Source: Ehretia macrophylla
Lineage: Eukaryota > Streptophyta > Magnoliopsida > Boraginales > Ehretiaceae
Assembly (NCBI GenBank): GCA_037974665.1
Contig: CM075766.1
Location: 44,939,569 to 45,003,568, forward strand
Length of the DNA stretch: 64,000 nt
Direction of reading: 5' to 3'
Positions 1 to 64,000 of the stretch are shown here, one piece after another. Within the stretch, counting starts at the first letter, position 1. The number at the start of each line of letters is the position of its first letter. The notes beneath the pieces are model-generated. The model did no database searches and was not told the DNA's origin. It saw only the letters and a program-made list of their open reading frames with translations. The translations under genes and the position numbers were made by a program.

Positions 1-295
1 CAGTTTTACTTTATAAAATTCAAAACCTAACAATTTTTCTATCAATTTTTATTATCAATTTTTTATCAGACAGCTATCCATCAATTTTGAATACAACGAG
101 TACACCCCCCAAACCCAACAGCACAGCAAGTCAGCCAATTGACCAGTGCACATGCCCAGTGGCGGAAATTTCAACTCGCAAATATTCATAACTCCTTCCA
201 CTTTCATAAAACCAACAAATACAACACAAAAAAAAAAAAAAAAAGGTGATTAGATTAGTGAATTAATAATCGGCGGTGGGTGGCGCTTCCGTAGA
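1..295 (+). promoter_or_regulatory. 5' flank and leader of the WDR13-like gene
   Basis: AT-rich sequence ending in an A-run at about 229-244 and a short leader before the ATG at 296. I see no convincing TATA box at a fixed distance and no other gene. The transcription start is not defined by the sequence. Confidence 0.35.
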
Positions 296-3200
296 ATGGC
301 GGAGCAGATGATGGAGAAGAGCTTGGCGGAAGATGATGATCCGAGAAAGAAGGAGAAGAAGAATAAAGAGGACATTACAGCAGATCCAGAATACTTCAGT
401 TGCATGCTTCAACCTTCGCCTTCCGACTCAGATCCTAATTACATCGGCGTCCGCCGCCTCCTTCTCTACCGTAAAGCTCGAGCCGGCGTTCTCCGCCGCA
501 AAGTACTCTCTCCTCTCTCTCCAATATATATATATATGTGTGTGTGTGTGTGGAGAATTGTTAAAGTGGACGATTGCCTTGTTAAGTTCAGTTGGATTTC
601 ATCTCTCTGGACTTGATCTGGTTTCTAGAATTGCCTGCTTATAGCATATACGTACATATATATAAATGCGTGTGTAAGTGTTATGTGTGTGTATATTATG
701 CTTCGTACGTTGATGTCTATATATGCACATGTTAACAGAGAGGCTTTGATGTTCACGCAGTAGCATATTGACGTGTGTTTGTGCTCTTTTATACACACAT
801 ATTTGTATATAAGGAAGAGGATTTGTGCTCTGAAGCTTTTACTTTGAACTTAAATCAAGAATAATGCTTAGTAGGAAATAACATATATAATGATAAATTA
901 AATATGCTGTAACGACTCCACATCTCGACAGCCCAATTGATGTTCCAGGCCTAGTGGAGCCTAACGCAAATGACAATAGCTTAAGCCCAATTCCTAGGAG
1001 AAGCATCAGAGGAAGGACCTTGCCTCAGCACTTGAGAAATTATGTGATCAGATAGTTGTAACTGAATGTGGATAGGCCATTGGCATTTGATGTAAGGAGT
1101 AGCCTATATATAAACTAACAGCAGGCATAGAAAAGGCTAAGCAACAACTCTTATCTTCTCTGTTTATTTTCCTGTAATTTCTTTAAGTTTGCAAATCAAT
1201 TCAGCTTCTTCCTTCTGCAGCCTTTAATTTCTTTTTTTTTAGTTTCTCCCTAATATCCAAATCATTACATTGGTTAATTTCTTTTTTTTTTAGTTTCTCC
1301 CTAATATCCAAATCGTTACATTGGTGCTTTCGTTGACTCCATGGCCGAAGGTACTGAACTTTACGCCATGGATTATTGGTCTCAGCAATTCTATCTTCAA
1401 TATGCTCGATACTACTCTTACCTTCCACCGACTCAACAATACCATCCCTATTTTCCTCCAATTTGCTCACAACCACAATTTCCAGGATATTATTATCCAG
1501 AATCGTTGTACCTGCGCGCTCAACCGTACCAACAAGTGAACGAACAATATTTTCCTCATGTCAACTCACAACCCCAGTTTCAAGCCCAATATTACCCTGA
1601 AAAGGCTAAGCAACAACTCTTATCTTCTCTGTCTAATATCCAAATCGTTACATACGCATTTAAACACATATATATTCGCACAAAGACACACACATATATA
1701 CATATATATAGGCTAATTAATGAGTTCACAGAAAAATTAAGATAAGGAATTGCCTGCTTATAGCATATTTAACATTTCACGAGGGAGATATTGTAGCCGC
1801 AGTTTGACCAGTTTAATTTCTTATCCATGTTGTGAATGCTGATGTTCGGGAGGGAGTTCGTTGAACTTGGGGTATTCTTTTTGACTTATTGTGTAGCTTA
1901 GTTTGTAGAATATGTTTTATTTTTTGGTTTTATTGAATGTGCTATATAAGCAGTGACTTAATGCTCTGCTTTGTTTTGAAGGACTGGAGATGCAATGGAA
2001 AAGGTTATGTGGCCTTTCGTAACTACATCAACAGACCGAGGAATTGGGAGAGATTATATATTAATGTACCTAGCCTCCCAAGTACTCCGGGACAGAGGTG
2101 GTTGGAAATTTACTTTAATTCTTTTAAATCTATTTTGTGGGAATGGTTGTTGTTAATTCTGCTTAAGTACTTGTCATGAACTAGTGACACTGGCACCATG
2201 ATTTTCATGCTCACTCAACGATCCATGCATGCGTGGCATGCATTGTCAGTTACCAAATGCTGATTATATCACTAAACCAGTTTGTATGGTAGTGGCAGAT
2301 CCTCATGGCAGGCAACTGCATCATTGATGTAGTTGCATGTATATAGTTTTAATGTCTATGATCCACAATGGCTTATCTTGCTGAAATCAAGTCTATGGAA
2401 TCTTAATTTTCTTCGGTCTAAAATGAATATACTAAAGTTTTCTCAACTTCCCTGTTTGTTCGAACTAGATACTAAAATTAGTCTGGAAGAAAAACTGGAA
2501 ATCGAGAGGGAAGGAGTTGGGTTTCAAACTTGTTTGCTAACAAATGCATTTGCATATCTTAAATTCTCATGATTCTTAAGCTTCATTCGAAATTGTTATT
2601 TAAGGTTGTGTTCCATACAATTCTGACATCAGGGTAATTTTACTGGTTGATGCATCAGTGGACGATGGATATCATCTCCTGGTCCACTCTCCCATTTATT
2701 TGAGGTGGATGGCTGGAGTTCTGGCACGGTATGTAGCATTTTCATTCAGTACCTTCTTTCTTCTTTTGCTGGTATTTTTCTCATCTTATATTGCATTAAG
2801 TTGCTCTCTGAAATCAGTAATTTACATTTGAATGTGAGTAGTGCGGCAGTTTTAAGTTGTGGTTGTGTAAAGAGCCATTTGTGTAGGTGGTTGACAACTG
2901 CATTTTATATTGATATAATTACTCTCGTTGAATACTTTGGTGTAAAAACGTGATTGGTGACTCTGAAGTGCTTAGTCTGTCAGGAACAAGCTTTACCAAG
3001 ATGAACCTTTTAAGTAAATGTGCTGAACTCTGATTGCATCCAGTCAACTGTTTGCTTGATAGTTATGAAAATGTTTTCTGAGTTTTGGTCCTGGTTGTTG
3101 GCATGCGGTTTGCGTAAGCATAATCAAGGTGTCATTTGTCCTTTAGCGGCGTGAATTTAGTTCTCGAACAAAATTTGAACCACTATGGTTGAGGCACTTA

Positions 3201-6200
3201 AGATAGTGAATAATTGACAACAATTTCTCACCATTACCCACACCAAAATGTATTATTCTTCACATAAGAATTCACCATGCAGGCTGCTATTTTACAGGAT
3301 CTACGAAGTGGTACTCAAGCATCGAATCATAGAACAAGTTTCAGCTCAAATGCAAGTGATAGTATCAGCCCACATAGAAGGGCTGCTGAACCTGCTTATT
3401 CTTTTGTTGGGATGCATTGCATTTTTGATCAGTGCAAGGCCATGGGTAATTTTTTAAAGCACAAAACCAAACTGTCTTTGTTATCAAGCTTTATTGATTG
3501 AAATAACTTGAGCTCATTTTTATGTCTGCAGTTACTGTTATAAAGTTTGGGCACATGAGTTCTGATCTACTTGCATATGGAGCATCTGATGGGAGCTTGA
3601 CAGTATGCACTGTTTCCACACCACCTTCAGTAATCAAGCAGTTAATAGGGCATTCAAAAGATGTCACAGGTTGGATTATCTGGTATTAGTTCTGTAAATT
3701 TTTTCAACCATATGGGGAATCTTTCAGTTGTACTGTTTCTTCTCGCAAGTGTTTACATAAGCTAAGTCAAATAGATTCACTATTGTTACAGAAGTTGATC
3801 ACAACATCTGTAGTTTAAGTTATTGGATTGCTCACTAGAAAAGTCAATGTGAATTTTGTTGCTTCCCCTGAATCATCTTCTGATACTTATGTTCAGAAAG
3901 GAATGGAGCATTTTCATTTTAAAGATTCTTTCACAATATTTCTGTTGTTTGCCTTTGCCTCCAATTTCTTACGTTGAGATTGAAATCCAATTTGACCCCA
4001 GTGTATGGAATTGTTTTGTTGGATGAGTTTTGATAAGCGATGGTACAGAACATATGTGGATTTAAAGTTTGTTCTGCCATGTGATCCAAATCAATTGTCA
4101 ATCAAAGCATATATAAATGTGAATATATTGAAGATGACTGTTATTATCTTTTATGTATTTCTGATTGTTATTATCTTTTATGTATTTCATTTACCATATA
4201 ATGTTTTGGTTCTATAAAACACATATATGGACTCCCTCACATCACTGTAAGTAGAGAATTGAAAGTTTGGGCCCCTAGCAAAGGCCTTTGTTTCTGATCA
4301 GGTAAAATCGATATGAAGAATAAGTCCTTTGAACCCCTTAAACCTCTCAACATGACTTTCGAAAAGTGCATTTTTAAATGCATCCACTCTAGCATGCATC
4401 CCTTAAATGTGGCTATCCGGTTCTGATGTCACAGTCTTCTAAGTGTTAAATATCTTTGACATTATAAATTGAAGTTTTATTTTGTTGGTCACTATCACTA
4501 TGTTCTGTTTTTCAGATTTTGATTTTTCAGCAAATAATCAGTACATTGCGTCATCCTCCGTGGACAAAACTGTGAGAGTGTGGGATATATCCAAAGGAAT
4601 TTGCATTAGAGTGATATATGGAGTTTCTTCACAACTTTGTATTCGGTTCCATCCTGTAAGTTCAAAATGGCATCTCACAAATTGAATTAAGAACTATAGT
4701 GACACTTAGATGGGTTTTTGTCAGTCATGTTGGTGACTAGTCTTGGGGACATGTGCACTATTCTTAACTTTCTCTTTCATTTTGACTCTCTGGGTTTTTT
4801 AGTTTCTTTTCTTGGTTGGAAATCCTTCATAAATTCTGTCCTTATTCTATATGAATACGTGCACCAGGAAGCACTAGGATTTATTTCTTTATCTAGTCAT
4901 ATCAGTATTCATTTTTTTTTCTTCTAAATCTATCTTGTCTAGGTCAATAACAACCTTCTTTCCGCGGGCAATGCAAACAAAGAGATAACTGTAAGTTATG
5001 CATACCTTTGCCTTACAACCTTTAAATTATGTGAAAGTTAGCTGTCATGTCATTATCATATTGAACTTCCCTTAATTGTCTATTTCGTTCTCATTATCTT
5101 TATTTTCTCTTATCCCACTTGAATATACTTTCAGCATCTCTGACCCTGCCCTCACCTCAACTCCACCAAGAGTAGGATATTTGTTTCACTATCATTACTA
5201 ATTTGCTGAAATGGCATAGTTTGGCAAGTATTCCAATTAAACCACAAATGGCCATTCACATGCGATGGAATTCTTGATGGAAAGGAGAAACGATTCAAGT
5301 AGCCTATAAAACATCTGCAATACGCCGGTTATCCTTCCTGTTGAGATTTCTAGTAATTGTTTCCACAAATTGCATTTTCCAGCCATCTCTCTCTTAGTTT
5401 CAAATTTAGTGTTAACGTAAAAATGGCTGAGCACCATTTCTGACTCGCGATTCTTCCCTACTCTCTCCTATGTGCTACTCGCAGTGGATCAGTATCAAAG
5501 CTTTAGTCAACCGGTAGTGAAGATTTGGATGCAGTCCTTATTCTCTCCTCTCTTATTGCAGGTTCACTTTTACATATAGTTATAAAGTGTACTGGCAAAA
5601 TAGATCTTCGAATCATGGAAATACATAGATAGCTATTGTTGGGGCATAAATACCTTGCTTCTCAGCAAGTTATACTCTCCGATCAAGTACCTCGGACACT
5701 CTTTATGCAGAGTCATTTTTTACGATGTTTAAGCTTGCTAGCACATCTCCTTGATATTACCTCAATAATATAATATTTAACAGCAGAACACGTAATCCAT
5801 GAAAGACTAGTTTTATACTTTCTGCTTAGTGCTATTTTCACTATTGATCAATCTATACAAATGTATACAGAATCGGGGGCTTTGATCTTTCAATTTTCCT
5901 ACATCAAAGAACTCCCCCTGCCTCATTAAATATGACTCTTTTAACTGGAATTTAGGTATTCAATTTCAGCACTGGGAGAACTATCAGTAAAACAACATGT
6001 GACAGTGAGGTGACTGCTATGGATCATGACCACACCGGTCAATTTATTTTCTGCGGTGATGCTCAGGTGTGCCTGCTTCATGCCCAATGGTTTTAACCAT
6101 AATTTTCTGACAATTTTCTAACTTGATTTCTTAGGAAAAATTTAATCTGATGTTCCTGCAGGGATGTATATACACGATTAGTATCGAATCTCGCAAAGGT

Positions 6201-7228
6201 GCACTATCACGATCACACCGCAACCAAATTGGCGGGAAACATAGATCTCCTGTGACAACTGTGCAGTACAGAACATTTTCTTTACTGGCACGAGGACCTG
6301 TATTGCTATCTTTCAGCCGTGATGGAAATTTGTCTTTCTTTAGGTTGTATCTTATACATTTCCTCTACGCTTTTAAATCTTTCTTCTGGAGTTCTGATGA
6401 GAGAATTGATTTTTGGTCTCTAGTGTTTCTTTGGAGATGAAAGGTTATTTAACCCTCCGCTGCTCACTAAAATTAGCCCCACGGCTACATAGCATTCGTG
6501 CTTCTTTCTGTCCATTGCTTTCCCTGGAAAAGCGAGAATATATTGGTATGTATGCCAAGTTAAGAATTGATTATACTATTATCTGCAAACTCATAAAGTC
6601 AAGGCCCAAGGACATGTATTACTATTTCTGTTTACATTGTTTTCGCTTACTTTTGATGGGTTGTAATTTTTGTTACTTCTTATAATTAAGAAAACTCAGC
6701 TTCAAGTAGTTCCTATGTGTGATTGGTAGCATGTGCTGAAACTCTTAAGCTATATGCATAGTGAAATTGTAACCTTCTACGTGGTTGCCTTAATATATAT
6801 TGTGCGTTGATGATTCATATCTTTTTCTATCCATGTTCCGGTCTCTTCCTTAGAATTTTCATTTGCCCAAATCCGCACTCTCACATATCATGAGCATCCA
6901 AATAACTGTTACTATTTCTGATACTATGATCTATTATTTTCATGAAGTTGCTGGAAGTGACGATGCAAATGTGTACTTCTATGACTTAACACGGCCAAAA
7001 AATACTTGTGTGAACAAGCTGCAGGTATGGCTTGATTGCATCCCAAATTATGTGGTGGACAAAATCAGTATTTCCACTTATCTGACGATTGAGTCTGTAT
7101 GATTGGACGGTCATGGCTAGTCAGTTATAGGTACAGCTTGGAACCATGGAGAGAACTTGTTGGCTTCTTCGGATTTTGGTGGCACTGTCATTGTATGGAA
7201 GCGAGCAAAGACGGAGTTAAAGCAATAA
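296..7228 (+). CDS. WD40-repeat protein, WDR13-like (12 exons)
   Basis: Exons by GT-AG joins that keep frame: 296-502, 1982-2097, 2659-2728, 3283-3445, 3532-3669, 4516-4655, 4943-4990, 5956-6066, 6162-6343, 6424-6545, 6948-7024, 7121-7228; 493 residues, close to human WDR13 (485). The N-terminal third is a plant-conserved non-repeat part (RKDWRCNGKGY, SPGPLSHLFEVDGWSSG). From about residue 165 it forms WD blades: FVGMHCIFDQCKA, LLAYGASDGSLTVC, IASSSVDKTVRVWDISKG, FHPVNNNLLSAGNA, FIFCGDAQGCIYT, VAGSDDANVYFYD, NLLASSDFGGTVIVWKR. The order and the FHPVNNN and FCPL-S motifs fit WDR13 rather than other WD40 families. Such proteins are scaffolds; the plant role is unknown to me. The last exon uses an unexpected acceptor, described under findings. 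The gene is alone on its strand, and intron 1 holds an LTR element. Confidence 0.85.
520..552 (+). repeat. (TA)n(TG)n microsatellite
   Basis: Short alternating TA then TG run inside intron 1 of the WDR13-like gene, just after the exon-1 donor. Confidence 0.8.
908..1652 (+). mobile_element. Small LTR element (TRIM-like) in intron 1 of the WDR13-like gene
   Basis: A 5' LTR of about 413 bp (908-1320) opens with TGTAACG and closes with CGTTACA. A short internal part (1321-1599) follows, then a truncated 3' LTR piece (1600-1652) repeating GAAAAGGCTAAGCAACAAC and the LTR end AATATCCAAATCGTTACA. Flanking pentamers are tatgc (903-907) and tacgc (1653-1657), a target-site duplication with one mismatch. 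The 5' LTR end carries a tandem duplication of about 50 bp (1223-1273 and 1274-1323). The internal ORF from 1341 is rich in Tyr, Pro and Gln and has no RT or integrase, so the element is non-autonomous. Confidence 0.75.
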
Positions 7229-8231
7229 GTCTCGGCTGTAGCTGCCCCTTAAATACACTGTAGACGAATGCAGGGCCTAATCCTTAGGGTTCGGTTTTTG
7301 GGCGCGACACGACTGTTCAACTGAGTACACAGGCGTTTACTGTATGAATATACCAAAGAGACTACGAATTTTATCAAGACTTGTACACAACTTTTGTATC
7401 TTACATTTGTTCCCTGCAGAATGTGATTACCTCTCAAAAGTCTGCAGATGATTACTTCACTTTCAAAAGCAATAGACAAAAGTTGTAGCGATTCTACACA
7501 TTTTTGGACTACGTTTTTTCTTTGGCATATTTATACGATGATTGATTCAATAGCAAAATGAGTCGATTAATTTTCTAAGATATGTTGTTTGCTGCTAGCA
7601 ATTTCTTTCATTTTCTCAGCCCCTTTGCGACTGTGCAAGTACCAGTACCCACATTGAATGAAGACATTTTGCAATGGCTTGAGATTTTTCCATGGAATGA
7701 TCTCGTACCAAATCTCATTAGTTGAATCATTTTTTTCCAGAAATATTAGACAGTCAGATACCTACTACAGGCCAAGCAGCTTGGAAGAAGTGTAATGAAC
7801 AAGAGTTCTTGATTGAAAGATCAATCGGCCAAAATATCCATGCGATCAAGATACATGTAGGGCCACTATTCAAGCCAAGATTTTCAGATCTGTCAGGCAT
7901 CAGCTTCAACTAATGAGAGTCTCTCCTAAATTCTATAAAGTGACATCCTAGTTATCCACCTTATATCGGATGGTTAAGATTGAAAGGTGAAAAGAGAAAA
8001 AGGGAAATTAGAGTTTTAAAATGAATGGTTGAATTGATTCATTTACGAGTAAAAGATTAAAGATTTCACTTAATGGATACTAAGAGGGAATGCATTCGCA
8101 GCCAAGAATTGTTTCTAGACGAAAGGCCACCCTGCCGGCAGAGCAACGTTTGACGTATAGTCTAACATTTGGTGGGTAAAATAACCAAAATAAACAGAGT
8201 TTATAATAAATATAGTAGTAAACTTACAAGA
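7229..8231. other. Intergenic, WDR13-like gene to tRNA-Glu
   Basis: The first few hundred bases are presumably the 3' UTR. The rest is AT-rich with only short frames and no recognisable domain or repeat. Confidence 0.5.
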
Positions 8232-8304
8232 TCCGTTGTAGTCTAGATGGTTAGGATACTCGGCTCTCACCCGAGAGACCCGGGTTCGAGTCCCGGCAAC
8301 GGAA
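8232..8304 (+). tRNA. trnE-CTC: tRNA-Glu (anticodon CTC)
   Basis: A full nuclear tRNA cloverleaf: acceptor stem TCCGTTG pairing with CAACGGA, D-arm GTCTAGATGGTTAGGATAC, anticodon stem CTCGG/CCGAG with loop CTCTCAC (anticodon CTC at 8266-8268), T-arm CCGGGTTCGAGTCCCGG and discriminator A. There is no intron and the CCA is not encoded. Internal A and B boxes are intact, so it is probably functional. Confidence 0.97.
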
Positions 8305-8313
8305 TTTTTTTTT
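8305..8313 (+). terminator. RNA polymerase III T-run terminator
   Basis: Nine T residues directly follow the discriminator base of tRNA-Glu, a standard Pol III stop. Confidence 0.9.
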
Positions 8314-9011
8314 CCACAACTGCTACAGATTTGGTTCTGATCGTGACGAGTCATGTAAAACGTGATATCATGTTGCAATATTTTATATAAGAAATCTGCA
8401 AATATGATTTACGTAGTTTTGAGTGCCTCGCAAGTAAAAGCGCTCTTGCGGTTTGTTAGATAAAATCCATTATTAGATTCTCGAAACGGGTACGTCTCAA
8501 AGAATGTGCATCACCACCCAAATTTCATACGTTTAAGCTTTTCTGCTCATTTCTCCAGGAGATTTTGTTACTTTGCTGCTCTCCATTCTCGGCCTTCAAC
8601 AAATCACAGAAGATGTGGCAGCAGTGGCAATGAGATGGGTGTAGTGACTACGGGTTTGTGTTTGAGAAATCCTCCACGTGATGTATTGGTTCAGCAAGCA
8701 CAGAGAGAGTGAAACAATGGTTAAGGACAGAGGTTGGCGTTGCTTAAGAGGGGGTAGGGAGACGTGTTAGCTGGAGACGCTATAATGGCATCAGCCATAT
8801 CAATCTCAGATTGACAAAACAAAAAGAGATCAATCTCAGAAACCTCCTAGCTCGTTGGAGAGGTATCTAACATATTCATACCTCTAAAGATTCCCGGGAA
8901 AAAAACCTGTGTTGTTGCAATGTTCCCAAATGTCAAAATTTAACAGTGGATAAGCAAGACAATCAGCAATCCACCAGTGGCGAAAACCATTTAGCAAACA
9001 CCACATAAAAT
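8314..9011. other. Intergenic between tRNA-Glu and RBM28 3' end
   Basis: Only short frames. The right part is presumably the 3' UTR of the minus-strand RBM28-like gene. No repeat or domain recognised. Confidence 0.5.
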
Positions 9012-12000
9012 TTATGATTGAAACCACCTCCGGAGCTTTTTCCCTCCGTGCTTGTCACCGTCAGATGGGTCAGTGCTATGCTGAGTGAACTTGGATCGGT
9101 ATTGCTCAATCAGTTTGTCAAGATTATCAACTACATCTCGACCCAGAGGATCACTATTCTTCTTATCCTTCTTCCTTTTCTTTGTATTTATCCCTTCTTT
9201 TTGCTCTCCCTGTTGATCTTGCAGCCTTTTTGACTCCATCTTTATGCCCAATTTCACTCTGTGTGCAGGCTTACCGGCAACAACGGCTGTACCCGGTTTT
9301 GGTTTTGGTTTTGGTTGTGGTTTACTGGACTGTTCTTCCTGGTTGCTTTTTAGCTGCTTTGTAGAACCTACTGCTTTTTTCTTGGGTGAAGTTTTGTTTT
9401 CCTTCACTGTGGGCAAAATTTTCTGCCTCTTTCTAACTCTGCCATCATCATTGCTAGCTTCCATGGAAACTTTGTTTCCAGGTTCGTCGTCCTTCTTCAG
9501 ACCAGACCTCTTTGAAGATTTATCACCTCTGGCTTTTCGTTTTCTCAATGTCCCATCTACATGGGACTCTGGAGCACGTGATGACAAATCTTGAGCATTA
9601 TTGTGGAAATCCTGAAGCTGAGCTTGAAGCTTTTCTTTACGGCGTCTCAAAGTCTGCACATTCTCAATAGCAAATTCCACAATTGGACGGCGCTCAGGGC
9701 CAAAAGTTTCTGCAGATTGTAAAAAATAACGCATTAAGAGTAGCAATTTGCACTTATAGCATATTCATGATGCACGGTAAAATTCCTCTCAGCAAAATAT
9801 TGATCTGATCCACTAAATTCCCTCGATCAACAAAATAATAAAAGTAGTAACGCTCTGCACTACTGGTAAATAATTGTAATCCACACTTCAAATATCCAAA
9901 ATATATGACTGATACGTTAAGTTCCCTCAATCAGCAAAATCATAAAGGAGTCATTCTTAAATTCTAATCAACAAATAAAACAAATCGTACAATAAAGAGG
10001 AAATTTTAGAAAATGGTACCGGGATTGTTATTCAGAACTCTTAAAGCCACAAGTGCATGTTCATGCTCTGTGAACTCGACAAAAGCTACACCACGGAAAG
10101 GTTTCTTCGTGACATCCTTTACTTTGTTCGAATCCTCCAAAAACTTTATCTGCCTAACCAATATACAATAAGTTAATATAATTACCTTAACACGTAGAAA
10201 AATGAATTATGTATGAAGAGAATAGTAACTGACAACTATAGCTGACCTGTCGAATCACAGGCTTCTGTTTTGTAGCTCGAGAGGTAACAGCGTCTACACA
10301 CAGTTTCCTAAGTTCTTTTTCAGTCATTGACTTTGGTAGAGTATATATAATGAGCCTCGTTCTTGACAAATGGAAATTTGGAGATTGAAGCTTAATCATC
10401 TTTTTCTCGTGCAACCTGCAGAACATTAATTACATTATAAACTGCCAGAAGAATTAAGTTATCTTCAGGACAGATCAATATACACACACAAGCGCCTGTG
10501 GAGATCCTGATTTTTCCAATGTAAGACCATTATTCTTACTGCTTCTGAATTCATCAAATATGTTTCAGCTTGACTGGTTCTATTTCTAAACTTTATAGGT
10601 ATTCCTAAAAAGAGATCAAAATATCATATGTATACTAGGTAAAGATATAAAAGCAAAACTAGATATTAGTTGGGTAAAAGAAACTGCTGGATTGAAAAGA
10701 TGTTTGTTCAATTCATTAAGAGAGTGGGGAAAGAGAGAATAAATGTAATGAAGGTTACACAACAATAAACTGTTGCACGTTATTAAAAATGTGCCCTCAA
10801 AGTGGGCATGCCTACGCCTGTAAAATAAAATCAGCAACCTAAAATGTTGTACCACATCCCTGCCCTAATTTCCCCCAACCCCAAACTATAAATATTTCAA
10901 GAAAATCAACTTTGGATTTAACTTTTGTAATTTTCAGCAGCCTCTCTGTGCACATTAATATAACTTCACTTTTTACCTCTAAAAAAAAAAGAAAATGCTG
11001 CAATTTAGTTGGACTAGATCAACCGATCTGAAGATTGAACCAAACTTTTTCAGTTCTTTGCAGCCTTACTATATATTGGGCTAATGCTTCATCAACATTT
11101 TGAAAACTCAAAGTTCGGTGGCACTAGGTGGAAAATCCTCGGTTGGGCTTCAACAACCTGCACAGGCTTTGTCCGATTTAAATCGTCTCCTATTCTGCAT
11201 AGTAAACCTAGTCCAACAACTCTTCTCCATCGTTCCCAAATTCCTGATAATTTTATAGAAGGAACAAGTAGTAGTTGCTAAGTTTATTTGCAATTGACTT
11301 CCACAACATCTCTATGAGTAAAACTTTCAGCTTTCGCATCAGTAAATCACAAGTTAAACAAGGAAACTTTAAGTGAATGAAACACAACCATATTTATCAT
11401 TCGAGTAAAATGACTGCCGCTGATGCTCAACTTACGATTTGCGTTTTGACATATCATTTGCCGAGACACCTTCAACAGCTGCAGAGCCCTCTAAGATGAG
11501 ACCTTCCTGTTGGGAACCGACAAATTTCAGAACATTAGAAGCAAATGATCTCTAATCTTGAGCAACTGAACAGACAAAAGAGCAACATGAATCTGCTTGA
11601 CAACAGAAAGGAAAGATATTATTGCACTCACAAACAAACCTTTGCCAGATAAAGGTTCCGGTGGTCCTGAGCCTCCTTTTTGGTCTTTTCTGATTCCTTT
11701 TTCTGAGCTGTTTGCTTGTCCAAAGCCTTCAGAATTTTCAACTGTCTACCCTTTAGAAGGATGCCCAAGCCAGCTACATCATTGGCTGCTGCAAATGCAG
11801 CATCAGCAGCTTCAACTGTTTTGAATTTAAGAAATCCAGTTCCCTTTGGTCGCCTGCAGACATGTAGAATAAGATTGGTCGAATTCTATAAACAAAAAAA
11901 GTGGAAGTGCAAAATGATCAGTACACTATCACCATACTTGGTGACTTGATGAAGAACTGGAAGAAAAGACTGCACTTCACCAAATGCAGAGAAACGCAGT

Positions 12001-15000
12001 TTAACTTCTTCATTGTTAATGTCAAAAGGAAGATTGCTAATAAATACTGTTCTGTGCAAGTCATCTTCTCCTTCACTTGGTTTAATTTGCTTGCTTTTGC
12101 TAGCATTTGCTGGTGCGGTATTGTGTGGCACAGTTGCCTCAGATGATTTGTTTGACATGTTAATGCTTTTATCATCCTTGTCTCCTTTGGGCAGGCTGGC
12201 ATCATCATTAGCGGAAGTAGCTGTTCCTTTCCAAGATGATGAAATTAAGTTCTTAAGAACCTTTCTCGCCACATCTGCTTCTTCACTAAAATCTATTTCA
12301 TTGTGGTCAGCTTTCTCTTCTATTGAGTCAGACTCATCATCGGAGACAACATCAACCTCAGGAGCTTGTTGAGATTTAAAGTCAACTTCAGTGTCATCAT
12401 TTTCAAAATCGCTACCACTCTCACTTTCGCTCTCATTTTTATTCCGTTCTGTGAAACCACAAAGCAGTTGACATTATATTTATATGAACCAAAATCAATG
12501 GCAGAGTAGAAAACACCGAGCCAGTGCAAATGCAGTGCATGACATAAACTAGAGCGACAACATGAGGTGAAATAAAAATAGGAAGAACGCAGAAGAACAA
12601 TCAATTGAAATAACAATGTTGATGCATGCAACAGAGACTGTTTTGAACAATACGCAAAGTACACATAAGAATAAAATTTTACAAGTAAAGGAGTTACATG
12701 TAGTTAGATAAGAAAAGAAGCCCAAAGTACACACAAGGATAAAATTATTTAAGTATAGGAGTTTCCTATAGTGGGATAAGAAAAACATTAGACTCATTTT
12801 GCATTTTAATCCCATTCTGAATTTTAGAAGGTGTTTCTCCGGATCGATTATCATGCTTTTACAGTTTTCATTCTTTTCTCAAAGTCTTTCAAACTTGATC
12901 TCAAAAGATTAATAGAAGTATTCTCAACGTAGTCTTCTATGTACATCACCCTCTAACTAACTGAGACGCAGTGGTCAAGTCTTACATAAAGCCTCAAACC
13001 ACAGGCCAGTACTGTAGCTTTAAACCATATATGCAACAGAAACCTTATGCCGCTGTTGAGATTTCCTCAAGCTCTTTATTTTTCAATTTGTTTTTTCCAC
13101 TTCTCCTAAATTGACACTAGACTTAGAAGGTTTGCAAGCAAATAAGTCAGAGAAACTCGTACCATTATGCCATCATCATATTTCAGCAATATAGCTTGTA
13201 ACAATGTCCCATGACTGTACAAGCTTAATGTTTCATCACCAACTATATATCCCAAAAAGTGAGCACATAAATTTGGAACCCAAGAACAAGTTATGCTAGT
13301 GTGTACAAACATGTTCTGTTCATTGCTAATCAAATAGACCAAGAATTAGTTGCCAAAAATCAGTCAGAAAGATGCAGCGATCATTCTTAAGGCTGTAGCA
13401 TCAGATTCCCGCCTTTTATCTGAGAAGAATCACTGAGATAAAAGAAAAGTTTACTTGTAGCATAAGGAGTACAGAACTTGGCAATGTACAATAACAAACT
13501 AATGTGTATATTACATCTAAAGACCAAAATGTTGAACAGACTGATGGAGGACTCAGCCCAAAATAATTGTCACTTCACCTGAACTACCTCAAGGAAAGAA
13601 TAAGGTCTCAGGATAATGCCAGATAGGCTGCAATCCTTATGCAAAAGAACACGTAAAAGATGCTTTCCTCTAAAACACTTTAGCAAAAGGAGGGGGAAGT
13701 TTCTCAATAAGTAATATTCTAAGGCAAACATCCTACAGTCAACCCTCCAATTCCTTACTGGAAAAGTTTCCAGTAGCATACACTACTAAATGCTCATACC
13801 AAACCTTACCACCATTCAACCAATAACAAATAAATCATAAGAAGACATAACCCAATTTGACCATTACAAAAACTCTAAATGAGATATTACCATCATCTGA
13901 GCTGGCAACAGAATTAGTCCCAGAGGTATAAACTTTTTTTGGGACAGCCCAGTCAACAGCAATGGGTCTACTACCAAAAGTCTTGCCATTGAACTTCTTT
14001 ATAGCCTGCGGAGGGAAGAGGAGAAGATGAAAAGCAAAATCCCAAAAGGGGAAGACAAAACACCCCACTTATTAGAATATAAGATCATTAAATTTTCACA
14101 TTCTAAGCTCATCATTGCAAGATAAAGATTCATACATTTTCCGCATCCTGCTTGGATGTGAATTTAACAAATGCAAATCCCTTGGATGATCTGCAAAAGG
14201 GCAGAAAGACTATTAAACATAGAGAATTAGGAACAGGAAGAGAATCAGAATTTAAGAGGTAAGGAAGAAAACAACTATGGGATAATAGAACCAATACCCT
14301 GTCTCAGTATTTTGAGGAATAAAAACATCCCACACAAAGCCTATGGCTGAAAACATGTCTTTAATCTCATTCGCTTTGGCCTGCATGAAATATTTTTAAA
14401 CAGCTTCTGAGTAGCATTCTTCAAAGTTTTTGCATATATATCTCGATAGATATATGCATACATGTGAAGTTAAATTTTAAATTAATTAAAACATATGCAA
14501 TTTGATTTTAGTTATAAATATAAAAATGAGATCAGAAAAGAAAACCTTGAATGGAAGATTCCTCACTATCAGTTTCCATTTCCGAGTTTTGGAGCCCTGT
14601 TTCAGAGTCACAATACACATTATACAGAATAATTTAAAACTAGACCGAGAGAGAGAGAACTGGTGGCATTATAATCAAATAAAAGTTCACTAGCAAGCTG
14701 ATTGGCATAGATGATTTAAAGATGCGATCTACAGTTCTTCACTATTTAAACTAAGATGCCCAAATAGATGAGATTGTGCAAAAACATCACCCTGGAAAAG
14801 AGAGATTTCAAATAGAAAACAATGTTTACAAGCATTAACAGACAGGAAAGTAGGGTTGTCATTTTGCAATCACAATGATTGTCACCCTTTAGACATGTTC
14901 AGGTTGGAGCAGGATGCCAACATCAAACATTTAATATGATCAGCAGGCGAGATTGCAATCCATGATCTGATGCTACAACCATACACCATAATAATCTGCC

Positions 15001-18000
15001 TAATTGAATACCAATAGCATAAAAAAAGTTTTAAAAAAGAAAAAGAAAAAGAAAAAAGCATCCATAAATAAAAAAAGTTTTAAAAAAGCAGAAGGCATCC
15101 TAGATATTGATTTATGACAACTTCACCTCTCCCCCAAGCTGGCGTGCCCAAACAATTCCCCCGCATAACTCTTTCTGGTGCAACATTGCAACACAAGCAC
15201 GAGCTGACTTCACACTGGTATAAAGTACAGATGAAGTGTCCATTTTGCACCCATCTTTGGCTAGCCCTACAAAAATCACAAAAACACGGCTGCATTATTA
15301 TCATAAAAAGTAACAGTTTACCTTAATCTAATGGTTCTAGCTTGTTTGCTTAACTCCATCCATGATGAGAAAGATATAGCTTTGCATTGTCAAAATACCA
15401 TATTTCATATTTGTTAACAATTGCTAATATAAACTGTGGTCAGAGGGGAAATTTCAACATGGCTGAAAAGAAGAAAAATGACACAGTGACAAACTTATGA
15501 CCAGGAAAAATCGCAAAAGATCAACTACTACAAGATTACAGTTGATCCACAAGCAAGGGCAAACCAATAATTAATTAACCAGTAAGTTCAAGATCTCTAA
15601 ATACTCTCCAGTTTTTCGAATTGCAGCTACAGTCAGGATTCAACCGAAAATGTTTTTTGGAGATACGATTTTTATGGATTGCCTAGGTTTAAAAAAATTA
15701 ATCTTTCTAACAGCCTATTGAATATATTAACACTCAAATAAACAAAATTAACAGGAAGAAGATGTCATTGTGACATGGAAGGAGTACATACTGTATATAA
15801 GCAGTTGATACAACATAACCAGAACAAAGTCAAAGGAGATCCTTTTTTTCCTTCAGTTTTCTTTTAGTTGGAGAGGAGTAGGGACATGTATAGTACAGGT
15901 TATTGTGTTCCATTTCGTCATGAAATTTAAGGCCATAAGAAAAAAAGAAAACTTTTGACATTCGACATCTATCAATATCAGAACTACTAATGAATGCAGA
16001 GTAACTAGACCTGCAAATTTAGGTCCTGAATCATTAGCTTCACATGTTATGTCCTGAATAAAAAGGACAACAATGATTTTGGGCAAGAAATAACCAATGA
16101 TTGGTTTACAATCTAAAGAAGTATTTCTCATCATTTGTTTCCTTCTATCTGTAACACAAGAAACGGGCACAGAAATCCAGTTCAGTACAGGTCACTTTTT
16201 CACTTATTGACATTTTCGACGTCTACAGTAAATGTAAAAGCATGCAGACACCACGGCAGATTATTCACATTAATTCTGCGATGCAAATACTAACAAAAGG
16301 AGGAAAGATTCAGAAATCTGCCAGTGTATAAAAAGGCGTAAGGCGCATTAAGGCGATAGAGGGTCCTAGTGCTTAGGCGCAAGGCACAAGGTGAAGGCGC
16401 GCGCCTTAGCAAAGTGAGGCGCATTTCTTATACTATGAAAAATAGGCTATAAAATCAAAGAACTATGTAAGTACTAAAATAAAGGCTTTAATTAGATAAT
16501 GCTTTAACTAAAGCACATCTAAAATATATATATATATATATTCATCAAAAAGCATTACATTATATATCATTAGTATCATCTAAGCATCATAAAATCCACA
16601 AAAAATGAATGATATCTATATCATTCTCTTCTATCACATGAAAATAAGTATAAGTCAATCATACTTGGCTACTAACATACTATGTAATACTAAATACTAA
16701 AAGACAAAGGATACTATTCCAAATATAATATCATCTTCCTCTTGGAAGGAAGCAGCAACTCCATCATCCTCCTCCCCATCAAATGATTGACAAGGGTAAT
16801 ATAGTACTTTATACACATACTAAAAAAGAAAAAAAAAATTGACAAAATCATTTTTTTTACAGAGGCGCAGCAACACGCGCCTTGGTACACCTTGCTGAAA
16901 TCACCTTTGCCTTAGCTTGTTAAGGCGTTGAGGGTGTGCCTTGCCCCTAAGGCGCGCCTTTTAATACACTGAAATCCGCTTACCATAATGTTGGAGCTCT
17001 TCTTTGGGAAGGGGATAAGTAACAGAACATACAGGGCCACACTCCCTGGCATGACGGTGAACATCCTCAGCCATATCAGCATTAAGAAGACCGCCAATTA
17101 TCACAGTTTTAGCAACCCTGTTTAACCCAAAGAAAGACAGAAATGTCATAGTAGAATCATATGAACAAGTGAATATAAGCAATAAATCATTAGACAATCG
17201 ATAACCATTATGACCAATAAATTATTAGAGAGTTGAACAACACGACTTTAAGACATTCCTAATTTCAAATATTAAAACTAAAAGTTAGTATCCATAAAGA
17301 GCAAAGGAAAGAAAATAAGAAATTGAAGGCCAACAAAGCTCCGAAAAAAGTCAAAAACTGAAGGTTGATGACAATTATCACTCATCTAAAACAACTCATG
17401 GAATAACAATATTACAAACTATTTCTAAAAACATATATCAGCAAGCGTTCTATACACTGGTAGACTGATTTCTTTCCACATAAAAATCATAAAAGGAAGA
17501 TGACAAGGTCACATATATGACATAGTACCTCTGCTTTTCTGAAGACTTTGCTTCAGTGGGGGCAGTTCCACTAGGAATCTTTGCTCTCTTTTCTTCTGAG
17601 GATTGACCTATATTAGGTATAATATCTCAAGAAAATGCAGCAGGCGGAGAAAGAAATTCAGTGATGCATGTGTATGTATGTCAATTAAGTTGGAAACCTG
17701 TTTGTTGCAAGTTCGGTGCCTCCTTATGCTTGACTACCTCAACAGCTGAACCATCATTAGTGTCTTTAATCTGGACATCTTTTTTCTTGTCAACCACTAA
17801 TAGGAATAACAGTACAAAATTAGATTATTGCATAGTGCATCTCTATCTTCAAGTGCATATGGTGGAAACCATAAGAATGAGAAACTTATCACCCAAAAGG
17901 CAGGAGAAAGAGTAAAAACCTTGACTTTCCTTAGACCGACGTTGCTCAAGAGGAGCCCGATGCATAGCATGTTTAACTCCAATCTTCCTACCTCCAGCTG

Positions 18001-18820
18001 TAGCACCATTCTTGAGCTCAATAGCACGGTTAGCATCTTCAACAGCGGCACTGATTTTTATAGGCAGACAAGACATATTATAAGCATGCCAATATAAAAC
18101 ACATAATTTGGTGGATAATGAGAATGCATCAAGCAGAACTAGTGAAAGATCAACCATGTCAAGTTACTCCTAAACAATAAAAAGATATGAATGGAAGGCA
18201 TAGACTTACAATTGGACGAAACCAAAGCCACGATGCTCACTGGACCCTGTGGACATAATAGAAAGAAAGAAAAAGAACATCATTAGATAACTGTTAAAAT
18301 AATTGATCTCTGGTGAAGACAATCAGCATCTGGTTAAGAAAACCAATAAAAACAAAATAACACCATAACCTACAAGCGGTAAGCTAACTCGAGAGAAAGA
18401 CAATAGTTAATTCCAAGTCAGTTACTACCAGAAAATACACACAGTTACAAATCGTGGCGTAACAGAAAAAGTAAACCACTAGAACAATAGAGTAAACGAT
18501 TGAGCCGCCAACCTCATAAAGTTAAAACATAGTTGAGCTGACTTACAAACCACAGTTCATATTAACTCACAAGCTAAATATTTGAATCAAATGTAACTAG
18601 ACAAAGCAAATTATACATACCAGAAATATAAAACTCTAGATAATTCATAGCATAAAACGTTTCTGGTGAAGCAATTCAAGTAAACATACCCTTCTTTGTG
18701 ACCATAAAGCAGCGCCGTATCGGTCCAACTTCACTGAACGTCTCTTCAAGCTAAAACATAGAAATATAACAATAAAAAAAGAATTTAGACAATGATTTTC
18801 ATTAAGAGCATATATTTAGC

Positions 18821-18852
<32 letters not shown>

Positions 18853-19003
18853 GAGAGAGAGAGAGAGAGAGGGAGGGAAAGAGAGAGTAGATGTGAGTTG
18901 CCTGAGCATTGGTGAAAGAGAAAGGCAAATTGGTGACTAAAACGGTGGAAGGGGAGTATTGGCTGTCGCCACCTGAGGACTTCATCTTCTTCTTCTTTCC
19001 CAT
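9012..19003 (-). CDS. RBM28: RNA-binding protein 28-like (Nop4/RBM28), five RRMs, 18 exons
   Basis: Exons in coding order: 19003-18902, 18750-18690, 18246-18210, 18050-17920, 17796-17698, 17607-17529, 17117-16984, 15266-15127, 14596-14546, 14380-14298, 14190-14136, 14005-13891, 12448-11938, 11853-11640, 11506-11436, 10415-10247, 10149-10020, 9709-9012; 959 residues. RRMs lie at about 20-96 ([19 protein letters not shown]), 172-255 (degenerate, TVIIGGLLN), 265-350 ([19 protein letters not shown]), 494-585 ([19 protein letters not shown]) and 640-745 ([20 protein letters not shown]). An acidic Ser/Asp/Glu stretch follows RRM3 and the tail is long and Lys/Arg-rich. This is the layout of yeast Nop4 and human RBM28, nucleolar factors for 60S maturation. 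The start MGKKKKMK follows a TATA box and site II motifs. Intron 1 is of GC-AG type. Confidence 0.92.
16322..16970. mobile_element. Mutator-type MITE (AAGGCG family) in an RBM28 intron
   Basis: The ends are inverted: the left starts AGTGTATAAAAAGGCG and the right, read in reverse, starts AGTGTATTAAAAGGCG. Both continue into arrays of AAGGCGC words. Flanks GAAATCTGC (16313-16321) and GAAATCCGC (16971-16979) form a 9-bp duplication with one mismatch, the Mutator superfamily length. The interior is AT-rich and codes for nothing. Confidence 0.8.
18821..18874. repeat. (TA)n(GA)n microsatellite
   Basis: A TA run changing to a GA run in intron 1 of the RBM28-like gene, close to the exon-1 donor. 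Confidence 0.9.
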
Positions 19004-19090
19004 GTTTGCAGACAGCAGAGAGTGAAGCGAAAGCTCGTTTTGGTTTGAACCTAGCGCTAATGACGACCCAAGTCGCCACTGGGTTTTATG

Positions 19091-19188
19091 TTTATATAGG
19101 GTTAGGAATTTGGGCTTGGACTTGGCCAATGCACAATAAATAAGTAAATTATAAAATTATGGCCCAATAATAAATTGGACTGGGCCCA
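19091..19188 (-). promoter_or_regulatory. RBM28 promoter: TATA box, telo-box-like and site II motifs
   Basis: Read on the minus strand: TATATAAA (19098-19091), an adjoining CCTAACCCTA close to the telo-box, and site II-type TGGGCC/TGGGCT words at 19111-19116, 19161-19166 and 19181-19188. Site II plus telo-box is typical of plant ribosome-biogenesis genes (established), which suits this gene. The TATA box lies 88-95 bp upstream of the ATG. Confidence 0.6.
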
Positions 19189-19189
19189 A

Positions 19190-22100
19190 AGAAAAATATA
19201 AGATACCGTGGCATGAGCCACTTTTAAAATAAAAGTCAAGCCCAAGCTCAAGCAATCAAGCAATGGCATGCCAAATTGCTCGCAGCCTGATGTCGGCTCG
19301 TGGAAGAGCTAGCTCTATAATGGAATCAGATGCAAAACACGTTAAAGCCTTCTGGACGGCCCCGGGTTTCACTTAGAGACTTTCCTCGTTGTACGGCACT
19401 CAATCTACCTCATTCCTTCTTGGCCATACTTTTTAGCATGTCCAATATAGCGTCAACCGTGTCCCATATTAAGTTATTAAAACTCCCTTTCAATTAGACA
19501 TGTAATCTTCTCTAAAATTGATTTTACTTGTACAAAAGGATTTTGAATCCTCTAGCATCGGTTGATGATTTATGTTATGATATATCTATCTTCACAACCA
19601 AAAAGACAAAGGATTGTGGATATAACTTGAATTAAATTTCATCTCCTCTCCTTCCAATTAGTTACTATTTAGAAGTTGTGCAAATAAATCATAAACGAAA
19701 TATTGTCTTACAATAAAGGGAAGAGAAATGTGGGGCGTTGTAAGTGTGACCCAATTACTAAATCATGTCACTTAAAAAATCTAACATGTTTTACTAGTGA
19801 ATGTTAATCGGACTATAAGTGGTTCTTGTAACTAAAATTAGCAAAGTGTGACCAGTTTAAAATTTTATTGTTTTCATTTACTCTATGCTGTGGCCTCATT
19901 TTTCAACTGTATCAAAACATACAAGACAGCACAGACAACTACAAGTCGTAGACATATTACAACACATCGTTTTAAACCTCTTTTTTTATCTTTCCTTAGT
20001 ACGACCGTTAAAAAATATTATCACAAAAATGTGTGGCACCCTTCTACTACTCCAATCTTCTATCAACGATAGACTAACTTTATATAATGACAATACCACA
20101 AATAAAGTAATGTTGTTCGTGTACCAATATAAAATGTGACATTTATTACGACCCTACTTCTTAATAAAGAACTTCAAGTTGAACAGTTACTCAAAATTAG
20201 AAGTAATTAGCTAAAAGAATGATGGCTAAACTAAAGTTCATGAGTTTAATTAATGATGAAATTTAGCCATGAATCATACTTATCATAATTATGATTAAGT
20301 TCATAAACTTTCTTTGTTTTCTTTCACTTTATTAAATATTCATAACAAGAGTAATAAGGCTCTGAAATATCTAGTTTATCGCTGCCATACATCGCTGTAT
20401 CCTCCATCTACGATAAGATCTCATAATTTTTTTTATTTTTTTACTTTTGTCAAAATATGATCTCATCATAATTAGTGAAAATTATTGACCAAGAAAAAAA
20501 AAACATAATAAGTGAAATATGGTATAGTACGTGAAGCTTGGGCTTTTTTTTATCCCAGTGGGAGCCACGACAATTGAAAATGGATGTATCATACATGTCT
20601 GCCCCCATTTTTTTGAAGTGTTTTTTTGTTTTTTTTTTGAAAGTTTTTTGAAGTGTTGAAATAGTTTGATTCTAACGCTAGGCAGGACCCACAACCCACA
20701 ACCAAGTTTGATAATTGAGGTTGAACTGATTTAGATATGAGTGTCCACATCCTAAACTAGCTTCATTGACCAATAAATGCTAATTGATTACTGCCACGTG
20801 TCTATCAACTTGGGTCATATCCTCCTTGTCAAAGCTGTTTAAGTTTTAAATCATGAGTATTACCTATATTTAAACTCAACAAGTTCCCTTTTAAATGATT
20901 ACATTTGGCAATTTCACTAGATAATTTTTTTTTAGTACATTTTCAATGAATACTTTTTTTTTTTTGTGACTAATTCAATGAATAGTTATTTTCAGTTTGA
21001 CGAACCGTATTTATTTAGTAACATAAAAGTCTTCCAAGGTTAATTATTTTGCTGTTTTATTGTCATAATTTAATATTAGTGCTAACATTTGAATTAGCCA
21101 TGTGGTTAATTAAATAATGAAATATGGTAGGAAAATTCAACTAATACATCATATTATAAGGGTTACCCAATTTTTTAGTGTTATAATTCTTCATACGATG
21201 ACATGCAAACCTATTGACTCATGTAACTCCAATATTGCCATAATTGAATAAAGTCTTGAGTCATAGTAATTTATCAAATTAAATAACACTTAATCCGTTT
21301 AAAGTTTTGTCTTTTCGATATACGCCAACAATGTAGTTTGGTAACATATATGCTATTAGTTGTTTCATTTGACAAGATGGTTCAATAAAATGAAAGATGA
21401 ATATTTTGAATGATATAAATATTAACGGACAAATAGTTATCATCATATTTTATTTAAATAACAATATATTAAAGTGAATAAAAAATCTTTAAAACGATAG
21501 ATCTATGTGTGAGAAAATAAATATAAATTACAATTTAAGCGCATAATAACTCGTCAAGTTATCATTTTTTAATACAACCCTAAAGTGAAACTCGTCACTA
21601 GATCAACTTGAGCCAAATGCTAAAATTTGAACTCAAGGGTGCAAGACATAAAACAAATTAAACTTCATGTAATACATTTTTTTCTTGTCTGAAAAGGAAT
21701 ACATGTCAAACAACAAAATTTAAAGAGAAGCCACTTCAATTGTAATTACTAATGACAATATTTACCATATTGTCAAAAACCCTCTAAGTTCATAAAACAT
21801 AAGCCAAAAATAAAAACTAAAAAAAGCAATATATCGATACAATAGCTAGCTGCCAATACTTTTAAAACGTGTTGATCCTATTATTTATCATATTTTCCAA
21901 ATAATCATATCGACATATATACGAATTTTTTATTTGAGATTATGAATCATTGATTTTTTTAATCTTTTCAACTTTGATTTCAAAGGAACAAGTCAAAAAG
22001 ATTAAAAAATAGAACCACATATATACATACACACCACGTCAGGGATGCGGTTGGTGTAATTCTTGATGAAACTAAACAAGAATACAGTGCATCTAAAGAA

Positions 22101-22937
22101 CGATTTACAATAAACTAATACATCTTTAAACATAATCATCATTGTCAAATTGCAACTACTGATTATGTTGCTTGCTTTGTCATATTTTCTGTTTTATTAT
22201 CCGATCCCTTAGCCATGTTAACCAAGTGGGATGTACTATTGACATATCCGTTATATTTTAATCCGAATCGCATAAAGCTTTGGACCTTGTATGGAGGCGG
22301 GTAACAGCATAGCCATTTGTCACAAAAAACGAAAACAGCGCGTCTTTTAGTTAGGTTAAAACTTTAAAACGATTAAGAATATCTTGAAACACACACGTCC
22401 AACACGAGACTTGAACGATAGCATACATTTTTCCTTTTAGCTACAAAGAAAAGGAAGTTGTTAATGAATTTGATCGGGTACCTCTCGAACTATCCTCCAA
22501 AAGAAATAAGTATTGGTATTCCTCACGTAAGTATTCTAATACTTAAGTTAATATTCAGTCATGAATAATAATCGGAATTGAAAAATATAGTGTATAGTAT
22601 GCAAATGATCAGTTACCTTTTATGTAACTGGGATTCTCATATTTATACATTTCCATTAGACAAAATTTCAGATTTCGCAGGATCTTGTCACCTCATCATG
22701 AAGTCGAGTGAACTGATCGGACCTTGAGATTTGGTCGGAGGTCGGCTGCAGCCGACCTGATTAAACCATTTGCATAGTTAGATCCTGATTGCGTTTGATA
22801 GCTTAACTTATCTTGCTAGATATCGGGTTGGCTATTTTTCCTTTATCAGAAGTCATAGCATGATTCTCAATTATTATTGGCATGTCACAAAATTGAGTAA
22901 TTCTTTAAATTACTTGAGTTGACTATCACCCCACTCA
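19190..22937. other. Long AT-rich intergenic stretch
   Basis: No ORF of credible length, no tRNA, and no repeat end that I could pair. Read on both strands; nothing reportable. Confidence 0.5.
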
Positions 22938-22945
22938 CATATAAG

Positions 22946-23352
22946 TAGGGACGGAGGCACACCTAAGACTAGGTGTGCCAATGCACACCCTGGCTTCACC
23001 TCTACCCTTTGAAGGGTAACGTGCTAATTCAATTTGATTGCAACAACATAATTGAAGGCACACCCTAGGTGTTTCCTCGTCCAATTCTGAATAGTTGTTC
23101 AACTCTTATTTTTCCTGGAAAGGCCACCTCTAATATGTTAATTTAAGTTGATAATATTAAAAAAAATATATTCAAGTTGATTGTAATAATATAATTGATT
23201 TTTTCTCTTAAGTTATTACATTAAATACAGTGGTTCAATTAGCGATTAGACTACATTATTTAGAGTTATGTATTTGGTATTTTCTTTTAGACAAAAAAAA
23301 AAAAAAATTAATGAGTGCATACCCTAATTTTAGATGAATAACTCTGCCACTA
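22946..23352. mobile_element. hAT-like non-autonomous element
   Basis: Ends are imperfect inverted repeats: TAGGGACGGAGGCA at left, and TAGTGGCAGAG at right read in reverse. They are flanked by identical 8-bp copies of catataag (22938-22945 and 23353-23360), the length made by hAT transposases. The interior is about 400 bp, with repeated GGCACACC words and no coding capacity. Confidence 0.65.
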
Positions 23353-23360
23353 CATATAAG

Positions 23361-24958
23361 TGAATTTAATAATATATAAGACTCATTTTATATATCAAGA
23401 GCTGATGGTGAACTCAAATGATTTGTAGAATTTTCGCAAAAATTTATCATATACGAATACGTGTCGGCAAGAATTTAGGTTCTTGTACTTGACCAATCAA
23501 ACCTCTACGTTAGCTTAAAATTGGATTTTACTTTTTACGAATCCCAAGGGTCTGTCCATAGTGACTCTCTGGTCCGCTGCTACTCTGGTCCTTGGCAGGC
23601 CCTGTTAATTTTTTGGTTTCATTTTCGGTCCCTACAGGATTGTCAATTTACTAAATGCTCCCTTTAATCTTCAAGTTCCTTTTCACCCTAACCGAAAAAG
23701 AGTTCTTTATTTGACCCAAAAAATAAAAAAAGAGAAAAAGAGCTATATTTAGCTAGTAAGACTTTAGTCCAGTAGTATGTTATTGTATATGTAAAAGGTT
23801 AACACGTCAAGTATTACTAATTACGTTGTCCTACCTTAAATTTTTTATAAAATAAAAAAAAAATGAAGAAAAAATTCTTTTTCTCCATTTGGAATATTTG
23901 GGTTGATCTTTGTTCGGTCTAAGTCATATAGGTTACAGGAGGTCTGGAGATCGTACTGCCAATGATTACCATATTTTTCGCACATCATCAAATTTCAGTT
24001 GTACAAGCATTTTAACACCAATCCTGCAATTTGTTTTATAGGAGAACCACCATGGCCATTAACCATCATCTTTCTAAGTGCTTATTTTGTAGGGGCCCGT
24101 TAGCAAGCCAATACAACGTCTTTGCCACCCAAGTTATTGATGGGAAATTGGGAGGCTATTAACCTCTCCAGCCGGGACCCCCAACCACTAACCACCAAAG
24201 CCCCATCCAATGGTCCTGCTATTTATAGGCCGTTGACTATAACTCGCACTTTAAAAGTGAAATTATTAAAAAATGAGTTGAAATTTTATTTTTTTGAAAA
24301 TATATTTATTTTTAGACTGAAAATTTAATTTAGCCATTATTGAAAAAAAGTCATCATATGTCAGTACTAGATTATATATTTTTAGTCATTGCTAAAAAAT
24401 AATCTTAGATTAACCCCTCCCCTTCCCCTGGCGGCACCCTAGGAAAAAAGGAAAAAGAAAGAAAGATAAAATGAAGAAGAGGAAAGTATGAGGGGACCCT
24501 ATCTCATCGATTGCGTGGAATAAGGAGACTAGTAAAAGAAAAATTGAGAATAATACGCTAAAATTTACCGTGAAAATGAGAGATGTCAATTCTATAAACT
24601 TCTCTATGAAACTATTGATTCTAGCATTGGCATAAAGTTCGGCATTTGCCTTATAGCATCGCTATGATGAAATGACCCGAATCATTTAGTGTAAAAATTA
24701 AATAACTATATTATTATTTTTCATCACAATTAATTTCATTTACATCGTTACATGTTTATTTGTTTTCACCTCTATTGTAGGAAAATCAAACAGGCATCAA
24801 TAACTTCCTAACACTAACGGAAGTGACCTTTCAGATTTGAATTTAGTCATTTAAATGGTTATAGAATACAATATAGCAATATCTTCCACGTGGGATAAAT
24901 TGTTTAAATGCATCCAACAATTTTTTGACCTCATCAATTATGCATCATTCTTTAAATA
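23361..24958. other. Intergenic, no feature recognised
   Basis: AT-rich, with no plausible gene or pairable repeat end seen on either strand. Confidence 0.45.
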
Positions 24959-25250
24959 CAAAACTTTTTTAATTTAGGTGTTTTTAGAGACTTCAATATC
25001 TAAAAAAAACACTATTTATAGCAAAAGTACGTGGAGTCCACCACTTTTGACTTAAAAGATACCAAAATAAATACCTAGTCTCTATTTTCTTCCATAAATT
25101 TGTTGAAAAAAATAGAGATTGGGTCTCTATATTAGCATATTTTAAGCCAAAAATAATAGACCTCACGTATTTTTATCATAAATAATATTACTTTTAAAGA
25201 TTAAAATCTCAAAAAATATCCAAATTAAAAAAATTTTATATTTTAAAGAT
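24959..25250. mobile_element. Hairpin MITE-like inverted repeat
   Basis: Two imperfect arms of more than 100 bases pair with each other, for example AAAAGTACGTGGAGTCC on the left with the reverse of GACCTCACGTATTTTT on the right. They are centred on TCTCTATTTTC near 25085. I could not fix the exact ends or a target duplication. A 35-bp direct repeat (about 24862-24897 and 25272-25306, core AATACAATATAGC) brackets the hairpin. Confidence 0.5.
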
Positions 25251-25680
25251 TTCATTAAAAATAGTCTTACATAATACAATATAGCCATATCTTTCATGTG
25301 GTAAACACCTAAAAAACCAAAAGCTTTGTCAAGGTTCAAGTAGTATGGTAAAAAGTCGGACTTTCTGTCAAGAAACCTCATTAATATTGTTGTTTTGCGG
25401 GAAAAATGCAGCAGTAGTCCCCATTGTTTACTCAAAAGTCAATTTAATCCCCATTGTTTTAAAATGCTCAAAAAGGTCCCCAATGTTTGTAAACATGCTC
25501 ATTGTGGTCCCTACCGTTAAAATTTTAACAGAAAATTTATAAAATAACTAAACTACCCTTACTTAAAAATAAAATACCCAAAATATCCCTATCTTCTTCT
25601 TCCTCTTCCAAACCCTCAACCCACCACCACCAAGCACCACCAAGCACCACCACCACCCACCACCCACTCCCCTGCGGCAC

Positions 25681-26020
25681 AGTGCCTCCCCCACCCCCCC
25701 TGGCGCGACAGCGCCCCCCCACCCCCCCCCTGCGCGCGACAGCGCCCCCCCCACCCCCCCCCACCCCCCCCCCCCCTGCGCGCAACAGCGCCTCCCACCC
25801 CCCCCGCCGCGACAGCGCCTCCCCCCACCCCCCCCTGCGCGCGACAGCGCCCCCCCCACCCCCCCCCTGCGCGCGACAGCGCCCCCCCCACCCCCCCCTG
25901 CGCGCGACAGCGCGCCCCCCCCCCCCCCCCCCCCCCCGCGCGCGAACAGCGCCCCCCCACCCCCCTGCGCGAACAGCGCCACCCACCCCCCCCCCCCCGC
26001 TGCGCGAACAGCCCCACCCC
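25681..26020. repeat. C-rich minisatellite (G-rich on the minus strand)
   Basis: About ten imperfect units of 30-45 bp, each a GCGCGCGACAGCGC-like core followed by long C runs broken by single A residues. The C runs vary most in length. The minus strand has many runs of three or more G. Long frames on the minus strand here (Gly-rich) are compositional artefacts. Confidence 0.92.
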
Positions 26021-26025
26021 CCTCC

Positions 26026-26290
26026 TTGTGTATTAGTGTGTGTTTTGGTGTTAGTGTGTGTTTATGAGTGTGTATTAGTGTGTATTTTTTGGTGTTAGTG
26101 TGTGTTTTTTGATGTTAGTGTGTGTTTGTGGGTGTGTTAATGTGTGTGTATTAGTGTATTTTTTGGTGTTTTTGTGAGTGTGTGTGTTTGTGGGTGTGTT
26201 AGTGTGTGTTTTTTGGTGAGTGCGTGTGTTTGTAGGTGTGTTAGTGTGTGTTTTTTGGTATTTTTGTGTGAAATTTTGTGTTTTTTGTGA
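26026..26290. repeat. GT-rich minisatellite
   Basis: Imperfect copies of TTAGTGTGTGTTTTTTGGTG-like units, with variants TTTGTGGGTGTG. It directly follows the C-rich array inside the same element and is strongly strand-asymmetric. Confidence 0.85.
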
Positions 26291-27203
26291 TTTTTCAAAT
26301 TTACCCTTGAAATACTATTCACATCTGTTAAAACTAACCAAAATTTTAACGGTAGGGACCACAATGAGCATGTTTATAAACATTGGGGACTTTTTTGAGT
26401 ATTTTAAAACAATGAGGATTAAACTGACTTTTGAGTAAATAATGGGAACTACTGCTGCTTTTTACCCTTGTTTTGCTTCATTTGGTTAACTTTGTACCAC
26501 CACACATGCATGCTTTCAGCCTTCCTTCTAGCACGCATTTAGCTTATATATGTTACACTGTTTGATACACGCGAGGACTTGTAAATGCTGAAAATTGGTC
26601 CCATCAGAAGCAAAAGATCAGCAAGGAAAGAAAAATATTTAATGTACTAGAGCTTTATAACTTGCAAATAACTACCGATAATTGTGCATAACATAAAATA
26701 GCTTTTCTATTTCTTTTTCCAATCCAGTTGACAAATTTACTTGAAGAAAGTGGTGTAGTGGATGGTGACTCTTTTAGACGGAATTATATATTTAACGATT
26801 TAAATTATAGAGTGAGTTTTTTCGGATGGTATCTTGTAATAAGGAAAAGAAGGAGCATTAGTGGCGGATTCAAATTTTTTTTTGTGGAGACTATAACATT
26901 ATTTAACATTTATATATAAATAATTTATTTTTTTAATAGATTATTTAATTTTTATTCTCAAAATATCTTATAAATATTCTCATATTTAATTTTTTTTAGA
27001 TTTAGTCTGAATTTCAACTTTCACTATTTTGCATGTACATCCGCCTATAAGTTGCATGGAAGTACATGATCGTTAAAATCGTATTTATTATTTGCATCCA
27101 ATTTTCAAAAGAAAATCCCAATTTAATGTAAAAAATTTAATCTTGATCCTTTCTTTTCTCATTTTAGTTATAAAATTTTGATGATCTTCGTTGTCAATTT
27201 TAA

Positions 27204-27480
27204 GGGTTCTTCTTCTATGAGGTATGTGACAAATTTGTCACATGCACATAGACAAAAAGTGATTCAAATTAGTTGACAAATGTTAACCAATTATCATAAG
27301 TAGAGGCATTATAGTAATTTATTTAAAACTCATTAAGATCAAATTAGTAAAAAGAAAAATTTCAAACATTCTAATATAACATATTTGTACGATACAGACT
27401 AATGTAGATTAATTTTATAAAATAACAACTTAATATTTAATTGTGACAAATTTACCACATACCTCATAGAAGATTTTTTA
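27204..27480. mobile_element. 277-bp MITE with 9-bp target duplication
   Basis: Inverted ends share TCTTCTATGAGGTATGTG and AAATTTGTCAC. Perfect flanking duplications CAATTTTAA (27195-27203 and 27481-27489) indicate a Mutator-type insertion. No coding capacity. Confidence 0.75.
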
Positions 27481-27949
27481 CAATTTTAAACTCCAAACCC
27501 AACCGCTTTGTCAGTTATAAATGGAAGGATGTCTTCAATGTCAAACTAGTTTGATCACAGTATTCCAAAAGAAGGATATCATTGAGATAGTGATCGGTGG
27601 TTCTAGTGAAGTTAGGCACGTTTAAACGGTTGTGATGTGCCAATCTAGTGAAGTTAGGCACGTATAAAGCAAAGTTGGTGGTCACTACTTTCAAAAGGAA
27701 AAATAATTGATCAGTGAGTGGCTGAATGCACAAATGAACCAGCAAAAAACAACAGTGGCAAATGTATCAACGCACAAAAATAGAAGAGCCTATATAGCAA
27801 GATTTTTGGATTGAGCAGTTGGGCAGCCCCTCTAAGAAACAAAGAAAATTTATTAGAATTTGATGAAATAATCGGATAATAATTTTATAATAAAAAATTT
27901 TATGTTTGAATTATAATTTTGGTTTTTATTATAATTAAAAAATAGAAAA

Positions 27950-28460
27950 AAGTCATTTTAGTTCTTAAGAAATATAAAAAATCTCAAACAAGTTTTTATA
28001 AATTTAAAAACCTCTCCACAAGTTCCTACGTTTGCTTTTTATAGAAAAAATAATGCAACAAAATGCCATTTTTGCCCTTAAAATGTGATGGGGATCATCA
28101 AATTTGTTATACTTGTAAATTTTTATTACTTCATGCAGCGACACAATAGGAAGTAGTTTTGGTTATAAAAAAAATTAGGGTGATCATTTGTCTCTCGATT
28201 AAAAACAAATTATATTAGTGCAGTCATATTCTAACGAACAAGTTAAAAATTAATAAAAAAGAAATGGTCCAACAGGTAGTTGGATAATGGTCAAATTACA
28301 AGGGCAAAAATGACAGTTTAGTGTATTATTCTTTATTCTTTTTATAAAAAAATTATAAAAGAAAATAAAATGTAGATACTCGTGATTTTTTTTTTAAAAA
28401 TTCAAGAGGACCTGTTTAATAAATATTATATTTTTCAGGGGTTAAAATATTTTTTTTCCT
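27950..28460. mobile_element. Possible non-autonomous TIR element
   Basis: The two sides of this stretch resemble each other in inverted orientation. The left has aaacctctccacaag and ATGCCATTTTTGCCC; the right read in reverse has cctcttgaatttt and CTGTCATTTTTGCCC. The extreme ends and a target duplication are not clear. Confidence 0.4.
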
Positions 28461-29069
28461 AAAAGAAGAATTTAAAAAGTGGGCCAACAAAATAAAGAAT
28501 ATAATAAAGAGAAGATAAAACAAATGCATACCAAGAGAAAAAGACTTATTCTAATGGTGGATATTGCAGCAACGTACAAACCTTCCATACATGCTTGAGA
28601 AGACTGAAGAGAGGAGAGAGAAGGAGAGGAGGTTTAAGGGAGGGTTTAGGTCTACCAACTGGTAGTTAGAGATTGCACTCCTTAACCAAACATCATCAAC
28701 AACAAGAACCAAGTCAAGCAAACAATAAACAACAACAACAACAACAGCAACAAAAGCAAACAGCTAGGCTAGGAAACATACTAAGAAAGAAATCAAAAGT
28801 CTCAGAAAGAGAAGACCATTTAAGGAGAGAGAAAGAGAAAGAGATTGAAAGAGAAAGTGGGGCATGGCTAGCTTTAACTTCTTGTAATGAAAAAACAAAC
28901 TTTTTAGGAGCTTTCATGTAGATATAGAGAGAGAAAGTGGGAAAAAAGGGAAGACAAAGAAGGAAAAGTGTGTGTACTGTGTGTGTTTTGACTGTGTATC
29001 TCTCACGTGAGTATGGATATTATATGATGGATAGAGAATATATCATAAGAAAAAGAGAAGCATAATAGT

Positions 29070-29098
29070 ATTGGTTTTTTTTTTTTTTTTTTTTTTTG
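29070..29098. repeat. Poly-T tract
   Basis: An uninterrupted T run of more than 20 bases in the transcribed leader of the BELL gene. Confidence 0.85.
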
Positions 29099-29829
29099 GT
29101 ACTTTGAGCTTTAATAATAGACATTCATATTCTTTTTCTGAGGTTTTCAAACTCCAAGCTTCTTGTTGTGTGTGTGTGTGATGAGAAGGGGATGGTGTTT
29201 TAGAGTCTCGGGATCGGTATCTATGCAATCAAGAAGAGATTGTGTGAGCGGATTGGAGCTTTTGTGTTCCCCATAAGCCACACAACTGATGCTGGTTTTA
29301 AGGTACTGTGTGTTATATGTTTAATATATGTAGATAATTCATTTTATTGACTTTGTGCTGTTTCCATTGTTATCTTAATTTCAAGAAATGATAAGCATCC
29401 ATTGGCTTAGTTAATAATTAAAAGAAAAAAATACTCTAATAATTTCCTCTTGCTCTTTAATAGGTTTTCCATATTCTTCTCCAATATTCTTCTTTCAAAT
29501 TATTCTTAGTTTTTGTCGAGCTGAATTGCTTTTTTTTTTTTAAGAGATAGAACCAACTAATTTTAAGTCGAAGGGTCGAGAAATTCAACGCAGCTGTTTC
29601 CTTGGGTTGTTCCCCACTCAAGGGCTAGTTCTTACGAGTTACTCTCCTTCCCTTTTCCCTCTTCTTCTCCCTACCTCGGTTCCTACTACTTTTGCAGTTA
29701 AGATGGTATAAGCATAATTCAGAAAGTGTTAAGATAGTCATCTCAAAGCTTTTAACACCCATATTTTGGTTAGTTTGTTTCTTTGATCTGGAAATTAAAT
29801 GGAGAAATTGTTGCAGTTCATTATCTACC

Positions 29830-29834
<5 letters not shown>

Positions 29835-29881
<47 letters not shown>
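29835..29881. repeat. (AT)n microsatellite
   Basis: More than 20 AT units in the leader intron of the BELL gene. Confidence 0.95.
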
Positions 29882-29884
<3 letters not shown>

Positions 29885-30469
29885 AAATGAATGTAATTTA
29901 TTTTTCTGATTTATATAATTTTGAAGATTCTAATTCTCCAATGTTGACTTTCTCCTATTTTAGCATACTAAGCTACAGTAGGCAATCATTTTTAGTATAT
30001 GATGATAAGATAACTAATTACCAGAGTCATACACTTGTGCCTTTGTCCATTCATGTCGATCATGAAGTAGTTGCCTGCTATAATAGCTTTTCAATTATGA
30101 GGGGATGAATTGAGAGAATTTTGAATCAAGAGTTCTGGATTTTTGTTCATCCTTCACTATAATAATATCTTGGAGTTTGTAGCGATAACTTGGTGTATGA
30201 CCATGGTCAAATTCTAAGGTTTTTGCTTCTAATCCTTGCTTAATCAACTGTCAATTTCTTAAGCTTATACAGTCTCAGAAAATCAAGACAAGTATCTTGA
30301 CATAAATATGAAGAAATTATGAGTGGAACCCTTCATTTGCCTTCTATCTCTGCAAAGAATTGACGGCAGGCAATAACAATCTTGTTTGCTTGTTTCAGTT
30401 TGGTGTGTGACTTAGTTACTCAACTCAGATACTCCAGTGAGGGAAGTTTCAAGGTTGAGAAAGAGTCAA

Positions 30470-33400
30470 ATGTCTACTTATTTTTCGGGTTCAAACACTC
30501 AGAGAGATGCGGCAACAATGCTCTACTTAAAAGAACCTTTGCCTAGTTCATATTCCGAAGCACCAGTTCTTCCCGGAAATATGATGATGTATATGAATTA
30601 CGCGTCTTCTTCTGGATCGTATTCAGATACATTGGCTGGAAATTCACAGCAGCCAAATAGCTGTACTGATATCGCCTCTGTTACAGCAACAAATGCCAAT
30701 CCTTCTCAACAGGAAATTCTATCAGATCCCGGAGGATCACGGATTGGATTGCATGATTTTAGTGCCTGGAAAAATGGTGGGAATGAAATGTTGCTGATGC
30801 AACCTGCGAGAAATGCTGCTGATGTTGTTCTTCAAGGCGCACAAACCTTACAGGGTCAAGCATTATCTCTCAGTCTCGGTACACATGTAACACCAGGGTT
30901 TCAGATGTCTTCCATTCAATACCGCAATCCTCAATTGGGATTTTCCTCATTCATGGGTCCAAATCAACTCATTTCGGGCGAGGGAAGTGGCAGGAACGGT
31001 TCTTTTGGTGATAATGATGATTCCCAGTCTAAACAAACAGGAAATTCAGAGTATATGCATCCTGGATTTCCAGGAAACAATTCGGATGCGAGAACAGATA
31101 TTTCCTCATATGGGATGTCAAGTATTGCAAGAACCATTTCCAATTCCAAGTACTTGAAGGCAGCTCAACAACTACTTGATGAAGTTGTTAATGTCAGGAC
31201 CGCTCTGAAGGAGCGTAACTCTAAGAAAGAGTTAACCAAAGATCCCAAAGAACTTGATGGGGGATCAAAAGATGGTAGTTCAGATCCTTCAGCAACTGGA
31301 ACAACAGCAAACCCACAAGACTCGAGCAACAATGAGCTTTCAGCAGCCGAGAAACAGGAGCTACAAAACAAGTTGTCCAAGCTTTTGTCCATGTTGGATG
31401 AGGTAAGACCAATCTATATAGCCTTAGATATTAATAAATAGGTCATTTGAAGTTAGTTTTCTTCCAAAGTCTTATTCCGTAGATCTTCTGTTTAACATTT
31501 TCCTTTCATTTGTGTTATTAGTAAGTTATTCATTGTATTTGGATTATTCAGTTGTTCCTTTGTCACTAGTCCGCCCGGGTGCTGAGCAGCATCACCTGTT
31601 CGACTCAATTTTCCCTAATTTAGATTATTTAGTTCTTCCTAATCCCTCCATGACAAAGTCTCTAATTTTCACTGTAGTTTCTATAATTTAAAAAACAGAT
31701 AAGATTCGCTTCATGAGCTGATTTTTCAAACCATGTTTATATCGGGAAATTTGCCTCAATGTGGAATAAACGGGCAATGGTACTCAAGGCCTCTTTGGCT
31801 GCAGAGCTTTATCGTATAAAAAGGACAGTACTTTAAGTTTTCCATTTCGCAAAAACAAGGCACCTGAATTATTTAAAAAGATTGAAAAATTTACGGATAA
31901 CATAACAGGATTTAGTGTTATAATGTGTATGGTGACTCATATAACTGGTGCTATATTGTGGCTTAAGTAGCAGCGTAATCAATCCTTAGCACCATTGCCT
32001 TTCCTTGTTCTACCAAGATCCTGAATGAAGTTGAGCTTCCAATTTATTGATACAGGTTGATCACAGATACAAACAATATTGTCATCAGATGCAGATTGTG
32101 GTTTCTTCATTTGATATGGTAGCAGGATCTGGAGCAGCTAAATCGTATACGGAACTTGCCCTACAGACCATATCCCGTCATTTCAGGAGCTTGCGCGATG
32201 CCATAAATGGCCAGATCCAAGCAACTAGGAAAAGCCTTGGGGAGCAAGATGCTTCAGCAAATAGTAAAGGGATTAGTATATCTCGCCTCCGTTACGTGGA
32301 CCAGCAGCTCAGACAACAGAGAGCTCTTCAGCAGCTTGGTATGATGCAACAACATGCCTGGAGGCCACAGAGGGGTCTGCCTGAAAATGCTGTTTCAATC
32401 TTGCGTGCTTGGCTTTTTGAGCATTTTCTTCATCCGTAAGTTTTCTCAATATAATCTTCTTCTTTTTTCCACTTGTACTATCACTATGTTTAAACTTCAA
32501 GTGGTCTGATCTTCAATTTTTTTCCTGTTTCTAGCTACCCAAAAGACTCTGACAAGATTATGCTAGCGAGGCAGACAGGCTTAACAAGAAGTCAGGTAAA
32601 ATGCTATGTGCAAATATATATCAAGAATATCCACGCCCGTAGAGTTTGTTGTCGAGTTGGTTCTCCTTTGTACTAACCATATTGGCATATATTTTTGTAA
32701 TCAGTTTGATGTGGTGAGCTTAACTAAGCCCAATATTATTGTTGTGATGAAGTTTTGAGTATTGCGTTCGTGTGAGCACACATCTCGAGTCCTGGAGTCT
32801 ATTTTCTGTAGTTTCTTTTAGCTTAAAATGACTTTTGCTGCAACTCATATAATTTAATGCTTGGATCAGGTCTCAAACTGGTTCATAAATGCACGTGTGC
32901 GCCTGTGGAAGCCTATGGTCGAAGAAATGTACAAAGAAGAAATTGGTGATGCCGAAATGGACTCTACTTCTTCAGCAGAAGTGGTGCCAAAAGCTACAAA
33001 AAGTGATACAAAAGTCTCCGAGGATAGAGGAGGAGGAGATGCACATCAAACTGCAACTTCCACAGCTATGGAACATCGTATGACTGGAAAGTTCTTCGAT
33101 TCAAAATTCAATCACAAAAGTGACGCAGAAATGTGTAAATCAATTACCAATGCCGCTTTTCAGAATGTAACTCATGCTGGAACTCAAAACTCATATGAAG
33201 AGCAAAGGCCAGTTGTGGATGAGAACACTATTTTCACAGATATAGTTGGTCACTCGCATGGAAGCAGTGACAGATTCATGGCAGCCGCAACTGCTGCTTA
33301 CCATATGTCAGAGCTAGAAAGATTTGGCAACGGAAGTGGAGTCTCGCTCACATTAGGATTGCAGCACCGCGAGGGGGGAAGCCTCCCTATGTCTGTTGAG

Positions 33401-33556
33401 GCTCGTCATGGTTTCGGCACCTTGAGAGCGGATGATGTTTACGACACCACACCTTCCTCCATTGGACCTGAGACAACAGATTTTGATTGCATTGACCCTG
33501 GTAATCGACAGCACAAATTTGGCTCCTCTAATGTTTTACATGATTTTGTAGCCTGA
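30470..33556 (+). CDS. BLH: BEL1-like TALE homeodomain transcription factor (BLH6/BLH7-like)
   Basis: Four coding exons, 30470-31402, 32056-32435, 32535-32595 and 32870-33556, join in frame to 686 residues. In order: SKY box near residue 224 ([16 protein letters not shown]), BELL domain about 290-370 ([36 protein letters not shown]), TALE homeodomain about 410-475 ([18 protein letters not shown], the PYP loop HPYPKDSDK, helix 3 [15 protein letters not shown]), a ZIBEL-type VSLTLGLQH and the C-terminus HDFVA. The 61-bp exon in the homeodomain is the usual BELL layout. The HDFVA end and general shape recall BLH6/BLH7 more than BLH1, BEL1 or ATH1 (from memory). BELL proteins dimerise with KNOX partners through SKY/BELL to control meristem and cell-wall programmes in the nucleus. 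The upstream in-frame GTG at 30437 is not used; the ATG at 30470 is. Confidence 0.93.
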
Positions 33557-34891
33557 AATGTGCAGCTTTTGTTCTTGTTCTGATGTTGAAAATTCTGCAA
33601 AATACTGTTGTAATATAGATATAGTTGATTGGAATGATAGTATAGTTGTAAAGGTAAGACAAATTCTTTTTTACTCAATACACCGAACAGTTTTGCAAGA
33701 TGGATTTGTTAGTGAAGAAAAGATAATATTTTTATAATGTAAGTAGACTATAACGTACTAGTTGGAATATTTATATTTGACAGAATTAGATATAATAAAT
33801 GAATCTAGATAAAATTAAAACATTTTAAAAAGTTCGAATATTAAGTTAAATCTCGTGACTTACTATTATATTATCATCGAATTAACTTGCTATATCTAAG
33901 AGAATATCCACAACATAACTTTAGAGGGCAATTTAGGGGGTTATTAATGTGCTTGTAAAAGTGTCCACCATACTCTTGAACAACTAAGCTCCTAGATGGT
34001 TAAATTAATTGTGTGTTACTAACACATCTTACCAACCATCCTCTATAACTTATAAGGTTCCAAAATCAAATAAACACCTACTGATCACAAGCATTATGTC
34101 TATAAAACAAATCGCACCCCGAATTTGAAATTGATTTGTGAAATTATCAAATGAGATCCCAATCTTATAATTTTTGAGTTGGATACGAGCTCAAACAGTA
34201 ACATATTAGTTAATAGATATCAATAATAAATAAGTTTAACGCATTATTTCATAGATATAGAAAACAATTAAGTTACTTGAGTTAAACTCGTAATCAGGTT
34301 GATTAAACCTAATTTGGTATTTTAAATGACATACAAGATTAACGTAATAATATTATTAGATAAATAGATCAACGGTAATGAAGTTATACTATAATTATTA
34401 TAAAATAATCTATACCAATTAAACACGAAAATTAAATAATTATATGATTATTTTATTATGATAACGTTATTATGAGATCTGAATCCGAAATAGAAAATAA
34501 ATTTGAAAAACTTCTTATTTGGCACCACTTGAGATATTAAATACTTTTTTTCTTTCTGGTCAAGTAGAGATATAAAAAAGGCCCAAAACACAGTTTCTAA
34601 AGCTCAGCCAAATAATTACCTTATTAATACATTTGTTTAGACTTTGACCCCACATCCAAAAGCCACACCTCACTGCTTACTTACCCTTCTACTAGTAGAG
34701 GAGGCACACACGCACACACGCACACACAGACAAGAGGCGACGACCCAATTGCTCCTTTGGCGCGCTTTCCTCGAAACACTCCCCCAACCCAAAGCCCTTC
34801 CAGATTCCACACACTTATATATGTAATACAAATACTCAAAAGAAAAAAAAAATCAGTCTCTTCATTTGCTTTCCTTTTTCTTCTCTCTCTA
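33557..34891. other. Intergenic between BELL gene and SAE2
   Basis: 3' UTR of the BELL gene, then AT-rich DNA. Close to SAE2 there is TATAAAAAAGGCCCAAAAC (from about 34571), a TATA-like word joined to a site II complement, then a CA-rich leader around 34702-34730. No other gene seen. Confidence 0.45.
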
Positions 34892-37800
34892 ATGGCTTCA
34901 GAGGAACAGTTATCTGCAATTAAGGTACTTCTATTCTTTTAATTTAATGTATTTTACTCTTTTTTTGTTTCTGCTTTTAATATTTTTCTCATTTTTCCAT
35001 TTAATTAAAGGAGTAGATGAGCATATTCTTTTTTTTTTTTTTTGGGTTATGTTAGGGTGCGAAAGTGCTCATGGTAGGAGCTGGTGGGATTGGTTGCGAG
35101 CTTCTCAAAACCCTTGCCCTCACGGGCTTCCAGGACATCCACATCGTCAGTATATTTCTACTTTTCCTTTTTTTTTTTCTTTAATTTCAAAATTATATTG
35201 GTAGATGTTTTAATTTTTGGCTTTTTTTATTTTTCATCTGTTCTACCTAGGGTTTTGTGATTATGCTTAATGGGTTGCTTTTTCTTACTCAATTTCTTAA
35301 TTGCGTTATAGTTGCGGATAATATAACACTTTATGTAATAATGACGATGATGTTGTAATTGGGAAAATTTGATATGTGCAGTGTAGAAAACGCGGAACAT
35401 GAATAGTTAGGAAATTTAATCTAATTGGAGTGTGTGAAAGAGTTTGGGCAATTTAGTAAAAGGGGCAGCCTGGTGCATTAAGCTTCAGCTGTGAGCAGGT
35501 TTCAGGGAAGGGTCGGTCCCAAAATCTGTTACACGCAACCTCACCTTGCATTTTCACAAGCGTGTGTTTCAATTAGTGAAACCTGTGATCTTCAGGTTAC
35601 ATAATAATAACTTTAAGAAATTTATGTCAATTACTTTAGCATGCGAATGAGCTTTAGTGTTGATAATTGGATGAGTTGTAAATGAGAGAGTCAATTAAAA
35701 AAATTATGGTATCAAATTCACTGCTAGAGTTTCATAAAGTTTGATTGCTTGGTCTGCTTTGTTATATTGATTCTGAGACTTGGTAATATGACAATTGGTT
35801 GATATAACGGCTTGAGGTTTTGGGATAGGTGAAAAATCGGACTAGAGGACCTTGATATTGTGGTATTCCCTGGGAAAAAATAATGGCTCCTTTTGATTTT
35901 CCTTAACTTTCTTTTGAATGTTGAGGCATGTCGAAGCACCTATTGTTATGATTTCAGAGTCTTACTTTATGTTGGTGGTGACAGGCTAATGTGGTTCTTA
36001 AGTCTATGTCACTGTACTTGATGTTTCGTTCTCCACCCCTTTATGTGCCCTTTTCTTGTCAACAAAGGTATTTTTTGTTTTATAACCCGCATTTTAGTTG
36101 CTTTATTTTGCTTCACCATGTGTATTTAGACTATGGCTTGTGAGTCCATCTATGTGAGGGCGCATTGATCATTCATTAGCTTTCTTCCTTCCTTGCCATA
36201 CCCATTGCCCATGAAAGTTAGTTTAGAATTCTGGTTACATGATACTTCTTATCATGCTATATTCTGAATGTTTAAAATAGGAATCCCATGAAGGTCACTC
36301 TGTTTTCCTTTTTTCCTCGCAACCCCCCGGCACAGCCCGGTCCGGATGGGAAGCGGGCGACTCTAATATAGTTTATGCCCAATGTTGAGGCTATTCTTAG
36401 TTTTTTTTACCCTAAATCCAAGTCTCTTTTGCTCCTTTTGTTCACTTGCAGATTGACATGGACACAATAGAAGTGAGTAACCTAAATAGGCAATTCTTGT
36501 TTCGCCAGTCACATGTTGGCCAATCTAAGGCGAAGGTGAGTAGACAGACCCGTTGTCCTGTTGCTGTTCCTGAGCTTTCCTTGTTCTTACTTCTGACTAT
36601 TTTCAAAATCCCTAATCAGGTAGCAAGAGAAGCTGTCTTGAAATTTAGGCCTGATATCAGCATTACTGCATACCATGCAAATGTTAAGGATCCAGACTTC
36701 AATGTGGACTTTTTTAAGCAATTCAATGTAGTGATGAATGGACTTGACAATTTGGATGCCAGGCGACATGTGAACCGCCTTTGCTTGGCAGCTGATGTAC
36801 CGTTGGTGGAAAGTGGAACTACAGGGTTCCTAGGGCAGGTAACAGTCTAGTTGTGTGCATAAATCATTGCAGTAGAAATGCTTCATCTCTTTTAACTTAG
36901 TTATGGTTAACACTGAAGTCTCCTCAACAACTATGCTTTTTGGCTTTCTCACTCGTGAGCAGGTCACTGTACATGTCAAGAGTAAAACAGAATGTTACGA
37001 GTGCCAGCCAAAACCAGCTCCAAAAACTTATCCTGTATGCACCATAACAAGTACTCCATCTAAGGTATTCAAGCCTTAGTTACTGCCAATATCCAATTTA
37101 TTCTGTTGAATTACTGTACTTTTTTAAAACTGTATTTGTATATTTGCTATTAAGCTGGGTTTTGATATTTCATCAGATAGAAGTCCTGTTAATTTAGCGA
37201 TTATTACTTGTGTCATTTGCAACTAAGTGGAATTAGGAAGTATAATGTTGACTGCTGATGTGTTTTAAGTGAAATTGGTTCATTGCACTAATAGTAGTTT
37301 ATCATGCAAGTAATTGTAGCTAGTCATGGTTTTTTAGTGGTGGAATGTGTCATATACAGAAACTCCACGGGGACTTCATGGATGTTTTACTACATGATTT
37401 TTCAGTCTCTTAGATTGCTTGCTGGAGTACTTCAATTCAATACTGTAAATATAGACCTGATAATTTTTTGTTGAACTGATATCATGCAGCATTCTCGTTC
37501 TATAATTTGTCTTTCATGAGTGATGTGGTTTGACAGGGTTGTTTCAATTTTGCAGTTTGTTCACTGCATTGTGTGGGCAAAGGATCTGCTTTTTGCAAAG
37601 TTTTTTGGTGACAAAAATCAGGATAATGATTTAAATGTACGATCTAAGGACTCTTCTGCCTCTTCGGAACATGGAGAAGATGTCTTTGAACGCAAGAAGG
37701 ATGAAGATATCGAACAGTATGGACAGAGAATATATGACCATGTTTTTGGCCATAATATCGAATTAGCTTGGTCTAATGAAGAGACATGGAAAAATCGTGA

Positions 37801-40350
37801 TAGGCCAAGGCCTATTTATATTAGAGATGCATTACCTGCTGAACAGATTCGTCAAAATGGAAATGTCGATGAATCTTCAGTAGCGGGTGACCCCTCATCA
37901 GTGTCTGCAATGGCATCTCTGGGTCTTAAAAATCCACAGGATATATGGAGCCTAAAGGAAAATTCAAAAGTATTTCTGGAGGCACTAAGATTGTTCTTCT
38001 TGAAAAGAGAAAAGGTTTGATCTCCTACCTGGCTTTTCTACCCTTTTTCTAGTTGCATTGTTTGTTACTTTCTTTGTTTACTTTTTCTGGGGTGGTATGT
38101 TGACATTGGAATTTATGTATGTGTTTACCCTTTTCTAGTCAATGTTTAAAGTTTTCCCTTGATCCCAGTCTCTTTTTTCTCTCCTCTTTCACAGGAGATT
38201 GGGAATCTGAGTTTTGACAAGGATGATCAGTTAGCTGTAGAATTTGTCACTGCTGCCGCGAATATTCGAGCTTCTTCTTTTGGGATTCCATTGCACAGTC
38301 TGTTTGAAGCTAAGGGCATTGCTGGCAACATTGTGCATGCTGTTGCAACCACAAATGCTATTATTGCTGGGTTGATTGTGATTGAGGCAATTAAGGTCTT
38401 GCAGAATGATATTAGCAATTACAGGTGGGTTTTAGTTGCTTTACCACCCTTCTGTTGTTTTGCCAATTTTAAGGCATCTCAAGTGACTTAGCGTGAACGA
38501 GGTCCCTCCTTACTCCTCCTTCGTATACCTTTTCAACTCAACAAGATATGAGAAAGGGATAGAGAAAGAAAGGAAAAAGATTACTTTGATTTTAGGGAAT
38601 AAATTTATATGTGCTCAAGCTTATCGTAAATCCAAACTTGCTTGAGTTAACTTTGACGCTCTGAGGTGCTGAAAGGACTGTGTGATAGTATGTGAAGCTT
38701 GTAGATCTTCTTCGTTGCATTTTCAACTGTTTGACATATTGATTTTCGTGATGCCAGTTATATTGAATCATGTGTATTTCATGCGGTTTCTTGCACAACC
38801 AATTAATGGTATACGTTTTTGCTTTCTTTCAACAAAATGTAGATATAACATCATGGCTTTAATATAGTAACTTGCAAAGTGCTGTTGAAAATATCTGAAT
38901 CTAGAAATTCCCAGTTTGATGAAAGGAAGAGGTTCTTTTTTATGCTGTGCTGAATACCTATTCTTCCTGAGTATGTACTTAAAATTTTTTGCAGAAATGG
39001 ACGTCTCTTTATCCTGTCAGTAGAAGCCTAGAAATTCTATGTTTCCTATATTCTTTTTACAAGATTAGAACCTATACTAAAAAAAAAAAGAAAAAGAAAA
39101 AAGAGATAGCTAGCAAATTAGCATTTTGAAATGTTAAATTACCAACTTCTGTGGCCACTGTTGTCTAAATTTTTTTTGTACTTTATGCAGAATGACGTAT
39201 TGTCTTGAACATCCTTCCAAAAAGATGCTTCTTATGCCAGTTGAGCCATTCGAGCCAAACAAATCATGTTACGTCTGCTCTGAGGTTTGTTGAAAGTCTT
39301 CTATTTTCATCAATCATTGGACTTTAAATTGTTTTCTCTTTTCTATGTTATGCATTTCAGCTGGATTACAACTCCTTTTCATCTTGTGTAACATATATGC
39401 AAGTAGACGCCGTTGTCACTCGAGATTAATACTCACCGTTCAAAGTTGCGGGACGTCGTTGAGAAGATTGTTAAAGCCAAGCTTGGCATGAATCTGCCAT
39501 TGATTATGCATGGGTCAGCCCTCCTTTATGAGGTTGGAGATGATCTTGAGGAAGATATGGTTGCCAATTATGAAGCAAACCTGGAAAAGGTATTTTAGCT
39601 TTGCTTGTTATATATCATATCATTCACGTTTGGTAGTTTTTCTTGTATCCGAAGCTGATATTGTGCTTTCTGTGAACCTTCTTCACCAAATTAAGATATT
39701 GTGCTTTCTGTTCTGCCCAGGTTTTATCACAGCTTCCTTCTCCTGTCACTGGAGGAACAATTCTCACAGTTGAAGATCTACAGCAAGAGCTGACATGCAG
39801 TGTCAATATCAAACATAGGTCTGTATCATCCCTATTTGTTGGGTTAGAAGAAAGACACAAGAACTTGACTGATAATTTAGAAAAACTGATAATTTGTTAT
39901 GTATTTTTTGCTCTTTCTGACTTGGTTCTCAAGTGTTGTATGCTTTTAAGTGCTAAGAAAGGTCTAATCTTATACAGAGAGGAATTTGATGAGGAGAAGG
40001 AACCTGATGGAATGGTTCTTTCTGGATGGACTGAAGCTCTTGCTTTAGGAAAGAATAACACCACATCCATCAACAATGGCGCGACCACATCCCATGTGTC
40101 TCAAGACAAGCCTCTGGAAACTGAAGAGGATGACGAGCTGGTAATTGTTCAAGCAGGAGCTATGGGTGACGTTGCTGGGAAGAAAAGAAAGCTGTCCGAT
40201 GTTTCTAATGCTGCCACTTCAGATATGCCTTCTATCACTGATGAAGCAAGGGGTAGAAGAAAGACACAAGAACTTGACGATGATGGCGATGTAGTTGTCA
40301 TGCTTGATGATGGAAATTCAGACCTCAGCAAGAAGAAGAGGGTGCAATAG
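34892..40350 (+). CDS. SAE2: SUMO-activating enzyme E1 catalytic subunit 2
   Basis: Exons: 34892-34924, 35056-35145, 36452-36535, 36620-36838, 36963-37064, 37556-38014, 38195-38424, 39191-39284, 39407-39589, 39721-39818, 39978-40350; 654 residues, all joins in frame. The ThiF/E1 fold is clear: nucleotide loop [11 protein letters not shown] (about 17-27), [30 protein letters not shown], the zinc-ligand pair CYECQP, and catalytic Cys about 168 in [11 protein letters not shown] second zinc pair sits in CYVCSE, then a ubiquitin-fold domain ([13 protein letters not shown], about 460-520), an acidic SIM-like DDELVIVQ and basic nuclear signals KKRKL and KKKRVQ. With SAE1 it adenylates SUMO and carries it as a thioester to SCE1/UBC9 in the nucleus. 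All key residues are present. Confidence 0.95.
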
Positions 40351-40774
40351 TTAGTTGCATTTGACTGCATTTAAATGGCATATCTTAGAGTCTAATTTTG
40401 TACCATATAAAGTAATGATGATTCTTTTGGTGCTTGAAAGTTCAGACTTTAATTTTTGTTTTAGGTCTTAACCTTCAACTTTTGACCCTAGGTAAATTAA
40501 TACCCATGTTTCTGAAGTTTCAGTGTAGTAATTTGGAACATAACCACAAATATGTCTTCTAATTTAGCTGTGTTGGTCGGTTTTGAACGTTGTAACACTG
40601 TTAGCGTGTACAAAGAATTAGCAACAACAAACTAATTGATGATTCTGTTGCTAGCACTTGATGCTTATGCTTATTTCTTTTCTTTTTCATGCTTGTAACT
40701 GCTTCCTACACATCTACATCCTGGTCAGTTTTGCAGATTAGTTGGTCCTTCAGAATCTACAGCATGGTAATACG
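40351..40774. other. SAE2 3' UTR and downstream DNA
   Basis: AT-rich sequence after the stop codon. No clear gene. Confidence 0.4.
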
Positions 40775-41035
40775 GGTGTACCTCCATGCTCGGCCACTCA
40801 GGTTGCTTCTCCCCGGACCTTCCGTATAACAAGAATTTTGTACATCAGGTCGCCATTTGATAGGAGAGAATTTTTGGAAGTTTGATCTTTAGTGCATCCA
40901 CCGTGCTCAGACACAGAGGTTGCTTCTCCTTGGACCTTGCACATAGTAAGAATTTCGTGCATCAAGTTGTTCTTTGACGAGAAAGAATTTTTGAAAATTG
41001 ATCTTTATTGCATCCAAGTAAAAGGTCTTGTGTTT
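40775..41035 (+). repeat. Two-copy tandem repeat with SINE-like words
   Basis: Two diverged copies of about 120 bp (about 40775-40895 and 40896-41030) each contain GGTTGCTTCTCC..GGACCTT, AAGAATTT.GT.CATCA and GAGAATTTTTG. The CTTCTCCCCGGACCTT and GTACATCAGGT words resemble the 3' body of TS/Au-type plant SINEs (from memory), but no tRNA-related head is visible. Confidence 0.4.
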
Positions 41036-42595
41036 CCCAAGTGCATCTTGTAGCAGCATAGGGGTTCATATTAATTTTGTAAAGTTCAGCATATATATCA
41101 TATTATAACTTCCATGAACTAAATCTAACGAATGCTACTATCCTATTGGTGGTGATTTCGATTTTATTATGGAGGTTTAAGGGTTTATCTATGTATGACT
41201 AATAAAATAATTAAACAAATAAAATTCAAAAGAGAACCATGTTTTTCTTTAAAACCACTAGATTTAAACTTGGGAATAGAAGCACCTCTTTTTGAGGTTA
41301 AGAGTAAAAAATATTTGGATGATTAATGGGATCATCTTGTGGTGAATCCTATCACCTCAGACTCTTATTTTTCCTCACTTGTTAACAAGTAAATTGGATA
41401 CTCTTTTTTGTAACGTGATAGAACTTTATTGTAGATCTTCACGTTAACCAGATCATTATATTCATTTTAAGATTGGCTCTACTACCCTAAACAAAATAAA
41501 AAAGGCCAAAAGGAAAAAAGAAGAAATCAATTTCGACATTTGACTTCAATTCCAATCACTTAAGTTGGGCTGGGTAGTCTAGCCCACTATAACACTGATT
41601 TTTAGTTCTATAATTACATGCGTATTTATCTATTTTTATCTTTTCACTAATAATAAATATGAGAAATGCTATATATTATTTTTATTATCCAAATATTATT
41701 TTTTATATGTATACTTAGTTGACATACTAAAAGAAAAAAAATTAAAAAATTAATTATTTTTACATACTAACTAAATAAAGGTGATATTTAAACAATAAAA
41801 ATAAAGTGATATATAATAATACTCTCATAATATATAAAAGCTCTACATAGTCCTTTTCTTGTTCAGCAAAGTAAAGCTTCTAAGCTTATAGCATTTATTT
41901 ATTTATTTATTTTTTCAGATCAAAAGCTTAGTACAGTAAAACATCTATAAATTAATACTTAATAAATTAATAATTTCTTTTAATTAATAAAAATGTCCAG
42001 TCCCGACTTGGGACCAGTGTAAAAAGTTGATAAATTCGATAAAATTATAAAATAATATATTAAAAAAATATCCTTTGTATTTTATTGACTCAAATATTTC
42101 ATAAATTAATAATTAGCTAAAAAGTATATAATATCTTGATTATGAGATTTTCTCAAAATATAAATTAAGAGTAGATTGTCTTTTGTTGAACTTCAAATCT
42201 AATTGAATTTCATATTTGATTATTTAAACAGAAAAAATTGAGATAATTTTACAAGGATTATGATAGTTTTCATCCTAATCCTACAATGACTTGGATACGA
42301 TATTATAGAAACTTTGTTCTAATTCTACTAAATTAAATTTTATCTTCTATTCTCATTACTTATTTTTTCAAATTGGACTGGAAAAATACAAGTCGCTTTT
42401 CAAAAAAAAATCATAATCATAATATGTTTACTATAAATCCAAAAAAATTAAAAATATATCTATAAATTAATAGTTATTGATTTATTGATAAATTAATATC
42501 TCGCTAAATTAATAGAATTTGGTGGTACCAATGCTATTAATTTAGAGAGGTTGTACTATATACTGAAAATCAAATCAAAATCATATAGGAAGAGG
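41036..42595. other. AT-rich intergenic stretch before the RPT4-like pseudogene
   Basis: Contains one MITE copy (41658-41829) and otherwise very AT-rich DNA. No gene recognised. Confidence 0.45.
41658..41829. mobile_element. MITE, family A copy 1
   Basis: About 172 bp with inverted ends TATGAGAAATGCTATATAT and, in reverse, TATGAGAGTATTATTATATA, plus matching interior words (ACATACTAA, GTTGACATACTAA). A sequence with the same ends lies at 55444-55617. No clear target duplication. Confidence 0.55.
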
Positions 42596-42739
42596 ATGTT
42601 GAGTGAGGCTGAAGATGCTACCCGCTGCCGCACGGCGGTTGCCGATTACCGCAGAAAGCTCCTCCAGCACAAGGAGCTCGAGTCTCACGTTCGAGCTGGT
42701 ACGTATCCATTTGCCAACCTTTTCAGAACCCTAGCTCTC

Positions 42740-43216
42740 TGTAATGATCCCACATCGGAATCTCGTTCTCACAAGGGGTGCTTCTTAAATATAAGGGGTT
42801 CTCCCACTTAACAGACTAGTCTTTTGTGATAGGCTCTTCCTTTGGGCTTAAGTTATTACATTCTTGGGCTTATTTTGTTACATTGGTACTTTCATTGAGA
42901 GTGGCCTCCATGGCGGGTAGACTATAGGCTATATTAAGGTGTGGTAAGTGCCACACTGAATACTGATAGGTGGGTGCAACCGCAAAAAAAAAAAAAAAAA
43001 AGGGTTACCATCGGGTCAGTGTCGATAGACTAGCTCGACGTGGACGTTGACACTTAATTTAAGGGGGATGGAATGTAATGATCCCACATCGGAATCTCAC
43101 TCTCACAAGGGGTGCTTCTTAAGTACAAGGGGTTCTCCTACTTAACAAACTAGTCTTTTGGGCTGGGCTATTCCTTTGGGCTTAAGTTGTTACATTCTTG
43201 GACTTATTTTGTTACA
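42740..43216 (+). mobile_element. TRIM element (143-bp LTRs) in RPT4 pseudogene intron 1
   Basis: LTRs at 42740-42882 and 43074-43216 both run from TGTAATGATCCCACATCGGA to TATTTTGTTACA. The 191-bp interior begins TTGGTACTTTCATTGAGAG, a primer-site-like leader, and ends with a purine tract AAGGGGGATGGAA before the second LTR. No coding capacity. The left flank is ctctc and the right flank ttaat, so there is no matching duplication. Confidence 0.85.
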
Positions 43217-43692
43217 TTAATGTTATAATTCTTGGGATTTCAAGGAGTAATTAGAGAACAATTCGTGATGAACTCAATAGAGCTTGTGAGATTTCATTAA
43301 TTTGCATAAAAAATTACAATGAAGAAGAAGAAGACAGAAAAGACTAAAAAGTGAAATAACCAAAATAACAATATAGATTTCGCTACCATATGCTAATGCC
43401 TAACAAACTCTTGTACCATCCACACAGCTCAGAATATTCTCACTCTCAACTACAGTCCACGTAATCCTCCAAATAGATGGGCTTTATGCGTTTACGAACA
43501 CTACTTCTTTGCCTTTGGGCCTTGTTATCGAAGATTGGCCCTGCTTCGATAGTATATGCTAGTTTATTGCAATCCAAGTCCTGTGGATTCATAACATTGC
43601 TTTCCACCTCTGAAAGAACCTTGTCAAGGTTCAAAGACAGCTTTGAAATCTTGCAAGTCTAACCACGATACTTCCTCTTGTGGCAAATGCTG

Positions 43693-43965
43693 TCATTTAA
43701 TCCACACTTGAGGAATGATAATGCCTTTCCTAAGAACCACTCGTGGGTTTAAAATTTCAGCCGGTTGTAGTAATGACATCTCTGAATGAGGTGATAGAAC
43801 AATTTGATCTGATGAAACCCCTGTACTTCCAACAGCTTTCTTCAAGAGATAAACAGGGAATATAGGATGAATTTTAGCATTCGGTGGCAACGCCAAACGA
43901 TAAGCAACCGGACCAATCTTAGCTGTTACTTTAAAAGGACCGATAAATTTCCTGCTAAGCTTGTT
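43693..43965 (-). pseudogene. Ty3/gypsy integrase C-terminal tail
   Basis: NKLSRKFIGPFKVTAKIGP, VAYRLALPPNAKIHPIFPVY and LLKK are the conserved end of gypsy polyproteins between the integrase core and the LTR. The frame continues from the captured gene pieces without a stop. Farther on (43634-43446) a related frame continues to the LTR. Confidence 0.85.
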
Positions 43966-44019
43966 GTTGCCTTGTTCGCGAACAGAAGTCTGTATATATA
44001 TGGCTACAAATGGACTAAT

Positions 44020-44211
44020 ATCCAATCCACATTCACCAATCGCCACCACATTTCCTTTCTCAATTCCCTCTTTAGCTAATGATAGAAGTGCCTCAAAATG
44101 TTTCCCTGGATCCCCACTCGCATCGAATTCTTTGCATCTTGTTGGATGCACACAAACAGTGCAAAAAAGTCTGGCATTTGTTTCTGCAATAGCAAGAGCT
44201 TCCTTCACATT
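44020..44211 (-). pseudogene. TatD-like DNase fragment, second part
   Basis: KEALAIAETNARLFCT, VHPTRCKEFDASGDP, LLSLAKEGIEKG and VVAIGECGLD match plant TatD-related deoxyribonucleases, where the VHP and GECGLD motifs carry metal-site residues. Only this central piece is present, in frame with its neighbours. Confidence 0.8.
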
Positions 44212-44571
44212 TCTGCCTTCAAGAGGTGGAATGTTTGATAGCAGATGATATATCGTGTGAATAGAAAGCTCCATGCTTTCGCTTAACTGGCTCTTAGTGT
44301 TAGCATTTGGAGTTGCACTTTGGTCATCGGAGATATTTTTATCATCTAAAGTTCGTGAAAGCTTTTCCAGGTTGGTGTAAGTAAAATAGCAGATATCAAC
44401 GTAGTTGAAATATTTGGATGCAAGCAAATCCAAACTAATATCACCCACAACCAATTCAGAGTGAACAAAGGTATGAAGAAGCTTGTAGAAAATAACAGAA
44501 TGAAACTTGCCTCCTTTGCCGACTTTGACGAACTCCATTATCGTCTCCCAGACTACTTCTCGAATAGTTTT
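44212..44571 (-). pseudogene. Nucleolar NOC4-like fragment inside the TatD piece
   Basis: About 120 codons: REVVWETIMEFVKVGKGGKF, LLDLLASKYFNYVD-type words, FTYTNLEKLSRTLDDKNI and LSNIPPLEG. They recall the N-terminal part of plant NOC4/CBF-family nucleolar proteins (from memory). It sits exactly between two TatD pieces, as if inserted. Confidence 0.55.
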
Positions 44572-44676
44572 CTTCGATTCCTCAAGCGAACCCCCAGTCA
44601 CGATAATTCGCTCGATGCCATTGTATATTCCTTTGGACATATTATCTGTGAATTTAACAACTATGTCTATCATCTT
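44572..44676 (-). pseudogene. TatD-like DNase fragment, first part
   Basis: KMIDIVVKFTDNMSKGIYNG resembles the TatD N-terminus (IDI-NFTD-MFKGIYNG), joined directly to IERIIVTGGSLEESK from a later part of the same family. About 20 family residues between the two are missing. Confidence 0.75.
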
Positions 44677-44778
44677 TATGGAGTAGTCATGAGAAAGAGA
44701 AAAGAAATCCATAGTCGACAACCATAAAGAGCCATTACATGCACCATCCATCATCAAGAAAAACACTCCCATGGCAGC

Positions 44779-44877
44779 CAAAAGAACCAGTACATAAAAT
44801 GTGATCAAATTAATGATGAAAACATGACCACCCCATGTTGAACCCATGTAGAAATACCCAAAAGCTAAGGCCAGAGC
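44779..44877 (-). pseudogene. STT3 oligosaccharyltransferase fragment
   Basis: About 33 codons, ALALAFGYFYMGSTWGG then HVFIINLITFYVLVLL, match the conserved STT3 segment with the YFYMV-SWGGY-F-INLIP pattern. It is a hydrophobic membrane piece only, open on both sides into unrelated sequence. Confidence 0.75.
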
Positions 44878-44892
44878 CGAAGCAAGTGAACT

Positions 44893-45224
44893 TGTATTCA
44901 CATTTTTCTCCGGTATTTGATCAAAGACTTTCCTAGCCTCCAACAACCGACCATATTTCGCAAACCCACTCAAAATCGCCACCCAAAAAATAATCTTTGG
45001 CTTCTCAACCTTCTTAAGTAACCCCACGCCAACTCTAAATCCTTCAACACGCTTCCAGCAGATATCCTACTTACCACGGTAGCTTCATTAGGCCAAAAGA
45101 CCCCACGAGCATCTCCAATGCTACCACAATCAATGTAAATTTTCAACAAAGCATTACCAACCAAAACATCAAGATCCAACCCAAGAATCAACATATTCCA
45201 AGAAACCAATTCTCTCTTCAGCAT
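44893..45224 (-). pseudogene. PPR protein fragments (PLS type)
   Basis: Two frames: 45224-45030 has LVSWNMLI, LDLDVLVGNALLKIYIDCGS and PNEATVVSRISAGSVLKDLE; 45015-44893 has FWVAILSGFAKYGRLLEARK and VFDQIPEKNV. These are typical repeats of PLS-class pentatricopeptide proteins. They are not continuous and may come from one or two genes. Confidence 0.75.
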
Positions 45225-45227
45225 TTA

Positions 45228-45440
45228 ATCAAACAGTTTACTCAACATCACAGAATGCATATCTTCAACTAATTTCAACTTATTCCCATCAACCAGAACA
45301 TTCAACCACAAACTATAATTAAACGTCCCGGGTTTAAACACAAATTCTTTTTCCATAACATCAAGTATACGAATAATTTCATTATAAAATTCAAATTTCG
45401 CATAATATTCAATGAAGAAGAAGAAAGTACCATTACTTAT
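45228..45440 (-). pseudogene. PPR protein fragment, MEE40 (At3g53700)-like
   Basis: IEYYAKFEFYNEIIRILDVM, FKPGTFNYSLWLNVLVDGNK and LKLVEDMHSVM follow the pattern LIESYAQFEL..LNLLVDGNSLKLVE of the MEE40 P-class PPR protein (recalled from memory). It follows the gag-like region in the same frame. Confidence 0.7.
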
Positions 45441-46019
45441 TTTAACATCTGAACCTTGCTTCATGTCATTCATGCCTAGAAACTGTTTGCCGAAATGCTC
45501 AACCCAGAGAATGTTCAAATTGCTTATGATTGGCTTGCGTTGCTCGTTGCCGCCACCGTTTGAAGAGATCTCGTTATCGATCATCTGTCCTGAAGTATCT
45601 TCGTCGGATTTTATTACGTCATTGCACGAGGTATGGTCTTCCGACGTAACAACAGTTGGTGAAAAAACTTGAGTACCCATGATAGTGGTGATTGGAGAAC
45701 TCACCGATGGAATAGGTGGAATAGTCGGAGCTATCTCATGCACGAAACCCGGAGGGGTAGTAGGTGTTGTCTCCGATAATGGTATAGAAGGGGCTGTCGT
45801 CATCGTTGACAAAGTGGGCGCCGGAGATGGTAGAGCTCCAAATTTGTCAATTAAGAGCGCAATATATCGGTCAAATTTGGCGTCAAGAGCCGTGAGCATA
45901 GAATTGAGAGTGCCAAGAGTTTGTTGATGGTTATCAAGCCATTAAGAATGCTCGTTTGCAGTTTGCTCGAGCTTCTTCACCGTCTCCTCCATAGCATCGA
46001 ATATTATTCCGTTCGCCAT
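45441..46019 (-). pseudogene. gag-like start of the chimeric retrotransposon, broken
   Basis: MANGIIFDAMEETVKKLEQT begins at 46019 as in many plant gypsy gag genes and meets a stop at about 45946. The frame 45899-45225 then carries a Pro/Thr/Ser-rich stretch without a known domain, then an unplaced segment (DEDTSGQMIDNEISSNGGGN) that may be another captured piece. Confidence 0.55.
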
Positions 46020-46670
46020 GTTCGACTCTCAACGAGAGCACCAATGTTATAGTTCTTGGGATTTCAAGGAGTAATTAGAGAACAATTCGTGATGAGCTCA
46101 ACGTAACAGAGCTTGTGAGATTTCATTAATTTGCAGAAAAAATTACATTGAAGAAGAATAAGACAGAAAAGACTGAAAAGTGAAATAACCAAAATAACAA
46201 TATAGATTTCACTGCCATATGCTAATGCCTAACAAACTCTTATACCATCCACATAGCTCAGAATATTTTCACTCTCAACTACAGTCCATGTAATCCTCCA
46301 AATAGATGGGCTTTATGTGTTTACGAATACTACTTCTTTGCCTTTGGGCCTTGTTATCGAAGATTGGCCCTGCTTTAATAGTATATGCTAGTTTATTGCA
46401 GTCCAAGTCCTGTGGATTCATAACACTCTATTCAATTTCACATTAAAAAGAATAACATTTCTCTTTATGATAATCTGATTTAACTTACTTTGGAATTCAG
46501 ATATTCATATAATGTGTATATGTACATGTGTGTGTGAGAGAGAGAGGTGATTCTTCCTCAACGGTCCGGAGGTGGCTAACGTGAATATTGCATGTATATA
46601 CTTACATATATATGTATATGCGTGTTTGTGTCACATATACATATATGCATATATATATATATATGATACA

Positions 46671-46872
46671 TTTGTTACTAGGTTCTGCATTGGTTAGTAT
46701 AATTAAGGACTAGACGTAGTTTTCAAAAGGTTTATAAGATAGATAATACTCGGTGCATATATGTATTAGTGCTTAGTCGGTTGCTCAATTTGTTACTAGG
46801 TTCTGCATTGGTTAATAGAATTGAAGGACTAGAAGTAGTTTTCGAAAGATTTATAAGAAAGATAATACTCCT
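46671..46872. repeat. Diverged direct duplication of about 83 bp
   Basis: Copies at about 46671-46752 and 46789-46872 share TTGTTACTAGGTTCTGCATT, AAGGACTAGA and AGATAATACTC. In pseudogene intron 1. Confidence 0.75.
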
Positions 46873-47280
46873 GGTAAATTGTTTTGCTGAAGTTGCACAT
46901 TAGAGTTTGTGCTACCGTACGGTTTTGGAAATTTGGAAAAAAACCTTCCGCAGTTACTCCACACAGCGAGTCGTTAGACACCTTCTTATGAATCAAAGGT
47001 GGTGATTATTAATTATATGGTATCATATCCTCTTATGTCCAATTGTAGCAAAGGCTAATCACAGGGTTTTTTTTGGTGCTTTTCCTATGAAAGCTGATAC
47101 GCATCTTCTACAGGTAAAGATAGATGTTAGTCATGCATCCTAGAGAAGACTGGTACATTCATTTTAGCTTTGTTTGTTGTAATTGTTTTCTGCATCCTTA
47201 AAATTCACAAGTAAAGCAGTCCTTCCCCACATGTTGTTTTGTTGTGGCATCATCTAATAGTTTTTGAAATTAATGTGTAC

Positions 47281-48335
47281 TGTTAGAATATACATTCATC
47301 CCACATCGGAAAATCAGAAACTCTTCCACGTGTGACTCCTCTCAAATCAGGTCACATGTGAGGGGGAGTGTTAGAATATAACACTTGTCCCATATCGAAA
47401 AATCAGAAACTCTAAGACCACCTTATAAGATCTTGGGCCACTCCACTTAATACCAATTGGTTTTAAGATGGAACCTCGGGATTCTTAACATGGTATCAGA
47501 GCTACCATCTTGGTAGCCTGTGCCACTGTCCTTATCGTTTCAAAACCATCGCAAAACCATTAAACTCCTTAGCCAATCGGATCTGTTCAGGTACGTTTTT
47601 ACCTCGGTTTTTGCACCCTCTTGCCACACTCGCTATACCATCAGAAAGGCCTCGTCACAAGCTTTCATGTCTTGTCACGTGTGACCCATCTGCTCTTGCT
47701 GACAGTGTCAGCTCTTGTTTCCAGGTTCTCTCTCGTTTCCAGGTTCTCTCCGGGTCACACGTGAGGGGGGGTGTTGGAATATACATTCCTCCCATATCGA
47801 AAAATCAGAAACTCTTCCACGTGTGACCCATCTCAAATCAGGTCACACGTGAGGGGGAGTGTTAGAATATAACATTTGTCCCATATCAGAAAATCACCAA
47901 CTCCAAATAAGCCATATAAGATGTTGGGCCACTCCACTTGTCACCAATTGGTTTTAAGATGAAACCTCAGGATTCTTAACATGGTATCAGAGTTAGGCCC
48001 ATGGTCTAGTCTTGTTCATCTTTCATGTCTTGCCACATGTGACCCATCTGTCTCTTTCGTGTCGCTCTCGCTGACAGTGTCAGCTCTCGTTTCCGAGTTC
48101 TCTCCGGGTGACACGTGAGGGGGGGTGTTGGAATATACATTCCTCCCACATCGGAAAATCAGAAACTCTTCCACGTGTGACTCCTCTCAAATCAGGTCAC
48201 ACGTGAGGGGGAGTGTTAGAATATAACACTTGTCCCATATCGAAAAATCAGAAACTCTAAGACCACCTTATAAGATCTTGGGCCACTCCACTTGATACAA
48301 ATTGATTTTAAAATGGAACCTCAGGATTCTTAACA
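47281..48335 (+). mobile_element. Tandem TRIM: three LTRs, two internal regions
   Basis: Three 210-bp LTRs (47281-47490, 47772-47981, 48126-48335) start TGTTAGAATATAC or TGTTGGAATATAC and end GGATTCTTAACA. The first two are each followed by TGGTATCAGAG, the primer site for initiator tRNA-Met. The two interiors are 281 and 144 bp and non-coding. Perfect target duplications TGTAC flank the whole array (47276-47280 and 48336-48340). Outer LTRs 1 and 3 resemble each other more than the middle one. Each LTR also holds an inner repeat of its own first 14 bases (GTGTTAGAATATAAC). Confidence 0.9.
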
Positions 48336-49928
48336 TGTACAGTGAGGGAGAACTTGCGGGCTAAGACAGAGGACGATTTGAAGTCTCTCCAGAGTGTTGG
48401 GCAGATTATAGGGGAAGTGCTGAGACCCCTCGACAATGAACGCTGTAATTGTCCCTTTCTCATTATCTCTTTGCTAGCTTGTGTGTGTTTTATAATTTAT
48501 TGTCCTAGAAGCTAGTGATGTTCCAATTGTTCACCTACAATCCTGAATCCTTATCGAATGTTTGGCATCCTAGAAAGTTCTTCTATACTACTATAAGTTG
48601 CTAAAAAAATCTGAAATTTCACCATCCTGCGCACACTGAATCAGGGGAGAGAAGGAGAAGGTGAAGAGAAAGGGTACTTTAGTCTGCTTGTGACTTAATA
48701 CCTGTGTTCTGGTTTGTCATCAATTTTTGTTATTTCCGACTGTATTTCCTCTTTCCATTGATTGTCTTCACAATCAGGGTCGTGATTCGTGAATGAATTG
48801 GGAGATTTTTTAAAGACTGATTTTAGATCACGTGTCATTATTTCAGTGATAGTTAAAGCCAGTAGCGGTCCAAGGTATGTGGTTGGCTGCCGCAGTAAAG
48901 TGGACAAAGGAGAAGCTGACCGCAGGAACTAGAGTGGTTCTTGATACGACAACTCTCACAATTATGAGGGCGCTTCCTCGTGAAGTTCGTATCTTTCTTG
49001 GAACTTCAAAAGTGTAGATTTTTTAGTTTTATTGCTTATCACTCGTTTGTTGTATAATGCAGGTTGATCCAGTTGTTTATAACATGCTTCGTGAAGATCC
49101 TGATAATGTAAGCTACTCTGCTGTGGGTGGGCTGTCAGATCAGATCCGAGAGCTGAGAGAATCTATAGAATTACCTCTTATGAATCCTGAACTCTTCCTC
49201 AGAGTTGGCATTAAGCCTCCCAAAGTAAACTTTTATTGCTACATTTTTGGGGTGATTTTATCTTCTGCATTGATACCAAGCATGTTCTTATTGCTTTTAA
49301 ATTTTATATTTGCCAAACTTAATAGATAGTGTAATAATTATGTTCTATATTTGGTTTTTAGGGTGTTCTTCTCTATGGGGGCCTCCTGGTACTGGCAAAA
49401 CATTGTTAGCCAGAGCAATATAGATGCCAATTTCTTAAAGGTAAGAGTTCATTACTTGTGGCAAGTAGTGTTAATTGACAATGCGATTTTCTGGAATCGT
49501 TTATACACCAATTCTTATACGTCTTCTTTTTGCCGAATTTACAGGTCGTATCAAGTGCCATTATTGATAAGTACATAGGTGAAAGTGCAAGACTGATTCG
49601 GGAAATGTAAAATTATGCACGTGATCACCAAGCATGTGCTAAAAACTCGGACTCTTTGGACAGATGTATGGTCGATGATTTTTCATTGATGCCGGTATAA
49701 TAACATTGCCATGATTATTTTCTTCCTTTGAAGCCTTGCATAATATTTATGGATGAAATTGATGCCATCGGTGGGCGCCGTTTTAGTGAAGGAAAAAGTG
49801 CTGACCGTGAAATTCAAAGAACACTGATGGAGTTGCTTAATCAACTGGATGGATTTGACCAGCTCGGAAAGGTTTTTAGATTATTTGTGCTAGTTAATAG
49901 AACATATGAGGATTGTGTATTTGGCTAA

Positions 49929-50138
<210 letters not shown>

Positions 50139-50605
50139 TAAGCTTGCTGAGGTGTGTGCCCAGGATGCTAATAATTTATTGATTTTCTTTTCTCCATGGA
50201 AGTATTAAAAGATTACTTGGTTGCACAGGGCTTCAATGGGGCTGATATTCGCAACATTTGCACAGAAGCTGGTATGGCTGCCATCCGTGCAGAGCGTGAT
50301 TATGTCATCAACGAAGATTTCATGAAGGTAAGTTCTCAATTAGTTTTATTACGAGTATGTTTCAACTTCTAATGCTCCATTTAGCATCAAAACCCTATTA
50401 AAGCCAGGGTTGGGTGGCGCTACCTCTCCCTAGCGGCCAAATGTACTCCCTCCGGCTGCTCGATTTTATCAGTAGGTAGGGAGATAGTAGTACATGCGTG
50501 TGTTTTGGACTAAATAGGCTCTTATTTTTGACAATGAGGAAATTAAGTGATGCGAAGAAACTCGAATCAAGTGCACACTACAATGCTGATTTTGGCCAGG
50601 ATTAA

Positions 50606-51299
50606 GTAAAACTATTTGGACAATGTTCTTAGGAGTTTACAGGAAGCAAAAGAAACTTGAATGGAATGCAAACTACAATCATGGAGAAATGGATGAGATT
50701 CAATGTCGTCGATTCGCGCAAAGGAATTGCACCACTTGATGTGCTGTTTGATTGGATGCTTTTCTAATTCCTTACGGATCCTGTATTCTTTTTTTGGTCG
50801 AAATTCCTGTATTCATTGACCTCACCGGAGCAAGCACCAATTTTTTTTTCATTTGTTTTTCTTATATTTTTTACCTTCTCAGAATATAAACTGCCGTCGT
50901 AAAAACATGATAGTTTCAACCTTGGATTAGCAAGAAAAACATTCCATATGTTAACCTGTTCAATTGATAATTTAGTTTTCTAAATCGTTTTATTATAAGT
51001 CGCATGAATAGATTCATGTCCATCCCCATTGGGGTGATGAGAATGACGAGCAACTCTTATCGTAATTGAATTAGTTATAAAGCTAGCAAGAGAAAATGAT
51101 AAGCCAAGTAACTAAATCACCATAAAACACACTTCCCTGATGTTGATGGAAGTGACCTAAAGATTGTTTCTGGCGAGCTGTGCCTCTTCTCAAATTGCAT
51201 GTGTTGCTTCATGAACAGGAGGATACTGGTGTCATGTTAAGTTTCGGCCGGAGAAAATTCCAAGGTGCGGGCTAAGATAAACATATCCGAATGTTGAAT
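50606..51299. other. Intergenic between RPT4 pseudogene and HISN7
   Basis: Former 3' flank of the RPT4 copy and 3' UTR of HISN7. No other gene seen. Confidence 0.45.
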
Positions 51300-54200
51300 T
51301 TAGTGCCATTGTAATGCATCTAGAGCTTGTTGATGAACCGTTTTGTCTCCGGCTGCCGCTACGTTGAAGCCTGGGAATAAAACATGAAAACTCAAATTAG
51401 ATGGATCATACCCCATACTGAGACTGACTCCACAACATTTATTACCTTGACCCTAGTTCTAGACATCTCACACCGCTCATGTGAAATTTTTCAATGAAGC
51501 TATGCAAATCTTACTTGTGGCACGAGAATCAGCAGAAGCCTCCCAATAAAGTTGATGACCTTGCCAATCGGTTATAGTTCCACCAGCGCCTTCTATTACT
51601 GGTATCAGCGAAAGGAAATCGTACGGCTGAAGAAATTATTACCACATAATTAACATAAGAAGGTTCTAATACTTAATAAAATAATCAAATAGCTGTGTCC
51701 AGCTGTGCCCCGAGGCAATGTTTCTTTCTAACAGTTTTGGAAAACAAGAAAAGGTAATCTCACGAACATGAGATTATATCAGGTTCATTTACTCCTCTTA
51801 ACCAAGCTGACAACTTTCAATTATTGCCCACTGTGACTTAAGGGCAGAGAATATGAAGTTGAATGCCTCACCTTAAGACCGGATTCGATCACAAGATCCA
51901 CGTAACCAGAGGCCAACAGTGCATAAGCATAACAATCACATCCATAGAGTGGCACTTTAACCTGTAAAGTAGAACAGAGAAACATAATGCAGATAGATTA
52001 TTAGACTTTGCTACACAAGTAAAAATGAATCAAAAAGCAAAACTTCTCCTTGGTTTTCTTTGTTATTCTTCAGCTTCAAATCATTAACATACAATGGTAT
52101 ACGTCCATCGGCAAAGCTCAAGCATATAGAATTGTTCTTCAAAATGAATTGGTATTTGAAATTATAAAAGGAACACGTGTGCAAACCTTGTCTCTAACTC
52201 GAGCAAAGGCAAATTCAGCCTCTCCACTGAATAGGTGCGGGCTAGTTGTGTATCTAAATTAAGAGAAATGGTAGACAAAAAAGGGAATCAAATTTTAGAG
52301 ATCTCACTCATGGTGGTCATAAATAATTTATTGTCTATATTCAGAATGAAAAACTTACAAATATGCTTTTGATAGTTTAGCACAACTGCGTGTGGAGACT
52401 TCTAGTCCGTTCAAAGTAGTTCTCCTCCCTCTTAACCCAATCCATCTTTCTCTCAAAACAGGCTGATCAATAATGCCAAGAATCTTTCCAAAGGAAAGAA
52501 AGAGAACACAAGAAACAAAAAAGATCATGTTGATGTAAATATCCTAAAAGAATTAATTACAGAAAAATGCATATCTAGCCATCATCTTTGACCTCATATT
52601 CCATCTCACCTACTAAGCTGCTGGATATGCTAGAAGCAGAATGACTAAATATTTAAGTAAACGGCAATTTCTCACTAATTTATCGACTTGTCGCCAATAA
52701 AATCCTGAATAATGTACAATATGCATGGTCCCAGGTGATTTAACAGTAGAAGTAGGTAGGTAAAAATGACTGCAATATGACCGAGTTCCTAGGAAAGTTT
52801 TGTGGAAAGTGTTGGAAAAAAAAAAGCGTGTGTGTAGCAAACATTGAGGTGATAAAAGATATGTACGATAGAGTGATAACTAGCGTAAGGACGAGGGGAG
52901 GAGAGTCTAGTCTTTTCCCGATTACAATAGAACTACATCAAGGATTTGTCTTGAGCCCATACTTTTCGCACTAGTCATGGATGAACTCACTAGCCACATC
53001 CAAGATGCAGAACCGTGGTGCATGTTATTTGCGGATGATATAATTTGATAGATGAGTCTAGAGAAGGTGTAAATACTAAGCTAGAATTATGGAGATCAAC
53101 TATAAAATCTAAAGGTTTTAAACTAAGCAGATCAAAGACAGAATATATGGAATGTATGTTTAGCAAAAATAATTTCATAACAAGATGGGGAGATTAATGC
53201 GGACGTTGATCACAAAATCAAAGAAGGATGGACGAAGTAGAGAAATGAATCAGGAATCTTATGTGATCGAAAAATACCACTTAAACTAAAAGAAAAGTTC
53301 ATAAAATGTCGGTGGCTGAGATGAAAATGTTAAGATGGATGTGTGGCAAAACTAGGAAGGACAAGATTAAGAAAGAGGTGATACGTGAAAGAGTAGGAGT
53401 GACCCCGATTGAGGATAAGATCTGAAAAAATCGTCTGAGATGTTTTGACCATATCAGGAGACGACTTGTCGAGATACCTGTTAGAAGTTGTGAAGGTTTA
53501 TAAATAGTACACCAAAAGAGTGGTAGAAGTAGACCTAAGATGACTTGGACAGAGACAATTAAACAAGACCTTGCGTGTATGAAGCTTATACAGGAGATGG
53601 CTCTCAACATGAACGAATAACGTCGCATGATCCATATAGCCGACCTCACTTAGTGGAACAAGGCTTAGTTTGGTTTGGTTATAAAGAATATTTTGCATTG
53701 AAAATAATGCATTTCAAGACACTTAATCTTCTAGAGACAAGAATTTAACAAGGCTGACGTTGTTGTTTTTGAAATGACTTAATAATGTTGGTTATTCCTC
53801 TAACAAACATTTTCCAATAACCAAATATTTGCCAATTGGCAGAAATCAAATCAAGAGCATGGTGATTCATACCGGTTTACCTTTGTAGAGCAGAGCAATG
53901 AGAGTTCCAAATAATGGTTTCCCTATAAGTGCGACAAGAAAAAGAATCGTGAAACAAAAGTTTGGAAAAACAGATGTTAACCAGTGAGAAAATTAAAGAC
54001 AGAGTTACCAGTTATAAAACTCTTAGTTCCATCAATTGGATCTAAAACCCAAACATAGTCTGCAACTTTCTCCTTACTCCTCCAACCATTCTCTTCACCA
54101 TAACTGCAATTTGCATTCTTTGGTATCTTTAGCAACTTAAAACTAAAATGCAAGAAATTATGACACAACCATTAGAATTATATACACAGTTTGTTTGCCC

Positions 54201-55092
54201 ATGCAATAAAACGATAAAAGGTTAAATTGAATTACATTAACAAGTTTCAATATTCTCTTATGCAGCTTCCTTTAACAACTTTTTTTTTTCAAATCAATGC
54301 TAAGTATAGTTCAAATTAAATTTATATCGCATAGACCTGCATGTAATATATACATTAACAAATTTCATTTTATTCTCTGTTATGCAGCCTCCTAATTGCA
54401 ACTTTTCATCAAATAAACGAAAGTAACAGAAATAATTAGTTAACATAACAAAACTTATATAGCAGATATATACAAATGCATAGACCTTGTATCTAATTAG
54501 ATACATACATTTATATACACTTACATAGCATGAGAAGGAAAATTCTCCTGTATAATCTTCACCATTGACTCCTCGGCCGCTTGATCAGCTATCGTCACCG
54601 GACCTAAACCACATGATTTTCAATATTTAGGTTAAAAACGAAAAAAAGTAGAAAAAATATTGTTCTAATTATTTCTGTAATCAGATTTCACATAAAAAAG
54701 CATACTATAAGAGGTGAAGAAAACTTACTCAAATCTTCTTTGTCGAGAATGTCGAAGCTCTTGCGGAAGTACCGACGGATGACTTCGCCGGCGGCGTCGG
54801 CGAGCAAGTTGCCGACATCGGCGAAGCGGTCAAGCTCCGACGAGTCAAACCCTAAGTCAAAGGTCTGGACATTATTCGAGAGCGCAGAATTGGAATCACT
54901 CATGGCTCTCGAAGTGAGTTTAATTTCACGAGAAATTTTAGTGAAATTCGAAGAGAATGCAGCGAAGGTTCTAGAATTGGTGGAGAGAGGAAGCGAAAGA
55001 GAAGGATTTGAAGAGAAAGAAAGTGAAGAAGAGGTGTGGCGGTTTAGAGAGAGAGAATGAGATTGAGATGGTGAGAGCATGTGGAGCTGCAT
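51300..55092 (-). CDS. HISN7: Histidinol-phosphate phosphatase (IMPL2/HISN7), plastid type
   Basis: Exons in coding order: 55092-54729, 54603-54525, 54103-54009, 53922-53873, 52483-52359, 52253-52187, 51961-51872, 51626-51515, 51370-51300; 350 residues with all phases consistent. Inositol-monophosphatase fold: [20 protein letters not shown], the metal site YGEENGWR, the signature [16 protein letters not shown] (about 167-182), [14 protein letters not shown] and the second metal motif [17 protein letters not shown]. The Ser-rich N-terminus (about 65 residues, few acidic) looks like a plastid transit peptide. The enzyme removes phosphate from histidinol-phosphate late in histidine synthesis. 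The [13 protein letters not shown] form and E-N-GWR place it in the IMPL2 branch rather than among true inositol phosphatases. The first ATG sits five bases from a TATA-like word, so Met5 or a later Met may be the start. Confidence 0.92.
52777..53690 (+). mobile_element. RTE-type LINE reverse-transcriptase relic in a HISN7 intron
   Basis: Decayed non-LTR reverse transcriptase on the strand opposite HISN7: [36 protein letters not shown], the catalytic FADD (CMLFADDI), [20 protein letters not shown] and YMECMFS, with several stops and frame changes. The end GCCGACCTCACTTAGTGGAA then AAGGCTTAGTTTGG matches the usual plant RTE 3' end. Confidence 0.85.
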
Positions 55093-55094
55093 TG

Positions 55095-55103
55095 CTTTAT
55101 ATA
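55095..55103 (-). promoter_or_regulatory. TATA-like box next to the HISN7 ATG
   Basis: TATATAAAG on the minus strand, ending three to five bases before the first in-frame ATG (55092). If used, transcription would start inside the annotated N-terminus. Confidence 0.45.
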
Positions 55104-55440
55104 GGCGCGAGAGGGAAGAGAGACAAAGGGTGAAAGAGAAAAGAGAAGAGAGCTTTGAGTACTACTACTGTCTCCGTTGAGAGAGGCGTCAAGTGTCCGA
55201 GTGGAGACAAGTATAGGAGTGGAGGCTGATGTGTGTTGCACCGTTGACTAGCCTGATGCCCCTAAAAAGTAAAGAATAAAAGAAAACCTTTCACCGGTGA
55301 CCATTACGTCTAATTCCCGTAAAATTGATTTTCATATCTAACATTTTAAATAATATAAAATAATTTAATTCTTTTTTAAATCAAAGAAAAAACAAAACTT
55401 TCAAGGGCCGGGACTAACCTAGTCGATCAATCACTAATAA
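55104..55440. other. HISN7 upstream region
   Basis: GA-rich leader-like stretch (to about 55150), then AT-rich DNA. No other element recognised. Confidence 0.4.
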
Positions 55441-55443
55441 GTT

Positions 55444-55617
55444 TATGAGAAATGCTAAATATTGTTTTGTTGCTATTATTTATTTATCATTTTTTATAGA
55501 GTATTTAGCTAGTATGTTAAAATAATTTATTTTTTATTTTTAATATATCAATTAAATATTTATATAAAAAGTAATAAATAAATAATAAAAATAAAATAAT
55601 ATATAACAACATTCTTA
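55444..55617. mobile_element. MITE, family A copy 2
   Basis: Same ends as 41658-41829: left TATGAGAAATGCTAAATATT, right in reverse AAGAATGTTGTTATATATTA. AT-rich, non-coding. Confidence 0.5.
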
Positions 55618-55664
55618 TTTTTATACAATTATTTTAGAAAGAATTAATTGCATCACACCGGATT

Positions 55665-55864
55665 GAATATGGGATTGAAATCTATATAGAATGCTAATAT
55701 AGATTTCAATCGCATATTTGCTTGACTAATTGATAGCATTCTCTATAGAATATTAGCAATTTCTATGGGATTGAAATCTATATTAAATATTTATTTAAAA
55801 GGTGAAACCTATCAATTAGTCAAGCAAATATACGGGATTGAAATCTATATAGAATGCTAATAGT
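55665..55864. repeat. Palindromic repeat cluster
   Basis: Arms at about 55686-55736 and 55809-55863 are inverted copies (ATTTGCTTGACTAATTGATAG against CTATCAATTAGTCAAGCAAA). The word GGGATTGAAATCTATAT also occurs three times in direct orientation (55671, 55759, 55834). Confidence 0.8.
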
Positions 55865-56864
55865 CTATTTCTGTTTTAATTATGATGAGTCTTAAGTTTT
55901 GCCCTCGAAAGTCTACTTCTTTTTTTTTTGTTTTTTTTGTTTTTTTTAACTTCGATTTTTACATAAAAACTCGTTTAAAATAAACCAAATAATTAGTTTC
56001 AATTTTTATACTTATAAAAAATACTTTTGTCTAAAATCGGGTCAAACAAAAATTCGCAACTTCGACACAAGGAATATGCCCTCTTCCAAAAGATGAAAAT
56101 AATAAAATAAAAGATGCAAGTCACGAAAAAAGCTGTCTAATTGGCTTCCAGCATCATGAGGCAATACATCAAGGTTCCACTAAGTTCCAAGCTTTGAGGA
56201 GTTCCAGCCTATTATTTGGAGTTATATCAATTATTAGGCTTCCAGCATCGTCAGCCAATACATCTTACAAGTTGAAATTTTCTATAATGTACTTATATAT
56301 CCCACCTCCACGTACCTCACCAATACAAGAAAGATCGATGAAGGCACATTTATAAGCTTTCTTTACCATTTTCCATTTGCTTTACGGGGTTCCACTACAG
56401 TAGCACTAAACTTTCCAGGCAACAAGAAACCACGTCCAATACGCATTATGATTTAACCTGAAACACTCCCCACTCGTATTAATTAATTTTGTGTAACGAT
56501 AAAATTATCATCGCAATCCAAGCTGAAACAGAGACAATCTACACACAAGATAAAACTGTATAAAACTGTATAAAATAAATTCAATGCTTTCTTAGATCAC
56601 ATTATCACTATCTTGATGCACTACTGAATATAATGAAGTAACTTCATGCACCGAATTACTCTAATTGCCTTAAACAAGAAGTATAGAACTAAAGGCAGCA
56701 TTGTGCAACATAGGTAATTAATTGTAAAGCAGATTTGTACTGCAAGTTTATTACAACACTTTCACATGGTCTCAAACCAAGAAAATGGTTCTACACACAA
56801 CTCTCGACAGTCAACAACTTCTTTACACACTTGACTAAAAAGGTAACAACACATCGTTTATCGT
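55865..56864. other. Intergenic and dehydrin 3' UTR
   Basis: AT-rich. GCTTCCAGCATC and CAATACATC recur at about 56145-56170 and 56240-56265, a small diverged direct repeat. No gene seen. Confidence 0.4.
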
Positions 56865-57887
56865 CTAGGCATGATGGTGACCGGGCAATTTCTCCTTGAT
56901 TTTCTCAATCATACTCTTCTTCTCGTGCTCGTGAACCTGCCCAGTCTGCCCTCCTGGAGTAGTAGTAGCCGTTGCACTGCCAGTAGTGGTAGTTAGGGTG
57001 GTGGTGTGTGCGTGTTGGTCCTTGTCTTTGTGTTTTCCACCTGATAACTTCTCTTTGATCTTCTCCTTGAGACCTTTCTTCTTCCTTCTTCCACCTTGTC
57101 CATCATCCTCAGACTACATTAAAGTTGAAGAAACACAGGTTAGACATATCAACCTTGGCCTCGTTCGCACACATCTCTTCTCTTTGTTTCCGGAAATTTA
57201 GATTGATTATATGCAACAGCAATATATTAAGAAAATCGAAAATTCCATTGACATTCTACTAATGTTGCAATTCAGTAACTCTTTAAACTTGGATCCCACC
57301 AGGTCAATTTAATGGCTAATTAGGTCACTATAAACAACAAATTTTCTTGAAAAGTTGCATACTAAAGTCGGGCACAAAAATGAATCAGACAAGTTGATTG
57401 CTCGAGGGCTCAACTATAAGACAATATTAAATTATCACTTCACATAAAAAGTAAGGTATAAATGAGTGGAAATGAGACTTAAAACTACGACCATTTTTAG
57501 TAAATAAGCATCAATTTCAGTAATATGCTAAGGCATAAAAACCTTGACTAGAAAGTCAATAACCCATCAATTTTATCTCCGGAAAAAGCTAAAATTCATG
57601 TGTGATATCGTGAATGAACTCACCGAGCCTGAGCTTGAACTGCTGGAGCTATGAAGCTGCTCTTGTTGCTCATCTTTGGTAGTATGTGTTGCCGAGGGCA
57701 CAGGATCACCTGTTGCAGATTGCAGAGGATCACCTGCTGTTGCAGAGTGCAGAGGATCACCTCCAGCAGTTTTGGCAACTCCAGTTAGGTGCATTGGGTT
57801 GCCATATTCATCAGTAAGTTGAACAGGGTTGCCATCTTGATCTGTCAGCTGAATTGGATTGCCATATTCATCTCTTAAATCAGCCAT
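56865..57887 (-). CDS. Dehydrin (LEA group 2), YnSK2 type
   Basis: Two exons, 57887-57624 and 57113-56865, give 170 residues. The N-terminus [20 protein letters not shown] has Y segments DEYGNP twice with a variant TDQDGNP between. Then comes a three-fold GDPL/V-SAT repeat, the phospho-serine S segment ([13 protein letters not shown], split by the intron as in most YSK dehydrins), and two Lys-rich K segments, [15 protein letters not shown] and [15 protein letters not shown], around a His/Thr/Gly-rich spacer. It is hydrophilic and lacks Cys and Trp. K segments form amphipathic helices on membranes and proteins during drying, cold or seed maturation. Position between HISN7 and a RING gene matches Arabidopsis At4g39130. 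Promoter motifs indicate ABA control. Confidence 0.95.
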
Positions 57888-57996
57888 TCTTGATTGAACA
57901 AAGCAACACTCAAAAAAGACTCAAAAACTAAATATAAGATTTGGGAATGCAACAACACTCGATGATGTTAGCTAGCTTATCTAAACAAGCCAAGAG

Positions 57997-58101
57997 TATA
58001 TAAGACGGTGAGCAGCAGCCGTTTCTGCATGTAATTTACAAGTGTGTATTGCCACGTGAGAGGAATGAAGGCACGTGGACATCCAGAAAGGAGACACGCG
58101 T
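57997..58101 (-). promoter_or_regulatory. Dehydrin promoter: TATA box, two ABREs and a CE3-like element
   Basis: Minus-strand TATATAC near 58003-57997, two G-box ABREs with CACGTG at 58053-58058 and 58072-58077 (CACGTGGC-type context), and ACGCGTGTC (58101-58093), the core of coupling element CE3. Spacing of about 20 bp between elements is that of ABA response complexes bound by ABF/ABI5-type bZIPs (established). Confidence 0.75.
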
Positions 58102-59130
58102 CATGGTGCTCCAGTTTTGGATTACAATGAGCGGATGATCTAGTCTGGAAGTGTTGACAAAAAAAAAAAAAAAAATCTAGTCCGGAAGCTCTACATAGCA
58201 AACAAAAAAGAGGTTTTGTCCGCTGGACATGTGAGAGTTTCGAAATTAATTCTTATGTTGTAATATTTTTTAAAAGCAGTGTAAAATTTATGTTGAGGCT
58301 TTGTCTCTTGAAATTAATTATCGAGTTGCATCCATCAACATTTATCTTCTATATTTATGTAATTGCGATTTTTTAGGTAGTGTTTTATGTGTCATATAGT
58401 TCAGAGAGTTCCATTAGTTCGAATTTTAAAGTTAAATAAATAAGTTTGAAATTTAACAAAAAAAAAACTCTTTCATCAATCATCCGTTAATTCTATACAA
58501 TCAAAGTTTTGTCCAAGTGTATATGTCTAACTCATCTTAGCTCGGTTTAATTCCAAACAATTCTGCAAGTAAACCTTCAAAGACCCATATAGATAACGTA
58601 GTACAAGCAGCAACACCTACATAAGGCCTTATTGTTTATGAAATTAGAAGTCGTCAGAAAGACCAATCACAAACCGTAAGCCCATTAAATTAAAGAGAAG
58701 AAATTGTTAAAGACACCTACTGGGCATGTGGAACTAGGCAGCAAAATACTGCAAGATATCTTCATGCCCTTCAACATGAAATAACAAAAAATTCAAATGT
58801 ACAGATGAAAATAACTTGTCTGGTAAATCCATTCTTTTTCTACCATATTTCTTTTTATCCTATAAATAGAATTGATCTTTCCACTTGTATACTTCCTTCC
58901 TTCTTTACAGTGTATCTTCAAAAGCTATATACTACATCTGTCTGTGGTTATGGTTCTCCCTCAACAATGTCGTGACTGATTGCCCGTTGAGGTAGCAGAA
59001 GAAGATCAACCGTGGAATCTGTCGACGCAAGCAGAAATCAGTCATAATGATGCTAAGGTATGGATTATCATACTAAACCATGAGTAAAAACAAGGTGAGA
59101 GAGCTTACCTGATTATCTGAAGAAAGAATT
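58102..59130. other. Intergenic and 3' UTR of the RING gene
   Basis: A-run at about 58159-58175. No gene recognised. The right part is presumably the 3' UTR of the RING protein gene. Confidence 0.4.
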
Positions 59131-62100
59131 TCACTCTTTACTTGATTTTGCCCAGAAAAATACCCTTTTGCGAGTAGAATGATTTTCTGACAAGGATTTA
59201 CTCCCCTTTGACCCAAATGAGAAGTGACGCCTCAAGAAAGGGCTCCCTAGAGAACTCTTCATGCTGGAACTGGAACTCATCTTAGGACCTCTTCCTTCCT
59301 GCCCACAACTTTTCTGACGATCAAGCACAAGATTATCATTATTAAGATCCCTATCAACGACACGATTTCTGGATCGCTTTCTAGCCTTCAAATCCATTTC
59401 GGCTCTCAAAATTTTTTCAGACATCTTCAAGGCCTGCTTCTCCCCAAAAGTACAGACAGGACATGCAGGATCATACTTGTTTACTTCAGGTGTCATATTC
59501 TCCAAGCACTCAGCATGGTATACATGGCCACATGGTAAAACGGCTACCACCGCAAGCTCATTGGTTGCCATGATTTTCTGGCTACCAAATGAAGACTTCT
59601 CACTTAAGAGTTTTGCACAAATGCCACAAGTTCGGAGATCAAAAGAAGGATAACCTGAACTTCGTCCACTGGATCTGGTAGTCTTGTCACGGTTGAAACC
59701 AAAAGATTCACTATCAAATGACCACCTCTCCCTACGTGAAGTTGTGATCTCAGGAAACGTGGGGATAGACCAACTATCTGAGGATCCTCCATTGGAGCCC
59801 CTTGTTGATTCATTGCTCCAGCCAGGTAGCACCAAAGAGGATGCTTCCTCAGAGATAGAGAAGGTGGGTGATCTGAATCCTGGAATTCGGCTGTCAGATA
59901 CTTGCCGCAACAGTCGATGCCCTGGAGAATGGCGAGACCACCTTGATGGAGTTGAAATTGCAGGAACACACCGACTTTTGGATGATAATGGAGACATTGA
60001 CAAAGACGAAAATGAAGGTGCTGAGGGAGAAAGCTTTGAGGGAGATGGGTGCGAAATTGTTGGTGATGCTGTAGACTCCTTTACCTGATTAGTCGACAGC
60101 AACAGTGCTTAAGAATGGAGATCTAAAATAATATAGAATCAAAGAGCATACAATGGATCATCTAAATACAAACTTAAAACGATCTTTACTTACCTCATTA
60201 GGACTCCTAGCAACTGATGGATCTACAAAGACGACGTTAAAAAGCCATTAAACACATTGAAAACCATAAAAATTCAGTAACAACTACAGACTCATGCAAG
60301 GTACCCATATGGCAAAAAGATCACCGCTACAAAAAGGAGACTCAAGCACCTGAAGGCATCCTTTCCCTTTTCTTTGTCTCATGTGGGAGTGCCAAGATAT
60401 GTAAATGTACTACCACTTGATATAACAATAAAAGCAGATGTCCACAAGCTAATAAATTGTCAACGAATGTAATAACCATAGTACTACACCCACAAATAAT
60501 TAATAAATGGTTCAAACTGCATCCACCGTGGAGAGAGCTTTATGGAAATGATAGACTTTTGCCTATTTCTGAAAACAACCAAAGCTTGTTATACACAAGC
60601 CAGAATAACTGAATAGCATACAAAATTAATGCATCTTCACGAATATAAACACTTCAGTAACATGACTCCACGTAACATAATCTACATGATATTGATTTTG
60701 GAGCGCAAAATGCCAATGCAGTGTCAAAACTATTGATTTCCAAATTCTTCGATTTTACCAGGCTAGCGTTCTGTGATGGAAACAAAAACAGACTACAAAG
60801 AACAAAGCCAGTCAATGCACATAATTTCTTATTTCACTATGTGAAGTGCAAGAAAATGATGTAATGACTTGCATGCATCTCAAGGTGCTTTGATGGCTCA
60901 AATAAAAGAATTCCACTGGAGATTGACACATAAGACATGGACTGCAGAAAAGATGTCCTGACTAAGCTAAAAATTAATTGAGGGGCAACGTAGGACAATG
61001 TAACCATGCAGGTTGAGCTAAACAAATTCTCCATCAATAAACAAGGGTCCTCCAAAATGCAGATATTACACAACCACGTTCCAGTTTTCGCCATCTTATG
61101 TATGTTAACAAACTTAGAGCAAGCTGCCTATATCTAGCACAAAGACGGCCAGGAAAAGAACTAATCAGTGATGACAAATCATGCTCTGCAACTCTGATAG
61201 GCTTTGACATATTGAAATGCCTGGAATATCATTTTAGAAACCAACTATTTTACCTTGTCCAAGATTTTGACAGCAATACAATGAGGTGATGCCATTCTCT
61301 TAACCTCTTTCTTTGCAAGGATGAAGAGATCTCATGTATGTAAAAAAACATATAAAAGAAAGTCCGAGGGAAGGTATTAGCAGTATGACATGACAAATTA
61401 ACTCATGAAGAACAAGAGACCCACCAGTGCTACTAAACTTCTCCTGCAGCCCTTACCAAACAAAAAAAGTTCTGGCAAAACCAGAGAAAAGGTATTCCTC
61501 ATTACGAATTAACTAGCATTTAAATCCCCTATTAAATACAATTCTAGTTTTAAACCACTACTTAATTCAGAATTGTGTAAACTCCATCTTAAGATGGAAA
61601 CACTTGTTTCCTGAACTAAGATGAGTACACAAAGGTTTTTCAGAAATCTGTGAAATCCCAAAATTTCAGATACTTCAGTGCTTCCTCTAATGGTTAAAAA
61701 TGGTTAGGAGTCCACAATTTCCCACCAAGCAGTAGCAATAAACAGGTAAACTGCCTTCATCAAAATGAAGAATCTAAAAAGAGCTTGGGTGAAGAGATTC
61801 ATAAGTTGAATCTCAAAAGCATGAACGACACTAATCATTCATAGGTATGCATGGCATATCCAGTTAGGAGACTTTAAAAATAAAAACAAAGTACGTCCAG
61901 CCTCACACCTTAAAGTGCTTCTCTCGGGCAATGGACTCCTGCCTTACATGTAACTGGGTACTGCCAGCAAGGCAACACAATGGGCATATATCAATACTAC
62001 AACATTCTGCAGCCTAAAAAGACAACTCATTTTCGGCAAATCACCAACAAAAAGGAGAACACAGAACTCAAGCTTTCACAATTGTGACGCTCTGGTCTAT

Positions 62101-62471
62101 TCTTAATAAAGATTAAAAAAGTGCTGCAATATAGAAAATAAACCTGAAGAAGGAAATCTCAAAGTCCCATTATTTTCCTCAGAGACAGGGGACTTTTGCC
62201 ATGTGACTGAACGAAAACTATCCAATGGACTGCCCTCTTCTGATGCATATGTAGTTTCTACAGTAGTCACAGATTTGACATCTAATCGAGTATTGCCACT
62301 GCCACCATCAGAAAGCCAGTTTACTGATGTCTCTTCCCCTGCTACTCGCCCCCGATTCTCCCAGCGAAAGCTCCATGATGGTGAATGCCGAACATTCCTG
62401 TGTAAAACCTCACCAGCTGGTCTATTTGTTATAGTGGTATCTCTAGCAGCAATACAGCAGGCTGACCCCAT
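59131..62471 (-). CDS. RING-finger protein with acylated N-terminus (At2g21500/At4g39140-like)
   Basis: Three coding exons, 62471-62144, 60222-60194 (29 bp) and 60084-59131, total 436 residues. The N-terminus MGSACCIAARD has Gly2 and Cys5/Cys6 for myristoylation and palmitoylation, predicting membrane attachment. A long Ser/Pro-rich, probably disordered middle (RNVRHSPSWSFRWENRGRV, SRWSRHSPGHRLLRQVSDS) leads to a C-terminal RING: CGICAKLL, spacer, LPCGHVYHAECL, CPVC. The RING is followed by a basic Ser-rich tail with GSPFLRRHFSFGSKGSK. The family is of E3-ligase type; substrates unknown. Next to the dehydrin as in Arabidopsis. A 5' UTR exon precedes the ATG (62581-62472), with an upstream MLV mini-ORF. 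Confidence 0.9.
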
Positions 62472-64000
62472 GCTTACTCACATGCAGAATATGAACCTAC
62501 TGTACTTATTGCAATTTCAGTCACGTGAATTGTCCCAGCATAACCACTTCCCAGGCAGGAGCCTCAGACCAACATAGTTTTCTGCAAACATAGAAATGAA
62601 GTCAAGAAAGTCACTAATCAATAATCAACAATACAATTTTATGCAAGCATACTGCAAGCAATTAAGACGTGATACAAAACAACAGAAAACAACAAATCAG
62701 AATTCCAATCACAATAAATAAAAAGTTTTCATAATACAGTTTAAACTAGAGAAATTTGGTGCTGATTAAGAAGCCAACCACTGGTATTAACAGTCCACTT
62801 TACACACTCAATATTGTCTTAACACATTCATTCAACTAATAATTACACACTAAAATATAAGGCCAACATCATCGAAGGGGGACAAGCTTCACTACTACTA
62901 CTCTACACAAACAGGGAGAAATAACATATCCATAAAAGTAATCTGAAACCCCAAACATAACCTAATTATTACGTAAAACAGAATTACTATACCATACTAT
63001 AACATAACAACACTTTCCCTCAGAAATCCAATTATAATTTCCGTGTGGATGCAAGCTCCTCAAAGCTCTTCCAAACCTATCACTGCATGATGTCTAAGAA
63101 ATTAATTAAAAAAATATCTCTAGGTCAAAAACAATAATTAAACTCCAATCACACATCACTGTTCAACATAAACCTAAGTTTGACAATCTCAATATAAAAC
63201 ATTCACTAATCTCAAAACACAAAACAAATATGAAATCTAAAAATAATTACAACAAACATGAAATCCAAAATTAAACAAAATTAATATTGGAATTAAAGGT
63301 AATAAAAATGGAAATAAAATCAACCTATAATCGATAATTTTACTAGCTAGCTTGTAGGAGAGAATAGTACTAATAAGAGTGAGTCTGAGTCGCAAAAACT
63401 CTAAAAATAGGCAAAAATTAAAAGGAAAAAAAAAAAAGTTATAAGAGATCCGAAATTCATGCCTCAAAAACTGTAATTAAAGCCAAAACATCATACATAA
63501 TTTCCATATTTATCTCCAATTAATCAATCACAACATCACACGTATGTACGGAAAAAAAACTACATAATTATTTTATTATCCAAATAAATAGATAATTACA
63601 CGAATATATTTATCTAAATATATGTGTCATATTTGTGTATAGGAACAAACCAAACTGACGTGATCGAACAGTGTCGTTTTGCCGTTCGGCGGCTGTGTAA
63701 GAGAGAGAAAGCTAGAGCTAGAGAGTAGGTGTGCGGAGTGTGCATATATGTGTGTATATGTATATATATATATATGTAATTTGCATAGAGGAAAAGGTTC
63801 AGATTCTTCAACTTGCAAGAGAAAAAGCAAGTGAGAAGTCGTTTGAGACGGTATTCGTAACGTCGTCTGTGGTTTGCTGGGGAATTTCACGCTTTCACAA
63901 CTGGACAGCCGTTACTTTTGACGGAGTTAAGTGACACGTATGAAGGCTTTATACCTAATAATTAACTAATTACTCTTTTTAGGTTAATGATTTATATTTA
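62472..64000 (-). other. 5' UTR, leader intron and promoter of the RING gene
   Basis: A leader exon starts after TTTGCAG at 62581. Upstream AT-rich DNA reads as an intron to about 63.6 kb. A pyrimidine-rich leader and TA-rich stretch (63755-63776) mark the likely promoter near 63.75 kb. The first donor is not certain. Beyond 63.9 kb no feature is seen. Confidence 0.4.

Follow-up and report, generated by a model that had tools for sequence, protein, structure and literature searches.

The element and its ends

The window, a 64,000-nt stretch of Ehretia macrophylla contig CM075766.1, holds on its minus strand at 43221-46425 a 3205-bp mobile element with two LTRs. The 5' LTR (46045-46425, minus strand) pairs with the 3' LTR (43221-43596, minus strand) at 94% identity. 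Both have TG...CA ends, and the pair has diverged by 18 substitutions over 376 aligned columns, a K2P distance of 0.050. Adjoining the 5' LTR on the minus strand at 46027-46044 is a putative primer binding site stretch that begins TTGGTGCT, which is the constant word after the LTR also in sister loci L012, L014, C19, and L053. The gag-like start (45432-46019, minus strand) has its ATG at 46019 and is common to many sister loci; its ORF had zero Pfam matches. At the other end of the interior, a Ty3/gypsy integrase C-terminal tail (43597-44038, minus strand) reaches the 3' LTR. It is recognized by a Pfam match to SH3_Tf2-1 at 43998-43834 (E = 1.2 × 10−17), with a weak PDB match to Ty3 Gag-Pol (E = 0.13). 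An earlier note on this DNA had described an LTR pair enclosing a gag-like start and a gypsy integrase tail, and these features agree with it.

The flanks of the window copy read ATTAA and CTCTA, with no 5-bp target-site duplication. Loss of this duplication is common in old copies. The frame leading from the gag-like ATG into the integrase tail is broken here by two stops and one frameshift. Judged by its LTRs, its integrase tail, and the target-site duplications of its sisters, the window element is classed as a decayed, non-autonomous copy of a Ty3/gypsy LTR retrotransposon. The TRIM class is ruled out by the 3205-bp length, the gag-like start, and the integrase tail, and the Pack-MULE class by TatD and NOC4 cargo that is free of introns.

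Host gene pieces, introns and joints

Between the gag-like start and the integrase tail are pieces from six host sources, all in sense and head to tail: a P-type PPR, a PLS-type PPR, STT3, a Kelch protein, TatD, and NOC4. The earlier note had counted five sources; its two PPR types, STT3, TatD, and NOC4 stand, and the number is corrected by the Kelch piece. A 457-aa minus-strand ORF at 43693-45066 has PPR, STT3A, TATDN1, and the gypsy integrase tail all in one frame, matching PPR proteins in PDB, STT3A (E = 1.4 × 10−6), and TATDN1 (E = 7 × 10−14). Pfam finds TatD in this ORF (E = 2.9 × 10−8), while PPR (0.0016) and STT3 (0.0097) are under the cut-off.

Following the gag-like start, and like all pieces on the minus strand, the P-type PPR piece (45213-45431) is common to L020-L048, L052, L053, and C19, its 3' end differing among them; L031 holds a long stretch of it (PPR_2, E = 5 × 10−86). 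The PLS-type PPR piece (44902-45212) contains the frameshift of the window copy. The STT3 piece (44752-44901; parent C15:38376578-38376850) has an internal 123-nt in-frame skip, for which a missing intron was rejected as the cause, the skip being an internal in-frame deletion. Between STT3 and TatD is the Kelch piece (44685-44745; parent C18:17397726-17397786), whose parent gene has a Kelch domain (E = 1.7 × 10−6). The TatD DNase piece is in 2 parts, each with joined exons. The 5' part (44572-44682; parent C8:31948983-31950029 or a paralogue) has a 57-nt internal in-frame deletion, and the 3' part is at 44039-44202. Inside TatD sits a 369-nt insert (44203-44571) composed of 12 nt with no assigned source and then the NOC4 piece, which is five joined exons (parent C13:7075029-7076156). 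GAAG is found at the end of the left flank of the insert and again at the insert's own end; a 13-nt duplication flanking NOC4 was rejected as a weak alignment extension. NOC4 had no match in the ORF by Pfam, NCBIfam, or PDB search, and its identity rests on the same-genome parent, whose downstream ORF has a CBF/Mak21 domain (E = 6.8 × 10−14). Pieces and parents are 91-97% identical across most exons, by which chance similarity to host genes is rejected.

The earlier note had raised the question of whether the pieces lack the introns of their parent genes. Relative to their parents, TatD and NOC4 have lost eight introns: 4 from NOC4 (111, 183, 115, and 362 nt) and 4 across which the TatD exons are joined (111, 547, 107, and 104 nt). 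For each of the eight, one of the 2-8 possible splits gives a GT-AG reading. The STT3 and Kelch pieces each fall within one exon, so they are uninformative on introns. In the sisters, a UBR7-like piece has lost one intron, again with one GT-AG reading among 2-8 splits, and the proteasome beta5 and dolichol-kinase-like parents show three gaps each, which are putative introns. As the pieces are in sense and without introns, they are derived from spliced mRNA. The joints have either 0-4 nt of overlap or 2-12 nt with no assigned source. Intronless sense pieces with such joints form the pattern of RNA template switching, from which we infer, rather than observe, the switching by which the earlier note supposed the shuffled element to have been built.

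Plant DNA transposons are described as taking up fragments of unlinked genes (PMC13317346), and capture at the DNA level within an LTR element, whether by a Helitron, a Pack-MULE, or end-joining filler, can be considered on that ground. The exon-only pieces across eight introns, the sense orientation, and the 5-bp duplications at sister LTR ends speak against it. It is refuted for NOC4 and TatD and could hold only for the one-exon pieces (STT3, Kelch, PPR), and we regard it as highly improbable.

Related loci and known systems

A 30-nt word from the gag-like start has 73 copies in the genome, against 0 for the control, and some relatives share inner junctions with the window element; the relatives that the earlier note had anticipated are thus found. 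In 7 of 8 copies picked blind to cargo, host domains score above Pfam cut-offs, and about 30 host families are above cut-off in the scanned ORFs. EMC1 (L027, L024) is under the Pfam cut-off, and two scanned ORFs of L070 had no family match. The cargo includes pieces of TIR, NB-ARC, Argonaute, proteasome, and cullin proteins, and further of tubulin, enolase, malic enzyme, and actin. Other sister pieces are presumably UBR7-, RPA70-, dolichol-kinase-, and MEE40-like; the parents of the UBR7-like and RPA70-like pieces had no Pfam match. What remains of the gypsy polyprotein in members of this clan is its two ends, a gag-like start and either the integrase tail or just the final residues of that tail, ...LEDKV; in place of the middle, spliced pieces of host mRNAs follow one another.

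Two sisters, L052 and L053, with LTR pair identities of 94.9% and 93.9%, have the STT3-Kelch-TatD run and lack the NOC4 insert. Together with L054, they have a dolichol-kinase-like cDNA within TatD, at a different point from the NOC4 insert, and share inner junctions with the window element. Other relatives have different host pieces behind shared starts. Because inner junctions recur among sisters and other members differ in their pieces, an assembly chimera and a single known polyprotein, which the earlier note had named as outcomes contrary to its reading, are both rejected. The genome comparison showed no second copy with the exact window cargo. Runs of pieces common to sisters might also be expected if a single host chimeric gene or retrogene with all the pieces had been transduced once and then copied. 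Against this are the discrete insertions that differ among sisters, the other cargo behind shared starts, and a genome comparison in which no host locus showed the pieces in the order of the window element, and we give this reading hardly any credence.

Perfect 5-bp duplications are present at L014, C19, L052, L023, L025 (and its segmental copy L026), and L033, and absent at L012, L013, L053, and L021. L027 and L029 have a mosaic common at 98% and differing flanks; by this comparison of sequences, transposition with cargo has occurred for this pair. Many near-identical copies are local duplications (L038/L040/L042, L020/L022, L046/L047, L035/L036/L044, and partly L027/L032), and such copies are not taken as independent. 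A pol-bearing relative, L067, has RVT_1 (E = 2.6 × 10−23), RNase H, and an SH3_Tf2-1 tail as in the window element. Since L067 is interrupted and L068 shows integrase parts only, neither is taken as autonomous or as an intact partner.

Several known systems resemble this clan. Bs1 of maize is likewise an LTR element with exon-only host pieces in a chimeric gene (PMC13317346, PMC4717578); it has three pieces, whereas the window element has six, with many other strings and intermediates in related loci of one genome. Gene-carrying TRIMs number 30 elements in seven subfamilies, two of which combine exons from three or more genes; GmaRetroS15 of soybean, for example, has exon-only fragments of three genes. 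These TRIMs share with the clan the LTRs, the 5-bp target-site duplication, the multi-gene exon-only fragments, and copying after capture (PMC4717578). At 1.2-1.4 kb, they are shorter than the window element, and the available text of PMC4717578 does not describe a gag start, an integrase tail, or a frame pattern for them. Maize B73 has 425 LTR retrotransposons with gene fragments from at least 189 captures; under the conditions of those authors, and as given in the available text, no element combines fragments from two or more standard nuclear genes (PMC2774510), and the clan differs by its multi-gene strings. Host genes within LTR elements, as here, are reported from rice and sorghum, counted as annotated genes; multi-gene mosaics are not described in the available portion of that source (PMC3726574). 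Pack-MULEs and gene-carrying Helitrons also acquire fragments of host genes in large numbers; they are DNA elements, and Pack-MULE cargo is described with introns, unlike the exon-only cargo between LTRs here (PMC13317346, PMC4717578). Elements with as many as three captured genes are already known, and what is new here is the extent. In the available text of open-licence papers on LTR-element gene capture, preprints aside, no comparable clan was found.

Mechanism and reading frame

The LTR pairs, the exon-only pieces with parents, the sense orientation, the intermediates, and the multiplication of a completed mosaic among sisters are direct observations on the DNA. With good confidence, we read the loci as a non-autonomous Ty3/gypsy clan in which template switching has repeatedly brought in host cDNA and in which an open frame is perhaps selected for. 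Element RNA would be packaged by a pol-bearing gypsy partner, and reverse transcriptase would jump from it to co-packaged host mRNA and back via 0-4 matching nucleotides, each such event adding one piece, even within one acquired earlier. Pieces and LTRs would be reshuffled by jumps from one sister RNA to another. Less surely, variants with a long single frame may survive better, the amino acid sequence mattering little, because their RNA would escape nonsense-mediated decay or because the fusion would be translated en route to packaging.

One frame is open through many pieces in some sisters (779 and 1081 codons). In a frame test on 34 loci, with near-copies left out (L022, L026, L029, L032, L034, L036, L037, L040, L042, L044, L047, L048, L074), the open frame exceeds random joining at p < 0.05 in 13 loci, seven of them at the smallest p possible, with a combined Fisher p of 2 × 10−13 that overstates independence because loci share modules. 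For L031 and L075, most of the open frame comes from a single long piece. The cargo of L027 shows 0 stops over 583 codons, versus 32 and 69 when its other frames are read, and L054 has 1 stop in 1083 codons, versus 83 and 83. Three structural changes in the window lineage, of 369, 57, and 123 nt, are multiples of three.

The combined p, the loci at the smallest p, the stop counts of L027 and L054, and these multiples of three weigh against an alternative in which capture by template switching is real and the reading frame irrelevant, the joins being random and the long frames a product of chance and host-coding composition. In its favor, 21 of the 34 loci are individually non-significant, the window copy alone gives no frame signal (p = 0.32), and the antisense control has 4 of 34 loci below 0.05. 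Sister pairs in a common frame have dN/dS of 0.59-1.85, and therefore no clear protein constraint; lower values, down to 0.31, come from comparisons in which some codons were out of frame. Modest frame loss is expected after a split, and with random substitutions alone, the frame stays open in 22-27% of trials for two pairs. We consider frame irrelevance unlikely, though it keeps appreciable weight. Much less probable is a function of the host pieces, for element or host, as proteins or small-RNA sources. The TIR, NB-ARC, Argonaute, proteasome, and cullin pieces would suit such a role, but protein-level constraint is not seen in dN/dS, and the tubulin, enolase, malic enzyme, and actin pieces share no theme with them.

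Returning to template switching with selection for an open frame, we tentatively propose, at somewhat less than even odds, that the clan shuffles exons recursively and without a fixed end point, each element consisting of polyprotein ends and replaceable in-frame host filler. An uninterrupted frame, not the protein sequence, would be needed for RNA survival and packaging, and as each round would insert a new spliced piece, the clan may be a running record of the mRNAs met by its reverse transcriptase. Gene capture by LTR elements has mostly been viewed as single events, and here there are many multi-gene, often in-frame mosaics. Intermediates and identifiable parents let the building of chimeric coding sequence by reverse transcriptase be measured, in jump sites, microhomology, order of events, joint phase, and mRNAs sampled. 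Whether a retroelement depends on an open frame for non-protein reasons can be tested directly in the clan, which is also a naturally occurring collection of new chimeric frames. The reading-frame pattern and the intermediates are additions to what the earlier note contained. Through the differing strings of the relatives, stepwise gene shuffling by a retrotransposon is directly traceable.

The window element and the origin of its pieces

The window is C3:44939569-45003568 of a genome of 1.58 Gb in 20 contigs, whose genes mark it as a plant's. The element in it is bounded, on the minus strand, by a 5' LTR at 46045-46425 and a 3' LTR at 43221-43596, both with TG...CA ends. The pair differs by 18 substitutions in 376 columns (K2P 0.050), which corresponds to 1.9 My at a rate of 1.3e-8 per site and year, or 5 My at 5e-9. 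A 5-bp target duplication was looked for at both flanks and none was found. The minus-strand order is a gag-like start, opening at the ATG at 46019, then P-type PPR, PLS-type PPR, STT3, Kelch, TatD, NOC4, TatD again, and a gypsy integrase tail. A 118-bp direct repeat of 91.5% identity (42767-42884 and 43101-43218) stops directly at the element's flank; taken with the purine run preceding TGTAATGATCCC, it resembles the border of a further LTR element. Elsewhere, a strongly skewed low-complexity stretch (25529-26114) codes proline and glycine, with a GC skew of -0.33 in 24001-26000.

The 457-aa ORF of the element scores above the Pfam cut-off for SH3_Tf2-1 (1.2e-17) and TatD (2.9e-8), and below it for PPR and STT3. 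PDB sequence search matches PPR proteins, STT3A and TATDN1 successively along one frame, with a weak match to Ty3 Gag-Pol (E = 0.13) at the ORF end. NOC4 has no match in the element ORF itself by Pfam, NCBIfam or PDB search. A genome search with the middle of the element, in which all 23 of 23 candidates were scored, places the parent of the STT3 piece (e1525-1674, where e is 46426 minus the window position) on C15, that of the Kelch piece (e1681-1741) on C18 with its Kelch motif present, that of TatD at C8:31.949M plus paralogues, and that of NOC4 at C13:7.075M, with a CBF/Mak21 domain downstream in the parent.

The earlier note had proposed asking whether the pieces lack the introns of their parent genes, and this is true at eight introns: four in NOC4 (111, 183, 115 and 362 nt) and four in TatD (111, 547, 107 and 104 nt). 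The exon-end alignments overlap by 1-7 nt, allowing 2-8 splits per joint, of which exactly one is GT-AG at all 8 joints. All host pieces are in sense orientation. Two further skips are ruled out as introns: one of 123 nt in STT3 falls within an open exon and is a 41-codon deletion, and one of 57 nt in TatD has no GT-AG split and is a 19-codon deletion.

Relatives and their cargo

Relatives elsewhere in the genome, which the earlier note had thought possible, are confirmed: the interior as query matches at least 43 places (40 of 259 candidates scored), and a gag-like 30-nt word occurs 73 times with up to 2 mismatches, against 0 for the control. The gag-like start and P-type PPR are common to 26 loci (L020-L045) with 3' end points varying by locus, and a search of these for the window LTR gave no match; L046-L048 have the PPR part in common with them. 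As a blind sample, 8 of the 73 word loci (L069-L076) were fetched from among the exact matches with cargo unknown beforehand. Seven, L069 and L071-L076, have host domains above the Pfam cut-off in the ORFs scanned, while the two ORFs scanned in L070 matched no family; the cargo after the gag-like start is often other than PPR.

In all, 31 host families reach the Pfam cut-off in element ORFs, merging domains of one protein (or 30, should FKBP and TPR in L076 belong to the same protein), in an inventory that is partial and biased to open frames, having been drawn mostly from the longest ORFs. They are TatD, MTHFR, Argonaute, bromodomain, alpha-mannosidase, proteasome beta, sucrose-phosphatase, TSO1-type CXC, PPR, TCP-1, CBS, HSP70, ThiF, invertase, enolase, NB-ARC, tubulin, DEAD, TIR, GOST, malic enzyme, actin, thioredoxin, DUF3754, cullin, AAA_34 (SBNO type), FKBP, helicase C, TPR, Frigida and PAN. 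GroEL in L035 (NCBIfam E = 1e-69) and N-acetylglutamate synthase in the C19 element (E = 1e-28) fall below the whole-protein cut-off. By our grouping there are about two dozen distinct cargo strings. Fragments derived from NLR-type immune genes (TIR, NB-ARC) and from Argonaute (ArgoL1, PAZ, Piwi) are seen in L053 (1479-2069), L013 (3810-5045), L066, L023 and L069, and could be a source of small RNAs directed at genes of the host itself.

The flanks of several copies bear out genuine retrotransposition. L014 lies between perfect 5-bp duplications (GAAAA), and so do the C19 element (CCATC), L052 (AAATC), L023 (CCTAC), L033 (CACTA) and L025 with its segmental copy L026 (TTGTC); at L012, L013, L053 and L021 no such duplication was found. 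The entire mosaics of L027 and L029 are 98% alike, and their upstream flanks are alike only in the last 51 of 1150 nt; between L038 and either L034 or L037, the upstream similarity is confined to the last 161 nt. A copy of L054 at 98% identity lies at C8:82646170-82648111. The C19 sister (L015 5263-6743; L016, C19:4185262-4194049) is interrupted by another element nested in it, which has LTRs of 1.5 kb (94.7%) and, by eye, a Copia-like gag ORF.

The integrase tail as query gives 36 genome matches, of which four loci were fetched. L065 resembles, by eye, the enolase-PPR mosaic L012; L066 is a mosaic with NB-ARC above cut-off; L067, an interrupted copy, combines gypsy RT and RNase H with the window-type integrase tail; and L068 (C1:106573500-106577750) has gypsy integrase parts. 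Chromodomain matches in the last two are below cut-off. Upstream of the integrase parts of L068, in the same orientation, is a Copia-like ORF (by eye), possibly making a composite.

Stepwise building and probable template switching

L052 (on C6) and L053 (on C8), with LTR pairs of 94.9% and 93.9%, contain the gag-like start, the P-type PPR and the window's STT3-Kelch-TatD run at 88-95% identity, with TatD free of the NOC4 interruption. The NOC4 insertion site is uninterrupted in L052 and L054; the window has 369 nt (123 codons) there, beginning with 12 nt of no assigned origin followed by the first NOC4 exon. At another TatD point, L052, L053 and L054 have a candidate joined cDNA of four exons, which by eye we take to be dolichol-kinase-like (source C17:75793012-75794136). 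Because sisters have an uninterrupted TatD and an insert at a different TatD point, pieces are added singly, with older pieces among the targets. The TatD parts flanking the dolichol-kinase point adjoin, like an empty site, at C7:87.59 Mb, C7:101.61 Mb and eight places forming a local cluster at C18:39.09-41.90 Mb.

Joints between pieces have 0-4 nt in common or 2-12 unassigned nt, which, with spliced sense pieces, fits reverse transcriptase jumping between co-packaged RNAs while copying. Jumps to sister RNAs would give common interiors under different LTRs, with sliding end points. A pol-bearing partner would presumably package the element RNA. Abnormal template switching by LTR elements has been described (PMC13317346).

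The same source gives Bs1 three host gene pieces, and the soybean TRIM GmaRetroS15 is given three, exon-only, in PMC4717578. A maize survey found 0 of 425 gene-carrying elements with fragments from more than one standard nuclear gene under its conditions (PMC2774510). Host gene capture by LTR elements is thus known, but a comparable piece number, cargo breadth, nesting and frame pattern were not found in the papers examined on such capture.

The reading frame across mosaics

L027 has one frame of 779 codons, still open where the fetched stretch ends, running through the gag-like start, PPRs, proteasome beta5, UBR7-like, HSP70-like, MTHFR, RPA70-like and a weak EMC1 match, some names (e.g., UBR7-like and RPA70-like) being our assignments by eye. 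The longest mosaic frame found, of 1081 codons and open where the stretch begins, is in L054 (rc 2-3244; C17:46551557-46554799), with TCP-1 gamma, an invertase piece, TatD, the presumed dolichol-kinase-like piece and others.

For 34 loci, after removal of 13 near-copies, each interior was split into six equal parts given random shifts of 0-2 nt, and the frequency of equally few best-frame stops was taken without choosing ORFs (floor p = 1/243). Sense strands give p < 0.05 in 13 of 34 loci, seven at the floor (Fisher 2e-13), among loci that have modules in common, with equal cut points that differ from the true joints, and with L031 and L075 consisting mostly of one long piece. The antisense strand gives 4 of 34, and the window element alone p = 0.32. 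Sister pairs in a common frame have dN/dS of 0.59-1.85. With moderate confidence, these sequence comparisons suggest pressure on the open frame rather than on protein sequence; RNA with an open frame may escape decay.
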